Shown here one piece after another: positions 1 to 64,000 of a stretch of DNA of 64,000 nt. The translations under genes were made by a program, and so were the position numbers. The stretch comes from Flavonifractor sp. An92 (GTDB taxonomy: Bacteria > Bacillota > Clostridia > Oscillospirales > Oscillospiraceae). Under the pieces are notes generated by a model. The model had not been told where the DNA came from, did no database searches, and saw nothing but the letters and a program-made list of their open reading frames with translations. The first letter of the stretch is position 1; every line of letters begins with the position of its first letter. The stretch covers positions 1 to 64,000 of the forward strand of contig NZ_NFGZ01000008.1 of assembly GCF_002159175.1 (NCBI RefSeq), given 5' to 3'.

Positions 1-206
<206 letters not shown>

Positions 207-392
207 ATGGTATCTAAAGAGCTTTCGCTCTTCAAATCATCTTATTGAAGCCTAATTCATAGCTTCAAAGAAATTAATCAGTCGCCCCTTCACAAACTTG
301 CGCTTGCGAAGGACAACTTGTCCTTCTGGTGCTTCGTGTTTGATCACGTTGTTTAATTTACAAGGTACACGCTTCAGCCTTTCGGCTGACAG
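207..392 (-). ncRNA. 16S pre-rRNA leader
   Basis: Transcribed spacer between the promoter nearest the gene and the mature 16S 5' end; no open frame of note. It holds small hairpins: arms 374-379/384-389 and 217-222/227-232, both with GAAA tetraloops in the RNA sense, and an almost loopless palindrome at 309-325. A TTTCTTTGAAGC segment near 262-274 resembles a boxA antitermination element. Hairpins are seen directly; the boxA assignment is inference. Confidence 0.7.
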
Positions 393-398
393 TGCTTT

Positions 399-427
399 AT
401 TTTAGCACTTTCTTTTTCGCTTGTCAA
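399..427 (-). promoter_or_regulatory. rRNA promoter, nearest of four tandem copies
   Basis: On the minus strand: TTGACA (427-422), exactly 17 bp, TAAAAT (404-399). An A-rich GAAAAAAGGGC block lies directly upstream of the -35, as in the other three copies. Transcription would begin near 392. Confidence 0.85.
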
Positions 428-497
428 GCCCTTTTTTCAAATTTCTTTGAAGTTCAGAACTTTCATTCAAGCTGTTCGGCTCTCGCAGAACTCGTTT

Positions 498-526
498 AGT
501 TTACCACGCTCTTTCGAGCTTGTCAA
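498..526 (-). promoter_or_regulatory. rRNA promoter, second from the gene
   Basis: Minus strand TTGACA (526-521), 17 bp spacer, TAAACT (503-498). Preceded by the shared A-tract block CGAAAAAAGTTC. Confidence 0.85.
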
Positions 527-620
527 GAACTTTTTTCGAGGATTTTCAAGGTTTTCAACCTCAAACCACTCGTTTTCGTTCTTTCCCAAACACGTTCTCG
601 CTACTCACGCGAACTCATTT

Positions 621-649
621 ATTCTACCACACGCTCTCACGTTTGTCAA
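621..649 (-). promoter_or_regulatory. rRNA promoter, third from the gene
   Basis: Minus strand TTGACA (649-644), 17 bp spacer, TAGAAT (626-621), again behind an A-tract (TGAAAAAAGTGC). The spacer resembles that of its neighbour (AGAGCGTG-GG core), suggesting the promoters arose by duplication. Confidence 0.85.
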
Positions 650-749
650 GCACTTTTTTCAACTTTCTGAATCAGGTCCGTCCGGCTTCCGCCCGGTCTC
701 CTCACTCGTTTCGGTTGTTTTTCAGTGCCCTCTCGCAAGGCGCTCAGAT

Positions 750-778
750 AGAATACCACCCGACTCCCCATTTGTCAA
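750..778 (-). promoter_or_regulatory. rRNA promoter, distal copy
   Basis: Minus strand TTGACA (778-773), 17 bp spacer, TATTCT (755-750), with the A-tract block TGAAAAAAGGTG upstream. This is the outermost of the series and lies about 130 bp from the divergently transcribed metA. Confidence 0.82.
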
Positions 779-839
779 CACCTTTTTTCAGTTTCTTCTG
801 ACTTTTTTCGTGGGTGTCTCTCAGGGGTGGAAAAGCCCG

Positions 840-868
840 TTGCGCCTCCCCCTGAAATGTGTTACTCT
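840..868 (+). promoter_or_regulatory. possible metA promoter
   Basis: TTGCGC (840-845), 17 bp, TACTCT (863-868). Weak match, but it is the only plausible SigA site between the rRNA promoters and metA. No SAM riboswitch or T-box fits in the short gap. Confidence 0.35.
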
Positions 869-907
869 TACTCTATCAAATTACCAATGAAAAGGGAGAT
901 GCGGCCC

Positions 908-1825
908 ATGCCCATACGGATTCCGGATTCTCTGCCCGCCCGGGCAGTCCTTGAGAGCGAGAACATCTTTGTCATGACGGAATACCGGGCCATGCACCAG
1001 GACATCCGTCCTCTGAATGTGCTGATCCTCAACCTGATGCCCACCAAGATCGTCACCGAGACGCAGATCCTGCGTAAACTGTCCAATACCCCCCTGCAGA
1101 TCCAGGTCGAGCTGCTCCAGACCAGCAGCTATGTCTCCCGCCACACCGACGAGCACCATCTGGACTCCTTCTATACCACATTTGATAAAGTGAAGGACCG
1201 TAATTTTGATGGTCTCATCATCACCGGCGCGCCGGTGGAGAACATGGACTTTGATCAGGTGGACTATTGGGAAGAGCTGTGCGAGATCATGACCTGGTCC
1301 AAAACCCACGTCCACTCCACCCTGCACATCTGCTGGGGGGCCCAGGCGGGGCTCTACTTCCACCACGGCATCGCCAAGCATACTCTGCCCAAGAAACTCT
1401 TCGGCGTGTACGAGCACCGGGTGCTCAAGCCCAGCTCCCCCCTCTTCCGGGGCTTTGACGATGTATTCTACGCCCCCCACTCCCGCTATACCGAGGTACT
1501 GGAGCAGGACATCCGGGCCACCCCCGGTCTGGAGCTCATTGCCACCTCTTCCGAGGCGGGCGTGTATGCGGTTAAGACGGAGGATAGCCGACAGTTCTTT
1601 ATCATGGGCCACCCGGAGTACGACCCGGACACCCTGTCCCGGGAGTACTGGCGGGATGTGAACAAGGGCCTGGAGATCGCCGTGCCCGCCCACTACTTCC
1701 CGGACAACGATCCCAACCGGGTGCCGGTGGTGCGCTGGCGCAGCGCGGGGCAGCTCCTCTATACCAACTGGCTCAATTACTACGTGTACCAGACCACTCC
1801 CTACGATCTGGCCAAGCTGAACTGA
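908..1825 (+). CDS. metA: homoserine O-acetyltransferase (MetA type)
   Basis: Transfers an acyl group from acyl-CoA to homoserine, the committed step of methionine synthesis, in the cytoplasm. The 305-residue protein fits the MetA family (about 300-310). With the ATG at 908 the family's key residues fall on canonical numbers: Lys47 in LNLMPTK, nucleophile Cys142 in HICWGA, His235 and Glu237 in MGHPEY. That numbering and a GGGAG 10 nt upstream decide the start over earlier in-frame ATGs. Residue 111 in ITGAPVE is Glu; Bacillus-type MetA enzymes with Glu here use acetyl-CoA, while E. coli with Gly uses succinyl-CoA, so acetyl-CoA is inferred. A single-gene unit, divergent from the rRNA operon and closed by a terminator. 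Confidence 0.95.
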
Positions 1826-1828
1826 TCC

Positions 1829-1865
1829 AAAGGCCGCGGAACCCATCGAGTTCCGCGGCCTTTTT
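1829..1865 (+). terminator. intrinsic terminator of metA
   Basis: GC-rich stem AAAGGCCGCGGAAC, 7 nt loop, complementary arm, then TTTTT. Strong rho-independent terminator starting a few bases after the metA stop. Confidence 0.93.
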
Positions 1866-1884
1866 GTATCCATTTGTAACTAGC

Positions 1885-1933
1885 TTTTCATTTGCGACAA
1901 GTGTAGCATATAATTGAACTACGACAAATGACG
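1885..1933 (+). promoter_or_regulatory. promoter with candidate BlaI-type operators
   Basis: TTTTCA (1885-1890), 18 bp, TATAAT (1909-1914). Two similar sites straddle it: CGACAAGTGTAG (1895-1906, in the spacer) and CGACAAATGACG (1922-1933, after the start point); a related TTACAAATGG lies upstream on the other strand near 1871-1880. BlaI/MecI operators are built on an ACA-N2-TGT dyad, which the first site has. Autorepression of the following operon is inferred. Confidence 0.5.
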
Positions 1934-1951
1934 CAAATTGGAGGGATGACC

Positions 1952-2338
1952 ATGAAGCTGCGCAGACTGCCCGACGCGGAGCTGGAGGTGATGCAGGCCC
2001 TGTGGTCGGCCAGCGAGCCGGTGCCCCGCTCCTGGCTGGAAGAACGCTTCTCGGGACACAACTGGACGGCCAGCACGGTGAACACCTACCTCTCCCGTCT
2101 GGGAGAAAAGGGATTTCTCACCGTGGAGCGCCGGGGCAAGACCAACTACTACACGCCTGTGGTGTCCCTGGCGGAGTATCAGGCCTTTGAGAGCCGGAGC
2201 GTGCTGCACAAGCTCTTCGGCAGCTCGGTGAAAACCTTTCTCGCCGCCCTGGCCGGCCCCGACGGCCTGAGCGACGAGGAGGCCCGAGAACTCCAGGCCT
2301 ATCTGGACGAACAGAAGAAAGGAGGCAATGACCCATGA
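1952..2338 (+). CDS. BlaI/MecI/CopY family transcriptional repressor
   Basis: 128-residue winged-helix repressor. The N-terminal LRRLPDAELEVMQALW and the TASTVNTYLSRLGEKGFL recognition helix plus wing (VERRGKTNYYTP) are typical of BlaI; the C-terminal third would dimerise. Family members block a promoter until a partner BlaR1/M56 membrane protease is triggered, usually by cell-wall stress or beta-lactam, and the repressor is cleaved. The start at 1952 has GGAGGG 7 nt upstream; in-frame ATGs at 1928 and 1946 have poorer spacing. Its stop overlaps the next start (ATGA), so translation is coupled to the sensor genes downstream. Confidence 0.88.
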   Translation: MKLRRLPDAELEVMQALWSASEPVPRSWLEERFSGHNWTASTVNTYLSRLGEKGFLTVERRGKTNYYTPVVSLAEYQAFESRSVLHKLFGSSVKTFLAALAGPDGLSDEEARELQAYLDEQKKGGNDP

Positions 2339-4242
2339 AAGCCCCCCGCACCTGGTTCTCCACCTCCCTGCGGGGAGACGCAAGGTCCCTGCGCCGCCGC
2401 TTCGCGGTGCTCTTCCACCCGGGCGTGCGGAGAGGGCGGGTGCTGCTGCTCCTACTGGCGCTGGTGGTGGCGCTGAGCGGCGGACTGGTGGCCTGCCAGA
2501 CCGCCACGCAGACGGAGCGCCTCTGCCGGGAGCGATTTGAGGCCGCCCTGGCCGTCACACGCCACTTGGTCAGCGGGGACCACCCCGACCACACCGGCGA
2601 CACCTTCCAGGATGCAGACGGCCAGACCTGGTACCACTGCACCCACTACGCCTCGCAGGAAGAACTCTGGAATGCCCTGGGCGAAGTCTTTACCGACGGC
2701 TATTTGCAGGCCTTCTCCAACCTGGAGGGTTGCTTTCAGGACCGGGAGAACGGCCTCTGGTGCGCGGTACTCTCCCTCTACGATGTCTCCCCCTGGCTGA
2801 GTGAGGACACCGCCGACCTGGACACCCTCCAGGTCCTGTCCCAGGAGGGGGACCGCATCGTCTTTACCATGGACTGCAGCGCCACGGCGGGCCAGCCGGT
2901 GCCCAACTATTTTGCCCTGGAACAGTCCGACGGCGTGTGGCACTTCTCGGCGTGCTTCTCGGCGGAAGATGTCCGGGGCGTTTTGTCGGAGGAGACGGTC
3001 CTCGCCGCCTTCCGCACCGGCGAGGGCGAGGAGGCCCAGGAGCTCACGGACACCGTGGCGGAGCGCCTTCCACTGGACGGCCAGACGCTGGCCGTGGTCC
3101 GCTCGGAGGGCCCCCACGTCCACGGCCTGGGCGCACTGGAGGTGGGAACGGTGGACAACACCACCGGCACCCTGACCGCGCCGCTCTTCTATGTAGGCGC
3201 GGATGAGTTTCAGTACCAGCTCCGCTCCGGCGACGGCTGGGCGGAGGTCCGCTACACCGCCTGGCAGATGTACCAGGGTATCCTCTATCCCCAAGCGGGG
3301 GTGCTGCTGTGGGACGGCAGCGTGTGGCAGCGCATCTGGCCCGACGTGGGGAACGAGTGGTACCTCTCCTACTGGGAGGGGCGCACCGCTGAGCTGGGCG
3401 ACGACGGCTTCTCCCTCTACGCCACCGACGAAAACGGCTCTTCCACCGGGGAACTGCTGACCACTGTTTCCAATGAAGAGCTGGCCCTTCTGCGGGAGGG
3501 CGCGCTGTACAGCCGGGACCTGCAGGTCTCCCCCGCCGTCCGCGCCGCCATCCAGGACGCTTTGGCCTCCGGTCCCATCCGCCTGACCGCCATTACCCCG
3601 ACGGGGACCTTCTCCGGCCTGGAAGTCTATCAGGTGGTCTGGGAAATGTACGCCAATGACGCCTGGCAATCCATGTCCAGCGCCGACACCCCCTGGTATG
3701 CCTTTTTTGACGGGCAGGAGACCCTGCTGGACGTCCGCACCTCCGCGCCCGAGGCGCTGGAGGAGACCGCCCTGGCAGTCCGCTGGGGGCTTACAGACCC
3801 AGAATACGCCTTGACCGATGAAACGCAGTCGACCTGGTACGGCCTGACCGGACCGGCGGAGCTGGATGAACTTCTGGGCGGTGCCCCCACGGTGGAGGCG
3901 CTGCCCTATGAGGCGGACCAGCCCGGCAGCCATTGGGAGCGCCGGAGCTGGGAGGGTCTCTCTCTGGAATGTCTGGTACACGCCGACGGCACCTCCTGGC
4001 TCTACCGCCTGGAGACCACCCGGCCCGACCTCTTCACCCGCCGGGGTGCCCATGTGGGCATGTCCCGGGAGGAGGTCCTGGCCCTCTACCCCGCCGCCTC
4101 CAGCGGCTCCCCCTGGGATTGGGACGAAACGGCCGGCAAGAACCTCTGGGTGGGCCCCGACACCATCCCCGGCTTCTATCTGGGCTTCCAGATGGAGAAC
4201 GGCCGGGTGGCTGCCATCCGGCTCCTCAACTTCTACGACTGA
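2335..4242 (+). CDS. membrane-anchored extracellular protein resembling the C-terminal half of a BlaR1/M56 sensor
   Basis: 635 residues. A basic stretch (SLRRRFAVLFHPGVRRGR, about 18-35) leads into one membrane segment (36-54) ending in LVACQ, then a long acidic region of repeated Trp/Tyr-containing units that would lie outside the cell. In M56 proteins this basic-linker-plus-final-helix layout normally follows the peptidase domain, yet here the peptidase is the next gene. The end of that downstream protein (residues 274-287) and the start of this one read like a broken junction. LVAC could also be a lipobox, although the segment is far from the N-terminus. No catalytic motif or named domain was recognised in the outer part; ligand sensing is inferred from context. 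Coupled to the repressor gene by an ATGA overlap. Confidence 0.72.
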   Translation: MKAPRTWFSTSLRGDARSLRRRFAVLFHPGVRRGRVLLLLLALVVALSGGLVACQTATQTERLCRERFEAALAVTRHLVSGDHPDHTGDTFQDADGQTWYHCTHYASQEELWNALGEVFTDGYLQAFSNLEGCFQDRENGLWCAVLSLYDVSPWLSEDTADLDTLQVLSQEGDRIVFTMDCSATAGQPVPNYFALEQSDGVWHFSACFSAEDVRGVLSEETVLAAFRTGEGEEAQELTDTVAERLPLDGQTLAVVRSEGPHVHGLGALEVGTVDNTTGTLTAPLFYVGADEFQYQLRSGDGWAEVRYTAWQMYQGILYPQAGVLLWDGSVWQRIWPDVGNEWYLSYWEGRTAELGDDGFSLYATDENGSSTGELLTTVSNEELALLREGALYSRDLQVSPAVRAAIQDALASGPIRLTAITPTGTFSGLEVYQVVWEMYANDAWQSMSSADTPWYAFFDGQETLLDVRTSAPEALEETALAVRWGLTDPEYALTDETQSTWYGLTGPAELDELLGGAPTVEALPYEADQPGSHWERRSWEGLSLECLVHADGTSWLYRLETTRPDLFTRRGAHVGMSREEVLALYPAASSGSPWDWDETAGKNLWVGPDTIPGFYLGFQMENGRVAAIRLLNFYD

Positions 4243-4260
4243 GGGAGGGATTTTCGCTTC

Positions 4261-5124
4261 ATGTTTGATCTCCCCACTCTGTTGGAGGTGAGCCTCTCCA
4301 CCGCGCCGGTGATCCTGCTACTGCTCCTGCTGGGCCCGCTGCTGGAAAAGCGGTACGTCCCACGCTGGCGCTACTGGGCCTGGCTAGTGGTGGCAGTGCG
4401 GCTGCTGCTCCCTGTGAACTTCTCCCTGCCGGAGCCTCTGGTGGAGCTGACGCCTCCGGAGTTCACCACCACCCCGGTCGTGACCCCCGGCACCGCGCCC
4501 ACTCCTTCCACCGCGGCCCTGAGCCCCCCTGTCCCATCCTCGCCCCGTCCGGTCCTCACGCCCCGGCCGAATCCGGTCCCGCCTGTGGCTCCGAATGTTG
4601 ACGAATCTGCTCCGCTCCTCTCCCTCTCCCAGATCCTGCCCTGGGTGTGGATGGCGGGTGCGCTGGGAGTGGTCCTCTGGAATCTGGTGGGCTGGCTGCG
4701 CTTCCGCCGGTGGATCAAACGCTGGGCCGTCCCGGAGCCATCCCTGGAGGCCGCCGCCCGGGCAGCGGAGCTGTCCCCGCTCACGGTGCGGCTCCTCCGC
4801 TGTCCGGGGCTGTCAGGCCCCATGATGACGGGGCTCTTCCGGCCCACGGTGCTCCTCCCCGACCCGCCGCCGGAGGGAGAGGTCCTCTCCTTCGTCCTTC
4901 TCCACGAGCTCACCCACTTCCGCCGCCGGGACATCTGGTACAAAACCCTCCTGCTCCTGGCGGCAGCGGTCCACTGGTTCAATCCCCTGGTGTGGTTGAT
5001 GCTCCGCGCGGCGGAGGGCGACCTGGAGCGCGCCTGCGACGCCGACGTGCTCCGCGCCCTGCCGCCGGAGGCCCGGGATCCCTACGCCTCCGCCATCCTG
5101 GCCGCCGCCCGCCGGGGCAGCTAA
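4261..5124 (+). CDS. M56 family membrane metallopeptidase (BlaR1-like), peptidase half only
   Basis: 287 residues. Membrane helices at about 12-27 and 37-52, a Pro/Thr-rich outer loop (60-112), a third helix at 124-146, and a cytoplasmic gluzincin core with HELTH at 215-219 (zinc ligands and general base) followed by a hydrophobic helix (227-248) and the family's ERACDADVL. BlaR1-type proteases cleave BlaI-type repressors when a signal is sensed outside. The protein stops at AAARRGS, where family members normally continue through a linker and last helix into a sensor domain; that part appears to be supplied by the gene before it. GGGAGGGA precedes the ATG by 11 nt. A terminator follows the stop within 10 bp. 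Confidence 0.88.
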   Translation: MFDLPTLLEVSLSTAPVILLLLLLGPLLEKRYVPRWRYWAWLVVAVRLLLPVNFSLPEPLVELTPPEFTTTPVVTPGTAPTPSTAALSPPVPSSPRPVLTPRPNPVPPVAPNVDESAPLLSLSQILPWVWMAGALGVVLWNLVGWLRFRRWIKRWAVPEPSLEAAARAAELSPLTVRLLRCPGLSGPMMTGLFRPTVLLPDPPPEGEVLSFVLLHELTHFRRRDIWYKTLLLLAAAVHWFNPLVWLMLRAAEGDLERACDADVLRALPPEARDPYASAILAAARRGS

Positions 5125-5130
5125 ATGAAA

Positions 5131-5165
5131 CGCCCGCACGGCAATCACCGTGCGGGCGCTTTTCA
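5131..5165. terminator. bidirectional intrinsic terminator
   Basis: Perfect 11 bp stem CGCCCGCACGG with a 6 nt loop; CTTTTC follows on the plus strand (end of the M56 operon) and TTTCATTT on the minus strand, where it could also end the leftward transcript from 5678. Confidence 0.85.
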
Positions 5166-5185
5166 AACAGGTCCAGACATAGCAC

Positions 5186-5666
5186 AACCCCCCAGCCGTC
5201 CAGCGCGACTGGGGGGTTACTTCTGATTCTGAATCTCTACCATGTCTCAACCTCATGCTTTCTACAGATTTGCGCTTGTTTGAAATCCGGTTTCCAAGAA
5301 TCCATAAACCTACATTTCCGTGAATCTCGATTTGGTGCTAAGTCATCCTTTTACGATACTTCGTTTCGGGGGCTTTGGCACGCCATTTTCGCACATGCGA
5401 ATGAGTTTGGAACCTGTCGCGTTTTGGAATCTTTGGTTTGCTCTGGACCCTTGGTCCTTTGCGCTTGGGTTTTTGCTTGTTTCCAGATTTCGTTTGGCGC
5501 TGATACAGATGCCCTTTTGCTCTTTTAGGAGAACAAATTTTTTGTGGATTTCTTGGATGGATTTCTTCTAGGTCATGCGATCTATATGAAAATCTCCAAG
5601 CTCCGGGTCATCTGTGAAAGTGGGGGTCGCGTCCTCTTAGTACATTGGACTCTCTCCTTTCTTTCT
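5186..5666 (-). ncRNA. candidate long noncoding RNA of unknown class
   Basis: This 480 bp stretch is clearly more AT-rich than its surroundings and has no convincing gene on either strand. A consensus promoter at 5701-5673 would transcribe it leftward. Hairpins seen: 5445-5449/5453-5457 (GGACC arms), 5388-5393/5396-5401 (TTCGCA arms), and a 10 bp stem at 5186-5195/5209-5218 near the far end, followed by the terminator at 5131-5162. Near the 5' end an AAAGGAGAG is followed by an AATG whose frame ends after two codons. It does not match what I know of tmRNA, RNase P RNA, SRP RNA or 6S RNA. Promoter and hairpins are observed; that it is a functional RNA is inference. Confidence 0.45.
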
Positions 5667-5672
5667 GGCTAT

Positions 5673-5701
5673 ATTGTACTATCAGAACCCGGTTTTGTCA
5701 A
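5673..5701 (-). promoter_or_regulatory. strong SigA-type promoter facing left
   Basis: Minus strand TTGACA (5701-5696), 17 bp, TACAAT (5678-5673), with AAAAAGGGC directly upstream of the -35, much like the rRNA promoters. No gene lies downstream for 3 kb on this strand apart from the candidate RNA. Confidence 0.82.
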
Positions 5702-5729
5702 GCCCTTTTTAGGAAATTCTCATAAGAAA

Positions 5730-5764
5730 ATAAGCAAAGCCCCGCTCCCATCAGGGAGCGGGGC
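5730..5764 (-). terminator. terminator of spoVAC
   Basis: 11 bp stem (GCCCCGCTCCC) with a 4 nt loop; on the minus strand it is followed by TTTGCTTATTTTC. Confidence 0.85.
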
Positions 5765-5773
5765 CGCAGGGCG

Positions 5774-6229
5774 TCACCCGCCGCCCAGGAGCACCAGGAT
5801 CAGCCCGTAGAGTACGCTGGCGGTGATGCCGTACACCAGCACCGGCCCGGCAATGGTGAACATTTTGACGCAGGTGCCGGTGGTGAAGCCCTCGCTGCGG
5901 AACTCCAGCGCGGGGGCGGCCACGGCGTTGGCAAAGCCGGTGATGGGCACCAGGGTGCCGGCGCCGGCGTGCTTGGCCAGGCGGTCAAAGACCCCCAGCC
6001 CGGTGGTCAGGGCGGAGAGGAAAATGAGGCTCACCGACACCGCGCCGGCGGCTACGTCCTCCTCCAGCCCCAGGGAGAGGTACCACTCCCGCAGTCCCTG
6101 GCCCAGGGCGCAGATGGACCCGCCCACCAGAAAGGCCCAGACCAGGTCCTTCCACAGCGGGGAGGGCCTGGATTTTTTCTGTACATAGGCCTGATATTCC
6201 TGCTCGCTCATATCCACGGCGCATCCCAT
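5774..6229 (-). CDS. spoVAC: stage V sporulation protein AC
   Basis: Component of the SpoVA complex that moves calcium-dipicolinate across the inner spore membrane. 151 residues with about four membrane helices and the family signature GTLVPITGFANAVAAPALEF, then KMFTIAGPVLVYGI. Normally in an operon with spoVAD and spoVAE; here it stands alone at the end of a minus-strand series. A likely SigG promoter lies immediately upstream. Two starts are possible: ATG 6229 (MGCAVD) and ATG 6211 (MSEQEY); the predicted start point near 6234 leaves little leader for the first. Confidence 0.93.
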   Translation of the reverse strand: MGCAVDMSEQEYQAYVQKKSRPSPLWKDLVWAFLVGGSICALGQGLREWYLSLGLEEDVAAGAVSVSLIFLSALTTGLGVFDRLAKHAGAGTLVPITGFANAVAAPALEFRSEGFTTGTCVKMFTIAGPVLVYGITASVLYGLILVLLGGG

Positions 6230-6240
6230 CCTTTCTCCCC

Positions 6241-6270
6241 TAGGATGCCCGGACGGGGGCGGGGTTATGC
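6241..6270 (-). promoter_or_regulatory. predicted SigG (forespore) promoter for spoVAC
   Basis: Minus strand GCATA (6270-6266), 18 bp, CATCCTA (6247-6241). This fits the Bacillus SigG pattern gHATR-N17/18-CATNNTA and the forespore role of SpoVA. The match is seen; sigma use is inferred. Confidence 0.6.
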
Positions 6271-6272
6271 GC

Positions 6273-6515
6273 TCAGCTCAGCTCCTGGTACATAGCCGGG
6301 GCGTCGGCCTTGCCCACGTGCTCACTGACGTTGAGGACCTGGACCTTCACGCTCCGCTCGCCGAAGCGCAGCTCCAGCACGTCCCCCTCCTTCACGTCAT
6401 AAGAGGCCTTCACGGGGCGGCCGTTGGCGGTGACCCGCTGGTTGTCGCAGGCCTCATTGGCCACAGTACGCCGCTTGATGAGGCGGGAGACTTTCAGCCA
6501 TTTATCCAAACGCAT
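6273..6515 (-). CDS. rqcP: S4-domain RNA-binding protein of ribosome quality control
   Basis: 80 residues consisting of one S4 domain: MRLDKWLKVSRLIKRRTVA, a central ANGRPVKASYDVKEGD and a C-terminal strand. It matches Bacillus YabO/RqcP (about 86 aa), which holds peptidyl-tRNA on stalled 50S subunits while RqcH adds alanine tails. AAAGGAG lies 8 nt before the ATG. It follows hup, mazG and a yabM-like gene, the same set as the Bacillus yabM-yabN-yabO cluster, with hup inserted. Confidence 0.92.
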   Translation of the reverse strand: MRLDKWLKVSRLIKRRTVANEACDNQRVTANGRPVKASYDVKEGDVLELRFGERSVKVQVLNVSEHVGKADAPAMYQELS

Positions 6516-6541
6516 CTGTAATACTCCTTTCCTGATATGCC

Positions 6542-6570
6542 GAACGGCCCCGGGAGACCCGGGGCCGTAG
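6542..6570 (-). other. perfect GC hairpin between hup and rqcP
   Basis: 11 bp arms ACGGCCCCGGG (6544-6554) and CCCGGGGCCGT (6558-6568) with a 3 nt loop, but no U-run on either side. More likely an mRNA-stabilising or processing structure at the 3' end of hup than a terminator. Confidence 0.6.
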
Positions 6571-6583
6571 GATGGTTTTTTGT

Positions 6584-6862
6584 TTACTTGGCCACCGCGT
6601 CCTTCAGGGGACGGCCGGGCTTGAACATGGGCACCTTGGCCGCGGGGATGTCGATGGTCTTTTCGGGGTCCCGGGGGTTGCGGCCGGTGCGGGCGGCCCG
6701 CTCCCGGACCTCAAAGGCGCCGAAGCCCACCAGCTGCACCTTCTCGCCGTCAGCCAGGGCGGCGGTGATGACGTCCAGCGCGGCGTTCAGGGCGTTCTCC
6801 ATGTCTTTCTTGGACAGGCCGGCCTGCTGGGCGGCCGCGGCGATCAGTTCCGTCTTATTCAT
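6584..6862 (-). CDS. hup: HU family DNA-binding protein
   Basis: 92-residue histone-like nucleoid protein that binds and bends DNA as a dimer. It starts MNKTELIAAAA, with VQLVGFGAFEVRERAARTG leading into the beta-arm (RNPRDPEKTIDIPAAKVP) whose Pro tip intercalates DNA, and ends FKPGRPLKDAV. AGGAGG lies 6 nt before the ATG. It sits between mazG and rqcP; this insertion of hup into the yabN-yabO cluster is common in Clostridia. Confidence 0.96.
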   Translation of the reverse strand: MNKTELIAAAAQQAGLSKKDMENALNAALDVITAALADGEKVQLVGFGAFEVRERAARTGRNPRDPEKTIDIPAAKVPMFKPGRPLKDAVAK

Positions 6863-6910
6863 GATATTCCTCCTGTGTGTGATGGGTGCCCCTTCTCGGG
6901 GGCTTCGGGC

Positions 6911-7699
6911 TCAGCCCTGCTTGGCCTTGTCCCAGAGGGCGTCCAGCTCGGCCAGGGTCATCTCCTCCATGGGCTTTCCCTGGGCCTTGGCCAGCGCCTC
7001 GACCTTGGCGAAGCGGGCAATGAACTTGTCGGTGGCGCGGGTGAGGGCGGTCTCGGGGTCCACGTGGACGAAGCGGGAGACGTTCACCGCCGCGAAGAGC
7101 AGGTCGCCCAGCTCCTCCTCGATGTTGCTCTCCTGGTCCACGGCCTGGCGCAGCTCGTCCAGCTCCTCTCCCATCTTGTCCAGCGCGCCGGACACGTCGG
7201 GCCAGTCGAAGCCAGCCTTGCGGGCCTTCTTCTGGACCTTCTCGGCCCGCCACAGGGCGGGGAGGGAGCGGGCCACAGCGGAGAGGGCGTCGGTGTTGGT
7301 CGCCTGTCCCTTCTCCTTGCGCTTGAGGGCCTCCCAGTTGGACAGGACCTCGCCGGTGCCGGAAACCTCCACCTCTCCAAAGACATGGGGGTGGCGGTAG
7401 ATGAGCTTTTTGCAGATGCCGTCGGCCACGCCGTTCAGGTCGAAATGGCCCTCCTCCTGCTCCATGCGGGCGTGGAGGACCACCTGGAGCATCACGTCGC
7501 CCAGCTCCTCCCGGAGGTGCTCGGAGCTCTTCTCGTCGATGGCCTCCACGGCCTCGTAGGCCTCCTCCAGGAAATTGCGGCGGATGGACTCATGGGTCTG
7601 CTCCGCGTCCCAGGGGCAGCCCCCCGGGGCACGGAGAATGGCGACGATCCGCTCCAGATCACTTACGTCATAGGATTCTTTGTATTGAAAATCTACCAT
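6911..7699 (-). CDS. mazG: nucleoside triphosphate pyrophosphohydrolase MazG
   Basis: Hydrolyses (d)NTPs to monophosphate and pyrophosphate, cleaning the nucleotide pool. 262 residues, equal to E. coli MazG (263). Two tandem MazG helical domains are visible: the first with CPWDAEQTHESIRRNFLEE and EELGDVMLQV (about residues 30-80), the second with EEELGDLLFAAVNVSRF (about 190-205), each carrying the EExxD metal-binding motif. Unlike Bacillus YabN there is no N-terminal methylase domain. GGAG precedes the ATG by about 10 nt. Confidence 0.93.
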   Translation of the reverse strand: MVDFQYKESYDVSDLERIVAILRAPGGCPWDAEQTHESIRRNFLEEAYEAVEAIDEKSSEHLREELGDVMLQVVLHARMEQEEGHFDLNGVADGICKKLIYRHPHVFGEVEVSGTGEVLSNWEALKRKEKGQATNTDALSAVARSLPALWRAEKVQKKARKAGFDWPDVSGALDKMGEELDELRQAVDQESNIEEELGDLLFAAVNVSRFVHVDPETALTRATDKFIARFAKVEALAKAQGKPMEEMTLAELDALWDKAKQG

Positions 7700-7737
7700 A
7701 GTTCTCTGTCTCCTGCAAGCTATTTTTCCACTTTCCC

Positions 7738-9537
7738 TTATTTTATACGCAGCAGCCGGGCAATTTTGTCACCCTTGGGCATCAGCTCCAGGTCCTCCTT
7801 GGAGATGACCCGCAGCATCAGCACCAGGGCGAAGTAGACGATCACGCCCACGCCGATGGCGGCGGCGGTGGAGACGGCGTTGCCCAGGAAAGACAGGGAG
7901 GCGGCGCCGGTGGCCGCATCCACCTTCTGGAAGGCGGACATCCCGCTCAGCACCCGGGCGGCCGCGCCATAGGAGGCCCAGGCCGCGCCGCCCATGATGA
8001 CGGCGGCGATGAGGGGTTTCAGGAAGGCCTTGGTATAGCTGGGCGCGCTGGGTACTCTCCCCTTGATGATGAGGAGGTTGAGCACCGCGGCGATGGCGAA
8101 GCAGCACAGGGTACCCACCGGCGCGCCGTAGATCATGATGTTGGGGTTGCCCACCAGGGTGTAGTTGACGATGATCTTCACCACGCCGCCGATGACCACC
8201 GTCACGATGGGCAGGGTGACGATGCCGTTGGCCTGGAGGATGGAGGTGGCGATGAGCTGGATGCACACAAACATGGACGCCAGGCCCAGGATGGAGAGCA
8301 GCGGGCCGGCGATGGTGTGGTCGGTGCTGCCGCCGGTGAGGAGCCACATGATGGGCTCGCCCAGGGCGAAGAGGCCCATGCCGCAGGGCAGCGCCAGCAG
8401 TGCGCCGAAGCGGAGGGCGGACTCGGAGACCTGCCGGGCCTCCAGGTCATTGTGCCGGGCACGGGCGGCGGACACCGCCGGGATGATGCTGGCGGTGAGG
8501 GGCACCATCAGGTTGAAGGGCAGGTTGTAGATGCTCATGCACTTCTGATAGGCGCCGTAGAGACCGCGGGCGGAGTCCAGCACCGGCACCACGCTGTGGT
8601 CGGTGGCGGCGGCCTGGATGTTCTCCTGGAGGATGGTGACCGCCTTGTTGCCGATGTCGAAGAGGCCCTGGGTCTGGCTGGTGACGGTGGCGCCGCTGTC
8701 CAGGATGGACTGGAACACGTTCTGCAGCTGGCCGTTGACCAGGTTGGTGTCGATGAGGGTGACGATGGCGCTGGTGGAGGAGCTGATGGTGATGGGGATG
8801 GCCAGCTTCAGCAGGCGCACCAGGATGTCCCGGGAGGAGTCGGCCCGGTCGGTGAAGGGGCCGGGGTTGAGCCGCCGGGTGCGCCGGTGGTTGACGCTGA
8901 GGAAGATCACCGACAGGATGCTGCCCACCGACACGCCGAAGATGGCGCCCACGGCCATCATCCGGTCGCCGAAGTCCTCCGGCTGGAGGGCCAGGGAGCC
9001 GATGAAGAGGGCCAGCGCCATGCCCACAATGAGCTTGGAGGCGTTCTCCATGACCTGGGAGATGGCGGTGGGGATCATGTTCATGTGGCCCTGGGCGTAG
9101 CCCCGGAAGGCGGAGCAGCAGCAGGTGCACAGCACCGCCGGGGAGAGGGCCATGACGCACCACACCGCCTTCTCGTTCTGGAGGGCGTAGGTGGCCACCG
9201 GCTGGGCGAACACCGACATGCAGATGAAGCTGAAGGTGCCCATGGCCAGGAAGGCGAAGAAGGCGACTTTAAAGACCTTCTGCACCTGGTTGTACCGGCC
9301 CAGGGCGTTGGCCTCGGACACGGTCTTGGACAGGGCCACGGGGAGGCCTGCGGTGGAGATGGTGAGGAAGAAGCTATAAATATTATAGGCCGCTCCGAAG
9401 TCGCCATAGGCCTCGTCGGAGAGGATGATCCCCAGGGGGATCTTGTAGATGGCGCCGATGATCTTGATGATGATGGTGCTCACCATCAGGATGGCCACGC
9501 CGCCGAAGAAGGTATTCTTTTTCTGCTGACTGGACAA
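7738..9537 (-). CDS. MOP-superfamily lipid flippase (YabM/SpoVB/MurJ-like)
   Basis: 599 residues with about 14 hydrophobic helices from GGVAILMVSTIIIKIIGAIYKIPLG onward in shorter segments; the early GAIYKIPLGIILSDEA and AGLPVALSKTVSEAN are typical of the SpoVB/YabM branch of polysaccharide-type flippases. Members move lipid-linked cell-wall precursors across the membrane. Position before mazG points to a YabM equivalent; SpoVB cannot be excluded. The start appears to be TTG at 9537, with GGGGG 7 nt upstream. It follows mtaD by 12 bp. Confidence 0.85.
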   Translation of the reverse strand: MSSQQKKNTFFGGVAILMVSTIIIKIIGAIYKIPLGIILSDEAYGDFGAAYNIYSFFLTISTAGLPVALSKTVSEANALGRYNQVQKVFKVAFFAFLAMGTFSFICMSVFAQPVATYALQNEKAVWCVMALSPAVLCTCCCSAFRGYAQGHMNMIPTAISQVMENASKLIVGMALALFIGSLALQPEDFGDRMMAVGAIFGVSVGSILSVIFLSVNHRRTRRLNPGPFTDRADSSRDILVRLLKLAIPITISSSTSAIVTLIDTNLVNGQLQNVFQSILDSGATVTSQTQGLFDIGNKAVTILQENIQAAATDHSVVPVLDSARGLYGAYQKCMSIYNLPFNLMVPLTASIIPAVSAARARHNDLEARQVSESALRFGALLALPCGMGLFALGEPIMWLLTGGSTDHTIAGPLLSILGLASMFVCIQLIATSILQANGIVTLPIVTVVIGGVVKIIVNYTLVGNPNIMIYGAPVGTLCCFAIAAVLNLLIIKGRVPSAPSYTKAFLKPLIAAVIMGGAAWASYGAAARVLSGMSAFQKVDAATGAASLSFLGNAVSTAAAIGVGVIVYFALVLMLRVISKEDLELMPKGDKIARLLRIK

Positions 9538-9549
9538 CGCTGGTCCCCC

Positions 9550-10851
9550 TTATTCCCGGAAGAGCAGGGGCAGGGCGTACTCCTGCACTTCCCGCTTGAC
9601 CCGGTCGATGTCGATGGTGAGGAACTCACCGTTTTCATATATGACCTTGCCCCGGGCCATATTCATGGTCACATTGGACCCGTGGGCGGCATAGACCAGG
9701 TTGGAGATCACGTCGTGGCAGGGGGTCAGGTTCAGGGCGTTGAAGTCCACCAGGATGAGGTCGGCGTCATACCCGGCCTGGATGCTTCCGGTCTTGCGGC
9801 CCAGGGCCTTGCCGCCGTTGGCGGTGGCCATCTCCAGGGCCTCGCCGGGCAGCAGGGCCAGGGGGTCGCAGTTGGCGCCGTTCTGGAGGATGGCGGCGAT
9901 CTTCAGGTCGCCGAAGAGGTCGGTGCAGTTGTTGGAGGACACGCCGTCGGTACCCAGGGCCACGTTGACCCCGGCCTTCCGCAGGGCGGCCACCGGCGCG
10001 ATGCCGGAGCCCAGCTTCAGGTTGGACATGGGGTTGTGGATGGCGGAGATCCCCTTCTCGGCCATGATGGCCCAGTCCTCGGGGGTGGTCCACACGCAGT
10101 GGGCGGCAATGGCCCGGCCGTCCCACACGCCGTGGCGGTCCAGCACCTGGATGGGGGTGAGGCCGCCGTGGCGGGCCTTGCACTCCTCGTGCTCGGTGCG
10201 GGTCTCGGAGATGTGGACGTGCATGCCCAGGCCCTTCTCCCTGGCGTAGTTGGCCATCCACTCCCACAGGGGGGCGCTGGAGGTGTACTCGCCGTGGATG
10301 GAGGCGTCCACCAGGATCTGGCCGTTGTTGTAGCCGTGCCACTGCTCGGTCAGCTCCCGCTGGGCGGCGCAGTCGTGGACGGTCTCCGGGTCGAAGTCGG
10401 TGCCGAAGAACACGCCGCCGCAGGAGAGGTTGGCGTTGATGCCGCACGCGGCCACCCGGCCGGCGATCACATTGGTGCGCATATACATGTCGGCGATGGT
10501 GGTGACACCGGAGGCGATCATCTCGGCCAGGCCCAGGTCGGTACAGCAGGCCACGGCCCGGTCATCCCACTTGGCCTCGGTGGGGAAGATGAAGTTGTGC
10601 AGCCAGTCCTGCAGGTTATTGCCGTCGCCGTAGCCCCGCATGGCGGTCATGGGGACGTGGGTGTGGGCGTTGACGAAGCCGGGCATGAGCACATTGCCCT
10701 TGCCGTCGATCTCCCGGTCGAAGGTGCCCTGGGGGCGCTCCTGACCCACAGAGGTGATCTTGTCCCCCTCCACCGCCACAAAGGCGTCGGAGAGCACGGT
10801 GCCGGTGCCGTCCATGAGGACAGCCCGCACGTTGGAAATGAGGGTTTTCAT
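9550..10851 (-). CDS. mtaD: 5'-methylthioadenosine / S-adenosylhomocysteine deaminase-type amidohydrolase
   Basis: 433-residue metal-dependent hydrolase of the MtaD/TrzN group, expected to deaminate methylthioadenosine or S-adenosylhomocysteine. Metal ligands are seen at His63 and His65 (FVNAHTHVP), in HVHISETRTE, AAHCVW and LGTDGVSSNN, the standard amidohydrolase set. The N- and C-terminal strands form the accessory beta-sandwich (MKTLISNVRA and DADLILVDF). It lies 12 bp after a purine nucleoside phosphorylase, so the pair could deaminate and then phosphorolyse purine nucleosides. The exact substrate cannot be told from sequence. GGAGGG precedes the ATG. Confidence 0.82.
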   Translation of the reverse strand: MKTLISNVRAVLMDGTGTVLSDAFVAVEGDKITSVGQERPQGTFDREIDGKGNVLMPGFVNAHTHVPMTAMRGYGDGNNLQDWLHNFIFPTEAKWDDRAVACCTDLGLAEMIASGVTTIADMYMRTNVIAGRVAACGINANLSCGGVFFGTDFDPETVHDCAAQRELTEQWHGYNNGQILVDASIHGEYTSSAPLWEWMANYAREKGLGMHVHISETRTEHEECKARHGGLTPIQVLDRHGVWDGRAIAAHCVWTTPEDWAIMAEKGISAIHNPMSNLKLGSGIAPVAALRKAGVNVALGTDGVSSNNCTDLFGDLKIAAILQNGANCDPLALLPGEALEMATANGGKALGRKTGSIQAGYDADLILVDFNALNLTPCHDVISNLVYAAHGSNVTMNMARGKVIYENGEFLTIDIDRVKREVQEYALPLLFRE

Positions 10852-10863
10852 CCGGCGCCCTCC

Positions 10864-11688
10864 TTACATCTTCTTCAGGCAGGCCAGGACCAGGCGTGAG
10901 AACTTGTCCTTGCAGGCCTCCGCGGCCTCCAGCACTTCCTCCTCGGAGAGGGGCTGGTCCAGGATGCCGGCGGCCATGTTGGACAGGAGGGTGAAGCCCA
11001 GCACGTTCATGCCGCAGTGTCCGGCGGTGATGACCTCGGGCGCGGTGGACATGCCCACGGCGTCAGCCCCGGCCATGCGGGCGAAGCGCACCTCCGCGGG
11101 GGTCTCGTACTGGGGACCGGGGAAGTACATGTAGACGCCCTCCTTGAGGTCGATGCCCAGCTCCTTGGCGCAGTCCCGGGCCACCTGCCGCAGGGCGGGG
11201 GTGTACAGGTGGGAGGCGTCGGGGAAGCGCACGCCGAACTCGGGGAGGTTCTCGCCCCGGAGGGGGGACTCCATGAAGATCTTGATCTGGTCGGTGATGA
11301 GCATCAGGTCGCCGGCCTTCCAGTTGGTGTTGACGCATCCGGCGGCGTTGGTGACCACCAGGCTCTCGCAGCCCAGCAGACGGAGCACCCGCACGGCGTA
11401 GGACACCTCCTCGTAGGAGTAGCCCTCATAGTGGTGCATGCGGCCCTGCATGACGGCCACCTTCCGGCCCTCCAGGGTGCCGAACACCAGGCGGCCCTTG
11501 TGGCCGGGGGCGGTGGAGGCCTTGAAGTGGGGGATCTCCCCATAGGGCACCGCCACGGCGTTCTCTACCACGTCGCCGAGGAAGCCCAGGCCGGAGCCCA
11601 GCACCATGGCCACCTGGGGCTTGAAATCGCCGATGCGTCCGCGCAGATAGTCGGCGCTCTCCTGATACTGCTGAAAGGTAAAATTCAT
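10864..11688 (-). CDS. punA: purine nucleoside phosphorylase (trimeric, inosine/guanosine type)
   Basis: Splits inosine or guanosine with phosphate to base and ribose-1-phosphate. 274 residues, family length. Motifs: GSGLGFLGD (phosphate loop, about 33-41), GRMHHYEGYS, VVTNAAGCVN, YFPGPQYETPAEVR and AVGMSTAPEV, all of the low-molecular-mass trimeric PNP family. The ATG at 11688 (MNFTFQQ) has AGGAGG 6 nt upstream; a longer in-frame extension lacks support. Next gene is the deaminase mtaD, which suggests purine salvage. Confidence 0.94.
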   Translation of the reverse strand: MNFTFQQYQESADYLRGRIGDFKPQVAMVLGSGLGFLGDVVENAVAVPYGEIPHFKASTAPGHKGRLVFGTLEGRKVAVMQGRMHHYEGYSYEEVSYAVRVLRLLGCESLVVTNAAGCVNTNWKAGDLMLITDQIKIFMESPLRGENLPEFGVRFPDASHLYTPALRQVARDCAKELGIDLKEGVYMYFPGPQYETPAEVRFARMAGADAVGMSTAPEVITAGHCGMNVLGFTLLSNMAAGILDQPLSEEEVLEAAEACKDKFSRLVLACLKKM

Positions 11689-11713
11689 CGGAAACCTCCT
11701 TATTGATTGGAAC

Positions 11714-11746
11714 GGGGCGCCGGACAAAAATTCCGTCCGGCGCCCC
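11714..11746. other. perfect 12 bp hairpin without a U-run
   Basis: Arms GGGGCGCCGGAC and GTCCGGCGCCCC around a 9 nt A/T-rich loop, between the zinc-ribbon gene and the phosphorylase. Neither strand has trailing T residues, so it may be an mRNA-end or processing structure rather than a terminator. Confidence 0.6.
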
Positions 11747-11764
11747 TCGCGGTTGGATGTTGAC

Positions 11765-12157
11765 TTAAAGTTGTGCGCCGCACTCCTTGCAGAAGCGGTC
11801 GTCCCGGCCGCACATATTGCCGCAGGAGGGGCACTCCTTGGCGTTGCGCAGCACAGCAATGCGCTCTTTCACCTCGTCGATGGCGGCATTCTTCTCGTCC
11901 AGCTGCTGCAGCAGCTCGTCCATACCGCCCTCGGAGGGCTCTTTCCCGTGGTGGGTATCGTAGACCATCTGCCCCACTTCGCGCAGCAGGTCGTTCACGT
12001 CGTTTTTCAGATCAAAGATCTTCACATTCAGCTTGGCCACGTCCACCATCTGTCCGGCGTACTTGCCGGCGGAGCGGGCCGTGGTGCCAGCCGCCTCGCC
12101 CAGGTCCACCGCAGTGGCCTTCACACGCTCCAACAGCTCCTTCACGCGCTCGTCCAT
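11765..12157 (-). CDS. zinc-ribbon protein of unknown function
   Basis: 130 residues. The first 100 are an amphipathic, Ala/Glu/Lys-rich helix likely to form a coiled coil (VKELLERVKATAVDLG; LLQQLDEKNAAIDEVKERI). The C-terminus is a compact zinc ribbon with CPSCG and FCKECGAQL, two CxxC knuckles about 12 residues apart. No signal peptide or membrane segment. Good Shine-Dalgarno (GGGAGG) before ATG 12157. Function unknown; the histidine kinase gene lies 99 bp upstream. Confidence 0.8.
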   Translation of the reverse strand: MDERVKELLERVKATAVDLGEAAGTTARSAGKYAGQMVDVAKLNVKIFDLKNDVNDLLREVGQMVYDTHHGKEPSEGGMDELLQQLDEKNAAIDEVKERIAVLRNAKECPSCGNMCGRDDRFCKECGAQL

Positions 12158-12256
12158 TGGAACACCTCCCGGTTTGTCGGCTCCCGGAGCGCTCTGGCTC
12201 CGAGGCAGGTATTATTTTACACTATGGCAGGGCAAAAATCAATTGAAAGAAGGCTC

Positions 12257-14899
12257 TCAGCGCCCCCGCAGCACATCATGGAGCTTCCGCCCCATCTCGT
12301 CCAGGTCGATGGGCTTGCTGATGTGGCCGTTCATGCCGCACGCCTCACTCCGGGCCACGTCCTCGGCGAAGGCGTTGGCGGTCATGGCCAGGATGGGCAC
12401 GGTGGCCGCGTCGGGGCGGTCCAGGGCGCGGATGGCGCGGGTGGCGGCGTAGCCGTCCATGACCGGCATCTGCACGTCCATGAGGATGAGCTCGAAATAG
12501 CCGCTGGCCGAGGCCTGGAATTTCTCCACCGCCTCCTGCCCGTCCCGGGCGCTCTCCACCCGGGCGCCGGAGGCGCTCAGAAGCTCCACGGCGATCTCCA
12601 GGTTGAGGTCGTTGTCCTCCACCACCAGGATACGCCGGCCCTCCACGCCGCCGCCCAGCAGGCCGCTCTCGGCCGGGGCAGTCCCCTGCTCCCCGGCCCA
12701 AAGCTCCTCCAGGAGGTCGGCCAGGGTGGACTCGAAGAGGGGCTTGGTGAGCACCGCCCTTGCGCCCACCTCTTTCGCCTTCTCCTCCACATCGGTCATG
12801 TCGTACCCGCTCATCAGCACCACAGCGGCGCCGGGGGCAACCTCCCGCAGGCGGCGGGTGGTCTCCACCCCGTCCAGGAAGGGCATCTTCCAGTCCACCA
12901 GGCACAGGGCATAGGGGTCACTCTCGTCCTGGGCCCGCTCGGCCTTGGCCAGGGCCTCGTAGCCGTTGTCGGTCCAGTCGCAGCGCACCCCCAGCTTGCC
13001 CAGCAGCAGGGCGATGTGCTGGCAGACCTCCGGCTCGTCGTCGGCCACCAGGGCCCGCAGGTGGCGGAATTTGTCCCGGTCGGCCCGGGGCTCCTGGGCC
13101 ACCCGCCCGAAGGGCAGGGCCACCCGGAAGGTGCTGCCCTTGCCCAGCTCGCTGGAGACGGTGATGGAGCCGCCCATCATCTCGGCAAAGCGCTTGCAGA
13201 TAGAGAGGCCCAGCCCGGTGCCGCCATAGACGTGGCTGACCTGGGCGCTCTCCTGCTCGAAAGCCTCGAAGATCTTGTCATAGTTCTCCTCGGCGATGCC
13301 GCAGCCGGTGTCGGTGACCTCAAAGCGGAGCCACTGCTTCTCCGCATCGCTGGAGAGGCAGCCGATGCGCAGGGTGACCCTTCCCTCCCGGGGGGTAAAT
13401 TTGAGGGCGTTGGAGAGGAGGTTCATCAAAATCTGGTTCACCCGCAGGGAGTCGCCGTTGAGGCGCTCGTCGATGTCGCCGGTGAGGACCACCTCGAACT
13501 GGATGCCCTTGGCGGCAGCCTGGCCGTAGATGCCGTTGCTGACGCTCTCCACAAAGGTACGGAAGTCAAAGACCTCCCGCTTGAGCTCCAGCTTGCCGCT
13601 CTCGATCTTGGACATGTCCAGCACGTCGTTGATGAGGACCAGCAGGTGCTTGGAGGAGAGGCTGATCTTCTTGAGGCACTCCACCACCTTGGCCTCGTTC
13701 CCGGCGTTCTGCAGGGCGATGAGGGTCATGCCGATGACGCCGTTCATGGGGGTGCGGATCTCGTGGGACATGCGGGAGAGGAATTCGCTCTTGGCCCGGT
13801 TGGCCCGCTCGGCCCGGACAGTGGCCTCCTCCAGCTTCCGCTGGGTCTCCATGAGCTCGGTCTCGTCGGTAAAGACGGTGATATACTGCTCCTTCATACC
13901 GCTGTCCTGGTCGGCGGGGATGCGGTAGGTCTGCAGGAGAAGGATGCGCTCCTCCTCCCGCTGGGGGTGCTGGTAGCGGCAGGTGAGACTCCAGTAGGTC
14001 CGCTCCCGCTCCTGAAAGACCTCCTCCAGCATGGCCCGCTCTTCGGGGGCCATATGGTCCTTGATGCACTGGGGCTGGCTGCGGACCGTCTCGGCGTCCA
14101 GACCCAGAATGCGCCCGGCGTTTTCGGAGACATAGTCGCAGCTGCTCTCCCCGGCATTCTGGATGAGAAAGACGTTTTGGATGGTGCGGGCCAGCACGTC
14201 CAGCCTCCGGCTCTGCTGGAGGATCTCCCGCTGTTGGCGGGCCAGCTGGGTGCGGTAGACCACCAGCACCACCACGGTGGCCGCGGTGATGAGCACCGAG
14301 AAGAGGGTGGTCTGGAAGCGGATGCGGGAGGCGGAGTCCATGTAGTAGTCGAACTTGCCCCGGGCCGTCTCCATGATGAGCTCCAGGCAGCTGTTGGCGC
14401 TATTGTACCACTGGTCCACCGTCTCCTCGCAGAAGGCGTCGATCTCCTCCTCGCTGCGGTTGCCGGCCGCGGCGTAGTCCAGCAGAGTCTCGTTGGCGGC
14501 CTTGTAGTTGGCCAGCGCCTCCTCCAGGACCTCCAGGTCCTCCCGGGAGCCCAGATAGTGCTCCCGGATGCGGCTCATCGGGGTCTCCAGCATGTCGTAG
14601 TAGTCCTCCAGCTCCTGGCGGACCACCTTCGCCGTGTCCACGCCGTTCTCATCGCGCAGGCGCTCGGTGGCGATGCGGCTGTGGTCCAGGTAGCTCTGGG
14701 CGGTACCGGCGGCGTCCACCACCACAAAGGGGTGCTCGGAGATCATACGGAGCTGCTCCATGAGCCGCCCGGTGTTGAACAGGGTGGCCCCCAGAAACAC
14801 CAGCAGCAGGATCAGCAGCGAAGCGCCCGCCACCAATGCCGCCCGGCTCCGGGGTTTCCGGGTCCTCTGGGACTGCTTGCCCACTTTCCTCACGGCCAA
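12257..14899 (-). CDS. hybrid sensor histidine kinase with two receiver domains
   Basis: 880 residues. TM1 at 21-42, an extracytoplasmic helical sensor (about 43-195), TM2 at 197-215, a PAS-like region (230-345), HisKA with phospho-acceptor His379 in RMSHEIRTPMN, HATPase_c with N-box NLLSNALKF (493-501), DTGCGIA and GGTGLGLS, then REC1 (615-730, Asp669 in LVDWKMP) and REC2 (756-880, Asp808 in LMDVQMP). Both receivers keep the acidic pair, the Thr/Ser and the Lys. No HPt domain or DNA-binding partner is encoded nearby, so output is unknown. Start is uncertain: TTG 14899 sits 4 nt after GGAGG, GTG 14893 sits 10 nt after it. Signal unknown. Confidence 0.9.
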   Translation of the reverse strand: MAVRKVGKQSQRTRKPRSRAALVAGASLLILLLVFLGATLFNTGRLMEQLRMISEHPFVVVDAAGTAQSYLDHSRIATERLRDENGVDTAKVVRQELEDYYDMLETPMSRIREHYLGSREDLEVLEEALANYKAANETLLDYAAAGNRSEEEIDAFCEETVDQWYNSANSCLELIMETARGKFDYYMDSASRIRFQTTLFSVLITAATVVVLVVYRTQLARQQREILQQSRRLDVLARTIQNVFLIQNAGESSCDYVSENAGRILGLDAETVRSQPQCIKDHMAPEERAMLEEVFQERERTYWSLTCRYQHPQREEERILLLQTYRIPADQDSGMKEQYITVFTDETELMETQRKLEEATVRAERANRAKSEFLSRMSHEIRTPMNGVIGMTLIALQNAGNEAKVVECLKKISLSSKHLLVLINDVLDMSKIESGKLELKREVFDFRTFVESVSNGIYGQAAAKGIQFEVVLTGDIDERLNGDSLRVNQILMNLLSNALKFTPREGRVTLRIGCLSSDAEKQWLRFEVTDTGCGIAEENYDKIFEAFEQESAQVSHVYGGTGLGLSICKRFAEMMGGSITVSSELGKGSTFRVALPFGRVAQEPRADRDKFRHLRALVADDEPEVCQHIALLLGKLGVRCDWTDNGYEALAKAERAQDESDPYALCLVDWKMPFLDGVETTRRLREVAPGAAVVLMSGYDMTDVEEKAKEVGARAVLTKPLFESTLADLLEELWAGEQGTAPAESGLLGGGVEGRRILVVEDNDLNLEIAVELLSASGARVESARDGQEAVEKFQASASGYFELILMDVQMPVMDGYAATRAIRALDRPDAATVPILAMTANAFAEDVARSEACGMNGHISKPIDLDEMGRKLHDVLRGR

Positions 14900-14935
14900 T
14901 CGGCCTCCTTCTTGTGTGCGTTTCTTGCGCGGGAC

Positions 14936-15487
14936 TTACCCCAGCGGCCAGATCACCGCGCAGGTCTTGCCCAGCACATAGCGGGTATCCACCGCGCCCA
15001 GGGCGGGATTCCGGCTGTCGTTGGAGATGTTGCGGTTGTCGCCCATCACGAAAATCTGCCCCTCGGGCACGGTGATGTGGTCGATCTCCTGCCAGAACTG
15101 CTGCTCCATGGGCTCCAGGATATAGTCCTCCGCCAGGACCTGTCCATCCACGCTGACCGTGCCGGCGGCGTAGTCGATGTCCACGGTCTGGCCGCCCACG
15201 GCGATGACCCGCTTGACGATGGGGCCGGTGACCTCCTCGAACTCCTTGGTGAGGACCACGATGTCCCCCTGCTTCGGCTCATAACCCAGGCTCCACACCA
15301 GCATCCGGTCGCCGTGCTCCAGGGTGGGGAGCATGGAGCCTCCGTCCACGATGGTGATGCGGCCCAGGAAGGTGAACACCAGCACCACGCCCACCACCAC
15401 GGGCACGATGGCCTGGAGCCAGCCATAGAGCATCTGTCCGGCGGACGCCGGCTCTTCCTGCGGTTTCTTTTCGGGTTTTGCAGCCAT
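14936..15487 (-). CDS. lepB: signal peptidase I
   Basis: Cleaves signal peptides of exported proteins at the outer face of the membrane. 183 residues with one N-terminal membrane helix (about 24-45), catalytic Ser in VDGGSMLPTL, Lys general base in VKRVIAVGGQ and the GDNRNISNDSR box near the C-terminus. ATG 15487 is chosen for its AGGAGG 6 nt upstream. It lies between rny and the histidine kinase on the same strand. Confidence 0.95.
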   Translation of the reverse strand: MAAKPEKKPQEEPASAGQMLYGWLQAIVPVVVGVVLVFTFLGRITIVDGGSMLPTLEHGDRMLVWSLGYEPKQGDIVVLTKEFEEVTGPIVKRVIAVGGQTVDIDYAAGTVSVDGQVLAEDYILEPMEQQFWQEIDHITVPEGQIFVMGDNRNISNDSRNPALGAVDTRYVLGKTCAVIWPLG

Positions 15488-15501
15488 AAGTTCCTCCTGT
15501 G

Positions 15502-15536
15502 GAAACGGACGCCCCGGCAAAAGCCAGGGCGTCCGC
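15502..15536 (-). terminator. hairpin after rny, probable weak terminator
   Basis: Stem CGGACGCCC-GGC / GCC-GGGCGTCCG with one mismatch; the minus strand continues TTTCC, a short U-run. May give partial read-through into lepB. Confidence 0.5.
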
Positions 15537-15570
15537 CGTCGATGCAACAGATTTTCGTTTCGCCGTGTCT

Positions 15571-17115
15571 TTACTTGGCGTAGGCCACGACTTTGGTCTC
15601 CCGGATCATGTTGACCTTGATCTGGCCGGGATATTCCAGCTCGTCCTCGATCTTCTTGGCGATGTCCCGGGCCAGCAGGACCATCTCGTCCTCGCTGACC
15701 TGCTCGGGCTTGACCATGATGCGGACCTCGCGGCCGGCCTGGATGGCGAAGGATTTCTCCACGCCGGGGAAGGAAGAGGTGACCTCCTCCAGCTTCTCCA
15801 GGCGCTTGATGTAGTTCTCCAGGTTCTCTCTCCGGGCCCCGGGGCGGGCGGCGGAGATGGCGTCGGCGGCCTGGACCAGGCAGGCGATGATGGTCCGGGG
15901 CTCCACGTCGTTGTGGTGGGCCTCGATGGCGTGGACCACGTTCTCGTTCTCCCGGTACTTCCGGGCCAGCTCCACGCCGATCTGGACGTGGGAGCCCTCC
16001 ACCTCGTGGTCGATGGACTTGCCCAGGTCATGCAGCAGGCCGGCGCGCTTGGCCTCGGCGATGTTGGCGCCGATCTCGGCGGCCAGCAGGCCGGACAGGT
16101 GAGCCACCTCGATGGAGTGGTTCAGCACGTTCTGGCCGTAGCTGGTGCGGTACTTCATGCGGCCCAGGAGCTTGATGAGCTCGGGGTGCAGGCCGTGGAC
16201 ATTGGTCTCGAACACGGCGCGCTCGCCCTCGGCCTTGATGGTGGCGTCCACTTCCCGCTTGGCCTTCTCCACCATCTCCTCGATGCGGGCGGGGTGGATG
16301 CGGCCGTCCTGGATGAGCTTCTCCAGGGCGATGCGGGCGATCTCCCGGCGCACGGGGTCGAAGCAGGAGACCGTAATGGCCTCGGGGGTGTCGTCGATGA
16401 TGAGATCCACTCCGGTGAGCGTCTCCAGCGTGCGGATGTTGCGGCCCTCACGGCCGATGATGCGGCCCTTCATTTCGTCATTGGGCAGGGGGACCACGGA
16501 CACGGTGGCTTCCGCGACGTGGTCGGCAGCGCAGCGCTGGATGGCCAGGGACAGGATCTCACGGGCCTTGGTGTCGGCCTCCTCCTTGTAACGGGTCTCG
16601 ATCTCCTTGACCTTCATGGCGGCCTCGTGGGTGACGTCGGCCTCGATCTGGTTGATGAGGTAGGCCTTGGCCTCTTCGGCGGTGAAGCCGGACAGGCGCT
16701 CCAGCACCTCCATCTGGGTCTTCTTGACGGTGGCGACTTCCTCCCGGGCGGCTTCCAGCTCGCCCAGCTTGTTCTGAAGGGTCTCTTCCTTCTTCTCAAT
16801 GTTTTCCGTCTTGCGGTCCAGGTTCTCTTCCTTCTGCTGGAGCCGGCGCTCCTGCTTCTGCAGGTCGGCACGGCGCTCCTTGACTTCCCGCTCGTACTCG
16901 TTGCGGGCCTGCAGGATCTCCTCCTTGGCCTCCACCAGCGCCTCACGCTTCTTGGACTCGGCGCCCTTGATGGCCTCGTTGATGATCCGCTTGGCTTCCT
17001 CCTCGGCGCTGGAGATCTCCTTCTCCGCCACCTTCTTCCGCCACTGGATACCGGCGGGGAAACCTATGGCAAGCATGACCACGGCTGTGATCACGCAGGC
17101 AATGACTGTCTGCAT
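15571..17115 (-). CDS. rny: ribonuclease Y
   Basis: Membrane-anchored endoribonuclease that starts turnover of many mRNAs in Firmicutes. 514 residues: N-terminal membrane helix (about 3-22), a long charged coiled coil (30-185), a KH RNA-binding domain (about 205-270, [15 protein letters not shown]) and an HD phosphohydrolase domain with HDLGK and [13 protein letters not shown]. The ATG at 17115 directly follows an in-frame TTG; GGAGG lies about 15 nt upstream, rather far, so TTG 17118 is possible. Driven by its own consensus promoter at 17276-17248. Confidence 0.97.
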
Positions 17116-17247
17116 CAAGGTTTGAACACACCTCCATTTCTACAATTTTAGCCAAAATACGATGTCCGGCAGAGGTTCCTTTCGGTCCTTCTGCACAAAA
17201 ATTTGAAAAACTTCCCCTCTCGCTTTTCAAAATATTACACCGAGTCT

Positions 17248-17276
17248 ATTTTAGAGCCAGAGCGCCCCGGTGTCAA
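17248..17276 (-). promoter_or_regulatory. rny promoter
   Basis: Minus strand TTGACA (17276-17271), 17 bp, TAAAAT (17253-17248). It leaves a leader of about 125 nt before the rny start. The rest of the 460 bp divergent gap (17277-17480) shows nothing I can assign. Confidence 0.85.
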
Positions 17277-17480
17277 GGAATTTCGTACGGACGGAAATAG
17301 TTTTCACGCCTCCCTGCTCCGATGCGGCGTTTTTCTATAAAGTGTATCGTCAATATTGAATACTACAATAAAGTATCCCATCCACCCGGATTTTCGGATT
17401 CCCTCCGCATTTTGCATGGAATTAGGACAAAAACAGGGAGTTTTGCCCCGCACATGGCCCTCTTTTGCCGCTTTCCCGCG

Positions 17481-17509
17481 TTGACAGGCAAAGTCGCAAA
17501 TTCTATAAT
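17481..17509 (+). promoter_or_regulatory. consensus promoter of yedF
   Basis: TTGACA (17481-17486), 17 bp, TATAAT (17504-17509): a full SigA consensus. Start point near 17516, about 70 nt before the gene. Confidence 0.92.
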
Positions 17510-17584
17510 CAAAGTCAGAAATCGTCGGGGGTGTTCCCCCCTCATTTTATGGACAAATATGTTCAGATAAAGGAGCGCATGACT

Positions 17585-18178
17585 ATGTCTCGTATCATCG
17601 ATGCCAAGGGTCAGGCCTGTCCCAAGCCCGTCCTCATGGCCAAGGAAGCCATTACCGCCGGTGAGAATGCCTTCACCGTTCTGGTGGACAACACCACCGC
17701 CGTGGGCAACCTCCAGCGCCTGGCCGGCAACCAGGGCTTCGACGTCTCCGTCAGCGAGGCCGACGGCGTCTACTCTCTGGCCTTCTCCCGCAACGGGGAG
17801 GCCCCCGTGCCCCAGGCCCCTGTGGCCGCCGCTCCCTGCGGCGCCGGCTATGCCGTGTTCGTGGGCCGGGACATCATCGGCTCCGGCGACCGGGAGCTGG
17901 GCACCAACCTGATGCGGATGTTCTTCTACACCCTGGCCCAGTCCGATGACCTGCCCGCCTCCATCCTCTTTATGAATGCCGGCGTGAAGCTGCCCGCCGG
18001 GGACGAGCAGGTGGAGGAGCACCTGAAGGTCCTGGCCGACAAGGGCGTGGAGATCCACGTCTGCGGCACCTGCCTCAACTTCTATGGCATCACCGACAAG
18101 CTGGCCGTGGGCACCGTGAGCAACATGTACGACATCGTCTCCAAGATGCAGGAGGCCGCCAAGGTCATCACGGTTTAA
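17585..18178 (+). CDS. yedF: YedF-type sulfurtransferase-like protein (selenium metabolism family)
   Basis: 197 residues, two domains. The N-terminal TusA-like domain (1-75) keeps Cys12 in GQACPKPVLMAKEA. The C-terminal DsrE-like domain (about 95-197) has VFVGRDIIGSGDRELG and a VHVCGTCLNFYG cysteine pair. The full-length family is linked by genome context to selenium use (selD partners); the biochemical role is not established. The next gene, DUF3343, is a frequent companion. Start at 17585 has AGGAG 9 nt upstream; an ATG at 17579 is too close. Transcribed from a perfect consensus promoter. Confidence 0.85.
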   Translation: MSRIIDAKGQACPKPVLMAKEAITAGENAFTVLVDNTTAVGNLQRLAGNQGFDVSVSEADGVYSLAFSRNGEAPVPQAPVAAAPCGAGYAVFVGRDIIGSGDRELGTNLMRMFFYTLAQSDDLPASILFMNAGVKLPAGDEQVEEHLKVLADKGVEIHVCGTCLNFYGITDKLAVGTVSNMYDIVSKMQEAAKVITV

Positions 18179-18182
18179 TTTT

Positions 18183-18443
18183 ATGGATTACTGCGTCATC
18201 ACCTTTGCCTCCACCAACGGCGCCATCCAGGCCCAGCGGTATCTGAAGGGGGAGGTCCCCTTCCAGATCATGCCGGTGCTGCGGGAGATCTCCAAGGGCT
18301 GCGGCATCTCGGTGCGCTTCGACCCTCCCGCCCTGGAGCAGGTGCGGAACATTCTCGCCGATTCCGACCTGGCACCGGAGGAGTATGCCTTCTACGGCAT
18401 CACCGGCCACAGCCCCAATCTGCGGGCAGAACCTTTGTCTTAA
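18183..18443 (+). CDS. DUF3343 family protein
   Basis: 86-residue soluble protein (MDYCVITFASTNGAIQAQ), a ferredoxin-like fold family known as a putative Se/S carrier-like partner of YedF. It begins 4 bp after yedF with no clear ribosome site of its own, so translational coupling is likely. The central KGCGISVRF carries a Cys that is usual in the family. Function is inferred only from its neighbour. Confidence 0.8.
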   Translation: MDYCVITFASTNGAIQAQRYLKGEVPFQIMPVLREISKGCGISVRFDPPALEQVRNILADSDLAPEEYAFYGITGHSPNLRAEPLS

Positions 18444-18466
18444 AAGCGCACCCAGCGCGCATCGTG

Positions 18467-18825
18467 GTGTCCTCGCCGGACGGGCCGCCTGCCCGGCGGG
18501 GGCACCGCTTTCTTTGCAAAGAAAGCGGTGGGAAAGAAAGCCCAGAGGGGGGATACCCCCCTCTGGACTCCCCCAAAACGCATCCCGGCTTTCATTCCGC
18601 TGCGGTGGTATTTCCTCGGCCTTGCGTGGCCAATTCCAAGCTTTCTGCCTATCCGGAAAGCGTTGTACCCTGCTGCTCGGGGCGGCCCCCGAAAAGGCCG
18701 CCCTTTTGGAGGGGAGTGGAGAGGGGAACGAGAAGTTCCCCTCTCCTTCTTTTCTTTCCCCGGTTTCTTTTCTGCGAAAAGAAATCGGGCGCTGTCCGCG
18801 CAGGACGCCCGCGCGGCGAGCACAC
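18467..18825 (+). repeat. 360 bp palindrome-rich interspersed repeat, copy 1
   Basis: A gene-free block built of nested hairpins: a perfect 28 nt palindrome (18503-18530), an 11 bp stem (18542-18552/18556-18566), an 8 bp stem GGGCGGCC (18680-18687/18696-18703) and a 12 bp stem (18718-18729/18735-18746). The ends form imperfect terminal inverted repeats of about 45 bp beginning GTGTCCTCGCCG (left) and GTGTGCTCGCCG (right, reverse complement). A second copy lies at 26101-26462 in the same orientation. Begins 24 bp after the DUF3343 stop. No target-site duplication is visible. Open frames crossing it look spurious. Confidence 0.85.
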
Positions 18826-18845
18826 ATTCTCTTTTTCTTTGGGAA

Positions 18846-18874
18846 TTGACAAACGGCCCAAAACGGCCTATCAT
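18846..18874 (+). promoter_or_regulatory. promoter of the thiamin operon
   Basis: TTGACA (18846-18851), 17 bp, TATCAT (18869-18874). The start point near 18881 coincides with the first base of the TPP riboswitch. Confidence 0.87.
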
Positions 18875-18882
18875 AAAACGCA

Positions 18883-18972
18883 AGTGCAAGGGAGCTTTCG
18901 CTGAGAAGGCTGAGAGGAGGGTTTTGCCCCTCGACCTGACCTGATTTGGGTAATGCCAACGTAGGGATGCAC
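18883..18972 (+). promoter_or_regulatory. TPP riboswitch (THI element)
   Basis: Shows the conserved parts in order: P1 arms GTGCA (18884-18888) and TGCAC (18968-18972), GCTGAGA followed by GGCTGAGAGG, then GACCTGACCTGATTTGGGTA and AATGCCAACGTAGGGA. It binds thiamin pyrophosphate and, through the terminator at 19024-19059, would stop transcription of the operon when TPP is plentiful. Confidence 0.96.
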
Positions 18973-19023
18973 CGCCGCAGAAGCGACCGGTCCGGACGGA
19001 CGGGTCCTGTTTTGCCGTATTCA

Positions 19024-19059
19024 GGCGGGATGTCCCAGTTGGGACATCCCGCCTTTTTT
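19024..19059 (+). terminator. riboswitch-controlled terminator
   Basis: Perfect 13 bp stem GGCGGGATGTCCC with loop AGTT and TTTTTT. Lies between the TPP aptamer and thiD; the off-state element of the switch. Confidence 0.93.
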
Positions 19060-19087
19060 GCTCCCCACGCGGAAAGGATGAAGGATT

Positions 19088-19888
19088 ATGAAACGAGTAT
19101 TGACCATCGCCGGCAGCGACTCCAGCGGCGGCGCCGGAATCCAGGCGGATTTAAAAACCATGACCTGCCTGGGCGTGTTCGGCATGAGCGCCATCACCGC
19201 TCTCACCGCCCAGAACACCACCGGCGTGCGGGATGTGCTGGAGGCCACGCCCGAGTTTGTGGCCGAGCAGCTGGACTGCGTCTTTGAGGACATCCGCCCC
19301 GACGCAGTGAAGATCGGCATGGTGTCCTCCGCCCCCATCATCCGTGCCATCGCCGCCAAGCTGCGGGAGTACAAGGCCGAAAACATCGTGGTGGACCCGG
19401 TGATGGTGGCCACCAGCGGCTCCAGTCTCATGCAGGACAGCGCCCTCACCGCCCTCATGGAGGAGCTCTTCCCCCTGGCCGCCGTCATCACACCCAATAT
19501 CCCCGAGGCCCAGCGGCTGTGCGGCTTTGCCATCGAGAACGACGCCGACATGCTCCGGGCGGCCCAGAGCATCGGCGCCACCATGTCCGGGGGCGTGCTC
19601 ATCAAGGGCGGCCACCGCACCGACACCGCCGACGACCTCCTCTGGTGGAAGGGCGAGGCCCACTGGCTCCGCGCCCCCCGGGTGGACAACCCCAACAACC
19701 ACGGCTCGGGCTGCACCCTCTCCTCCGCCATCGCCTCCTTCCTGGCCCTGGGGAATGAGCTCCCCGAGGCCGTGCGGAAGGCCAAGGTCTACATCACCGC
19801 CGCCATGGAGGCCCAGCTGGACCTGGGGCAGGGCAGCGGCCCCCTCAAGCACAACTACGCCATTCCGGAAGGAGGAAATATTCAATGA
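19088..19888 (+). CDS. thiD: hydroxymethylpyrimidine (phosphate) kinase
   Basis: Phosphorylates HMP and HMP-P to HMP pyrophosphate, the pyrimidine half of thiamin. 266 residues with the ribokinase-like signature TIAGSDSSGGAGIQADLK at the N-terminus, DPVMVATSG, and the anion hole NNHGSGCTLSSAIA (about 203-216) with the catalytic Cys. Family length 265-270. First gene after the TPP switch; its stop overlaps the next start by 4 bp. Confidence 0.96.
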   Translation: MKRVLTIAGSDSSGGAGIQADLKTMTCLGVFGMSAITALTAQNTTGVRDVLEATPEFVAEQLDCVFEDIRPDAVKIGMVSSAPIIRAIAAKLREYKAENIVVDPVMVATSGSSLMQDSALTALMEELFPLAAVITPNIPEAQRLCGFAIENDADMLRAAQSIGATMSGGVLIKGGHRTDTADDLLWWKGEAHWLRAPRVDNPNNHGSGCTLSSAIASFLALGNELPEAVRKAKVYITAAMEAQLDLGQGSGPLKHNYAIPEGGNIQ

Positions 19889-20181
19889 ACGCAAGTGTTG
19901 CCATTCAGGTCCTGCCCAAGGTGTTGGAGCAGGAGGAGACCCGGCGCATCGTGGACGAGGTCATCGCTTACCTCGCCTCCACCGGCCTGCACTATGTGGT
20001 GGGCCCCTTTGAGACCACGCTGGAGGGCGATCTGGACGAACTCCTGGACATCGTGAAGGAGTGCTGCCGCATCTGCACCAACGCGGGCGCCCCCAGCGTG
20101 ATGAGCTATGTGAAGATCAGCTACAAGCCCGACGGCGTCTGGACCATCGACGACAAGACGGGCAAGTACCAGAATTCCTGA
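19885..20181 (+). CDS. MTH1187/YqgV-type thiamin-binding protein
   Basis: 98-residue single-domain protein of the thiamin-binding family formerly DUF77/UPF0045 (NASVAIQVLPKV, GPFETTLEGDLDELLDIVKE, VMSYVKISYKPDG). Members such as Bacillus YqgV and YkoF bind thiamin or its pyrimidine part in a ferredoxin-like fold. AGGAGG precedes the ATG. Within this operon it probably acts as a cytoplasmic thiamin or HMP carrier; that role is inferred. Confidence 0.85.
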   Translation: MNASVAIQVLPKVLEQEETRRIVDEVIAYLASTGLHYVVGPFETTLEGDLDELLDIVKECCRICTNAGAPSVMSYVKISYKPDGVWTIDDKTGKYQNS

Positions 20182-20210
20182 TGTTTCGGTAAGAGAGAGG
20201 AGCGTATATC

Positions 20211-20747
20211 ATGAAATCGGTCACCCATACCCCCGCCATGACCCGGGCCAACAGCATCTCGGTGCGCAAGATGGTGCTCACCGCCATGCTGGCCGGACTG
20301 GGCTTCGTGCTGTCCACCTTCGTCTACTTCCCCTCCATGGCCCCCTTCCAGCACTTCTGCAACATCATCGGCGCGGTGTTCCTGGGGCCCTGGTACGGCT
20401 TTGCCGCCGCTCTGCTCACCGGCCTGCTGCGGATGCTCACCGGCCGCACCATCCAGGCGGTGGTGGGCGCCATCTTCGGCGCGTTCCTGTCCGGCCTTCT
20501 GTACCAGAAGACCAAGAAGCTTTGGCTGGGCTATCTGGGCGAAGTGGTGGGCACCGGCTTCATCAGCGCCATGGTGGCCTATCCCCTCATGAAGCAGTTC
20601 TACGGCCTGGACGCCCAGTCCCCCTTCTTCTACATCCCCGCCTATCTGCCCTCCTCTGCCGTGGGCGGCCTGATGGGCTGCGCGGTGATCCTGCTGCTCA
20701 AGCGCTCCGGGGCTCTGGACCGGATGCTGGACCAGCTCAAGCGCTGA
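20211..20747 (+). CDS. thiW: ThiW, ECF-type substrate-binding membrane subunit for thiazole uptake
   Basis: 178-residue integral membrane protein with about five to six helices; typical ECF S-component features include MVLTAMLAGLGFVLS near residue 20, FCNIIGAVFLGPWYG and TGLLRMLTGRTIQA. ThiW is predicted to take up hydroxyethylthiazole together with a shared ECF energising module that is not in this window. Directly before thiM, whose kinase would trap the imported thiazole. Confidence 0.9.
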   Translation: MKSVTHTPAMTRANSISVRKMVLTAMLAGLGFVLSTFVYFPSMAPFQHFCNIIGAVFLGPWYGFAAALLTGLLRMLTGRTIQAVVGAIFGAFLSGLLYQKTKKLWLGYLGEVVGTGFISAMVAYPLMKQFYGLDAQSPFFYIPAYLPSSAVGGLMGCAVILLLKRSGALDRMLDQLKR

Positions 20748-20754
20748 GGTAGCC

Positions 20755-21591
20755 ATGGAACGAGCTGATTTCGCCTCCTGCCTCCGCGCCGTGCGGGAGG
20801 GGCCCCCGCTGGTGCAGTGCATCACCAATTTCGTCACCGTCAACGACTGCGCCAACATCCTCCTGGCCGTGGGCGGCTCCCCCACCATGGCCCACGACCT
20901 CCGGGAGGTGGAGGAGACGGTGGCCGGGGTGCGCGCCCTGGTGTGCAACCTGGGCGCCATCGGCGATGTGGAGGCCATGCTCCTGTCCGGGAAGAAGGCC
21001 AACGAGCTGGGTATCCCGGTCATTCTGGACCCGGTGGCCGCCGGGGTCACCACCCTGCGGCGGGAGGCCTGCGCCTCCCTCTTGAAGGAGGTCCGCTTCA
21101 CCGTCATCCGGGGCAACGCCTCGGAGATCCGCGCCCTGGCCCTCCATGAGGCCGGGGGCAGCGGCGTGGACGTGGCCGCCGGGGACGCCGTCACCGAGGA
21201 CACCCTCCCCGCCGCGGTGGAACTCTGCCGCACGCTGGCAAACAAAACCGGCGCGGTGGTGGCCCTCTCCGGCGCGGTGGACATCCTCACCGACGGAACG
21301 GAAACCGTCCTCCTGCGCAACGGCTGCGCCACCATGAGCCGCATCACCGGCAGCGGCTGTATGCTCACCGCTCTGCTCGGTGCCTTCTGCGGGGCCAATC
21401 CGGAGCGCCCCCTCCCCGCCGCCGCGGCCGCCGTGGCCGCCATGGACCTGGCCGGGGAACGTGCGGAGGCCCTCCGCCTTCAGAAGGGCACCGGCAACGC
21501 CACCTTCCGCACCGACCTCATCGACGCCATGTTCAACCTCACCGAAGAAGAATTGTCACAAGGAGTACACTATGAAATTTACCAGGGATGA
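20755..21591 (+). CDS. thiM: hydroxyethylthiazole kinase
   Basis: Phosphorylates hydroxyethylthiazole for salvage into thiamin. 278 residues of the ribokinase-like ThiM family: LVQCITNFVTVNDCANILL at the start, DPVAAGVT, VIRGNASEIRAL and the C-terminal anion hole TGSGCMLTALLGAFCG. Only 7 bp after thiW, and it overlaps thiE by 20 bp. Confidence 0.96.
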   Translation: MERADFASCLRAVREGPPLVQCITNFVTVNDCANILLAVGGSPTMAHDLREVEETVAGVRALVCNLGAIGDVEAMLLSGKKANELGIPVILDPVAAGVTTLRREACASLLKEVRFTVIRGNASEIRALALHEAGGSGVDVAAGDAVTEDTLPAAVELCRTLANKTGAVVALSGAVDILTDGTETVLLRNGCATMSRITGSGCMLTALLGAFCGANPERPLPAAAAAVAAMDLAGERAEALRLQKGTGNATFRTDLIDAMFNLTEEELSQGVHYEIYQG

Positions 21592-22231
21592 GATCCGCAG
21601 CGCCATGCTGCTCTACGCCGTCACCGACCGCGCCTGGCTGGGCGGCCGCACCCTCCCCGAAGTCACCGAGGAAGTCCTGAAAAACGGGGCCACCTTCCTC
21701 CAGGTCCGGGAGAAGGGCATGGACCACGACGCCTTTCTGGCCGAGGCCGAAGTGCTGAAGGAGCAGGCCGCCCGTTACCACGTCCCCTTCGTGGTCAACG
21801 ACTCCATCGAGGTGGCGCTGGAGTGCGACGCCGACGGCGTCCATGTGGGCCAGAGCGACATCGTGGGGAAGGACGTCCGCGCTCTCATCGGCCCGGACAA
21901 GATCCTGGGCATCTCGGCCAACACGGTGGAGACCGCCGTGGCCGCCGAGAAAGCCGGGGCCGACTACATCGGCGTGGGCGCCGTGTTCGGCACCACCACC
22001 AAGAAGGACGCCAAGAGCCTCACCGTGGAGGCCCTGCGGGCCATCTGCGAGGCGGTGACCATCCCGGTGGTGGCCATCGGCGGCATCAGCGCCGAAAATC
22101 TCCTCCAGCTCCAGGGCAGCGGCGTGGACGGCGTGGCGGTGGTGTCCGCCATCTTCGCCCAGAAAGACCCCGGCGCGGCCACCGCCCACCTGCGTGGCCT
22201 GGCGGAGGAACTGGTGGCCTCCCATGGATAA
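21572..22231 (+). CDS. thiE: thiamin-phosphate synthase
   Basis: Joins HMP-PP and thiazole phosphate to thiamin phosphate. 219-residue TIM barrel with FLQVREKGMDHD, FVVNDSIEVALECDADGVHVG, GADYIGVGAVFGTTTKKDA and PVVAIGGISAENL, all ThiE hallmarks. AGGAG lies 7 nt before the ATG inside the 3' end of thiM. Its stop overlaps the HAD gene. Confidence 0.96.
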   Translation: MKFTRDEIRSAMLLYAVTDRAWLGGRTLPEVTEEVLKNGATFLQVREKGMDHDAFLAEAEVLKEQAARYHVPFVVNDSIEVALECDADGVHVGQSDIVGKDVRALIGPDKILGISANTVETAVAAEKAGADYIGVGAVFGTTTKKDAKSLTVEALRAICEAVTIPVVAIGGISAENLLQLQGSGVDGVAVVSAIFAQKDPGAATAHLRGLAEELVASHG

Positions 22232-22862
22232 GCGCTTCTGTATTTTCGACATGGACGGCACCCTGGTGGACTCCATGCCCTTTTGGAGCGCCTTGGGCAA
22301 GGATTACCTGAACGCTCTGGGCATCACCCCCACGGCGGAACAGCTGGCTCCCATCGGCCCCATGACCATGCTGGAGGCCGCCGCCTACTTCATGGACCTC
22401 TTCCACATCCCCGGCCCGCCGGAGCGCATTGTGGCCGAGATGGAGGCCGTCATGGAGGACCACTACCGCTCGGACGTGCCGCTGAAGCCAGGTATGAAGG
22501 AGTATCTGGAAGCCTTAAAGGCCCGGGGCGTCCGGCTTTGCATCGCCACCGCCACTGCCGAGCCCCTGTCCCACACCTGTCTCACCCGGCTGGGGGTGGA
22601 TGACCTCTTCGAGTTCCTCCTGAGCTGTGAGACCATCGGGGTGGGCAAGACCAGCCCCGACATCTACCTGGAGGCGGCCCGCCGCCTGGGGGCTCAGCCG
22701 GCGGAGATCGCCGTCTTTGAGGACGCCCCCTACGCCGCCCGCACCGCCAAAGCAGCCGGCTTCTATACCGTGGCGGTGGCCGAGCCCACCTACGCCGCCG
22801 GCTGGCCGGAGCTGGCCGCTCTGGCCGACGAGACCATCACCGATTGGAGGAACGCCCTATGA
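22224..22862 (+). CDS. HAD-superfamily phosphatase, probably of thiamin salvage
   Basis: 212 residues. HAD motif I FDMDGTLVDS (nucleophile Asp9, Asp11), motif II near IATATAEP, motif III Lys in GVGKTSPDIY and motif IV VFEDAPYAARTAKAAG, with an alpha-helical cap between I and II. Several HAD enzymes dephosphorylate thiamin or pyrimidine phosphates, and the location between thiE and tenA suggests that here, but substrate is not readable. It overlaps thiE by 8 bp and tenA by 4 bp. Confidence 0.85.
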   Translation: MDKRFCIFDMDGTLVDSMPFWSALGKDYLNALGITPTAEQLAPIGPMTMLEAAAYFMDLFHIPGPPERIVAEMEAVMEDHYRSDVPLKPGMKEYLEALKARGVRLCIATATAEPLSHTCLTRLGVDDLFEFLLSCETIGVGKTSPDIYLEAARRLGAQPAEIAVFEDAPYAARTAKAAGFYTVAVAEPTYAAGWPELAALADETITDWRNAL

Positions 22863-23518
22863 CGGTCACTCAGCGCCTCTATGAGGCCGCCCGCCCCGTG
22901 TGGCAGCAGTGCCACGAGCACCCCTTTGTGAGGGGCATCGGGGACGGCACTCTGGACAAAGAAAAATTCCAGTGGTTCCTGCTCCAGGACTATCTCTATC
23001 TCTTCGACTACGCCCGGGTGTTCGCCTGGGGCGTCATCAAGGCCCGGGACGCCGGGCTCATGCGCACCTTCTCCGCCAATGTGGACGCCATTCTGGGGGG
23101 CGAGATGAAGATCCACCGCTCCTACATGGCCCGGCTGGGCATCACCGAGGAGCAGGTGCTCCAGGTGAAGCCCGCCCTCTCCAACACCTCCTACACCCAC
23201 TACATGCTGGCGGTGGCCGCCGCCGGGGGCCCGGCGGAGATCATCGCCGCCATCCTGGCCTGCTCCTGGAGCTATGCCGAGATCGGCGGGTCGCTGGCCA
23301 AGGTGCCCGGCGCGCTGGACCACCCCTTCTACGGCGAGTGGGTCCAGGGCTACGCCGGCGAGGAGTACCACAAGACCAACGACGCCCTGGTGGCTCTGAT
23401 GGACGAGCTGGCGGCGGGCTGCACCGAGGAGCAGTACGCCCGCCTGGAGGAAATTTTCGTGAATTGCAGCCGCTACGAACTGGGCTTTTGGGAGATGGCA
23501 TGGACACTGGAACGGTAA
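22859..23518 (+). CDS. tenA: aminopyrimidine aminohydrolase / thiaminase II
   Basis: Hydrolyses aminomethyl-aminopyrimidine breakdown products of thiamin to HMP for reuse. 219 residues, all helical. From the ATG at 22859 the residues known in Bacillus TenA fall on the same numbers: Asp44, Tyr47, Tyr112, catalytic Cys135 (AILACSWSYA) and Tyr139, with the acidic residue in YELGFWEMA near 207. This and GGAGG 8 nt upstream fix the start. Overlaps the next gene by 19 bp. Confidence 0.95.
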   Translation: MTVTQRLYEAARPVWQQCHEHPFVRGIGDGTLDKEKFQWFLLQDYLYLFDYARVFAWGVIKARDAGLMRTFSANVDAILGGEMKIHRSYMARLGITEEQVLQVKPALSNTSYTHYMLAVAAAGGPAEIIAAILACSWSYAEIGGSLAKVPGALDHPFYGEWVQGYAGEEYHKTNDALVALMDELAAGCTEEQYARLEEIFVNCSRYELGFWEMAWTLER

Positions 23519-24276
23519 GCGCGCTGGAATTTGAGGGGGTGTCCTACCAGTACCCGGTGGAGGACTTCGACATCGTGGACGACCTCTCCTTCCGGGTGGC
23601 CCCTGGCTCTTTCCACTGCATCGTGGGGGTGAGCGGCTGCGGCAAGAGCACCATCTTCCGCATGACCAACGGCCTCTTGAAGCCCAAGCGAGGGATCATC
23701 CAGGTGGGCGGCCAGCCGGTGGAGGGCCGGAAGGGCTACTGCGGCTACATGCCCCAGAAGGATCTGCTCTTCCCCTGGCGTCCCGTGTGGGAAAATGTGG
23801 CCCTCCCCCTGGAGGTGAAGGGCGGCCTCTCCAAGGCTCAGCGCCGGGAGGCGGCCCTGGCAGCCCTGGAAGACGTGGGCCTCGCGGGCTGCGGGGACAA
23901 GATGCCCCACGAGCTCTCCGGCGGCATGCGGCAGCGGGCGGCCTTTGCCCGCACCATGCTCACCGGCAGCGACCTGCTGCTGCTGGACGAGCCCTTCTCC
24001 GCCCTGGACTTCTTGACCCGCCTCTCCATGCAGGAGTGGCTCCTCGACCAATGGCAGAAGCACAAAAAGACCATCCTCTTTATTACCCACGATGTGGAGG
24101 AGGCCCTCTTCCTCTCCCAGAGCGTGCTGGTGGTGGAGTCCACCCCCATCCACGTTCTCTCCGACGTACCGGTGCCCGCACCGGTGCCCCGGGACCGGTC
24201 CTGCCTGAAGGACCCGGCCATGGTGGAGCTGAAAGAGCGGCTCATCACCCTCCTGAGAAAGCAGGTGGAGGCATGA
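23500..24276 (+). CDS. ABC transporter ATP-binding protein (ThiZ-like, pyrimidine uptake)
   Basis: 258 residues. Walker A VGVSGCGKST (about 44-53), Q-loop YMPQKDLLFPW, signature LSGGMRQR, Walker B LLLLDEPFSALD and H-loop THD, the nitrate/taurate/HMP importer subclass. Starts inside tenA with GGGAG 5 nt upstream and overlaps the permease start (ATGA). With the next two genes it forms an importer that, given the NMT1-type binding protein and the TPP switch, most likely carries formylaminopyrimidine or HMP. Confidence 0.9.
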   Translation: MDTGTVSALEFEGVSYQYPVEDFDIVDDLSFRVAPGSFHCIVGVSGCGKSTIFRMTNGLLKPKRGIIQVGGQPVEGRKGYCGYMPQKDLLFPWRPVWENVALPLEVKGGLSKAQRREAALAALEDVGLAGCGDKMPHELSGGMRQRAAFARTMLTGSDLLLLDEPFSALDFLTRLSMQEWLLDQWQKHKKTILFITHDVEEALFLSQSVLVVESTPIHVLSDVPVPAPVPRDRSCLKDPAMVELKERLITLLRKQVEA

Positions 24277-25028
24277 AACAAGCCTGCAAGGCCAATCTCC
24301 CCGCTCTGGTGTTCCTCTTCGCCCTGCTCATCCTGTGGCAGGCGGGAGCCAACGGCATGGACGCGGCCTACATTCTCCCCTCTCCCACGCAAATTCTGCA
24401 AAAACTCTGGGAGCTGCGGGGGCCCCTCTTCACGGTGCACCTCCCCGCTACCATGACAGTCACCGCCATCGGCCTGGTGATCTCTCTGGTGCTGGGGCTG
24501 GGGCTGGCGGTAGCCATGGACCTGAGCGACCTGGTCCGCCGGATGCTCTATCCCCTGGTGGTGGTCTCCCAGACCATCCCCACCACCGCCATCGCCCCCC
24601 TCTTCGTGCTGTGGTTCGGCTACGGCATCTGGAGCAAGGTGCTGGTGACGGTGCTCATCACCTTTTTCCCCATCACCATCACGGTGTACGACGGCCTGCG
24701 CTCGGCCAAGACCGAGATGGTGGAACTGCTGACCACCTACGGGGCCACCCGGCGGGCTATTTTCCTCAAAATCAAAGTCCCCTGCGCCCTGCCCTACTTC
24801 TTCTCCGCCCTGAAAATGGCTATCCCCATGAGCGTCATCGGCGCGGCCATCGGTGAGTGGCTGGGGGCCCAGAGCGGTCTGGGCTACTTCTCCCGCCGCA
24901 TGATGACCCAGCTGGACGGCGCGGGGGTATTCGCCCCCATCGTGCTGCTCTCGGTTGTGGCTATGGCCGCCGTGGGCGTGGTGGCCCTGCTGGAGCGGCG
25001 CTTTGTCCGCTGGCGGGGTGAATCCTGA
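24273..25028 (+). CDS. ABC transporter permease (ThiX-like)
   Basis: 251 residues with about six membrane helices and the EAA coupling loop TTYGATRRAIFLKIKVPCALP (roughly 153-173, shown by GATRRAIFLKIKVP). Belongs to the SsuC/TauC/ThiX family. Coupled by a 4 bp overlap to the ATPase and followed after 22 bp by the binding lipoprotein. Confidence 0.9.
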   Translation: MKQACKANLPALVFLFALLILWQAGANGMDAAYILPSPTQILQKLWELRGPLFTVHLPATMTVTAIGLVISLVLGLGLAVAMDLSDLVRRMLYPLVVVSQTIPTTAIAPLFVLWFGYGIWSKVLVTVLITFFPITITVYDGLRSAKTEMVELLTTYGATRRAIFLKIKVPCALPYFFSALKMAIPMSVIGAAIGEWLGAQSGLGYFSRRMMTQLDGAGVFAPIVLLSVVAMAAVGVVALLERRFVRWRGES

Positions 25029-25050
25029 TCTGAGAAAGGAATTTTACGCT

Positions 25051-26070
25051 ATGAAACGAATCGCGGCTCTCGCCCTCACCGGGGCGCTGCTCCTCTCCGG
25101 CTGCTCCGGCAGCACGTCCAATCCCTCCGCCTCCCCCGCCGCCGGGGACGGCGAAAATTTGCGGGAGATCAGCGTGGTGCTGGACTGGTACCCCAACGCC
25201 CTCCACGCCTTCCTGTACGACGCCATCGAGAAGGGCTATTTTGAGGAGGAGGGCCTGAAGGTCAACATCCAGTTCCCCTCTAACGCCAACGACGCCATGT
25301 CCCTGGTGGCCGCCGGAAAGGCGGAGATCGGCCTCTATTACCAGCAGGACGTGATCATCGCCCGGGCCAATCAGGACGTGCCCATCAAGTCCATCGGCGC
25401 GGTGGTCCAGGGCCCGCTGAACATCATCCTCTCCCTGAAGGAGAAGAACATCACCTCCCCCAGCGACCTGGTGGGCAAGACGGTGGGCTACGCGGGCACC
25501 GAGCTGTCGGAAGCCCTGGTCCACTCCATCATGGCCAACGTGGGGGCGGACAGCTCCGACGTCACCCTCATCGATGTGGGCTTTGACCTGATGAGCTCCA
25601 TGACCACGGGCAATGTGGACGCCACCATTGGCTGTCTCGTCAACCACGAGGTCCCCCAGATGGAGGAGGAGGGTTTTGAGGTCAACTACTTCGACCTGGA
25701 CGACTACGGCGTGCCCACTTACTACGAGGGCGTGTTCCTGGCCAGCGATGAGATGATCGCCAATGAGCCGGAGGTGCTGGAAGGCTTCCTGCGGGCCTGC
25801 GCCAAGGGCTTTGACGACATGCAGGCCGACCCGGACGGGGTGCTCCAGATCCTGCTGGACAACCAGAACGAGGAGAACTTCCCCCTCTCCCAGACCGTGG
25901 AGCAGAAGAGCATGGAAACCCTCCTGCCCATGATGGAGACGGAGGACGCCTATTTCCTCTCCCAGAGTGAGGCATGCTGGCAGGAGAATGTAGACTGGCT
26001 CCTCAGCGAGGGACTCATTCAGGAGGCCCCGGCGCTGGAGGATCTGTACGTCACCCTGTACGAGGAATAA
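25051..26070 (+). CDS. NMT1/THI5-like substrate-binding lipoprotein (ThiY-like)
   Basis: 339 residues. Lipoprotein signal MKRIAALALTGALLLSGCSG with lipobox Cys18, a Ser/Pro linker, then the NMT1 fold: VVLDWYPNALHAFLYDAIEKG is the classic start, followed by GKAEIGLYYQQDVIIAR and VGKTVGYAGTELSEALV. ThiY-type proteins bind formylaminopyrimidine. Anchored on the outer membrane face as the last gene of the thi operon; the second copy of the 360 bp repeat begins 31 bp later. Confidence 0.92.
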   Translation: MKRIAALALTGALLLSGCSGSTSNPSASPAAGDGENLREISVVLDWYPNALHAFLYDAIEKGYFEEEGLKVNIQFPSNANDAMSLVAAGKAEIGLYYQQDVIIARANQDVPIKSIGAVVQGPLNIILSLKEKNITSPSDLVGKTVGYAGTELSEALVHSIMANVGADSSDVTLIDVGFDLMSSMTTGNVDATIGCLVNHEVPQMEEEGFEVNYFDLDDYGVPTYYEGVFLASDEMIANEPEVLEGFLRACAKGFDDMQADPDGVLQILLDNQNEENFPLSQTVEQKSMETLLPMMETEDAYFLSQSEACWQENVDWLLSEGLIQEAPALEDLYVTLYEE

Positions 26071-26100
26071 ACTTTTTAATCTCCGGGAAGTCCGGAGGGG

Positions 26101-26462
26101 ATGCGCTCGCCGCGCGGGCGTCCTGCCCGGACAGGGCACCGCTTTCTTTGCAAAGAAAGCGGTGGGAAAGAAAGCCCAGAGGGGGGATACCCCCCTCTGG
26201 ACTCCCCCAAAACGCATCCCGGCTTTCATTCTGCTGCGGCAGTATTTCCAAAGTGCGGCGTGGCCAATTCCGGACTTTCTGCCTATCCGGAAAGCGTTGT
26301 ACCCTGCCAATATGGGGCGGCCCCCAAAAAGGCCGCCCTTTTGGAGGGGAGTGGAGAGGGGAACGAGAAGTTCCCCTCTCCTTCTTTTCTTTCCCCGGTT
26401 TCTTTTCGAGAAAAGAAACCGGGCGCTGTCCGCGCAGGACGCCCGTCCGGCGAGGACACACC
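26101..26462 (+). repeat. 360 bp palindrome-rich interspersed repeat, copy 2
   Basis: Same element as 18467-18825 and same orientation. The 28 nt perfect palindrome is at 26137-26164; the arm 26395-26407 pairs perfectly with 26410-26422 (CCGGTTTCTTTTC and its complement). In copy 1 the matching hairpin differs but still pairs through a G-U wobble, so the fold rather than the sequence seems kept. Terminal inverted repeats are again present. The stretches between stems differ more than the stems do. Confidence 0.85.
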
Positions 26463-26486
26463 TCCCGGCCCCGGGAACAACAAGAA

Positions 26487-26527
26487 CCGTTGCAGAAGAC
26501 TTTCTTCCGCAACGGCTCTTATTTTTT
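26487..26527. terminator. terminator closing the thi operon
   Basis: CCGTTGC-A-GAAGA, 3 nt loop, TCTTC-C-GCAACGG, then CTCTTATTTTTT on the plus strand. The minus strand continues TTCTTGTTGTT, so it may also end the convergent radical SAM transcript. Confidence 0.85.
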
Positions 26528-26533
26528 CGAATA

Positions 26534-27409
26534 TTAAACTCCGGTGAGATCAAAGGCCGGGATAAACCCGCTCCCCACCGACTCACTGTCCTGGGCAAAC
26601 CCGTCCAGCTCCAGCGCGGCCATGTACGCCTGGGCGTTCCGCCGCTCGGAGGCGCGGAGGGTGCGGTTGATCTCGGAAAACTCCCCCGCCCGGCCCCAGG
26701 GGGTATACTGGCTCATGAGGGAAAACAGCACCGCCCCCTTGGGGAAGGTCTCCGCCACCCAGTCCATGACCTCCTTGGCCTCGCTGAGCCGCCCGGGCAA
26801 AATCAGGTGCCGGATGATGACCCCTTTCTTCAAAAGGCCTTCCTCATCGTATACGCAGGGCCCAGTCTGGCGGAACATCTCCAAAATGGCGGCTTTGGCC
26901 ACCTCCGGATAGTCGGGGGCGTCGGAGTACCGCGCCGCCGTCTCGCTGCGGGTGTACTTCAAATCGGGCAGGTAGATGTCCACCTTCCCCTCCATGGCCA
27001 GGAGGGTCTCCACACGGTCGTACCCGCCGGAGTTCCACACCACCGGTACGGGGAGGGGCTCGGCCAGCGCCGCACGCACCACATGGGCGAAGTGGGTGGG
27101 GTTCACTAGGTCGATGTTGTGGGCACCCTGACCGATGAGCTCATGAAAAATTTCCCGCAGGCGCTCCACGGTGATGGGCCTGCCGAAATTCTCGTGGCTG
27201 ATGGACTCATTCTGGCAAAAAACACAGCCCAGGGAACAGCCCGAGAAGAACACCGTGCCCGCTCCCCGGGTACCGGAGAGGGGTGGCTCCTCCCACATGT
27301 GGAGGGCGGCCCGGGCCACCACCGGTGTCTCGGGCATCTGGCAGCGGCCCTCCCCCCGCTGGGGGGTGCGCAGAGCGTGGCACCGGCGGGGACACAGATC
27401 ACAAATCAT
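26534..27409 (-). CDS. radical SAM protein (PflA-like, COG1313 type)
   Basis: 291 residues. The SAM-binding 4Fe-4S motif FFSGCSLGCVFCQNE gives Cys58, Cys62 and Cys65 (CxxxCxxC). A preceding cluster of cysteines (Cys3, Cys6, Cys10, Cys23; MICDLCPRRCHALR) is typical of this subgroup and may bind a metal. Resembles pyruvate formate-lyase activating enzymes but is a separate family of unknown substrate. ATG 27409 with GGAAG upstream is preferred over a longer frame. Last gene of the mutY-ALDH-tdk series. Confidence 0.85.
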   Translation of the reverse strand: MICDLCPRRCHALRTPQRGEGRCQMPETPVVARAALHMWEEPPLSGTRGAGTVFFSGCSLGCVFCQNESISHENFGRPITVERLREIFHELIGQGAHNIDLVNPTHFAHVVRAALAEPLPVPVVWNSGGYDRVETLLAMEGKVDIYLPDLKYTRSETAARYSDAPDYPEVAKAAILEMFRQTGPCVYDEEGLLKKGVIIRHLILPGRLSEAKEVMDWVAETFPKGAVLFSLMSQYTPWGRAGEFSEINRTLRASERRNAQAYMAALELDGFAQDSESVGSGFIPAFDLTGV

Positions 27410-27502
27410 GTTTTTCTTCCTTCCAAATCTTCCGGCGTGATGCGGACCGATACCGCCTCCTTGACGCACCCGTTCCGGTGTGTCAAAATCACCCTTGGGG
27501 AG

Positions 27503-28072
27503 TTACTTCGGCCCCAAATTGCCCTCTTTCCAGTGCTTGCGGCACAGGCCGATGTACCGGTCATTGGCCCCCAGCACCACCTGCTCTCCCTCCTTGAGGA
27601 CCTTCCCGTTCTCGTCGAAGCGGGCGTTGCAGGTGGCCTTCTTGCCGCACCAGCAGATGGTCTTGACCTCCTCGATGATGTCGGCGCAGGAGAGCAGCTC
27701 CTGGGAGCCGGGGAACAAATCCCCCTTGAAGTCGGTGCGCAGGCCGTAGCAGATGACGGGGATGTTCCACTCGTCCACCAGGTCGGTGAGGTAGCGCACC
27801 TCCTCCCGGGTGAGGAACTGAGCCTCGTCCACAATGATGCAGGCGTAGGTGGACAGCTCCTCCCGGCTCATGGCCATCAAGTCGGTGAAGTAGATGCACG
27901 GGTGGCTCAGCCCCGCCCGGGAGGCCACGAACCGGGCCCCGTCCCGCTGGTCCAGCTCAGGCTTCACCAATAAGGCCTCCTGTCCCCGCTCCTCGTAGTT
28001 GTAACGCACCATCAGGGCGTTGGCCGTCTTGCTGGAGCCCATCACGCCATAGCGAAAATACAGCTTTGCCAT
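27503..28072 (-). CDS. tdk: thymidine kinase
   Basis: Phosphorylates thymidine with ATP for dTTP salvage. 189 residues, type II family. P-loop YGVMGSSKTANAL near the N-terminus (Ser-Ser-Lys variant common in Clostridia), Walker B with catalytic Glu in IIVDEAQF, lasso-domain zinc cysteines in ICWCGKKATC and GLCRKHW. Lies 19 bp after the aldehyde dehydrogenase gene. Confidence 0.96.
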   Translation of the reverse strand: MAKLYFRYGVMGSSKTANALMVRYNYEERGQEALLVKPELDQRDGARFVASRAGLSHPCIYFTDLMAMSREELSTYACIIVDEAQFLTREEVRYLTDLVDEWNIPVICYGLRTDFKGDLFPGSQELLSCADIIEEVKTICWCGKKATCNARFDENGKVLKEGEQVVLGANDRYIGLCRKHWKEGNLGPK

Positions 28073-28091
28073 CCCAAGGCCCTCTCTTTCT

Positions 28092-29456
28092 CTACATGAA
28101 TTTTTTCAATGTTTCCATCGTTTTGCCCTTGTGGGGCGGATAGCGCAGGGACATTTCCAGGTTCCCCCGCCACAAAATACCCTTCTCGTGGGTAAAGGTC
28201 TCGAAGCCGTACTGCCCGTGGCAGCGGCCCATGCCGCTCTCCCCCACGCCGCCGAAGGGCAGGCCGGAGCAGGTCAGGTGGACCACCGCGTCGTTGACAC
28301 ACCCGCCGCCGAAGGGGAAGGCGGTGAGCACCCGCTGAGCCCGCTCGGAGCTGCGGGTAAAGACATACAGCGCCAGCGGGTGGGGTTTTTGTGCCAGATG
28401 GGCCAGCAGCTCGTCCAGATCGTCATAGGTGAGCACCGGCAGGATGGGCCCGAAGATCTCCTCCCCCATGACAGGGTCCTCCTCGGTCACGTCCACCAGC
28501 ACGGTGGGGGCGATCTTGCGGGTTTCTTCCTCCCAGGTCCCGCCGCAGGCGGTGCGCCCGGAGGGCAGGAGCTTTAAGAGCCGCCGGAAATGCTTCTCGT
28601 TGATGATGCAGCCCAGATCCGGGCTGTGGAGGGGGTCCGGGCCGTACTGCCGGGCAATCTCTCCCCGCACCGCCTCCACGAAGGGGTCCCGCAGCTTGTT
28701 CGGCAACCACACATGGTCGGGGGCCACGCAGGTCTGCCCGGCATTGAGGAATTTTCCCCACACCAGGCGGCGGGCCGCCAGGGAGAGGTCCGCGTCCTCG
28801 GTGAGAATGACCGGGGACTTGCCCCCCAGCTCCAACGTGACCGGGGTCAGGTGCCTGGCTGCCGCGGCCATAACAGTGCGGCCCACGGCGGGGCTGCCGG
28901 TGAAGAAAATGCGGTCAAAGGGCTCCTCCAGCAGCGCGGTGTTCTCCGCCCGGCCGCCCTCCACCACCGCCACATACTCCGGCGGAAAGCAGTCGCCCAG
29001 CAGCTCGGCCAGAGCGTGGGACGTGGCGGGCGCGTAGGCCGAGGGCTTCACCACCGCGGTACACCCGGCAGCCAGCGCCGAGATGAGGGGCACCAGATTG
29101 AGCTGCACCGGGTAATTCCACGGCGCGATGATGAGGGCGGTGCCGTAGGGCTCCCGCAGAATCTCGCCCCGGGAGGGGAACTGGGTGATGGGGCCCCGCA
29201 CCTTCCGGGGGCGGCTCCACTTGGCCACGTGCTTCAGGGCGTGGCGGATCTCCGCCCGGACCATGCCCACCTCGGTCATGTAGCCCTCGAAATGTCCCTT
29301 GCCCAGGTCGGCCTCCAGAGCGGCGAGCAGAGCGTTCTCGTGCCGCTCCAGCCCATCCAGCAGGGTGCGCAGGGCTCTCTTGCGATTGTCCACATTCCGG
29401 GTGGCTCCGGTGGAAAAATAGTGCTTCTGGTCCTGTACCAGCTTGGTCAAATCCAT
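28092..29456 (-). CDS. NAD(P)-dependent aldehyde dehydrogenase (class 3-like)
   Basis: 454 residues, soluble. Catalytic Cys243 in NAGQTCVAPD, general base Glu209 in TLELGGKSP, and a Rossmann region with FFTGSPAVGRTV. The short class-3-type form with a hydrophobic C-terminus (KTMETLKKFM) resembles Bacillus YwdH and fatty-aldehyde dehydrogenases. Substrate not predictable. The ATG at 29456 lies 6 nt after AAGGAG and 10 bp inside the end of mutY. Confidence 0.92.
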   Translation of the reverse strand: MDLTKLVQDQKHYFSTGATRNVDNRKRALRTLLDGLERHENALLAALEADLGKGHFEGYMTEVGMVRAEIRHALKHVAKWSRPRKVRGPITQFPSRGEILREPYGTALIIAPWNYPVQLNLVPLISALAAGCTAVVKPSAYAPATSHALAELLGDCFPPEYVAVVEGGRAENTALLEEPFDRIFFTGSPAVGRTVMAAAARHLTPVTLELGGKSPVILTEDADLSLAARRLVWGKFLNAGQTCVAPDHVWLPNKLRDPFVEAVRGEIARQYGPDPLHSPDLGCIINEKHFRRLLKLLPSGRTACGGTWEEETRKIAPTVLVDVTEEDPVMGEEIFGPILPVLTYDDLDELLAHLAQKPHPLALYVFTRSSERAQRVLTAFPFGGGCVNDAVVHLTCSGLPFGGVGESGMGRCHGQYGFETFTHEKGILWRGNLEMSLRYPPHKGKTMETLKKFM

Positions 29457-30508
29457 GGATACTCCTTCTGTCCCAGCCGCTCCGCCACCGTTCCGGCAAA
29501 AGCCTGGAAGGCGTTGGGCACGGCGTAGTCCTGTTCCAGCTCCTCGGCTCCGGCCCACACCCAGCCCTCGGGCAGGGTTTCCAAGGCCGTCTCCACGGTG
29601 AGGGCGGTCATGTGCCATTCGATGTGGCTGAAAATATGCTTGCCGGTGCCGCCGTGGCCGGTGGTCTCAGGCCGGATGCCCCAGCTCTCCAGAGTGGAGA
29701 GGTCCCCCTCCACCTCGTTGGGATACTCCCACAGCCCGGCCAGCAGCCCCCGCTTCCCCCGGCGGCGGAGGGCCACCTTTTCTCCCCGGAAAATGAGGAA
29801 CACGGTGCGCTTTTCCACACGCCGCGGCTTTTTGGGGGCTTTCACTGGAATTTCCCCGGTTCGCCCCTCCTGATAGGCGATGCAGAAGGAGGCCGCCGGG
29901 CACTTCTCGCACAGGGGCGCGCCGTTGGGGAGGCACACCGTGGCCCCCAGTTCCATGAGGGCCTGGTTGAAATCGCCCGGGAAGTCCACCGGCATCACGT
30001 CCTGGAGAGCGGCGCGGATGCGCTCCTTGGTCTGGGGCTTCGTGATGTCCCCGGTGTCCCCGGTGATGCGGGTCACCACCCGCAGCACGTTCCCGTCCAC
30101 CGCCGGCACCGGGATCTGGAAGGCGATGGAGGCCACCGCCCCGGCGGTGTAGTCTCCCACCCCGGCCAGGGAGCGGAGGGCGGTATAGTCGGCGGGGAAT
30201 TCCCCCTGAAATTCGTCCATGATCTGCCGGGCGGCCTTTTGCAGGTTGCGGGCCCGGTTGTAGTAGCCCAGACCCTGCCAGAGCTTCATCAGCTTGTCCT
30301 CCTCCACGGCGGCCAGATCGGCCACGGTGGGGAGCTCGGCCAGGAAGCGGGTATAATAGTCCATCACCGCCGCCACCCGGGTCTGCTGGAGCATGATCTC
30401 CGACAGCCACACATGGTAGGGCGTGGGGTCGCTGCGCCAGGGCAGCACCCGGGCGTTGTCCCGGAACCACTCCAGCAGCGGGATGGGCAGTTGCGTCAAT
30501 TCGTTCAC
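29447..30508 (-). CDS. mutY: A/G-specific adenine DNA glycosylase
   Basis: Removes adenine mispaired with 8-oxoguanine. 353 residues from a GTG start at 30508 (AGGAGG 5-6 nt upstream). Catalytic Glu37 (SEIMLQQTRV) and Asp138 (VPAVDGNVLR), helix-hairpin-helix LRSLAGVGDYTAG (111-123), the Fe-S cluster cysteines 192, 200, 203 and 209, and a C-terminal NUDIX-like oxoG-recognition domain (about 235-353). The first Cys spacing is seven residues rather than the six of E. coli MutY; all four ligands are present. Likely first gene of a four-gene minus-strand unit. Confidence 0.95.
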   Translation of the reverse strand: MNELTQLPIPLLEWFRDNARVLPWRSDPTPYHVWLSEIMLQQTRVAAVMDYYTRFLAELPTVADLAAVEEDKLMKLWQGLGYYNRARNLQKAARQIMDEFQGEFPADYTALRSLAGVGDYTAGAVASIAFQIPVPAVDGNVLRVVTRITGDTGDITKPQTKERIRAALQDVMPVDFPGDFNQALMELGATVCLPNGAPLCEKCPAASFCIAYQEGRTGEIPVKAPKKPRRVEKRTVFLIFRGEKVALRRRGKRGLLAGLWEYPNEVEGDLSTLESWGIRPETTGHGGTGKHIFSHIEWHMTALTVETALETLPEGWVWAGAEELEQDYAVPNAFQAFAGTVAERLGQKEYPWI

Positions 30509-30582
30509 GAGTACCTCCTGTTCTGGTTCGTCCTTGTATTCTACCACAGCGGGGCGCAGCTGAACATCTTTTTTTCTCTTCT

Positions 30583-30612
30583 GGAAATGAAAGGACCCGC
30601 CCCGTCCGTCTA
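30583..30612 (+). promoter_or_regulatory. possible autoregulated ECF promoter
   Basis: GGAAAT (30583-30588), 18 bp, CGTCTA (30607-30612), then AATGGGTGAAAGGAGG. CGTC -10 elements with a GGAA-type -35 are typical of ECF sigma targets, and sigma/anti-sigma operons usually drive themselves. Confidence 0.45.
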
Positions 30613-30638
30613 ATGGGTGAAAGGAGGGGAACGACACC

Positions 30639-31109
30639 ATGACCGAATCCGACTTTGTGGCCCGCCTGGAGCCCTTGAAAGCCAGGCTCTACCGCACAGC
30701 GCTGCTCTACCTGGGCGGCGAGGCGGCGGCCCTGGACGCGGTGGACGAGGCCGTGTACCGGGGGCTCACCGGCTGTAAAAAGCTGCGGGAGCCGGACTTT
30801 TTCGACACCTGGATGACCCGCATCCTCATCAACGTCTGCAACGACGAGCTGCGCCGCCGCAAGAAGGAGCACCCCGTGGAGGTTTTACCGGAGACGGCCC
30901 AGGAGGCCTTCGACTCCCTTCCCCTGCGCTGCGCGGTGGAGGCCCTGCCGCCCCCGCTGCGCGCCGTGATCGTCCTGCGCTTTTTCGCCGGGTACACCCT
31001 GGCCGAGACCGCCCGGGCTCTGGACCTGCCCCCGGGCACCGTCTCCACCCGGCAGCGCAAGGCCCTTGCCCTGCTCCGTCTGGAGCTTTCCGACTCTGAG
31101 GAGGTGTGA
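30639..31109 (+). CDS. ECF-type RNA polymerase sigma factor
   Basis: 156 residues: a region 2 domain (about 8-75, DFFDTWMTRILINVCNDELRR with the tail motif WMTRILIN) and a region 4 helix-turn-helix (about 100-150, AVIVLRFFAGYTLAETARAL and GTVSTRQRKALALLR). Directs polymerase to a small stress regulon. Overlaps the ribosome site of the DUF4179 gene, which is its probable membrane-bound anti-sigma factor. GGAGGGG upstream of the ATG. Confidence 0.93.
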   Translation: MTESDFVARLEPLKARLYRTALLYLGGEAAALDAVDEAVYRGLTGCKKLREPDFFDTWMTRILINVCNDELRRRKKEHPVEVLPETAQEAFDSLPLRCAVEALPPPLRAVIVLRFFAGYTLAETARALDLPPGTVSTRQRKALALLRLELSDSEEV

Positions 31110-31111
31110 CC

Positions 31112-32464
31112 ATGGACCGTATGCAGGAATATGAGGCTCTGCTCCACGAGCTGGAGCCCACCCCGGCCCGGCTGGAATACACCGTGCAGCGGGCCAAAGC
31201 CCGGCGCCGCCGCCGCACCCTGCGCCGGGTGCTGGGCATCCCGGCGGCAGGTTTCGTAGGGCTCTTCGCCGCCTTCGTGGTGCTGGTGAACTGCTCCATG
31301 TCCTTCGCCTCGGCCTGCTCCACGGTTCCCGCCCTGCGGGAGCTGATGCGGGCAGTGGCCCTGTCCGAGGGCCTGAAGGAAGCGGTAGAACATGACTACT
31401 TTCAGTATATTGGCGAGTCTCAAACACAGAGCGGCATCACAATCACCCTGGAATACCTGGTCCTGGACCAGGGTCAGCTCCACTTCCTGGTCCGCATGGA
31501 GGCGGAAAAAGAGGACATGGAGGACGAGCTCATCCACCTCCACCCCAACCTTCTGGATGAGAATGGTGAAAAGCTCCCCCTGGTGACCACCGGCCACGCG
31601 GCGAATCCCGACGGCAGTCTGGTGGACCTGGGCTCGGCGGTCACCCCCGACGGCACCCCCTTCCCCTACCCCGAGCGCATCACCCTGGAGCTGGAGCCCA
31701 TGCCGGAAAACCCGGTGGACCTCCCGGACAGCTTCGTCTTTTCTATCCCGCTGAACACCGCCGCTCTCAACCAGCGCCGGGTGCTGGAGCTGGACCGCTG
31801 GGTGGAGGTAGACGGCCAGTCCCTCCACTTCGTCCGCCTGGAGTGCTACCCCAGCCACGCCCGGCTGGTGGTGGAGGAGAGCGAGGAGAACACGGCGTCC
31901 CTCTCCGACCTGAAATTCTGGCTGGAGGACCAGGACGGCCGCCGCTATGACCAGGCCCCCTCCGGCGGCCTCTCCGCCCTGGGCACCACCTACTGGTGCG
32001 AGACCCCCTTCTACCAGATGCCGGAGCACCTCACCCTCCACATCGCCCAAACCCAGTGGCTGGACCACGGCGGCGCGTGGGTCACCTTAGACCTCACCTC
32101 CGGCGAAGCGCTGGACCCCCTGCCCGAGGGCGTGAAGTGCTACCTCTTCCCCACCGGGGACCTGGTGGAGGTCTCCCTGGTGGCCCCTCTGCCGGAGCAG
32201 GAGGAATCCAATCACAAGGTCTACGCCCAGATCTCCTCCATGCAGTACCGCACCCCCGACGGGCAGGAGCACACCATCAACCGCCATGGCGTCCACACCG
32301 CCGGGCCGGTCCGGGACTGGAGCGGGAACTGGGTGGACCTCCCGGAGGACTCCTATGTGGAGACTTTCACCCTCGATCCGGCGGGCTGGGACACGGTGGA
32401 GCTGGGCCTTCACCACTCCCGGACCTTTGACCACGATCCCGCCCTGGCCCTTTCCTTAAACTGA
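31112..32464 (+). CDS. DUF4179-type membrane anti-sigma factor
   Basis: 450 residues. A short cytoplasmic N-terminus (1-50, rich in Arg at 25-38: AKARRRRRTLRR) that would hold the sigma factor, one membrane helix (about 43-62, ending VLVNCSMSFAS), and a large extracytoplasmic domain of beta-rich sequence with paired acidic patches. Arrangement matches DUF4179 proteins encoded after ECF sigma genes in Clostridia. No zinc-binding anti-sigma motif is present. The ATG at 31112 has GAGGAG 8 nt upstream. Signal sensed is unknown. Confidence 0.83.
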   Translation: MDRMQEYEALLHELEPTPARLEYTVQRAKARRRRRTLRRVLGIPAAGFVGLFAAFVVLVNCSMSFASACSTVPALRELMRAVALSEGLKEAVEHDYFQYIGESQTQSGITITLEYLVLDQGQLHFLVRMEAEKEDMEDELIHLHPNLLDENGEKLPLVTTGHAANPDGSLVDLGSAVTPDGTPFPYPERITLELEPMPENPVDLPDSFVFSIPLNTAALNQRRVLELDRWVEVDGQSLHFVRLECYPSHARLVVEESEENTASLSDLKFWLEDQDGRRYDQAPSGGLSALGTTYWCETPFYQMPEHLTLHIAQTQWLDHGGAWVTLDLTSGEALDPLPEGVKCYLFPTGDLVEVSLVAPLPEQEESNHKVYAQISSMQYRTPDGQEHTINRHGVHTAGPVRDWSGNWVDLPEDSYVETFTLDPAGWDTVELGLHHSRTFDHDPALALSLN

Positions 32465-32469
32465 GGCCC

Positions 32470-32498
32470 TTGCTTTTTGATAGGGAGTATGCTATACT
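32470..32498 (+). promoter_or_regulatory. promoter before the CorC leader
   Basis: TTGCTT (32470-32475), 17 bp, TATACT (32493-32498); start near 32505. Lies immediately after the anti-sigma stop. Confidence 0.7.
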
Positions 32499-32504
32499 TT
32501 TCCC

Positions 32505-32645
32505 CAGTATAGCCGGCGCGAAGCCGCAGCTTTGATCGGAAAGGACCTGGTGATCCCAAGTGGATGAACCGCCCTTGTGTCAAGTGAATCTTCCGTATTC
32601 AGTGGGCAGCCTTATCCCCCGGCGGGGTTAGGGCTGCCCTTTCGC
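32505..32645 (+). ncRNA. structured leader or small RNA upstream of the CorC gene
   Basis: About 140 nt with no open frame, starting at a good promoter and ending in a strong hairpin (GGGCAGCC...CCCC / GGGG...GGCTGCCC, 32604-32639) followed by only TTT. Other small stems are visible (GCCGGC-GCGAAGCCG, GGACC-TGGT-GATCC). I could not match it to a known riboswitch class such as yybP-ykoY, M-box or NiCo. Either a metal-responsive leader or a separate small RNA. Confidence 0.45.
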
Positions 32646-32693
32646 GCCCAAATACCAAATGAAATTTGAAGAAAATGGAGTGATCCGACCCCT

Positions 32694-33953
32694 ATGGGCA
32701 GTGACAGTATTGGAATGCTCGTGGCAATCATCATCCTGGTGGCCATGTCGGCCTACTTCTCCGCCACCGAGACCGCCTTTACATCCCTCAACCGCATCCG
32801 AATGAAGAGCCGCGCCGAGAGCGGCGACCGCCGGGCCGCCCGCACGCTGGAGCTGGCCGAGAGCTACGACAAGCTGCTCTCCACCATCCTCATCGGCAAC
32901 AACATCGTGAACATCACCGCCACCACCGTGGCCACCCTGTTCTTCGTGGACCTGCTGGGCGCCGAGAAGGGCCCCGCCGTGTCCACCGTGGTGCTGACCA
33001 TTGTGATCCTGGTCTTTGGCGAGATCTCCCCCAAGAGTCTGGCCAAGGAGTCTCCGGAGACCTTCGCCATGTTCTCCGCGCCCCTGCTGCGCTTTTTCAT
33101 GGTGATCCTCACCCCGGCCAACTTCATCTTCTCGGTGTGGAAGAAGCTCCTGTCCAAGGTGTTCCACAGCGCCGACAGCGACGGCATCACCGAAGAAGAG
33201 CTGGTCACCATGGTGGACCAGGCCGAGACCGAGGGCGGCCTGGACCAGCACGAGAGCGAGCTGATCCGCTCGGCCATCGAGTTCAACGACCTGGAGGTGG
33301 ATGAGATCCTCACCCCCCGGGTGGACATCGTGGCCGTGCCCGACACCGCCACCATGGAGGAGATCTCCAAGACCTTCGCCGAGAGCGGCTACTCCCGCCT
33401 GCCGGTGTACCACGGGGACATCGACGACGTGGTGGGCATCATCCACGAGAAGGACTTCCACGCCGCCCGCTACCACGGCCTGGACGACGTGTCCGCCATC
33501 ACCGGCAGCGTCCTCTACACCACCGGCAACACCAAGATCTCCGACCTGCTGCGGGTGCTCCAGAAGGAGAAGGCCCACATGGTCATCGTGGTGGATGAGT
33601 ACGGCGGCACCGAGGGTCTGGTGACCCTGGAGGACATCGTGGAGGAGCTGGTGGGCGAGATCTGGGATGAACACGACGAGGTCATCGAGGAGTTCCAGAA
33701 GCAGGAGGACGGCAGCTACCTCATCTCCTGCAACGCCGACCTCACCGACCTCTTCGACCTCTTCGCCATCAAGGGCGACTGCGACGCCAACACGGTGTCC
33801 GGCTGGGTCATGGAGCAGGTGGGCCGGGTCCCCGAGGAGGGGGATCACTTCCAGTCCGACGGGCTGGACGTCACCGTCACCAAGGTGGACCACCGCCGGG
33901 TCATGGAGATCCGGGTGGTGGTGCTCCCCGAGGAGGAGCCTTCCGAAAAATAA
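32694..33953 (+). CDS. HlyC/CorC family membrane protein (CNNM + CBS)
   Basis: 419 residues. A CNNM/DUF21 membrane domain (about 1-170; [17 protein letters not shown] and [26 protein letters not shown]), a CBS pair (about 200-320; [39 protein letters not shown]) and a C-terminal CorC_HlyC transporter-associated domain. Proteins of this type (Bacillus MpfA, CorC, human CNNM) take part in magnesium efflux or cation homeostasis. The start ATG lies 12 nt after GGAG, a long spacing. Confidence 0.93.
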
Positions 33954-33956
33954 CAG

Positions 33957-33994
33957 AAGCGGGCCGCCCCGAATGGGGCGGCCCGCTTTGTTTT
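33957..33994. terminator. bidirectional terminator between corC-like gene and greA
   Basis: 14 bp perfect stem AAGCGGGCCGCCCC, loop GAAT, then TTTGTTTT-type run on the plus strand; the minus strand gives CTTCTGTTATTTTT. Serves both convergent genes. Confidence 0.9.
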
Positions 33995-33999
33995 GGTCC

Positions 34000-34503
34000 T
34001 CAAAAGGCGTTGAGGGGGATGGAGCCGTCGTCGGCGGCCTTCTCGATGGCGCGGATGACCACGTCATAGCCGTAGTCGTCGCTGACCTGGATGTGGACCT
34101 TCTCGCCCACCTTCTTCCCCAGCACGGCCCGGCCCACCGGGGACTCCTTGCTGATGAGGCCGTGGAGGGCGTCCTGCCGCATGGTGGTGACGATCTGGTA
34201 GGTCTCCTCCTCGTCGTCCTCCTCCACATAGACGGTCACCTTGTCGTAGAGGTTCACCGCGTCCGCCGCGCCCTGGTCCGAGATGACCACGGCGGTGCGG
34301 ATCATATTCTCCAAAAAGCGGATGCGGCTCTCGTTGCGGTTCTTCTCCTGCTTGGCGGCCTTGTACTCAAAGTTCTCGCTCAGGTCGCCGAAGCCCCGGG
34401 CCTCCTTCACCGCATCCAGGAGCTTGGGCCGCAGCTGGGTGCGGCGGTAGTCCAGCTCCTCCCGCATCATCTGTATGTCCTTGCGCGTCAGCTCGTTGTG
34501 CAT
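34000..34503 (-). CDS. greA: transcription elongation factor GreA
   Basis: Rescues stalled RNA polymerase by stimulating cleavage of backtracked RNA. 167 residues: an N-terminal coiled coil (5-80) with the acidic tip GDLSENFEYKAAK, and a C-terminal FKBP-like domain (SPVGRAVLGKKVGE). A few residues longer than E. coli GreA (158). It lies downstream of the small membrane protein gene, with a terminator hairpin between them. Confidence 0.93.
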   Translation of the reverse strand: MHNELTRKDIQMMREELDYRRTQLRPKLLDAVKEARGFGDLSENFEYKAAKQEKNRNESRIRFLENMIRTAVVISDQGAADAVNLYDKVTVYVEEDDEEETYQIVTTMRQDALHGLISKESPVGRAVLGKKVGEKVHIQVSDDYGYDVVIRAIEKAADDGSIPLNAF

Positions 34504-34530
34504 GGTATCTCCTCATTTCCGCAAAACGCA

Positions 34531-34567
34531 AAAACGCGCCGCCTGCCGGTCAGCAGGCGGCGGCGCG
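34531..34567 (-). terminator. terminator of the small membrane protein gene
   Basis: Stem CGCGCCGCC-GCCTGC pairing across a short loop, followed on the minus strand by GTTTTTGCG. Separates the 61-residue gene from greA, which may then rely on read-through or an unseen promoter. Confidence 0.8.
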
Positions 34568-34570
34568 TCC

Positions 34571-34756
34571 TCAGTCATCCCAGTCGGCGTAGTCGTCGTA
34601 CTCCGAGTGGCAGCAGCAGCCCCCACCGGGGAGCTTCTCCTTCGCGCAGTGGAAAAAGGCCGCGATCTTGTCCCAGTAAGCGATGATACAGCAGACGCCG
34701 GCGGCAACCGTCAGGGAAAGGGCCACGATTTTCAGCACGAAACGGGCGATTTTCAT
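34571..34756 (-). CDS. small Cys-rich single-pass membrane protein, function unknown
   Basis: 61 residues: MKIARFVLKIVALSLTVAAGV, a membrane helix at about 8-29, then a short segment with HCAKEKLPGGGCCCHSE and an acidic aromatic tail (YDDYADWDD). Five cysteines follow the helix or end it, four in one small cluster, which hints at metal or redox binding. GGAGG lies 9 nt before the ATG, and a consensus-like promoter is just upstream. Not assigned to a named family. Confidence 0.7.
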   Translation of the reverse strand: MKIARFVLKIVALSLTVAAGVCCIIAYWDKIAAFFHCAKEKLPGGGCCCHSEYDDYADWDD

Positions 34757-34789
34757 ATCCCGTCGCCTCCTTACCAAAATGATACCTCT

Positions 34790-34818
34790 AGTTTACACGG
34801 TTTCCGTCCAAAATACAA
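34790..34818 (-). promoter_or_regulatory. promoter of the small membrane protein gene
   Basis: Minus strand TTGTAT (34818-34813), 17 bp, TAAACT (34795-34790). Confidence 0.65.
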
Positions 34819-34840
34819 TCATTATCTGAAAGTTTTTCCC

Positions 34841-34869
34841 TTGTAGTTTACCCGCAAATAGAATATAAT
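34841..34869 (+). promoter_or_regulatory. promoter of the Asp23-fakA unit
   Basis: TTGTAG (34841-34846), 17 bp, TATAAT (34864-34869). Divergent to the promoter at 34790-34818. Confidence 0.75.
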
Positions 34870-34943
34870 ATTAAAATGAATATCAGTACGCGCATATGCG
34901 CCTGGAACACACAACTTTGAGGACAGAAAGGAAGGGTCCTTTT

Positions 34944-35294
34944 ATGAAGCTGCAGACCGACAAGGGTGAGATCCGCATCAGCAGCGAGGTATTCACCTAT
35001 ATCACCGGCGCCGCGGCCACCAATTGTTACGGTGTCAAGGGCATGGCCATCCGGTCCAAGACCGACGGCCTGGTCCACCTGCTGCGCCGGGAATCCATGT
35101 CCAAGGGCGTCAAGGTCATCTACAACGACGATGACACCGTCTCCATCCAGCTCCACATCATCGTGGACAACGGGGTCAACCTCATGGCCGTCAGCCGCTC
35201 CATCATGAGCGAGGTGCGCTACATCGTCAGCCGCACCACCGGCGTGGAAGTCAAGAGCGTGGACGTCTGCATTGACTCCATGGTCATCGGCTAA
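34944..35294 (+). CDS. Asp23/Gls24 family protein (YloU-like)
   Basis: 116-residue soluble protein with the Asp23 pattern: GEIRISSEVFTYITGAAATN near the start, VSIQLHIIVDNGVNLMAVSRS in the middle and GVEVKSVDVCIDSMVI at the end. In Bacillus, yloU precedes yloV (fakA), the same order as here, with a 30 bp gap. The family is linked to envelope stress; exact role unclear. AAGGAAGGG upstream of the ATG at 34944. Confidence 0.9.
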   Translation: MKLQTDKGEIRISSEVFTYITGAAATNCYGVKGMAIRSKTDGLVHLLRRESMSKGVKVIYNDDDTVSIQLHIIVDNGVNLMAVSRSIMSEVRYIVSRTTGVEVKSVDVCIDSMVIG

Positions 35295-35324
35295 GGCCCA
35301 TCACCGACAGAAAGGAACAGGGAC

Positions 35325-37001
35325 ATGAGAGAACGCATCGACGGGGCGCTTTTTGCCAAGATGATCGTCCACGCCTCCGCTGCCATCAACAGCCAGAAGC
35401 AGCAGATCAATGAACTCAACGTATTCCCGGTGCCCGACGGCGATACCGGTACCAATATGGGCATGACCATTTCCACCGCAGCCACCGAGCTTCGCAAGAA
35501 GCCCAGCTCCTCCGTGGGCGAGGCGGCCAACACCAACGCCTCCGCCCTGCTGCGGGGGGCCCGGGGCAACTCCGGGGTCATCCTCTCCCTCCTCTTCCGC
35601 GGCTTTGCCAAGGCCGTGAAGGACAAGGACGAGATCGACGGCCGGGATCTGGCCATTGCCCTGGACTACGGCGTGGCCGCCGCCTACAAGGCGGTCATGA
35701 AGCCCGCCGAGGGCACCATCCTCACCGTCTCCCGCCTGGCCGCCGCCCAGGCCGCGGCCGCCGCCCGGGAGAATCCCGCCATTGAGGCCGTGCTGGAGGC
35801 CGCCATCCAGGAGGGCCATGTGGCCCTGGCCGACACCGTGAACCAGAACCCGGTCCTCAAGAAGGCCGGTGTGGTGGACGCCGGCGGCAAGGGCTTCCTG
35901 GTCATCCTCCAGGGGATGCTGGATGAGCTACGGGGCCTGCCCATGCCGGAGGACGGCGACGAGGGCGTGCAGGAGAAGGCCAACTTCGCCTCCCTCAGCG
36001 ACGAGGAGATCACCTTCACCTTCGACACCGTGTTCATCGTGCGCAAGACGGTGAACCGCCCGCTGGAGGCCTTCCGCACCTACCTGAACAGCATCGGCGA
36101 CAGCCTGGTCATCGGCGAGGACGACGAGGCCTTCAAGGTCCACGTCCATACCGACATCCCCGGCGCCGCCCTCACCGAGGCCCAGAAGTACGGCACCCTG
36201 GAGCTGGCCAAGATCGAGAACATGCGCACTCAGTATGAGGACATGGCCGCCGGCAAGAAGCCCCAGAGCACCGACGACCTGGACATGGAGGAGGCCGCCT
36301 GCGACAGCGCGCCCCAGCCCGCCGGTCCCGCCGCGCCGGAGAAGAAGTACGGCGTGGTGGCTGTCTGCGCCGGCGACGGTCTGGCCGATGTGTTCCGCGA
36401 CCTGGGCGCCGACGGGATCATCTCCGGCGGCCAGACCATGAACCCCTCCACCGCCGACATCATGGCCGAGATCGACCGCACCCCCGCCGAGGTGGTGTTC
36501 GTCCTGCCCAACAACGGCAACATCATCATGGCCGCCCAGCAGTGCATCCCTCTGGCCGAGGGGAAAAAGGTGGTGGTCCTCCCCACCAAGACCGTGCCCC
36601 AGGGCATCTCCGCCCTGATGGTGCTGGATCTGGACGGCTCCGAGGAGGACAACGTGGCCGCCATGACCGAGGCCATCAGCCGCGTGGCCACCAGCGAGAT
36701 CACCTACGCCGCCCGGGACTCTGACTTTGACGGCTTTGCCATCAAGCAGGGCGACTACCTGGCCCTGGCGGAGCACCAGCTCTTCGGCACCGATCAGGAT
36801 CTGTCCGCCCTGCTGGACCGCCTGGCCCGGGCCGAGGCTCAGCAGAGCGCCGAATTCATCACCATCTTCTACGGAGAGGATGTGGACGAGGAGAGCGCCC
36901 AGACCGCACTGGGCATCTTCCAGGCCGCCTGCCCCAACGCCGAGATCACCCTGCTCTCCGGCGGACAGCCTGTGTACTATTATCTGATCTCCGCGGAGTA
37001 A
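35325..37001 (+). CDS. fakA: fatty acid kinase subunit A (DAK2/YloV family)
   Basis: Phosphorylates fatty acids held by FakB (DegV) proteins so they enter phospholipid synthesis. 558 residues: N-terminal DhaL/DAK2 kinase domain (1-200) with metal and ATP motif NVFPVPDGDTGTNMGMT and GARGNSGVILS, a middle domain (about 225-310) and a C-terminal DegV-like fold (about 335-558, VAVCAGDGLADVF and VLPNNGNIIMAAQQ). Matches Bacillus YloV in length and order. A DegV protein that could be its partner lies at 53732-54631. Confidence 0.94.
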   Translation: MRERIDGALFAKMIVHASAAINSQKQQINELNVFPVPDGDTGTNMGMTISTAATELRKKPSSSVGEAANTNASALLRGARGNSGVILSLLFRGFAKAVKDKDEIDGRDLAIALDYGVAAAYKAVMKPAEGTILTVSRLAAAQAAAAARENPAIEAVLEAAIQEGHVALADTVNQNPVLKKAGVVDAGGKGFLVILQGMLDELRGLPMPEDGDEGVQEKANFASLSDEEITFTFDTVFIVRKTVNRPLEAFRTYLNSIGDSLVIGEDDEAFKVHVHTDIPGAALTEAQKYGTLELAKIENMRTQYEDMAAGKKPQSTDDLDMEEAACDSAPQPAGPAAPEKKYGVVAVCAGDGLADVFRDLGADGIISGGQTMNPSTADIMAEIDRTPAEVVFVLPNNGNIIMAAQQCIPLAEGKKVVVLPTKTVPQGISALMVLDLDGSEEDNVAAMTEAISRVATSEITYAARDSDFDGFAIKQGDYLALAEHQLFGTDQDLSALLDRLARAEAQQSAEFITIFYGEDVDEESAQTALGIFQAACPNAEITLLSGGQPVYYYLISAE

Positions 37002-37015
37002 TCCTGTGTTGAAAA

Positions 37016-37048
37016 ATGCCGCTCTGTAAATACAGAGCGGCATTTTTA
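37016..37048 (+). terminator. terminator of fakA
   Basis: 13 bp perfect stem ATGCCGCTCTGTA, 2 nt loop, complementary arm and TTTTTAT. Confidence 0.92.
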
Positions 37049-37072
37049 TACCATTTTCTGGAGGTGTTGACC

Positions 37073-37609
37073 ATGCAGCCCAATCAGATGACCCGCCTGA
37101 GCCGGCGGCTCTCCTATCTCCTGCGCCACAGCACGCAGTACATCGACCACCACGGCTGGGCCAAGGTGGAGGACGTTCTGGCCGCCCTGGGGGAGCGCTG
37201 CCCCTCCTTCTCCCAGGAGGATCTGGAGGAGATCGTCCGCACCGATTCCAAGGGGCGCTACTCCTTTGACGCGGACCACCGCCGCATCCGGGCCAACCAG
37301 GGCCACTCGGTGCCGGTGGATGTGGAGCTGGAGGAGCTCACTCCCCCGGAGGTGCTCTATCACGGCACCGCCACCCGCTTCCTGGACCGCATCTTCCGGG
37401 AGGGGCTGCTGCCCATGACCCGGCTCTACTGCCACCTCTCCGCCGACTTTGACACCGCCCACGCGGTGGGCGCCCGCCGCGGAAAGCCGGTGGTACTTCG
37501 GGTGGACGCCGCCGCCATGGCCCGGGAGGGTTATGTCTTTTACCGCTCGGAAAACGGCGTGTGGCTCACCAAGACGGTCCCGCCCTGCTTCCTGACGCCC
37601 CTGGCCTGA
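37073..37609 (+). CDS. kptA: RNA 2'-phosphotransferase (Tpt1/KptA)
   Basis: Transfers an internal 2'-phosphate from RNA to NAD, giving ADP-ribose 1'',2''-cyclic phosphate. 178 residues: N-terminal winged helix (LSRRLSYLLRHSTQYIDHHGWAK in its family pattern, core SYLLRHS) and an ADP-ribosyltransferase-like domain with NQGHSVPVD, LYHGTATRFLDRI and TRLYCHLS, carrying the conserved Arg/His set. Bacteria lack the eukaryotic tRNA splicing that makes its known substrate, so its physiological role is unclear. GGAGG 8 nt before the ATG; a terminator separates it from fakA, so it may have its own weak promoter. Confidence 0.92.
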   Translation: MQPNQMTRLSRRLSYLLRHSTQYIDHHGWAKVEDVLAALGERCPSFSQEDLEEIVRTDSKGRYSFDADHRRIRANQGHSVPVDVELEELTPPEVLYHGTATRFLDRIFREGLLPMTRLYCHLSADFDTAHAVGARRGKPVVLRVDAAAMAREGYVFYRSENGVWLTKTVPPCFLTPLA

Positions 37610-37610
37610 A

Positions 37611-37646
37611 AAAACGGCCCGCATCCAAAAGGATGCGGGCCGTTTT
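37611..37646. terminator. bidirectional terminator between kptA and the amino acid importer
   Basis: 15 bp stem AAACGGCCCGCATCC with loop AAAA; TTTTGATC on the plus side and TTTTTTCAGG on the minus side. Confidence 0.92.
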
Positions 37647-37652
37647 GATCTC

Positions 37653-38375
37653 TTACAGCACCTTGGAGAGGAACTCGATGGTGCGGGGCTCCTTGGGGTT
37701 GGCGAAGAAGGCGTGGGGCTCGTTCTGCTCCAGGATGTGGCCGCCGTCCATGAAGAGGACCCGGCTGCCCACCTCCCGGGCAAAGCCCATCTCGTGGGTG
37801 ACCACCACCATGGTCATGCCCTCGTCGGCCAGCTGCTTCATGACCTCCAGCACCTCGCCCACCATCTCAGGGTCCAGGGCGGACGTGGGCTCGTCGAAGA
37901 GCATCAGCTTGGGCTTCATGGCCAGGGCGCGGACGATGGCGATACGCTGCTTCTGGCCGCCGGAGAGCTGGGCGGGATAGGCGTCAGCCTTCTCCTCCAG
38001 GCCCACCCGCTTGAGGAGGGCGGTGGCGGTGTCGTCGGCCTCGGCCTGGCTCATCAGCTTGGTGCGCACAGGGGCCAGGGTGATGTTCTTCCGGATGGTC
38101 ATGTTGGGGAAGAGGTTGAAGTGCTGGAACACCATGCCCATCTGCTGGCGGATCTTGTCGATGTTGGCCTTGGGGTCGGTGACCTCCTGGCCGTCAAAGG
38201 TGATGGTGCCCGCGGTGGGGGTCTCCAGCAGGTTGAGGCAGCGCAGGAAGGTGGACTTACCCGAGCCGGAGGGCCCGATCACGACGACCTTCTCGCCGGG
38301 ATGGATGTGCTCGGAGATGTTATCCAGCACCAGATGGTCCCCGAAGGACTTGCTCAGGTTCTTAACGTCGATCAC
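37653..38375 (-). CDS. polar amino acid ABC transporter ATP-binding protein
   Basis: 240 residues of the GlnQ/HisP family. Walker [11 protein letters not shown] (about 33-42), Q-loop [12 protein letters not shown], signature LSGGQKQR, Walker [15 protein letters not shown] and H-loop VTHEMGFA. It powers the importer formed with the permease and binding protein just upstream; overlaps the permease gene by 14 bp. Substrate class: polar amino acids, not resolved further. Confidence 0.94.
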
Positions 38376-39141
38376 TTTGACGCAGCCTCCTTTCCAGCTT
38401 ACCCTGGAGCCAGGTGAAGATCATGACCAGCACCAGATAGATGGCGGCCACGCCCAGATAGGGGAACATGACGCTGTAGGTCTTGGCGCCCACCGCCTGA
38501 GCGGCGTAGAGCAGCTCCTTGCCGCCGATGGTGGTGATGAGAGCGGTGTCCTTGAACAGGGTGATGAACTCGTTGCCCAGCGCGGGCAGGATGTTCTTAA
38601 AGGCCTGAGGGATGATGATGAAGCGCATGGTGTCCACATAGTTGAGGCCCAGGGAGCGGCCGGCCTCGTTCTGGCCGCCGTCCACACTCATCAGGCCGCC
38701 GCGGACGATCTCCGCCACGTAGGCGCCCGAGTTGATACCCAGGGCGATGGTGCCGATGACGGTGAAGTCACGGCTGCTGGCGAAGATGACGCTGCCCATA
38801 ATGAGCATCTGCACGATCATGGGGGTGCCGCGGATGACAGTGGTGTAGACCTTACACACCGCATTCAGGATCCCCAGGACGAAATTGCGGCGGCCGGGGC
38901 GCTGCTGATCGTGGGCGGTGCGCACCACGGCCACCAGGACGCCCAGCACCACGCCCATCAGCAGGGCCAGCACCGTGACCTCCAGAGTGGTCAGCACGCC
39001 GGACAGGTAGAGCTTCCAACGGCCTCCGTCCACAAAGGCCTTGTAGACGCCGACAAACAGATCCTGCCACCAGGGCAGATCCACCCGGTCGGCCAGCTGC
39101 GCGCTCAGGTCAGCATAGAGCTGTGCCCAGTTCACGGACAT
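38362..39141 (-). CDS. polar amino acid ABC transporter permease
   Basis: 259 residues with an N-terminal extension ([16 protein letters not shown]) before about five membrane helices; the EAA loop [20 protein letters not shown] (shown to 20 residues) and [18 protein letters not shown] identify the His/Glu/Gln permease family. Start is unclear: ATG 39141 is only one base from AGGAG, whereas GTG 39135 (VNWAQL) has ideal 7 nt spacing and may be the real start. Confidence 0.92.
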
Positions 39142-39226
39142 TCTCCTCTCTTGAATATGTTTCTGTAAGGTGGGAAAAGACGCCAAAGCGGGCGGCCATG
39201 GGCCGCCCACTTAGAGGCAACAGTTT

Positions 39227-40081
39227 TTACTCGGCGGGGATGTACTTGTCGATGATGGACTGGAGGGTGCCGTCGGCCTCCAGCTCGGCCAGAGCGCCGT
39301 TGATGGCGTTCAGCAGGGACTCGTTGCCCTTGGCCACGCCGATGGCGTACTCCTCATTGGCGAACTCGGTGTCCAGGATCTTCAGACCGGGGTTGGCCTT
39401 CACATACTCCTGAGCGGGAGCGTTGTCGATGACCACCGCGTCCACCTGGCCGTTGAGCAGAGCCTGCACAGCGGTGGCGCCGTCGTCATAAGCGGTGACG
39501 TGGTCCTCGCCGTAGCCGCCGTTCTCGGGGGTGTCGGAGCAGTAGATGTAGCCGGTGGTGCCGCGCTGGGTGCCGATCTTGTCGGCGTTGGCCAGGTCGT
39601 CCACGGTGGCGATGTCGGAGTCCTCCGTCACGATGACCACCTGCACGCCGTTGGCGTAGCTGTCGGAGAAGTCCATGACCTGCAGGCGCTCCTCGTTGAC
39701 GGTGACGCCGGCCATGACCATGTCGCTCTTGCCGTTCTGGGCGGCCAGGAGGGCGGCGTCAAAGTCCATGTCGTCGATCTCCAGCTCCAGGCCCAGCTTG
39801 TCGGCGATGGCCTGGGCCACCTCCACGTCGATGCCCTCGAAGGAGCCGTCATCGGCCACCATCTCGTAGGGCGGGAACTGAGCATTGGTGCTCATGATGA
39901 GCTTACCCTCTTCCACGGTGGTCAGGGTAGCCTCGGTGTTGCTGTCGTCGGGGGTGGTGCTCTCCTGAGCCTCGGAGGGCTGGGTGGAGGGCTGGGAGGC
40001 GGTGCCGCCGCCGCAGCCGGCCAGCAGGCCCAGGGACAGGGCGGCCGCCATGCTCAGAGCAAGGATCTTATTCCATTTCAT
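39227..40081 (-). CDS. amino acid ABC transporter substrate-binding lipoprotein
   Basis: 284 residues. Lipoprotein signal MKWNKILALSMAAALSLG then LLAGCGGG (lipobox Cys), a Ser/Thr/Gln-rich linker, and the SBP family 3 fold: STNAQFPPYEMVADDGSFEG, VMAGVTVNEERLQVMDFS, AVVIDNAPAQEYV. ATG 40081 has AGGAG 9 nt upstream, better than ATG 40087. First gene of the three-gene importer behind a good promoter; a gap of 85 bp precedes the permease, where extra binding-protein output is often set by RNA processing. Confidence 0.93.
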   Translation of the reverse strand: MKWNKILALSMAAALSLGLLAGCGGGTASQPSTQPSEAQESTTPDDSNTEATLTTVEEGKLIMSTNAQFPPYEMVADDGSFEGIDVEVAQAIADKLGLELEIDDMDFDAALLAAQNGKSDMVMAGVTVNEERLQVMDFSDSYANGVQVVIVTEDSDIATVDDLANADKIGTQRGTTGYIYCSDTPENGGYGEDHVTAYDDGATAVQALLNGQVDAVVIDNAPAQEYVKANPGLKILDTEFANEEYAIGVAKGNESLLNAINGALAELEADGTLQSIIDKYIPAE

Positions 40082-40127
40082 ATTCATTCTCTCCTCAGTG
40101 GGGATGTCTCCCCGGTTGTCGCGTATG

Positions 40128-40156
40128 ATTATACACCCGTTCCCGTTCCTATGCAA
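40128..40156 (-). promoter_or_regulatory. promoter of the amino acid importer
   Basis: Minus strand TTGCAT (40156-40151), 17 bp, TATAAT (40133-40128). Confidence 0.8.
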
Positions 40157-40239
40157 TCCATATCCATCCGTCAAACTGCACAAACTTCCCTCTATTTTTC
40201 CCATGATTCCGCTAAACTGCCACGCATTCCGAAAAGGAA

Positions 40240-40274
40240 CCGGGGGACAACCCCAAAATGGGCTGTTCCCCCGG
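40240..40274 (-). terminator. terminator of oppA
   Basis: Stem CCGGGGGACA... / ...TGTTCCCCCGG with an A/T loop; the minus strand ends TTCCTTTTC. Confidence 0.7.
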
Positions 40275-40289
40275 CGTATGAATATGTGT

Positions 40290-42062
40290 TTACTTGCGCT
40301 GCGCGTACTGGAAGAAGTAATAGCCCAGCGGGGAGTAATACACCCCCTGGATGTCGTCGGAGAGCAGGTACTGTTCGGTGTAGAAGTAGATGGGTCCCAC
40401 CGCCCAGTCCCGGCCGATGAGGAGGTCCTCGGCCTCGTGGAGGGCCTCCATCCGTGCCTCAGGATCGCTGGTCTGGCTGGCCCGGAGGATGGCGTCGTCG
40501 TAGTCGGCGCTGGAGTAGAAGGCGGTGTTGGTGCCGCTTCCGGTGACCCACATGCCCAGGAAGGACATGGGGTCGGTGTAGTCGGAGGTCCAGCCCATGC
40601 GGGAGAGCTGGTAGTCCCCCTGGAGGTAGCTCTGGAGGAAGGCGCCCCACTCCTGGCTCTTCAGGGTGACCTGGACGCCCAGCCCCTCCTGCCACATGGA
40701 CTGGAGGGCCACCGCCACATTCTCGTTGCTCTCGTCGCTGTTGTAGAGGTATTCCACCGCCGGGAAGGTGCTCCGGTCGGTGTAGCCCGCCTCATCCAGC
40801 AGGCGGTTGGCCTCGGCCAGGTTCTCCTGATAGAGGGCCTCGGTGGTGGGGGCGGTCCAGTAGGAGCCGCCTTCGGTGCGGAAGTCGGAGCCCTCCCCGG
40901 CGTCGGAGACCCCGTTGGGCACGAAGCCGTCGGCGGGGACCTGTCCGCCCTGGACCACCTGCTCGGTGAGGTAGGCCGAGTCGATGGCCAGGGTGAAGGC
41001 CTTGCGCACCCGCCAGTCGTCAAAGGGGGCGCGGGTGTTCTGATAGGTTACATAGGAGGTGCCCAGGTAGTCCAGCAGGTGGAGCTCCCCACTCTCCAGC
41101 AGGGTGGAGACCCGGTCAGTGGGGACTTGATTGATGAAGTCCAGGTCCCCGGCCTGATAGGCGGTATACCGGGCGTTCACGTCGCCCATGAGCCGGAAGG
41201 TAATGGTGTCGGGACCCAGGGCGTCCCGGTCATAGTACTCCGGGTTCTGCTCCAGGACAATGGAGGAGGAGTGGGTCCAGCTCTGGAGCTTGTAGGGCCC
41301 GTTGCACAGATAGGTCTCGGGGCTCTGGGTCCACTGGTCGTTCCCCTCCACCACATCGGCGCGCAGGGGCATTAGGTTGGGGAAGGCGCACAGCTCCAGG
41401 AAGTAGGGGCAGTCGTAGCTCAGGTCCACCACGAAGGTATCCGCATCCGCCGCGGTGATACCAAGGGTGTCCAGGCTGTCCCGGGGGACCTCCACCCCTT
41501 GGGCGGCGTAGTCCTCGGCCTGGGCGGCGGTGAGAACGGCGCCGCTCTCCGGGTCCCGCCCGTAGACCACGGCGTCGTAATTGGTCACCATGGCCAGAAG
41601 GCCGATGTACCCCGCCGCCGTCTCCGGGTCGCACAGCCGCTTCCAGGAATAGGCGAAGTCCTCCGCCGTCACGGCCTGGCCATCCCACCAGCGGGCGTCC
41701 TCCCGCAGGGTGAAGGTATAGCGCACCGTGCCGTCGGCGTTGACCGTCTTTTCATAGTCCGCGGCCTGGCCGGTGGTGAGGCGGGCACCGGTGATGGGCG
41801 CGCCCTCCTCCTGGACCTCGCCGCTGTCCTCCCACTTCATCAGCCCCTCAAAGAGGTGATGGAGCAGGATACCGCCGTCCAGGGCGGAGTTGAGGGTGGG
41901 GTCGATGGTCTGGGGCTCCGAGGTAAAGCTCACCGCCAGGTCAAAGGCCTCCGTCCCGCCGGGTTGGGCGCTCTCTTCCGCCTCAGGGCCGCCGCAGCCC
42001 CCCAGCAGTCCGGCCAGGAGTGCCGCCGCAAGCAGCCCGGCGGCCGCTCGGATCTTCTTCAT
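40290..42062 (-). CDS. oppA: oligopeptide ABC transporter substrate-binding lipoprotein
   Basis: 590 residues, SBP family 5. Lipoprotein signal with lipobox LLGGCGG (Cys23), then SFTSEPQTIDPTLNSALDGG, a YTFTLREDARWWDGQAVTAED block and GPYKLQSWTHSSSIVLEQNPEYY, the DppA/OppA pattern. Captures peptides outside the membrane for the OppBCDF complex encoded just upstream on the same strand. It has its own promoter and terminator, so it can be made in excess. Exact peptide preference unknown. Confidence 0.92.
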   Translation of the reverse strand: MKKIRAAAGLLAAALLAGLLGGCGGPEAEESAQPGGTEAFDLAVSFTSEPQTIDPTLNSALDGGILLHHLFEGLMKWEDSGEVQEEGAPITGARLTTGQAADYEKTVNADGTVRYTFTLREDARWWDGQAVTAEDFAYSWKRLCDPETAAGYIGLLAMVTNYDAVVYGRDPESGAVLTAAQAEDYAAQGVEVPRDSLDTLGITAADADTFVVDLSYDCPYFLELCAFPNLMPLRADVVEGNDQWTQSPETYLCNGPYKLQSWTHSSSIVLEQNPEYYDRDALGPDTITFRLMGDVNARYTAYQAGDLDFINQVPTDRVSTLLESGELHLLDYLGTSYVTYQNTRAPFDDWRVRKAFTLAIDSAYLTEQVVQGGQVPADGFVPNGVSDAGEGSDFRTEGGSYWTAPTTEALYQENLAEANRLLDEAGYTDRSTFPAVEYLYNSDESNENVAVALQSMWQEGLGVQVTLKSQEWGAFLQSYLQGDYQLSRMGWTSDYTDPMSFLGMWVTGSGTNTAFYSSADYDDAILRASQTSDPEARMEALHEAEDLLIGRDWAVGPIYFYTEQYLLSDDIQGVYYSPLGYYFFQYAQRK

Positions 42063-42151
42063 CGCAATCCCTCCACTGTAACTTTTCCCATCTCTGTTAC
42101 AAATTTTTTGTGCCCGAAATGATTTCTCCTCAAAATGTAATTCTCATTATA

Positions 42152-42179
42152 TCACATGTTTTCCCGAGCACAACATAAA
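42152..42179 (-). promoter_or_regulatory. promoter of oppA
   Basis: Minus strand TTGTGC, 16 bp, TATAAT (within ATTATATCAC around 42147-42158 on the plus strand). Positions are approximate by a few bases. Confidence 0.6.
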
Positions 42180-42203
42180 AATTAAGATTTTCGTATATTT
42201 ATG

Positions 42204-42237
42204 AAAAAAGCGGATAAAGATCGCCTTTATCCGCTTT
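42204..42237 (-). terminator. terminator of the oppBCDF genes
   Basis: Stem AAGCGGATAAA around a 7 nt loop, with CGCTTTTTTCAT on the minus strand. Confidence 0.88.
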
Positions 42238-42245
42238 CCGTCGAT

Positions 42246-43268
42246 TCAGTTCTGGTCCGCGCCACACACCTGATGGCAGGCCGTCCAGTGTCCGGGGGAC
42301 ACCTCCCGCAGCGGAGGGCGCTTGCGGGCGCATTCCTCGGTGGCGTAGGGGCACCGGGGGTGGAAGGGGCAGCCCGTGGGCGGGCGCATGGGGGACGGGA
42401 TCTCCCCCTGGAGGAGGATGCGCTTCCGGCTGCGGCTGGCCCGGGGATCGGGCACCGGCACGGCGGAGAGCAAGGTCTGGGTGTAGGGGTGAAGGGGGTG
42501 GACGCTCAGCTCGTCGCTCCCCGCCAGCTCCACCAGGGAGCCCAGGTACATGACTCCGATGCGGTTGGAGATGTGCCGCACCACGCTCAGATCGTGGGCG
42601 ATAAAGAGGTAGGTGAGCCCCAGCTCCTTCTGCATATCCTCCAGCATATTCACCACCTGGGACTGGATGGACACGTCCAGGGCGGAGATGGGCTCGTCGC
42701 AGACGATGAACTCCGGGTCCACCGCCAGAGCCCGGGCGATGACCACCCGCTGCTGCTGGCCGCCGGAGAACTCGTGGGGGTAGCGACCCGCGTGTTCCGG
42801 CCGCAGGCCCACCTGCTCCAGGAGGGCCTCGATGCGCTCGGTCCGCTGGGCCCGGGTGCGGGCCAGATGGTGGATGTCGATGGCCTCGCCGATGATCTCC
42901 CCCACCGTCATCCGGGGGTCCAGGGAGGCGGCGGGGTCCTGGAAGATGATCTGCATCTTCCGCCGGTAGGGGAGCATGTCCACCGCGGTGGTCTTTCCCA
43001 GGGGCTTTCCGTCCTCCCCCAGGTCCCGGGCGAAGAGGGTGGTCCCATTATAAATGATACGCCCGCCGGTGGGCTCATAGAGCTGCAGCACCGTCCGGCC
43101 CAGGGTGGTCTTGCCACAGCCGCTCTCCCCCACCAGACCCAGGGTCTCCCCCCGGCGGATGGAGAAGGACACATCCTGCACCGCCTGGACGCCGGGGCCC
43201 TTCACTCCCTTGACGGGGAAGTATTTCCGCAGGTTCTGCACCTCCAGCAGTACATTGGCTTCACTCAT
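42246..43268 (-). CDS. oppF: oligopeptide ABC transporter ATP-binding protein
   Basis: 340 residues. Walker [16 protein letters not shown] (about 47-56), Q-loop [14 protein letters not shown], signature FSGGQQQR, Walker [15 protein letters not shown]-loop IAHDLSVV, plus the C-terminal oligo/dipeptide extension with [15 protein letters not shown] whose cysteines bind an Fe-S cluster in related proteins. Overlaps oppD by 8 bp. Confidence 0.95.
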
Positions 43269-44283
43269 GGTAGGCTCCTTCCCGCCGCGCTTGCAGCTGT
43301 TCCCGTACCCGCAGCCAGCAGGCCGCCCGGTGGCCCTCCCCCAGCGTCACGTCGGGGGGCGCCTTCTCCAGACACACCTGCATGCAGCTCTCACACCGGG
43401 GGGCGAAGGGGCACCCCGGCGGCGGGTCCAGCATGTCCACCGGCGTTCCCGGGATGGGGATGAGCCGCTCCCGGCTCCCTACATCCACCCGGGGCATGGA
43501 CCGCAGCAGCCCCAGGGTATAGGGGTGGCCGGGGCGATAGAAAATGTCCTCCACGCCCCCCTGCTCCACAATGCGCCCGGCGTACATCACTGACACATTG
43601 TCGCAGATCTCGGCCACCACTCCCAAATTGTGGGTGATGAAGAGGATGCCCATGCCGGTCTTTTGCTGGATCTCCTTCATCAGGTCCAGGATCTGGGCCT
43701 GGATGGTCACGTCCAGGGCGGTGGTGGGCTCGTCCGCGATGAGGAGCTTGGGCTTGCAGATGAGGGCCATGGCGATCATCACCCGCTGGCGCTGGCCGCC
43801 GGAGAGCTGGTGGGGGTACTGCTTCATGCGCTTCTGGGGGTTGTTGATGCCCACCAGCTCCAGCATCTCCACCGCCCGGGCGTTGGCCTCATCCCGCTTC
43901 ACGGTCCGGTCGTGGGCCCGCAGGGCCTCGGTGAGCTGGAAGCCCACGGTGTACACCGGATTGAGGCAGGTCATGGGGTTCTGGAAGATCATGGCCACCT
44001 CATTGCCCCGGAAGCGGGTCAGCTCCCCCTCGCTGAGGGAGAGCACGTCCCGCCCCTCGAAGGAGATGGATCCGCCCACCACCCGCCCGGTGGGGGGCAG
44101 CAAGCCCAGCACGGAGTAGGCCTCCACGCTCTTGCCGGAGCCGGACTCGCCCACGATACCCATGACCCCGCCCCGCTCCACGGTGTAGGAGATGCCGTTT
44201 ACCGCCCGGACCTGTCCGACGGGGGTGAAGAAGGACACCCGGAGGTCCCGCACCTCCAGCAGTGCTCGTTGATGTTCCGCCAT
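43261..44283 (-). CDS. oppD: oligopeptide ABC transporter ATP-binding protein
   Basis: 340 residues, second ATPase of the complex. Walker [17 protein letters not shown]-loop [13 protein letters not shown], signature LSGGQRQR, Walker [16 protein letters not shown]-loop ITHNLGVV and the C-terminal [15 protein letters not shown] cluster motif. Follows oppC after 12 bp. Confidence 0.95.
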
Positions 44284-44295
44284 AGCGGCCTCCTC

Positions 44296-45315
44296 TCAAA
44301 TAGCGGTCCTGGGGTCCAGCGCATCCCGCAGCCGGTCCCCCAGCACCTGGAAAGACAAAATCAGAAGCCCCAGCACCGCCGTGGGAAAGATCAGGCGGTA
44401 GGGGTAGGTATAAAGTGCGCCCAGCGCCTCCTGGATGAGGGCGCCCAGGCTGGTCATGGGGGCAGTGACGCCCACCCCCAGAAAAGACAGGAAGGACTCC
44501 AGGAAGATGGCCGTGGGGATCTGAAGGCAGACCGTGACGGCGATCTGTCCGGCGCAGTTGGGCAGCAGATGGCGCAGCACGATGCGCCGCCCCGAGGCGC
44601 CCAGGGCCCGGGCGGCGGTGACGTACTCCGTCTCCTTGAGCCGCAGCACTTCGCCCCGCACCACCCGGCTCAAACTCACCCAGTAGAGCCCGGCAAAGGT
44701 GAGGAGCATGGCGCACAGGTTGGGCCCCACCCGCAGGAGGGCCCGGGCCAGCTCCGACTCCGGATGTGCCTGGGCGAAGCTCTGAAAGAGGTCCCCCAGG
44801 GCGGTGGAGGCCAGCAGGATGACCAGCACCTCCGGCACCGAGGCCACCACCTCGGCCACGCGCTGCAATACCAGGTCGGTCTTGCCGCCCCGCCAGCCCG
44901 ACACCGCGCCGTAGGTTGTGCCCACCGTCAGCACCAGCGCCCCCGCGGCCAGAGCCACGCACAGGGACACCCGGGTGCCCGCCATCAGCCGGGCCAGGGC
45001 GTCCCGGCCGAAGCGGTCGGTGCCCAGCAGGTGGGGAAAGACGAACTCCCCCGCCGCCCGGAGGGCCTCCTCCTCCGCCCCAAAGCCCAGGGGCGGCAGG
45101 TTTTCCGCCCCCCGGAGGAACGCATCATATCCGTAGGGCACCACCAGGGGCCCCAGAAAGGCAAAGAGGAAGAGGGCCGCCAGCAGCCCCAGGGCCAACC
45201 GGGCGGACTTGTCCCGCCGCAGCCGCCGCCAGGGCCCGTCCGGGGCGGTCCGAAGGGTCTGGGCCGCGCCCCGCCCCTCCGGCGGCACGGGGGTGAAATC
45301 AAAGGGCTCCGCCAT
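44296..45315 (-). CDS. oppC: oligopeptide ABC transporter permease
   Basis: 339 residues. N-terminal membrane segment (about 40-60, GLLAALFLFAFLGPLVV), periplasmic loop with HLLGTDRFGRDALARLM, then five helices and the EAA loop AARALGASGRRIVLRHLLPN, typical of DppC/OppC. ATG 45315 lies inside the end of oppB, giving a 17 bp overlap. Confidence 0.94.
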   Translation of the reverse strand: MAEPFDFTPVPPEGRGAAQTLRTAPDGPWRRLRRDKSARLALGLLAALFLFAFLGPLVVPYGYDAFLRGAENLPPLGFGAEEEALRAAGEFVFPHLLGTDRFGRDALARLMAGTRVSLCVALAAGALVLTVGTTYGAVSGWRGGKTDLVLQRVAEVVASVPEVLVILLASTALGDLFQSFAQAHPESELARALLRVGPNLCAMLLTFAGLYWVSLSRVVRGEVLRLKETEYVTAARALGASGRRIVLRHLLPNCAGQIAVTVCLQIPTAIFLESFLSFLGVGVTAPMTSLGALIQEALGALYTYPYRLIFPTAVLGLLILSFQVLGDRLRDALDPRTAI

Positions 45316-46252
45316 GGGCCTGTCCCTCCTCTCCCAGCCGGACCCGTGGGTCGGCAGCGCGGCTGAGCAGGTCCCCCGCCAGGTTGCACCCGATGACCAG
45401 CGCCGCCAGAAAGACGGTGACGCCGGTGATGACCGGGTAGTCCCGGCTCTCCACCGCCCGCACCAGCACTGAGCCCAGCCCGGGGATGGAAAAGACCTGC
45501 TCCACCACAAAGCTCCCGCACAGGGCGAAGGCCAGCATGGGTGCCAGCAGCGCCAGCAGCGGCGGCAGGGCGCAGCGCAGGGCATGTCCGAACACCAGAC
45601 GGCGGCGGGAGAGCCCCCGGGCCCGGGCCGAGCGGAGAAAATCGGTCTGGAGGTTCTCCAGCACTGCGGCCCGGGTCTGCCGGGCCAGGGTACACATGGG
45701 GTAGAGCCCCAGGGCAAAGCAGGGCAGCACATAGCTTTTGGCGCTGCCGTCGAAGGCGGCGGGGAACACCTTCAGTATGCCCCCGCACAGGGCGCACAGC
45801 AGCAGGGCAGCCACGGCGAAGCTGGGCAGGCACCCGCCCAGGGCGCACACCGCCCGGAACCCTTTATCGAAGGCCCGCCCCCGGCGGCAGGCGGCCAGGC
45901 ACCCCAGGGGCACCCCCGCCAGCACCGCCCAGCCCAGGGCGAAAAGCCCCAGCCGGGCGGAGACGGGGAAGGACTCGGCGATGAGGGTATTCACCGCCGT
46001 ACCCTGCCGCAGCTTGAGGGACACCCCCAGGTCCAGGTGCAGAAGGTCCCACAGATAGCTCCCCACCTGGGCCGGGAGGGGCCGGTCCAGCCCGTAGCGG
46101 GCGTCCAGCACCGCCTCCCGCTGCCCGGAGTTGTGCTTCACATCCAGCCAGGGGTCCCCCGGCGCGGAGCGGGTGAGGACCACGGCCAGACAGGCCACCG
46201 CCAGCAGGGCGAGGACCGCCGTCCCCAGGCGCTGGGCGATGTATCGGACCAT
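45299..46252 (-). CDS. oppB: oligopeptide ABC transporter permease
   Basis: 317 residues with six helices; the N-terminal MVRYIAQRLGTAVLALLAV, GDPW, and EAA-type loop FLRSARARGLSRRRLVFGHAL mark the DppB/OppB family. First gene of the oppBCDF unit, with GGGAGGGG before the ATG and a SigA-type promoter upstream. Confidence 0.94.
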   Translation of the reverse strand: MVRYIAQRLGTAVLALLAVACLAVVLTRSAPGDPWLDVKHNSGQREAVLDARYGLDRPLPAQVGSYLWDLLHLDLGVSLKLRQGTAVNTLIAESFPVSARLGLFALGWAVLAGVPLGCLAACRRGRAFDKGFRAVCALGGCLPSFAVAALLLCALCGGILKVFPAAFDGSAKSYVLPCFALGLYPMCTLARQTRAAVLENLQTDFLRSARARGLSRRRLVFGHALRCALPPLLALLAPMLAFALCGSFVVEQVFSIPGLGSVLVRAVESRDYPVITGVTVFLAALVIGCNLAGDLLSRAADPRVRLGEEGQAHGGAL

Positions 46253-46300
46253 GGCATTCCCCTCCCCCTCCGCCCAGGGGCGGTGTATGTAGTCGCCCCT

Positions 46301-46329
46301 ATCCTACCATGTTCCCTCCGGATTGGCAA
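46301..46329 (-). promoter_or_regulatory. promoter of oppBCDF
   Basis: Minus strand TTGCCA (46329-46324), 17 bp, TAGGAT (46306-46301), overlapping the 3' side of the dpaB gene end. Confidence 0.6.
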
Positions 46330-46339
46330 GAAATTCGCC

Positions 46340-46924
46340 CTAACGGCCCACCAGCACCGGCTGGAGCTGCTGCCCGGCCAGGGCGGCCGCCACGGCCTCG
46401 GGAACTTTGGAGAAGTCGGCCACCAGGGAGGTGGGCTTCCCCACCGGGTCGTCCTGGCCGAAGGGGACAAAATAGATGTTGCGCTTATCCAGCAGGGCCC
46501 CGATGTTCTTGGCCGAGGCGGAGAGGCCGTCGTTGGTGGCTAGAGCGATGACCACCGGGCGGCCGTTGCGCAGGTGGGCCTTGGCGGCCATGGTCACCGA
46601 GGAGTCGGTGGCCCCCGCCGCCAGTTTGGCCAGGGTGTTGCCCGTACAGGGGCAGATGACCAGCACATCCAGCAGCTTCTTGGGGCCGATGGGCTCCGCC
46701 TTCTCCACCGTGTCGATGACCCGGCGGTCACAGATACGCTCCACCTCCCGCATCAGGTCGTGGGCGGTGCCGAAGCGGGTGTCGGTGGCCGCGCACCGCT
46801 CGGAGACGATGGGCACCACCGTCTCATACCGGGCCTTCACCTGCTCCAGGGCCTCCACGGCTCTGGCGTGGGTGCAGAAGGACCCGCAGAATGCAAATCC
46901 AACGCGCTGTTGTTCCATGCTCAC
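46340..46924 (-). CDS. dpaB: dipicolinate synthase subunit B
   Basis: With DpaA makes dipicolinic acid in the mother cell for export into the spore. 194-residue flavoprotein-fold subunit (SpoVFB): GFAFCGSFCTHARAVEALE at the start, DVLVICPCTGNTLAKLAAG and RPVVIALATNDGLS. Its ATG overlaps the dpaA stop (ATGA). The presence of both subunits and of spoVAC supports a spore-forming host. Confidence 0.95.
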   Translation of the reverse strand: MSMEQQRVGFAFCGSFCTHARAVEALEQVKARYETVVPIVSERCAATDTRFGTAHDLMREVERICDRRVIDTVEKAEPIGPKKLLDVLVICPCTGNTLAKLAAGATDSSVTMAAKAHLRNGRPVVIALATNDGLSASAKNIGALLDKRNIYFVPFGQDDPVGKPTSLVADFSKVPEAVAAALAGQQLQPVLVGR

Positions 46925-47796
46925 ACTCCCAATTCATTGAGGATATTGTAGATGGTGCTCCGGATGCTCTTTCCGGCGGTCACCGGGGCCACCTTGCCGG
47001 GCAGGGACAGGGCCCACACCGCCTGCACGCCCAGACGGCGGGCCGCCGCCAGGTCCACCCCGCCGGGCTTGGAGGCCAGGTCGATGACCAGACACCCGGG
47101 TTTGAGCTCGGCGAGGGCCTCCGCCCCCAGCAGGCGGCTGGGGACCGTGTTGACGATGAGGTCAAAGGCACACAGCCAGCCCCGCAGCTCGCCGCTGTGC
47201 TCGGCGTGAAAGCCCCGCTCCTCGATCCAGGCCAGGTCCGACCACTTCCGGGCGGCCACGCTGACCCGGGCCCCCAGGGCGGAAAGGCGGGGCGCCAGCG
47301 CCCGCCCCAGCCGTCCGTAGCCCAGGACCAGGGCGCGGCAGCCGTGAAGGGTGATGGGCAGCTCCTCCAGCGCGATCTGGATGGCCCCCTCAGCGGTGGG
47401 CACCGCGTTGGCCACCGCCAGCTCCTCCCGGGCGAAGTAGTCCCGCAGCACCAGCTCCCGGCGCTGGATGGCCGCCCGGGCCGCCTCCTCCACCCGCCCG
47501 GCGCACAGGATCTGGCCCGGCCGGGCGGCGGCCAGCACCTCCTCCAGCGCCACCGGGCGCTTAGCCATGGGGGCGTTCACCGTCCCCCCCTCGCCCTGCA
47601 TGGGGAGGGGCAGCACGATGCAGTCGGCCAGATCCAGGCCGCTCAGACCCTCTGCCGCCAGGGCCTCCCCTGTCAGGTCCCCCGCCCCCTCCAGGGCATA
47701 GGTATGTACCGTGTGGCCGTCGGCGGCCAGCAGCCCGGCCAGGCAGGCCTGCCGCTGATCGCCCCCCACGACCCAAAAATCCAGCTCATGTCTCAT
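46921..47796 (-). CDS. dpaA: dipicolinate synthase subunit A
   Basis: NAD(P)-dependent subunit (SpoVFA) of dipicolinate synthase. 291 residues: an N-terminal FWVVGGDQRQACLAGLLA nucleotide-like fold and a second Rossmann domain with ALVLGYGRLGRALAPRLSAL (about 151-170), ending in the conserved GKVAPVTAGKSI. ATG 47796 has GGAGGAG 6 nt upstream. Presumably under a mother-cell sigma factor; no clear SigK or SigE site was seen. Confidence 0.95.
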   Translation of the reverse strand: MRHELDFWVVGGDQRQACLAGLLAADGHTVHTYALEGAGDLTGEALAAEGLSGLDLADCIVLPLPMQGEGGTVNAPMAKRPVALEEVLAAARPGQILCAGRVEEAARAAIQRRELVLRDYFAREELAVANAVPTAEGAIQIALEELPITLHGCRALVLGYGRLGRALAPRLSALGARVSVAARKWSDLAWIEERGFHAEHSGELRGWLCAFDLIVNTVPSRLLGAEALAELKPGCLVIDLASKPGGVDLAAARRLGVQAVWALSLPGKVAPVTAGKSIRSTIYNILNELGV

Positions 47797-47904
47797 GGCG
47801 CACTCCTCCGTTCTCGCCGGCTGTACCATCCTATTCCGCCGGGGCACGGGGGTGACAATGGGTCCCAAAACCGGACCGTTTACCTGATTTCTGCCCCTTT
47901 CCTC

Positions 47905-47933
47905 TTGTGAGTTTGGGCGCGGGGCATTATAAT
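47905..47933 (+). promoter_or_regulatory. promoter of the TIGR04255-pncB operon
   Basis: TTGTGA (47905-47910), 17 bp, TATAAT (47928-47933). Drives four genes that follow with gaps of 7 to 30 bp. Confidence 0.78.
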
Positions 47934-47977
47934 AGGTAAGAATATATGCACTTTATTGCAGAAGGAAGGTAAAACCA

Positions 47978-48766
47978 ATGCTCTTTGCACAATTCGACCG
48001 CTGTCGCTATGCCCGCGCTCCTCTGGTGGAGGTCATCTGCCAGCTTCGTTTCCCCACCATCCTGTCCATCGGGACCCAGGAGCCGGCCCAGTTCCAGGAG
48101 CTGATCCGCCACGACTTCCCCCGCTACGCCGCCAAGCAGGAGCAGCTGCCTCCCAAGGTGGTGCCCGGCCCCAAGCCCACCGTGCAGCCCCAGCCCCCCA
48201 TCACCAACTACCACTTCATCTCGGAGGACGGGCGCTGGAAGCTGAACCTGACCCAGAACTTCATCTCCCTGTCCACCGTGGCCTATCCCCAGTGGGAGGA
48301 GTTCGCCCGCCGGCTGGACAAGCCTCTGGCCTCCTTCATCGACCTCTATAAGCCCGACTTCTTCGACCGCATCGGCCTGCGGTATATCAACGCCGTCTCC
48401 CGCCAGCGCCTGGGTCTCACCGACCTGCTGTGGGACGACCTCATCCAGACCCCCTACCTTGGTATCCTGGGTGAGCCCGACGTGGACGAGACCGAAGTGG
48501 GCAAGTGCAGCATCGATATCGAGAGCAAGCTGGCCGGTGACTGCCGCCTGAAGGTCCACGCCGGCCCCGGCCTGCTGAGCGCCGCCGGCAAGAAGGACCC
48601 GGAGCCCAAGTTCATCCTGGATCAGGACCTGTCCTCCTCCGGCAAGATCACCGCCGAGCAGATCCCCGCCAAGCTGGACCGGCTCCACCAGTACGCCGAC
48701 GGTCTCTTCCAGGCCGCCATCACCGACGAGCTGCGCCAGGCCATGGGCCCCCTGCCTCTGGACTGA
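47978..48766 (+). CDS. TIGR04255 family protein, function unknown
   Basis: 262-residue soluble protein: YARAPLVEVICQLRFPTI near the start is the usual opening of TIGR04255 proteins, with NYHFISEDGRWKLNLTQNFI and GLRYINAVSRQRLG later. The family is scattered among bacteria and has no established function. Here it is the first gene of a unit with an acetyltransferase, nicotinamidase and PncB, so a link to NAD metabolism is possible. No membrane segment or signal peptide. AAGGTAA-type ribosome site before ATG. Confidence 0.8.
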   Translation: MLFAQFDRCRYARAPLVEVICQLRFPTILSIGTQEPAQFQELIRHDFPRYAAKQEQLPPKVVPGPKPTVQPQPPITNYHFISEDGRWKLNLTQNFISLSTVAYPQWEEFARRLDKPLASFIDLYKPDFFDRIGLRYINAVSRQRLGLTDLLWDDLIQTPYLGILGEPDVDETEVGKCSIDIESKLAGDCRLKVHAGPGLLSAAGKKDPEPKFILDQDLSSSGKITAEQIPAKLDRLHQYADGLFQAAITDELRQAMGPLPLD

Positions 48767-48781
48767 GAAGGAGGGGTTGGC

Positions 48782-49291
48782 ATGACCACGGTCCGCGCCG
48801 CCGTCCCCGCCGATCTGGAGCCCCTGTGGGCCCTGGTGGAGCGGGCGGTGTCCCACATGAACGCCATCGGCAACCCCCAGTGGGGGGCGGACTACCCCAC
48901 CCGGGCCCACTATGAGCGGGACCTGGAAGCCGGGGAGTTCTATGTGGCGGTCAATGAAGAGGGCCGGGTACTGGGCTGCGCCTGCATCAACGGGGACGAG
49001 TCCCCCGAGTACGCCGAGGTGGCCTGGGCCTACACCGGGCCTGTGCTGTCGGTCCACCGTCTGGCGGTGGACCCGGCCGTCCAGCGGCAGGGCGTGGCCA
49101 CCGCCCTCATCGCCCACGCCGAGGGCCTGGCCCGCAGCCGGGGCGTGAAGGCCCTCCATGTGGACACCTACGCCAAAAATGACCGGATGCAGGCCCTCTT
49201 CCGCAAGCGGGGCTACGTCCAGCGGGGGGACATCTCCCTCCACGGCCGTCCGCTCCGCTATCCCTGCTTTGAAAAGCTGCTCATGGAGTGA
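48782..49291 (+). CDS. GNAT family N-acetyltransferase
   Basis: 169 residues with the GNAT core: RAAVPADLEPLWALVERA at the start, VLSVHRLAVDPAVQRQGVAT (acetyl-CoA pyrophosphate loop, R/QxxGxA-like QRQGVA at about 103-108) and a C-terminal FRKRGYVQRGD. Acts on an unknown amine. 15 bp after the TIGR04255 gene; the nicotinamidase start follows its stop by 7 bp. Confidence 0.88.
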   Translation: MTTVRAAVPADLEPLWALVERAVSHMNAIGNPQWGADYPTRAHYERDLEAGEFYVAVNEEGRVLGCACINGDESPEYAEVAWAYTGPVLSVHRLAVDPAVQRQGVATALIAHAEGLARSRGVKALHVDTYAKNDRMQALFRKRGYVQRGDISLHGRPLRYPCFEKLLME

Positions 49292-49298
49292 TTTTTTC

Positions 49299-49826
49299 AT
49301 GAAAAAATTACTGATCGTTGTGGATTATCAGGTGGACTTTGTGGACGGCGCCCTGGGCTTTGCCGGGGCGGAGCGTCTGGACGGGCCCATCGCGGCCAAG
49401 ATCGCCGAGTACCGCGCCGCCGGGAACGACGTGGTGTTCACCTACGACACCCACGGCGCCAACTACGCCGCCACCCAGGAGGGGCGCAAGCTCCCCGTGG
49501 CCCACTGCATCGCGGGCAGCGCCGGGTGGGAGCTCTACGGGGAGACCGGCAAGGTTGCCTCCCCCGACGACCTGCGCTTCCGCAAGCCCACCTTCCCCTC
49601 CCTGGAGCTGGCCGAGTGGCTGAAGGGCCGCGCCTACCAGCAGGTGGAGCTGTGCGGCCTGGTGTCCCACATCTGCGTCCTGTCCAACGCCGTGATGGTG
49701 AAGGCCGCCCTCCCCGAGACGGAGATCGTGGTGGACGCCGCCCTCACCGCCAGCTATGACCCCGTCCTCCACGAAAAGGCCCTGGACGTGCTGGAGGGCC
49801 TTCAAATCACCGTGCTCCACCGCTGA
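49299..49826 (+). CDS. pncA: nicotinamidase-like cysteine hydrolase
   Basis: Probably hydrolyses nicotinamide to nicotinate. 175-residue isochorismatase-fold enzyme with the catalytic triad Asp9 (IVVDYQVDF), Lys96 (RFRKPTF) and Cys126 (GLVSHICVLSN, preceded by the usual cis-peptide region), and His53 in DTHG as a likely metal ligand. PncB follows 30 bp later, which favours nicotinamidase over other isochorismatase-like activities. The start lacks a strong Shine-Dalgarno; coupling to the gene before is likely. Confidence 0.85.
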   Translation: MKKLLIVVDYQVDFVDGALGFAGAERLDGPIAAKIAEYRAAGNDVVFTYDTHGANYAATQEGRKLPVAHCIAGSAGWELYGETGKVASPDDLRFRKPTFPSLELAEWLKGRAYQQVELCGLVSHICVLSNAVMVKAALPETEIVVDAALTASYDPVLHEKALDVLEGLQITVLHR

Positions 49827-49856
49827 GGCGGCGGAAAGGAAATCGAGGTTTTCCGT

Positions 49857-51305
49857 ATGAAACAGCATATGAACTACACCATGCTCTGCGACTTCTATGA
49901 GCTGACCATGGCCAACGGCTACTTCCAGACCGGCATGGCCGATCAGATCTGCTACTTTGACGTGTTCTTCCGCAATGTGCCCGACGGAGGCGGCTTCGCC
50001 ATCGCCGCGGGCCTGGAGCAGATCATCGACTATATCAACGACCTGCGCTTTGACGAGGAGGACATTGAATACCTGCGCGGGAAGGGCGGCTTCTCCGAGG
50101 CGTTCCTGGAGTATCTGCGCACCTTCCGCTTCACCGGGGACATCTGGGCCGTGCCGGAGGGCACCCCCATCTTCCCCCGGGAGCCCATCCTCACCGTCCG
50201 GGCCCCCGCCATCCAGGCCCAGTTCATCGAGACCTATCTCCTGCTGTGCCTGAATCACCAGTCCCTCATCGCCACCAAGTCCAACCGCATCGTCCGGGCT
50301 GCCTCCGGCCGTCCGGTCAGCGAGTTCGGCTCCCGCCGGGCCCAGGGGTCCGACGGCGCCCTGCTGGGCGCCCGGGCGTCCTATATCGCCGGGTGCGCCG
50401 GCACCGCCTGCACCCTGGCCGATGAGCTCTACGGCTCCCCCGCCGGCGGCACCATGGCCCACTCCTGGGTGCAGATGTTCCCCGACGAGTACACCGCCTT
50501 CAAGACCTACTGTGAGCTCTACCCCCACTCGGCCACCCTGCTGGTGGACACCTACAATGTGCTGAAGTCCGGCGTGCCCAACGCCATCAAGGCCTTTAAA
50601 GAAGTCCTCCTGCCCCAGGGCATCACCAACTGCGCCATCCGCCTGGACTCCGGCGACCTCACCTACCTGTCCAAAAAGGCCCGGGCCATGCTGGACGCGG
50701 CGGGCCTCACCCAGTGCAAGATCGTGGCCTCCAACGCCCTGGACGAGTATATCATCCGGGACCTCCTCCTCCAGGGAGCGGCCATCGACTCCTTCGGCGT
50801 GGGCGAGCGGCTCATCACCTCCAAGAGCGAGCCGGTGTTCGGCGGCGTGTACAAGCTGGCCGCCATCGAGGACAAGGATGGCAACATCATCCCCAAGATC
50901 AAGATCAGCGCCAACCCCGACAAGATCACCAACCCCCACTTCAAGAAGGTCTACCGCCTCTTCGACAACGAGTCCGGAAAGGCCTTTGCCGACCTCATCA
51001 CCCTCTGGAACGAGAGCGTGGACGAGAGCGCCCCGCTGGAGCTCTTCGACCCCGACGCCACCTGGAAGCGCAGCACCGTCACCGACTTCACCGCCAAGGA
51101 GCTGCTGGTGCCCATCTTCCAGAACGGCAAGCAGGTGTATACCTCCCCCTCCATCACCGAGATGCGCTCCTACTGCGCCTCCCAGGTGGAGCTGCTGTGG
51201 GACGAGGTCAAGCGCTTCGAGAACCCCCACACCTACTATGTGGACCTGAGCCAGACCCTGTGGGACATCAAACAGGACCTGCTCAAACAGCGGGGCGGCC
51301 GCTGA
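49857..51305 (+). CDS. pncB: nicotinate phosphoribosyltransferase
   Basis: Converts nicotinate and PRPP to nicotinate mononucleotide for NAD salvage. 482 residues: MLCDFYELTMANGYFQTG near the start, EFGSRRAQGSDGALLGARA (substrate and phosphate-binding), AHSWVQMFPDEY with the autophosphorylated His region, and DSFGVGERLITSKSEP. Works with the nicotinamidase encoded just before. Followed by a strong terminator. Confidence 0.96.
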   Translation: MKQHMNYTMLCDFYELTMANGYFQTGMADQICYFDVFFRNVPDGGGFAIAAGLEQIIDYINDLRFDEEDIEYLRGKGGFSEAFLEYLRTFRFTGDIWAVPEGTPIFPREPILTVRAPAIQAQFIETYLLLCLNHQSLIATKSNRIVRAASGRPVSEFGSRRAQGSDGALLGARASYIAGCAGTACTLADELYGSPAGGTMAHSWVQMFPDEYTAFKTYCELYPHSATLLVDTYNVLKSGVPNAIKAFKEVLLPQGITNCAIRLDSGDLTYLSKKARAMLDAAGLTQCKIVASNALDEYIIRDLLLQGAAIDSFGVGERLITSKSEPVFGGVYKLAAIEDKDGNIIPKIKISANPDKITNPHFKKVYRLFDNESGKAFADLITLWNESVDESAPLELFDPDATWKRSTVTDFTAKELLVPIFQNGKQVYTSPSITEMRSYCASQVELLWDEVKRFENPHTYYVDLSQTLWDIKQDLLKQRGGR

Positions 51306-51317
51306 TCCGCCTCCACG

Positions 51318-51353
51318 CCCGCCGCGGTTTTTGTGCCGCGGCGGGTCTTTTTT
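51318..51353 (+). terminator. terminator of the pncB operon
   Basis: 10 bp stem CCCGCCGCGG, 8 nt loop, complementary arm and TCTTTTTT. Confidence 0.92.
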
Positions 51354-51482
51354 CTCCGCTTCTACCGGCAGCTCCGGTACTAGTTAAAGAAATTTTAATG
51401 CTTTTTGCCGTTCCTTTTACGGCAATGCTGTGATAAAATGAGACTAACCGTGTGTGAACGAACCAATGCAGAGGTGTCAAAC

Positions 51483-52649
51483 ATGACTCAAAGCTATGAT
51501 TGTCTGGTCATCGGCGCGGGCTTTGCCGGCGCGGTGGCCGCCCGGGAACTGGCGGAGCGCGGTGGAAAGCGTGTCCTGGTGCTGGAGCGCCGGAACCACA
51601 TCGCCGGCAACGCCTACGACCTGCCCGACGAGGCCGGCGTGGTCATCCACCAGTACGGGCCCCATATCTTCCACACCCGGGACCGCCGGGTGTACGACTA
51701 TCTCTCCCGCTTCACCCGCTGGCGCGACTACCAGCACCGGGTGGTGGCCAACGTCCACGGTGTGGAGATGCCCGTCCCCTTCAACCTGACCAGCCTGGAG
51801 CTGGCCTTCGGCAAGGAGAAGGCCCAGCGTCTGGAGGAGAAGCTCATCGCCCAGTACGGCGCGGAGGAGAAGGTCACCATTCTGGACCTGCGCAAGAACG
51901 AGGACCCGGAAATTTCCGCGCTGGCCGACTATGTGTACGAAAACGTGTTCCTCCACTACACCATGAAGCAGTGGGACCAGTCCCCGGAGGAGATCGACCC
52001 CAACACCACCGCCCGGGTGCCGGTGTTCCTCTCCCGGGATGACCGCTACTTCCAGGACCCCTGGCAGGGCATGCCCCTGGACGGGTACACCGCCCTGTTC
52101 CGCAACCTCCTGGACCACCCCAACATCACCGTGGAGCTGGGCGTGGACGCCCGCACCCGCCTGACCCTGCACGAGGGCGGCGTGGAGCTGGACGGCGTGC
52201 CCTTCCCCGGCATCGTCATCTACACCGGCGCGGTGGACGAGCTCTTTGGCTGCCGCTACGGCCGCCTGCCCTACCGCACCCTGGAGTTCCGCTTTGAGAC
52301 CCATCCGGTGGAGTGGTATCAGTCCCACGGCACTGTGAACTACACGGTGAGCGAGCCCTGGACCCGCATCACCGAGTTCAAGTACCTCACCGGCCAGGAG
52401 CTCCCCGACCGCACCACCATCGCCAAGGAGATCTCCCACGCCTACACCGGCGCCGAGGGTGAGACTCCCTACTACGCTATCATCAACCCCGCCAACAACG
52501 CCCTCTACGCCCAGTACCGCACGCTGTGCTCCAACCTGGGGCAGTTCTACCTGCTGGGCCGTCTGGCCGAGTACAAATACTACAACATGGACGCCATCGT
52601 GGCCCGCGCCCTGTCGCTGTGCGATGACCTCCTGCAACGGAAGGAGTGA
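51483..52649 (+). CDS. glf: UDP-galactopyranose mutase
   Basis: Interconverts UDP-galactopyranose and UDP-galactofuranose using reduced FAD; supplies galactofuranose for surface glycans. 388 residues: FAD-binding LVIGAGFAGAVAARELAER at the N-terminus, HIAGNAYD, HQYGPHIFHT, the active-site YGRLPYRTLEFRFE region and YYAIINPANNALYAQY. Followed after 5 bp by a glycosyltransferase gene. A TAAAAT at about 51432-51440 with a weak -35 may be the promoter. Confidence 0.95.
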   Translation: MTQSYDCLVIGAGFAGAVAARELAERGGKRVLVLERRNHIAGNAYDLPDEAGVVIHQYGPHIFHTRDRRVYDYLSRFTRWRDYQHRVVANVHGVEMPVPFNLTSLELAFGKEKAQRLEEKLIAQYGAEEKVTILDLRKNEDPEISALADYVYENVFLHYTMKQWDQSPEEIDPNTTARVPVFLSRDDRYFQDPWQGMPLDGYTALFRNLLDHPNITVELGVDARTRLTLHEGGVELDGVPFPGIVIYTGAVDELFGCRYGRLPYRTLEFRFETHPVEWYQSHGTVNYTVSEPWTRITEFKYLTGQELPDRTTIAKEISHAYTGAEGETPYYAIINPANNALYAQYRTLCSNLGQFYLLGRLAEYKYYNMDAIVARALSLCDDLLQRKE

Positions 52650-52654
52650 CCCCT

Positions 52655-53683
52655 GTGGAGAAGCTGATCACCTTCGCCGTCCCCTGCTACAATTCCGCGG
52701 CCTACATGGACCACTGTGTGGAGACCCTTCTCACCGGCGGAAAGGACATCGAGATCATTCTGGTGGACGACGGCTCCACCAAGGACGACACCCCCGCCAT
52801 CTGCGACCGCTATGCCGAGCAGTACCCCGGCATCGTCCGGGCCATCCACCAGCCCAACGGCGGCCACGGCGAGGGCGTCAACCAGGGCATCCGCAACGCC
52901 TCGGGCCTCTACTACAAGGTGGTGGACTCCGACGACTGGCTGGACGCGGACGCGCTGAAAAAGGTGCTGGACAAGCTGCGCCAGTTTGCCAAGATGAAGC
53001 GCCCGGTGGACATGATGATCGCCAACTACGTCTACGAGCACGTGGAGGACCAGACCCAGAAGGTCATGCGCTACACCAACGTGTTCCCCCAGGACCGTAT
53101 CTTCAACTGGTCCCAGATCGGCCGCTTCCGCCCCTCCCAGTACCTGCTGATGCACTCGGTGATCTACCGCACGGAGCTGCTGCGCAAGTGCAATCTGGAG
53201 CTGCCCAAGCACACCTTCTATGTGGACAACATCTTTGTCTATCAGCCCCTGCCTTACGTCAAGACCATGTACTACATGGATGTGGACCTGTACCGCTACT
53301 TCATCGGCCGCGCCGACCAGAGCGTCAACGAGAAGGTCATGGTCACCCGGGTGGATCAGCAGCTGCGGGTCACCCGACTGATGATCGACGCCCACGACCT
53401 GAACCGCGTCCACGCCGCCATGCCCAAGCTGAGCCGGTACATGTTCAACTATCTGGCCATGATGATGACCATTTCCTCCATCTTCCTCATCATCGACGGC
53501 TCCCCCGAGGCGCTGGGCAAGCGCACCCAGCTGTGGGAGTACCTGCGCACGGTGGACCGGCACATCTATCACAAGATGAAGTACCGCGCCGTGTCGGCGG
53601 TCTCCAACATCCCCGGCTATCAGGGCCGGAAGCTGTCGGTGGGCCTCTACCGGCTGGCCCGGAAGATCTACAAGTTCAACTGA
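52655..53683 (+). CDS. family 2 glycosyltransferase
   Basis: 342 residues, GT-A fold: FAVPCYNSAAYMDHCVETLL, nucleotide-binding VDDGSTKDDTP and metal-binding DSDDWLDAD (about 91-99). A basic C-terminus (SVGLYRLARKIYKFN) may sit at the membrane. The GTG at 52655 has AAGGAG 8 nt upstream and is preferred to GTG 52646, which overlaps it. Paired with glf, so transfer of galactose or galactofuranose is plausible but not proven. Confidence 0.9.
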   Translation: MEKLITFAVPCYNSAAYMDHCVETLLTGGKDIEIILVDDGSTKDDTPAICDRYAEQYPGIVRAIHQPNGGHGEGVNQGIRNASGLYYKVVDSDDWLDADALKKVLDKLRQFAKMKRPVDMMIANYVYEHVEDQTQKVMRYTNVFPQDRIFNWSQIGRFRPSQYLLMHSVIYRTELLRKCNLELPKHTFYVDNIFVYQPLPYVKTMYYMDVDLYRYFIGRADQSVNEKVMVTRVDQQLRVTRLMIDAHDLNRVHAAMPKLSRYMFNYLAMMMTISSIFLIIDGSPEALGKRTQLWEYLRTVDRHIYHKMKYRAVSAVSNIPGYQGRKLSVGLYRLARKIYKFN

Positions 53684-53690
53684 GCAAGCA

Positions 53691-53729
53691 AAAAACGCGG
53701 GCGCGCCCTTGGGACGCACCCGCGTTTTT
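53691..53729. terminator. bidirectional terminator between glycosyltransferase and degV
   Basis: AAAAACGCGGG-C-GCG arm, 9 nt loop, CGC-A-CCCGCGTTTTT; U-runs on both strands for the convergent genes. Confidence 0.9.
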
Positions 53730-53731
53730 GT

Positions 53732-54631
53732 TCAATCCAGGATCTGAATGGCGGCTCCCAGCACACCCGAGCCGATGTAGACGCTGAGGGTGGCGTCCAT
53801 CTCGCCGGGCCAAAGGTGCTCGTACTGGGGGAAGCGCTCCCGCAGCTTGCCCGCCAGCTCGTTCATCTCGACGGGGGCGCCGCCGTTGGCCACCGCCAGA
53901 TTGTACCGCTTTCCGGGCTCCAGATGGCTCTCCAGCAGCTCCAGGAGCTTGCCCTGCACCGCCTTGCGGCCCCGCACCTTGGCCACGCTGGAGAGCTGGC
54001 CGTCGGCAGCAAAGCCGCACAGAGGCTTGATGTTCAGCACCGTCCCCGCCAGAGCGGTGATCTTGCCGATGCGCCCGCCCTTCTGGAGGTACTCCAGGGT
54101 GTCCACCGAGAAGAAGGGGAAGGTATTTTCAATGAGCTGGGGCACCCGGCGGTCCCGGAGCTCGGCAAAGCTCATGCCTGCCTGGATGTCCTCCCACACC
54201 TGGAGGATCATCATGCCCATACCCAGGCTCCCGCTGAGGGAGTCAAAGGCGGCGATCTCCAGGTCCTCCCGGGTCTCGGCCTGGAGGCGCACCATGTTGT
54301 ACGTCCCCGAGAGGCCGGAGGACAGGTGGATGGCGATGACCTTCTCATAGCCCGCCGCGGCGATGCGCTCCAGGGTGTCCTTCACCGTGCCGCCGTCGGG
54401 GAGGGAGGTCTTGGGCAGCTCTCCCGCCGCCAGCCGGGCGTACACGTCGCTGGCAAACAGGTCCACTCCGTCGGAGTACTCCCCGTCCTTGCAGCGGATC
54501 TTCAGCGGCAGCACGAAAATCGGCTTGTCCGCCCGCAGCACCCCGCTCAGGTCTGCGCAGGAATCGGTCAGAAGGGCGATCTTCTCCGGGTTCCCCCCGT
54601 TGGCGCTCCACTGGCTTGACAAGTTCATCAT
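53732..54631 (-). CDS. DegV family fatty acid-binding protein (FakB-like)
   Basis: 299 residues. DegV fold with LLTDSCADLSG at the N-terminus, the fatty acid-contacting HLSSGLSGTYNMVRL (about 100-114) and GGRIGK. FakB proteins hold a fatty acid while FakA phosphorylates it; a FakA is encoded at 35325. ATG 54631 is followed at once by a second ATG 54628, so the start is uncertain by one residue. Its promoter and a palindrome shared with a divergent TetR gene suggest ligand-controlled expression. Confidence 0.9.
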   Translation of the reverse strand: MMNLSSQWSANGGNPEKIALLTDSCADLSGVLRADKPIFVLPLKIRCKDGEYSDGVDLFASDVYARLAAGELPKTSLPDGGTVKDTLERIAAAGYEKVIAIHLSSGLSGTYNMVRLQAETREDLEIAAFDSLSGSLGMGMMILQVWEDIQAGMSFAELRDRRVPQLIENTFPFFSVDTLEYLQKGGRIGKITALAGTVLNIKPLCGFAADGQLSSVAKVRGRKAVQGKLLELLESHLEPGKRYNLAVANGGAPVEMNELAGKLRERFPQYEHLWPGEMDATLSVYIGSGVLGAAIQILD

Positions 54632-54666
54632 CCCATTCTATCATTTGATTGGCCGTTGGCCATACC

Positions 54667-54695
54667 TTCGCATAACAACGTTATGTGACTATTAT
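54667..54695 (+). promoter_or_regulatory. predicted tetR promoter
   Basis: TTCGCA (54667-54672), 17 bp, TATTAT (54690-54695). Weak -35; contains the operator. Confidence 0.5.
54671..54685. promoter_or_regulatory. inverted-repeat operator between degV and tetR
   Basis: CATAAC-AAC-GTTATG, a 15 bp dyad. It covers the predicted degV start point and lies in the spacer of the predicted tetR promoter, so one bound TetR dimer could block both. Confidence 0.7.
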
Positions 54696-54720
54696 ACTCA
54701 TCCTGAGCCCCCCATGTCAA
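54691..54720 (-). promoter_or_regulatory. degV promoter
   Basis: Minus strand TTGACA (54720-54715), 18 bp, TATAAT (54696-54691), both hexamers at consensus. Its -10 shares bases with the -10 of the opposing tetR promoter. Confidence 0.85.
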
Positions 54721-54739
54721 GAGAAAGGAGGCGCCGCAC

Positions 54740-55333
54740 GTGGAATACCAGCAGCGCCGGAAGGAGCAGGCCCGCCAGACCGAGCAGGCCATTTTACAGG
54801 CGGCCATGGACCTCTCCCGGCAGAAAGCCTTTGACAAGGTCTCGGTACGGGACATCTGCCAGAAAGCCGGGATCACCACCGGCGCGTTCTACCATCACTT
54901 CAAGTCCAAGGACGAGATGCTGCTGCGGGGCTTCGCCCCCCTGGACCGGTACATGGAGGAGGCCCTGGCCGGCCACGAGAGCGACCCGCCGCTGGAGCGC
55001 CTCTGGCTCCTGCTGACCACTTATGCCAACTTCATGGAGTCCCTGGGCTGGGAGCTGGTGACCCGCTACTACCAGCAGCGGCTGGGCACGCCCCCCTCCC
55101 ACTCCATCGACCCCCACCGCTTCACCTACCGCTCCATGGTGGAGTGCCTCCGCCAGTGTGAGGACCAGGGGCGGCTCCCCGCCGGGTACTCCCCGGAGTG
55201 GATGGCTGACTTCCTCTTCCGCCACTTCCGCGGCGTGGTCATTGACTGGATCGTCCACCAGGGGAGCTATCCACTTCTCTCCAAGCTGGAGCAGGATTAC
55301 ATTCTATTCTCCCACATTTTTCAAAAGGCATAA
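54740..55333 (+). CDS. TetR/AcrR family transcriptional regulator
   Basis: 197 residues. N-terminal helix-turn-helix (about 10-57: AILQAAMDLSRQKAFDKVSV, DICQKAGITTGAFYHHFKSK) and a divergent all-helical ligand domain. GTG start with AAGGAGG 8 nt upstream. Divergent from degV with a dyad operator between, so it most likely represses degV and itself; a fatty acid or acyl-CoA ligand is a reasonable guess given the DegV partner. Confidence 0.92.
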   Translation: MEYQQRRKEQARQTEQAILQAAMDLSRQKAFDKVSVRDICQKAGITTGAFYHHFKSKDEMLLRGFAPLDRYMEEALAGHESDPPLERLWLLLTTYANFMESLGWELVTRYYQQRLGTPPSHSIDPHRFTYRSMVECLRQCEDQGRLPAGYSPEWMADFLFRHFRGVVIDWIVHQGSYPLLSKLEQDYILFSHIFQKA

Positions 55334-55337
55334 ACAA

Positions 55338-55368
55338 ACGAGCCCGCACCTTTTGGTGCGGGCTCGCT
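55338..55368 (-). terminator. terminator of the CAP-domain gene
   Basis: 12 bp stem CGAGCCCGCACC with loop TTTT; minus strand continues TTTGTTTATG. May also stop tetR, though its plus-strand side lacks a U-run. Confidence 0.85.
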
Positions 55369-55372
55369 GCGC

Positions 55373-56326
55373 TTATTTTCCGATGAAGAGCTGGACCCAG
55401 GCGCCGTCCTGATAGCCGACGCCGATGTGGGTGAAGTTCCCGTTCAGGATGTTGGCCCGGTGGCCCTCGGAGTTCATCCACCCCTCCACCACCGCTTCGG
55501 CGGTGGGGTAGCCTCTGGCGATGTTCTCGCCGGCGCTCCGGTAGCCGCTGACGCCGCACTGGCTCAGCACCGTGAAGCAGCTGGTCCCGTCCGGTCGGTC
55601 GTGGGAGAAGTACTCCGCCACCTCAGGGGCCCGGACATCCGCCGCCGCGTCCAGCTCCGGCAGGGTGGACAGAGGCGCAAGGCCCTCCTTGGCCCGCTCC
55701 TCATTCACCAGGCGCACCACCTCGGCCTTCACATCCGCCGCCGGGGTAGGAGTCGGGGTCGGCGTGGGAGTCGGCGTCGGCGTGGGAGTCGGCGTGGGGC
55801 TGGGCTGGGAGGCCGGGTCACTGGTGATGAGGATGCTCTGGCTCTCCTGATCCCAGTCCACCCCAAAGCCCATCCAGTTGCCCAGGTCGCGGAGCTTGAA
55901 GTAGTTGTTCTGGGCGATGGTATAGGCCTGGATCTGCACCTGGGCGTCGTCCAGGTAGATGGGGGACCGGTTGTAGAACGCCGTCCGCGCCTCGCCGGAG
56001 GGGGCAGAGAACTCCCCGCCCGCCACAGTGTAGGGCTCGCCGGTGAGGATGCGGATGCTCCCGGCGGCGCTGTCCCAGGTCACGTCGAACTGGGCCTGGG
56101 TGCCGGAGAGCACGTAGGCGATGTCCCGAAGCTTGAAGTAATTGGTGCCGCCGCTGCCCTCAAAGACGGTATAGGCGTCAAACTGCACCTCTTTCCCGTC
56201 CACCAGGACGCGGGAGGCGTTGGAGTCCGCGGTGACGGTCTCCTCCGCCGCGCTGGCGGAGAAGAGCATGCTCCCGCCCAGGGCCACACACAGAGCCAGG
56301 GCGAGGACGATCCAGCTTTTCTTCAT
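55373..56326 (-). CDS. secreted CAP-domain protein with copper-amine-oxidase-like N-terminal repeats
   Basis: 317 residues. Signal peptide MKKSWIVLALALCVALGG to SASA (cut near 26), two copper-amine-oxidase-N-like stalk repeats (about 38-95 and 115-170, each with NYFKLRD), a linker of about ten Thr-Pro repeats (175-196), then a CAP/SCP domain (198-317: LVNEERAKEGLAPL, AGENIARGYPTAE, GWMNSEGHRANIL). Similar layouts occur in spore-coat or wall-associated proteins of Firmicutes (YkwD type). Role unknown. It starts 27 bp after ribF and could be read from the long nusA operon. Confidence 0.88.
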   Translation of the reverse strand: MKKSWIVLALALCVALGGSMLFSASAAEETVTADSNASRVLVDGKEVQFDAYTVFEGSGGTNYFKLRDIAYVLSGTQAQFDVTWDSAAGSIRILTGEPYTVAGGEFSAPSGEARTAFYNRSPIYLDDAQVQIQAYTIAQNNYFKLRDLGNWMGFGVDWDQESQSILITSDPASQPSPTPTPTPTPTPTPTPTPTPAADVKAEVVRLVNEERAKEGLAPLSTLPELDAAADVRAPEVAEYFSHDRPDGTSCFTVLSQCGVSGYRSAGENIARGYPTAEAVVEGWMNSEGHRANILNGNFTHIGVGYQDGAWVQLFIGK

Positions 56327-56353
56327 GTCGACCTCTCCTTTGCGCCGCTCCCG

Positions 56354-57268
56354 TTACTGGGGGCGGTCCTCAAAATAATCCCGGGTCTGCTGGGCGTTGC
56401 GCATGACCTCGTCCCGCAGGGCCTCCAGGGAGGGGAATTTCCGCTCCCCCCGCAGGCGCTTGTAGAACTCCATGCGGATGCTCTGCCCGTACAGATCCCC
56501 GTGGAAATCCAGAATGAAGCCCTCGGCGTTGACCCGGTTGCCGTCGTCCACGGTGGGCCGGGTACCCACGTTGGTCACCGCCATATGGGTCTCGCCCCCC
56601 TCGAAGCACACCTTGCAGGCGTACACGCCGTAGGCGGGCACCAGCACCCCGGCGGGGAACTGAAGGTTCACCGTGGGGAAGCCCAGGGTGGAGCCCAGGT
56701 GCTTGCCCCGGGCCACGGTGTTGGTGAGGGTGTGGGGATGGCCCAGAAATTCCAGGGCCCGCTCCATCTCGCCCTGGGCCACCAGGGTGCGGATGTACGT
56801 GGAGGAGACGGTGCGGCCGTCCACCTCCACCTTGGGGATGATGTCGCACCCGATGCCCAGCTCCCGGCAGGTCTCCTGCAGGCGCTGGGGGTCTCCCTCC
56901 CCCTTGTAGCCGAAGTGGAAGTCGTGGCCCGCCACCAGGTGGACCGCGCCGTGCTCGGCCACCAGGTACTCGATGATGAACTCCCGCCAAGGCATGCGCA
57001 TCATGCGCTCATCGAAATGGGCCACGATGACGTCCCGGACGCCGTAGTACCGCCGCATCAGGTCCGCCCGGTCGGTGGGGGAACTGAGCAGGGGCAGGGG
57101 GCTGCCCAGGATGCACTTTTCGGGATGGGTGTCGAAGGTCACCGCCGCCGGGACGGCGTCCAACTCCCGGGCGCGCTCGGTCACCCGGTTCAGGAGGGCC
57201 CCATGGCCCCGGTGTACGCCGTCAAAAAAGCCCAGCGCGATGACGCGCTTCGTCTGTTCGTGATTCAC
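56354..57268 (-). CDS. ribF: bifunctional riboflavin kinase / FAD synthetase
   Basis: Makes FMN and FAD. 304 residues: an N-terminal adenylyltransferase domain (GFFDGVHRGHGALL, about 13-26; TFDTHPEK) and a C-terminal kinase domain (GKHLGSTLGFPTVNL, about 188-202; VTNVGTRPTVDD). It lies 5 bp after truB, the usual Firmicutes order. Confidence 0.96.
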   Translation of the reverse strand: MNHEQTKRVIALGFFDGVHRGHGALLNRVTERARELDAVPAAVTFDTHPEKCILGSPLPLLSSPTDRADLMRRYYGVRDVIVAHFDERMMRMPWREFIIEYLVAEHGAVHLVAGHDFHFGYKGEGDPQRLQETCRELGIGCDIIPKVEVDGRTVSSTYIRTLVAQGEMERALEFLGHPHTLTNTVARGKHLGSTLGFPTVNLQFPAGVLVPAYGVYACKVCFEGGETHMAVTNVGTRPTVDDGNRVNAEGFILDFHGDLYGQSIRMEFYKRLRGERKFPSLEALRDEVMRNAQQTRDYFEDRPQ

Positions 57269-57273
57269 TGTGT

Positions 57274-58149
57274 TTACACCTCAAAAAAGCTCTTGATTGT
57301 GGTCATCCGGCCGCTCCGCAGCTCCCCCAGCAGGAGGAACTGGCCCTGGGGGCCGTAGACCCGATAGGTGCCGTCCTCCCCCTCCTGGGGGAAGGCGGCG
57401 CCGTTGCGGGCGGATTTTTCCCGCCGCTCGTCCACCGTCAGCGCCGGATAAGTGGAAAAGTAGGCGTCTACCGGCAGCAGGAGGGACTGCTCCTCTCCCC
57501 GCTCCGCCGCCTCGGCCACCTGCTCCAGGGTCACCGCGGTGGAAAGATCGAACCCCGCCGCCTTAGTCCGCCGCAGGGCGCTCATGCACCCGCCGCAGCC
57601 CAAGGCCTGGCCGATGTCGTGGCAGAGGGTGCGCACGTAGGTGCCCTTGGAGCACGCCACCCGCAGGCGGTACTCGTCCGGTCCGGTCTGCTCCAGCACC
57701 TCCAGGGTGTGGATAGTCACCGGCCGGGGCTTGCGCTCCACCTCCACCCCCTTCCGGGCCAGCTCGTAGAGCTTCTGGCCCTTCACCTTCAGGGCGGAGT
57801 ACATGGGGGGCACCTGGAGGATGTCCCCCCGGAAGGGGGCCAGGGCCTCCTCCAGCTCGGCCCGGCCCACGCTTACGGGCCGCTGTTCCAGGATATTTCC
57901 GGTGGTGTCCTGGGTGTCGGTGATAACGCCGAGTTTTAACCCAGTGATATACTCCTTTCCGGCTTCGGCGGCGAACTCCACGGCCCGGGTGGCCCGGCCC
58001 ACAAAGACCGGCAGCACTCCGGTGGCCATGGGGTCCAGGGTGCCGGCGTGGCCCACCCGCTTCTCGTGGAAGAGGCGGCGGCACCGGGCCACCACGTCGT
58101 GGCTGGTCCAGTCCACCGGCTTGTCGATGACGACGATGCCGTTAGCCAT
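57274..58149 (-). CDS. truB: tRNA pseudouridine(55) synthase
   Basis: Forms pseudouridine 55 in the T-loop of tRNAs. 291 residues: GIVVIDKPVDWTSHDVV, catalytic Asp39 in GHAGTLDPMATGVLP, and a C-terminal extension. Overlaps nrnA by 8 bp. Confidence 0.96.
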   Translation of the reverse strand: MANGIVVIDKPVDWTSHDVVARCRRLFHEKRVGHAGTLDPMATGVLPVFVGRATRAVEFAAEAGKEYITGLKLGVITDTQDTTGNILEQRPVSVGRAELEEALAPFRGDILQVPPMYSALKVKGQKLYELARKGVEVERKPRPVTIHTLEVLEQTGPDEYRLRVACSKGTYVRTLCHDIGQALGCGGCMSALRRTKAAGFDLSTAVTLEQVAEAAERGEEQSLLLPVDAYFSTYPALTVDERREKSARNGAAFPQEGEDGTYRVYGPQGQFLLLGELRSGRMTTIKSFFEV

Positions 58150-59098
58150 GGTCCCGCACCTGCCGGATGGCGGCCACGATGGCCTCCTCAGCCTCGGCCA
58201 GGGAGCCCTTGGTGTTGCACCCGGCGGCAGCGGCGTGGCCGCCGCCCCCCAGCTGGGCGCAGACCTGGGTGCAGTTCACGGTGTCGCTGCGCACCGACAG
58301 CTTGCAGCCCCCCTCCGGCTTCTCCCGGATGGTGACCGAGGTGAGCACGCCCTCGATCTGGCCCAGGAAGGCGGCGATGTCCTCCAGGTCCTCCTCGGTG
58401 GCCCCGGCCTCGTCCAGGAGGGAGAGGGACACGGGGGCGATGGCGATGGTGCCGCCGTCGTGGCGGTGCATCCGCTCGGTGAGGAGCCGCTCCACCTGGA
58501 GCCGGGCCCAGGACTTGGTGCGGAAGTGGCGCTTGTTGAGGGCGAAGGTGTCGATGCCGGTCTCCATCAGGGCCGCTACGATGCGGTGGGTCCCGGCGGT
58601 GGTGTTGCTGTACTGGAAGCAGCCGGTGTCGGTGGACACCGCCACATAGAGGGGCACCGCCATATCGGAGGTGACCGCTCCCAGCTCGTGGAGGATGTCG
58701 TAAATGAGCTCACCGCAGGCCGCCCGCCCGGCGTCCACACAGGTCACCTTGGCAAAGAACTCCTGGGAGGGGTGGTGGTCGATGGCCAGGTCAATGCCCC
58801 GTTCCAGCCACTTCTGTCCCTCCTGAGTGAAGAGGTTGCGGGCGGCGATGTCGGTGGACACCACCGTCTCGGGCTCATAGCCCTCGGGGGCCAGATAACC
58901 CTCCAGATAGGGGGTAAAGAGGTGGGTCTCCCCGGTGCCGGGGCAGATGTGGGCGGTCTTGCCCAGATGCCGCAGTCCCTCGCACAGGGCGGCAGCGCAG
59001 CCGATGGTGTCGCCGTCGGGCCGCTTGTGGGTCAGGATGAGATAGCGGTCGTGGGCCTTCAGGAAGGCGGCGGCCTCCTGGTAGGTGATGCTGTTCAT
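58142..59098 (-). CDS. nrnA: DHH-family nanoRNase / pAp phosphatase
   Basis: Degrades short oligoribonucleotides and 3'-phosphoadenosine 5'-phosphate. 318 residues: DHH domain with THKRPDGDTIGCAAAL (about 24-39) and DLAIDHHPSQEF, DHHA1 domain with QLGGGGHAAAAGC near the C-terminus. Start overlaps the rbfA stop (ATGA). Confidence 0.94.
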   Translation of the reverse strand: MNSITYQEAAAFLKAHDRYLILTHKRPDGDTIGCAAALCEGLRHLGKTAHICPGTGETHLFTPYLEGYLAPEGYEPETVVSTDIAARNLFTQEGQKWLERGIDLAIDHHPSQEFFAKVTCVDAGRAACGELIYDILHELGAVTSDMAVPLYVAVSTDTGCFQYSNTTAGTHRIVAALMETGIDTFALNKRHFRTKSWARLQVERLLTERMHRHDGGTIAIAPVSLSLLDEAGATEEDLEDIAAFLGQIEGVLTSVTIREKPEGGCKLSVRSDTVNCTQVCAQLGGGGHAAAAGCNTKGSLAEAEEAIVAAIRQVRDHG

Positions 59099-59490
59099 TC
59101 CTCGTCCTCCGCGTCCAGGTTGATGTGGGCGTTGGCGGGGTTGGCGGGCTTGACCACCTCGGGGTCCCGGAGCATGCTGAGGATGTGGGCGCCCTTGCCG
59201 ATGGAGTCGTCCTCCACAAAGAGGAGCTCCGGGGTGTAGCGCAGCTTCAGGGCGGAGCCCAGCTCCCGGCGCAGATAGCCGGCGGCGGACTTGAGGCCCT
59301 TGACCACTTCCTTCACGTCGCTCTTATCCAGCACGCTGACGTAGATCTTGGAATAGCGCAGGTCGGGGGTGGTCTCCACCGCCGTGATGGACACCAGGCC
59401 GTGGACCCGGGGGTCCTTCACCGTGCGGATGAGGGTGGCCAGCTCCCGCTGGATCTCCTCGTTGATGCGTCCGATGCGATTACTTGCCAT
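59095..59490 (-). CDS. rbfA: ribosome-binding factor A
   Basis: 30S maturation factor. 131 residues, KH-like fold: RIGRINEEIQRELATLIRT at the start, DPRVHGLVSITAVETTPDL and KSAAGYLRRELGSALKLRYTPEL in short parts. ATG 59490 has AGGAG 7 nt upstream. Separated from infB by an unusual 210 bp gap containing hairpins and a duplicated fragment of infB. Confidence 0.95.
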   Translation of the reverse strand: MASNRIGRINEEIQRELATLIRTVKDPRVHGLVSITAVETTPDLRYSKIYVSVLDKSDVKEVVKGLKSAAGYLRRELGSALKLRYTPELLFVEDDSIGKGAHILSMLRDPEVVKPANPANAHINLDAEDEE

Positions 59491-59512
59491 ACTTGTTCTC
59501 CTATCATGCAGC

Positions 59513-59562
59513 AAAGACCCGTCCCCTCCTCAAATGAATTGGGGACGGAACGGGTCTTTTTT
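59513..59562. other. hairpin in the infB-rbfA gap
   Basis: Arms AAAGACCCGT and ACGGGTCTTT with inner CCCC/GGGG pairing. T6 follows on the plus strand, where no gene needs it; on the minus strand TTTGCTG follows. It may act as a partial attenuator before rbfA. Confidence 0.5.
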
Positions 59563-59589
59563 GGTTGTGTGAAATGGGATATTGCTAGA

Positions 59590-59719
59590 GGATCAGACCT
59601 CGATCTGCTCCACCGCAGCGTTAAGAACATTTGCCGGTGGCAAATGTTTCGCGTAGGCCGGCACGGCTATGCCGGCCCGGGGGCACCGAAGTAGACGGAT
59701 CAGACCTCGATCTGCTCCA
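59590..59719. repeat. 23 bp direct repeat of the infB 3' end flanking an 84 bp hairpin insert
   Basis: The bases 59697-59719, which encode the last residues of InfB (MEQIEV and stop), recur exactly at 59590-59612. Between them lie 84 bp with two near-perfect hairpins: 59626-59635/59639-59648 (AACATTTGCC arms) and 59656-59663/59670-59677 (GGCCGGCA arms). The layout looks like an insertion with a duplicated target, leaving infB intact. Confidence 0.75.
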
Positions 59720-62114
59720 TCAGGAACGCCTCGATGACGTCGCCCTGCTTGATGTCCTGGAACTTCTCGAAGGTGATGCCGCACTCGTAGCCCTGGGCGA
59801 CCTCCTTCACGCTGTCCTTGAAGCGCTGGAGGGAGGCGATGGCGCCGTCGTAGATGACCACGTTGTCCCGCAGCAGGCGCATCTGGGCGCCGCGCTGCAT
59901 CTTGCCGTTGGTGACGTAGCAGCCGGCCACCATGCCCACGTTGGTGATACGGAACACCTCGCGGACCTCGGCCTGGCCCAGCTCCACTTCCTTGAACTTG
60001 GGCGCCAGCATGCCCTTCATAGCGGTCTCGATCTCGTTGATGCAGTCGTAGATGACCCGGTACATCCGCATATCCACCTTGTTGCGGGCGGCGGACTCCT
60101 TGGCGTTGTTGTCGGGGCGGACGTTGAAGCCAACAATAATGGCGTTGGAGGTGGTGGCCAGCATGACGTCGCTCTCGTTGATGGCGCCCACCGCGCAGTG
60201 GATGACCCGGACCCGGACCTCGTCGTTGGAGATCTTCTCCAGGGAGGCCTTGACGGCCTCGGCGGAGCCCATCACGTCGGCCTTGACGATGATGGCCAGC
60301 TCCTTCATCTCGCCCTGCTTGATCTGGCTGAACAGATCCTCCAGGGACACCTTCTGTCCCACGGGGCCGGAGGCGGCCATCTTCTGCTCGTGCTTGCGCT
60401 GCTCCACCAGCTCGCGGGCCATGCGCTCGTCGGCCACGGCGTGGAAGTCGTCACCGGCGTTGGGCACCTCGCTCATGCCGATGATCTCCACAGGCACGGA
60501 GGGGCCGGCCTCGTTGAGCTTCTGGCCGCGGGCGTTGGTCATGGCGCGGACACGGCCCACGGCGGTGCCGGCGATGATGACGTCGCCCTGGTGCAGGGTA
60601 CCGTTCTGCACCAGCAGGGTGGCCACAGGGCCGCGGCCGCGGTCCAGGCGGGCCTCGATGACGGCGCCGTGGGCGGAGCGGTTGGGGTTGGCCTTGAGCT
60701 CCTGCATCTCGGCGGTCAGGTTCACCATCTCCAGGAGGTTGTCGATGCCCTCGCCGGTCTTGGCGGAGATGGGGCAGATGATGGTGTCGCCGCCCCACTC
60801 CTCGGGCACCAGCTCGTACTTGGTGAGCTGCTCCTTGATGCGCTCGGGGTCGGCCTCGGGCTTATCCATCTTGTTGATAGCCACGATGATGGGGATCTTG
60901 GCGGCCTTGGCGTGGTTGATGGACTCCACGGTCTGGGGCATGATACCGTCGTCGGCGGCCACCACCAGGATGGCGATATCGGTGATCATGGCGCCGCGGG
61001 CGCGCATGGCGGTGAAGGCCTCATGGCCGGGGGTGTCCAGGAAGGTGATCACTTTGCCGCCCACGTCCACCTGATAGGCGCCGATGTGCTGGGTGATGCC
61101 GCCGGCCTCGCCCGCAGCCACGTGGGCCTTGCGGACGTAGTCCAGCAGGGAGGTCTTGCCGTGGTCGACGTGGCCCATGACCACCACCACGGGGGCGCGG
61201 GGGAGCAGATCCTCCTCCTTGTCCTCGGCGGTGTCGATGAGGCGCTCCTCGATGGTGACGATGACCTCCTTCTCCACCTTGCAGCCCATCTCCTCGGCGA
61301 TGATGGCGGCGGTGTCGAAGTCGATGATGTCGCTGAGGGAGGCCATGACGCCGTTCTTCATCAGGGTCTTGACCACCTCGGCGCCGGTCTTTTTCATGCG
61401 GGAGGCCAGCTCGCCCACGCCGATCTCATCGGGGATGAGGACCTTGACGGGGGCCTTCTTGGCGATCTCCTGCTGGAGGCGGCGCATGCGGTCCTGCTCC
61501 TCCTGCTTGCGCTTGTTGCCGAAGTTGCCGCCCTTGCGCTGGTTGGCGTTGCGGCCCTGGAACTTCTGCTTGCCGGCCTGCATCTGCTTGGTCTTGCCGG
61601 CGGCCAGGTCCTCCAGGCGCTCGTCGTACTTCTCCAGGTTGACGTTGCCGGCCTTGCGGGTGTCCACGATCTTCTTCTCGGGCACGCGGCTGGCGGGCTT
61701 GTTCCCGGCGGCGGGCTGGGCGTTGTTGTTGGCCTTCTGGCTCTGAGCCTGGGCCTGGGGCTGGGCCGCGGGACGGGCAGGGGCGTTGCCGCCGGCCTTC
61801 TGGCCCTGGGGCTTGCCGCCGTTGTTGTGGTTGTTCTGGTTGTTCTTGGGACCCTGCTGGCCCTGGGGCGCGGCGGGCTTGGCATTGGCCGCGGCCTTGG
61901 GCTCGTGGTAGACATCGGCATAGATGCTCTCGATGCTCTCCACCTGGTTGTGCTGGGTCAGATAGTCGAAGATCACAGAAAGCTCGCTGTCGCCCAGGAC
62001 CTGCATATGGTTCTTGGGCGTGCTGGCGTACTCGGTGAGAATATCCGCGATCTCCTTGGAGTTGCGGCCAAAGTCCTTGGCCACCTCATGCACTCGATAC
62101 TTATTGTTCAGCAA
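59700..62114 (-). CDS. infB: translation initiation factor IF-2
   Basis: GTPase that places initiator tRNA on the 30S subunit. 804 residues: an IF2_N motif ([15 protein letters not shown]), a low-complexity Ala/Asn/Gln/Pro/Lys linker (about 75-200), a second IF2_N, then the G domain with [23 protein letters not shown] and NKMDKPEA, and C-terminal domains II-IV. The probable start is TTG 62114, 9 nt after GGAGG, since no ATG fits; reading further upstream gives an unrelated sequence. Confidence 0.95.
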
Positions 62115-62151
62115 ATAAAGCCACCTCCACGTCGGGACTTGTGCCAACGAG

Positions 62152-62176
62152 AAAACGCAAAGGCTCTTTGCGCTTT
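62152..62176 (-). other. hairpin between ylxQ and infB
   Basis: Arms AACGCAAAG and CTTTGCG-CTT with a 3 nt loop; on the minus strand it is followed by TTTTCTC, so it may be a weak terminator or attenuator in front of infB. Confidence 0.45.
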
Positions 62177-62224
62177 CTGATTGGAACAAGTCCGCTGTCT
62201 CTGTACTTGATCGTTCCGGACAGT

Positions 62225-62725
62225 CTATCCATCCCGGCGCTGTCCCGGCCGGTCCGGGCGGCGTTTCCGTCCGGATTGCCCCTCTTTGGGCGGCGCTGCC
62301 CAGGGCTTATGCTGAGCGGCAGCCCGTGCCTTGGCGCGGGTCCGCTTCTTCTTCTGGCGGGTGAGGGTCCGGCGGGCCCGCTCCCGCAGAGTCTCCGCCA
62401 CTTCGCCGTAGGCCTCGGCGTCCATCCGGGCCAGGGCTCCGGCCACGGCGCCGGCGAGGCCCATGTCGGTGACGGCCAGCACGGCGCACTGTTCCCGGCC
62501 CAGGGAGCCCCCCAGCTCGGCCTTGTCAAAGGGGACGGTGAGGCAGGGGACGCGGATGCTCTGGGCGCTGTGCTCCCCCCGGTCCCGGGTGTTCTCCGCC
62601 GCGTCGGCGGCCACCAGCAGGAGCCGGGCGGTGCGGCGGGCCACGGCGTCGGCCACGGCGTCCTCGCCCAGGGCCAGGTTGCCGCCCTTCCGGGCCAGGC
62701 CCAGCAGGTGCAGGGCACTATTCAT
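62225..62725 (-). CDS. L7Ae/L30e-family RNA-binding protein (YlxQ-like)
   Basis: 166 residues. The first 95 are an L7Ae-type domain ([33 protein letters not shown]) as in Bacillus YlxQ, a kink-turn RNA binder linked to the ribosome. An extra basic tail follows (about 110-166, [16 protein letters not shown]), making it longer than the usual 100 residues. Overlaps ylxR by 8 bp in the conserved nusA-ylxR-ylxQ-infB order. Confidence 0.88.
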
Positions 62726-62990
62726 GGTTCCCCTCCTCCATCTCCGCCGTCAGGGCGTCGTAGACCTCGTCGGGGATGGGGGCGGAAAACGCCCGCTCCA
62801 GCGCTCTGGATTTCCGGGCCCGCTTCAGGCACTCGGGATTGGGGCACACATAGGCCCCCCGGCCCGGCTTCTTTCCCTTGAAATCCAGGGAGACCTCCCC
62901 CTCCGGGCTCTTCACCACCCGGATGAGTTCCTTTTTGGGCTTCATCTCCCGGCAGCCCAGACACTGGCGCATGGGGATCTTTTTAGGCAT
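62718..62990 (-). CDS. ylxR: YlxR family RNA-binding protein
   Basis: 90 residues (RnpM type in Bacillus, reported to modulate RNase P). Motifs MRQCLGCREMKPKKELIR and GRGAYVCPNPECLKRA. GGAGG lies 8 nt before ATG 62990. Between nusA and ylxQ as in most Firmicutes. Confidence 0.93.
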   Translation of the reverse strand: MPKKIPMRQCLGCREMKPKKELIRVVKSPEGEVSLDFKGKKPGRGAYVCPNPECLKRARKSRALERAFSAPIPDEVYDALTAEMEEGNHE

Positions 62991-63047
62991 TTCACTCGCC
63001 TCCTTCTGCAAGCCCTGCGGGCGGCCGGAGCCGCCCACGATCCGGGC

Positions 63048-64000
63048 TTATTCCTCGGTCTCAGCGGGGACGCTCTCCTCGTCGGCCACATCGTCCTCGT
63101 CCAGGAGGATCTCCTCGTCCTCGCTCTCCAGCTCGGGCTCCTCCTCCACGGGGGCGCTCTCGGGCTTGATGTCGATCTTATAGCCGGTGAGCTTGGCGGC
63201 CAGGCGGGCATTCTGGCCCTCCTTGCCGATGGCCAGGGAGAGCTGGTCGTCGGGCACGATGACCCGGCAGCTCTTGCCCTCCTCCAGGGTGGTGACGCTG
63301 ATGACGTCGGCGGGAGAGAGGGCGGCGGCGATGTAAGCGGCGGGGTCCTCGCTGTACTTGATGATGTCCACCTTCTCGCCGTCCAGCTCCTCCACGATGT
63401 TGTTCACGCGCTGGCCGCGGGGACCCACGCAGGCGCCGATGGCGTCCACGTCGGGGTCGGCGGACCAGACGGCCAGCTTGGTGCGGGAGCCGGCCTCACG
63501 GGCGATGGACTTGACTTCCACAGTGCCGTCGTAGATCTCGGGCACTTCCAGCTCGAAGAGGCGCTTCACCAGGCCCGGGTGGGTGCGGGACACCAGCACC
63601 TGGGGACCCTTGGTGGAGCGGCGGACCTCCACCACATACACTCTCAGGCGCATGCCCTCGGTGAGGGGCTCGCCCTTGACCTGCTCACCGGCGGCCAGAT
63701 AGGCGTCGGTGCTCTCGCCGCCGGAGCCGATGCGCAGGCTGGCGGCGCCGGAGCGGGGGTCGATGCGGGTCACGAGGCCGGTGAGGATCTCATGCTCCTT
63801 GGAGGAGAACTCGTCGTACACCATGCCGCGCTCGGCCTCCCGCATGCCCTGGATGATGACCTGACGGGCGGTCTGGGCGGCGATGCGCCCGAAGTTGCGG
63901 GGCTTGATCTCAATGCGCAGCACGTCGCCCAGCTGGGCCCGGGGCAGGGTCTGCCGGGCCTCCTCCAGGCTCATCTCGGTGCAGGGATTGTCCACGGTCT
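63048..64000 (-). CDS. nusA: transcription termination/antitermination factor NusA (5' end beyond the window)
   Basis: The C-terminal 317 or so residues are present; the first 70 or so lie past 64000. Seen are the end of the N-terminal domain ([23 protein letters not shown]), the S1 domain (about 64000-63650 downward), and two KH domains ([56 protein letters not shown]), then an acidic tail ([19 protein letters not shown]). No internal start is needed. Heads the conserved cluster running to ribF. Confidence 0.96.

Follow-up and report, generated by a model that had tools for sequence, protein, structure and literature searches.

A BlaR1-type receptor protease probably divided by gene fission at the start of its autocleavage loop

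An operon encoding a repressor, a free-standing sensor subunit and a short M56 protease

The window, by which we mean the whole 64,000-nucleotide stretch of Flavonifractor sp. An92 DNA that was analysed, contains a three-gene operon whose frames are all intact and which, like every feature given below, lies on the forward strand. A BlaI-type repressor of 128 amino acids (1952–2338; PF03965, E 2.6e-25) is followed by a gene for a 635-amino-acid protein with linker, helix and ectodomain (2335–4242), identified from its open frame and profile matches as a free-standing sensor subunit, and then by a 287-amino-acid M56 protease subunit (4261–5124; PF05569, E 5.8e-43) that has no linker, last helix or sensor. 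A BlaR1-type signalling protease is normally one protein with its outside sensor. Our analysis confirmed the order that an earlier note on this DNA had described, namely repressor, then linker, helix and outer domain, then HELTH protease, and direct reading bore out its proper starts, ribosome sites and ATGA coupling. The repressor and sensor genes overlap as ATGA, and the ribosome sites GGAGGG (1940–1945), AGGAGG (2320–2325) and GGGAGGG (4243–4249) precede the repressor, sensor and protease genes, respectively. A promoter-like site, TTTTCA-18-TATAAT (1885–1914), agreed with the consensus at 10 of 12 positions; it was the only such site, whereas shuffles gave 0.4 on average. Gene calls, here and in the relatives (many of them metagenome bins), came from a custom gene caller and open-frame scans.

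The sensor subunit begins with the segment that in BlaR1 carries the autocleavage site. Its residues 8–12, FSTSL (2356–2370), are the counterpart of the P4–P1' autocleavage site of BlaR1 (LSHS/F284), and Arg22 (2398–2400) is the counterpart of Arg294 on BlaR1 helix alpha9. A low-confidence structure model placed a basic helix at approximately residues 16–26 and a membrane helix at approximately residues 34–54 (2434–2496), the latter ending in a lipobox, LVAC (Cys54). The earlier note had assigned the linker and last helix to residues 18–54; the end of the helix stood, while the linker was found to start at approximately residues 6–8. A C-terminal ectodomain (3577–4239) is also present in other free sensors and in a lipoprotein-like gene of locus L103. 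Carried on the 635-amino-acid protein are the cleavage-site loop, the alpha9 helix that bears the active-site arginine, a final membrane helix and the outer domain.

The 287-amino-acid protein comprises three long N-terminal helices, which we took to be membrane helices, and a zinc protease. It has the features of M56 zinc proteases (HExxH, ExxxD and supporting residues), including the HELTH zinc motif (His215, Glu216, His219; 4903–4917), Asp260 (5038–5040), which corresponds to BlaR1 Asp246, the partner of Arg294, and Tyr275 (5083–5085), which corresponds to BlaR1 Tyr261. Its structure model (mean pLDDT 82.4) had BlaR1 entries as its top six structure matches, the top match having E 1.3e-5, a TM score of 0.59 and an rmsd of 11.2.

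Alignment of the two chains with BlaR1 and with fused receptors

A profile of 15 fused relatives aligned with Staphylococcus aureus BlaR1 through the linker (E 2.4e-24) and set the register for both chains. The protease ends 12 residues past Tyr275 (BlaR1 Tyr261 by alignment), at approximately BlaR1 position 273, and Met1 of the sensor falls at approximately position 273 in the same register; sensor residues 8–12 align with BlaR1 Leu280–Phe284, and Arg22 with Arg294. The check that had been proposed was run: fused homologues and S. aureus BlaR1 place the C-terminus of the 287-amino-acid protein and the N-terminus of the 635-amino-acid protein end to end. The protease does stop where the linker should begin, as had been claimed, before the autocleavage site, and the single chain of the BlaR1/MecR1 class is here divided at about BlaR1 position 273. 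According to the available text of PMC9834060, the BlaR1 loop spans residues 271–289 and has its cut site between Ser283 and Phe284, Asp246 pairs with Arg294, which lies on the swapped helix alpha9, and alpha9 of the dimer reaches the active site of the partner chain. Because of this last property, the fission point falls at an inter-chain contact that already existed.

Profile searches in both directions related the free linkers to the fused ones. The profile built from 15 fused linkers matched residues 6–51 of the window's sensor (E 2.9e-7) and 48 of 51 curated free sensors (missing L105 sensor 1, L115 sensor 2 and L116) versus 0 of 1020 shuffles, which rules out chance resemblance. Among 1220 predicted proteins (this set, like the profile sets, includes some contigs twice), it gave 89 matches at E 0.01, comprising 41 M56 proteins, 48 free sensors and nothing else, and none of these 1220 proteins showed a free-linker match away from a short M56 gene. 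In the reverse direction, with a threshold of E 0.05, a free-sensor profile matched 30 of 48 fused M56 proteins and left 18 unmatched; its matches begin 0–20 residues past the peptidase domain.

Active-site residues were conserved on both chains. The counterparts of BlaR1 H201, E202, H205, D210, E242, D246 and Y261 were invariant in all 15 aligned split proteases, and the arginine equivalent to Arg294 in 25/25 aligned free-sensor N-termini and 15/15 fused receptors. All 51 curated sensors had the cleavage-site pattern, which permits several residues at P4–P1', with the arginine ten residues after P1' as in BlaR1 F284/R294. The putative autocleavage motif, recognised from its sequence, and the arginine thus both sit on the sensor subunit. 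Taken together with the BlaR1-like protease model, this conservation suggests that the sensor subunit probably completes the active site of the protease in trans. The presumed substrate was retained as well: a Phe near the C-terminal cut of the repressor, which we equated by eye with the BlaI cut Asn101–Phe102, was kept in 22 of 22 split operons, also as judged by eye, including the window, where KTFLAALA stands in place of the RNFVAALA of its relatives.

Split operons in relatives, their gene order and their control

The searches brought up 28 loci, spread over 25 genomes, that have a split M56 protease with neighbouring free sensors. These come from 29 complete short M56 genes (L190, cut by a contig end, is excluded from the count), of which 27 had adjacent free sensors at E 1e-3. 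L232 had two sensors that were recognised weakly (E of about 5e-4 when the search was small and 4e-3 to 5e-3 once the database size was fixed), and L242 had no linker or free sensor within 17 kb around it, so a short M56 protein can exist without one. Thirteen places with short frames, drawn from match lists of which some were capped, were inspected (L233–L235 and L240–L249, L242 among them). A tail or linker follows the domain in L233, L234, L235, L240, L241, L244 and L248, contig ends truncate L243 and L245, the domains of L246 and L247 are incomplete, and L249 duplicates L232. In a search of 394 genomes of the order, with no more than five candidates scored in each and a capped match list, the best 12 matches listed were short proteins of the window's family; further cases may exist.

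A tree of 108 M56 domains, from which a coverage filter left out L114 and L230, placed 24 split proteases in one clade (support 99/96) whose sister group is formed by six fused Oscillospiraceae receptors (their own support 89/72). Two operons of one genome from another family (L231 and L232) lay apart from the main clade on branches that were long or weakly placed. The tree requires three changes, either as separate gains or as gains plus losses, and a second fission at the autocleavage loop apparently took place in that other family, where genome G285 has two operons, each containing two sensors.

The usual order within the split clade is repressor, protease and then one or more sensors, up to six. 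A sensor gene precedes the protease at only 3 of the 28 loci (the window, L102 and L103), whose proteases group together (98/88). L102 and L103 also have downstream sensors, and the window is the only sensor-bearing locus without a sensor after its protease. As the upstream neighbour, which we take to be metA, is common to the window, L100, L107 and L109, the change of order probably happened in place. We propose that the subclade gained a sensor gene before the protease and that the window's lineage would then have lost the usual downstream one; gene order in relatives and the tree rule out a circular permutation or single swap.

Several relatives carry sensor arrays, with six genes in L127, five in L131, four in L126 and three in L148 (an automatic count misses frames with a far-upstream first start in L126, L127 and L148 and includes one doubtful L108 frame). 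Within operons, linker-helix identity was 74.9% (49 pairs) and ectodomain identity 24.8%, the latter against 22.9% when one side of each pair was shuffled; between operons, identity was 46.3% for linkers (1226 pairs) and 25.9% for outer domains. That linkers of one operon resemble each other may be due to recent duplication in addition to, or instead of, fit to the protease. Ectodomain types recur in free and fused forms, as in L126 sensor 3 and L193 (42% over 156 amino acids, E 2e-36). No Pfam match to a penicillin-binding (class-D-like) domain was obtained at E 0.01 in the 26 proteins scanned, among which TKTI1, Pico_P2A and FG-GAP_3 were the only matches, in one protein each; a tektin-type match of the sensor was below its cut-off and was rejected. 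A known fold for the outer domain was likewise rejected, the sensor model having a mean pLDDT of 69.6 and its best 50 structure matches TM scores of no more than 0.13 on the query. An orphan-sensor search of the window's own genome gave five matches below E 1e-3, which were two free sensors and three fused receptors, and weak matches at 0.12 and 0.36.

The related operons share the operator ACTTCAANTGTAGT, which overlaps the -10 region. The window's version has diverged and occupies the same place, as a probable repressor operator overlapping the promoter (1894–1907); a second probable operator lies at 1921–1934. The operator pattern preceded the repressor in 20 of 22 operons, as did a TGTAAC box, in the window at 1875–1880. 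Where both were matched upstream (16 operons), the box stood 19 nucleotides before operator 1 in 15, including the window, and 16 nucleotides before it in L127. This box resembles one half of the WalR consensus TGTWAH-N5-TGTWAH, for which, as reported in the accessible portion of PMC9210968, a Clostridioides difficile BlaI-BlaR-like operon belongs to the regulon. As sequence matches, the consensus was present exactly in 12 of the 22 operons and with at most one mismatch in 17 (0.01 and 0.46, respectively, in base shuffles), and the window's box, being the second half of a WalR-like box with a degraded first half, has two mismatches. These boxes, together with the C. difficile operon, point to cell-wall state as a possible theme of the related operons.

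Operator searches in 13 genomes and in the window's own genome found no regulated gene other than the split operon itself. All nine perfect matches to the family operator in the 13 genomes precede a split operon, and imperfect matches elsewhere were about as frequent as in the backward control. In the window's own genome, the family operator had two matches, both at the C23 operon, with two in the control as well, and the window's operator variant matched only itself at one mismatch or fewer (4 matches in the backward control).

A proposed model, its alternatives and its relation to known systems

It seems likely to us that a BlaR1-type receptor protease was split by an ancestral gene fission at the start of its autocleavage loop and that the two chains act together in trans. 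The sensor would dock through its linker and helix, with its N-terminal tail blocking the protease cleft and its arginine meeting Asp260; a signal at the outer domain would shift the tail out, after which the protease would cut the repressor and derepress the operon. The end-to-end homology lends support to the earlier suggestion that the two products would have to reassemble in the membrane. As relatives have several different sensors beside one protease, we lean slightly towards the further view that one M56 protease is the common output of an exchangeable receptor array, in which each receptor gives an inhibitory peptide and an arginine in trans. If so, the protease would be competent only with a docked receptor, and senses could be added as receptor genes.

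The lipobox complicates this model. Since it ends the membrane helix in nearly all free sensors, the outer domain might be released from the helix by signal peptidase II, which would make the coupling weaker. Taken further, such a cut before Cys54 would leave a 53-residue linker-helix as a small regulator of the protease and a lipid-anchored outer domain as the product of the operon, for example a wall-binding or decoy protein whose dose is adjusted by BlaI control. The lipobox is indeed found in 51/51 curated free sensors and 54/55 in a rescan (the miss being the doubtful L108 frame), and Cys54, predicted from its context to be that of a bacterial lipoprotein, is invariant in 25/25 aligned sensor N-termini. 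Moreover, the C-terminal domain of the window's sensor has a homologue in L103 (37% over 183 amino acids) on an ordinary lipoprotein-like signal, and in the model published for BlaR1 a signal peptidase removes the sensor, according to the accessible portion of PMC9834060. With one in the window's own genome, all ten perfect operator matches precede split operons, so that, apart from repressor and protease, no regulated products other than the sensors are known. Nevertheless, at about 33 residues the cytoplasmic part is longer than a signal peptide requires, and its conservation includes the substrate site and arginine, a lipobox-like motif also occurs in 20 of 47 fused receptors, and the two L232 sensors end their membrane helix without a lipobox. 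We therefore regard this lipoprotein explanation as possible but rather unlikely.

Stand-alone M56 proteins, such as Rv1845c, are known, and L242 offers a short M56 gene with no free sensor nearby; the protease might accordingly act alone, like the sensorless actinobacterial proteins, beside neighbours that are ordinary surface proteins. This is very improbable, given that the sensor N-terminus is homologous to fused linkers, that its arginine and cleavage site are conserved, and that a sensor is adjacent at 28 of the 29 complete short M56 loci (one weak). Least credible of all is a broken BlaR1 gene with misplaced halves, whether by decay or by an assembly swap. The frames and starts are intact, as are the promoter-like site and the catalytic residues; all of this speaks against it, as do a second split operon in the window's own genome (L098) and split operons in the named isolates Pseudoflavonifractor phocaeensis An569, Pseudoflavonifractor sp. 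An44, Flavonifractor sp. An82 and Colidextribacter sp. OB.20. Related operons are under purifying selection (dN/dS 0.14–0.33 for sensors in 8 pairs, 0.14–0.25 for proteases in 3 pairs), which with the intact frames rules out decay, and an assembly swap is made unlikely by L102 and L103, which belong to two other genomes and likewise start with repressor and sensor. The locus had been read as a working rearrangement rather than decay; the intact genes uphold that reading, but not the idea of a unique swap of two halves, the fission being common to the 24 members of the clade. Far from marking a broken gene, the unusual order is one form taken by a modular receptor system.

It is still debated how the outer sensor of BlaR1 switches the inner protease and what purpose autocleavage serves. 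Since the natural cut at the autocleavage loop is kept in a whole clade, loop, arginine helix and sensor can be manipulated as separate proteins, to be added, omitted or exchanged. The suggested array of receptors feeding one protease, which we did not find described for the M56 class, could serve as a modular biosensor.

In the literature searched (open-licence papers), we found none describing M56 receptors and their sensors as separate proteins, and the split receptor with free sensors is accordingly a variant of BlaR1-type receptors with no earlier report found. The C. difficile operon shares the WalR link to a BlaI-BlaR type system, and no splitting is described for it in the accessible portion of PMC9210968. 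Like BlaR1/MecR1 (MEROPS M56) with BlaI/MecI, the split system has a zinc protease with all compared residues, a BlaI-type repressor with a Phe near the cut, a cleavage-loop motif, an arginine helix, a last membrane helix, an outer domain and operator-like sites before the operon. Unlike them, it consists of two polypeptides, with several sensors per protease in relatives, and has a lipobox, outer domains with no penicillin-binding Pfam match and no beta-lactamase gene in the operon. Fused Oscillospiraceae M56 receptors share its linker motif, in some cases a lipobox-like end, and overlapping ectodomain types, but are single chains with one sensor. In the sensorless actinobacterial systems, such as Rv1845c, a short M56 protein likewise stands beside BlaI, whereas a free sensor carrying linker and helix is encoded next to nearly every short M56 protein examined here.

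Further split operons and possible further division

A second split operon is present in the window's genome (locus L098, G000:C23, 6525-9941), where the genes are ordered repressor-protease-sensor. In L103, whose protease groups with that of the window, a window-type sensor may have been further divided into two genes (7405-9557): one encodes a linker-helix protein of 397 aa, and the other, which is lipoprotein-like and 320 aa long, a homologue of the C-terminal domain of the window sensor. Two additional split M56 operons, L231 and L232, were found in a genome of another family (G285), each with two free sensors, those of L232 being weak matches that lack the lipobox. These operons are apparently independent fissions at the same break position.

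Sensor arrays and a short M56 protein

Single M56 proteases are followed by six sensor genes in a row in L127 (5674-14115) and by five in L131 (9875-15537 and beyond). Within these arrays the linkers are very similar among the sensors, and the mean likeness of the outer domains is barely above that of the shuffled control. A complete M56 protein of 385 aa in L242 (G125:C26, 8176-9333) has no linker, and no free sensor was found within the 17 kb fetched, making it a possible sensorless member.

A WalR-like box upstream of split operons

The WalR-like motif TGTWAH-N5-TGTWAH lies 5' of the promoter, in the region upstream of blaI, and is exact in 12 of 22 split operons; the window carries a degraded copy (1864-1880). 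As a sequence motif, this box suggests that split operons could be under cell-wall control. Searching the window's genome for the box gave two matches, compared with one for the backward control, which is near chance. At L238 (approximately 1501-1517; G000:C8:4607), such a box directly precedes a small gene and a putative SH3-NlpC/P60-like wall hydrolase gene. A gene pair resembling this one also adjoins split operons of Flavonifractor relatives.

Lipobox-like motifs in fused receptors

Of 47 fused M56 receptors, which are single chains, 20 carry a lipobox-like motif where their last membrane helix ends (for example, L027, L113 and L194).
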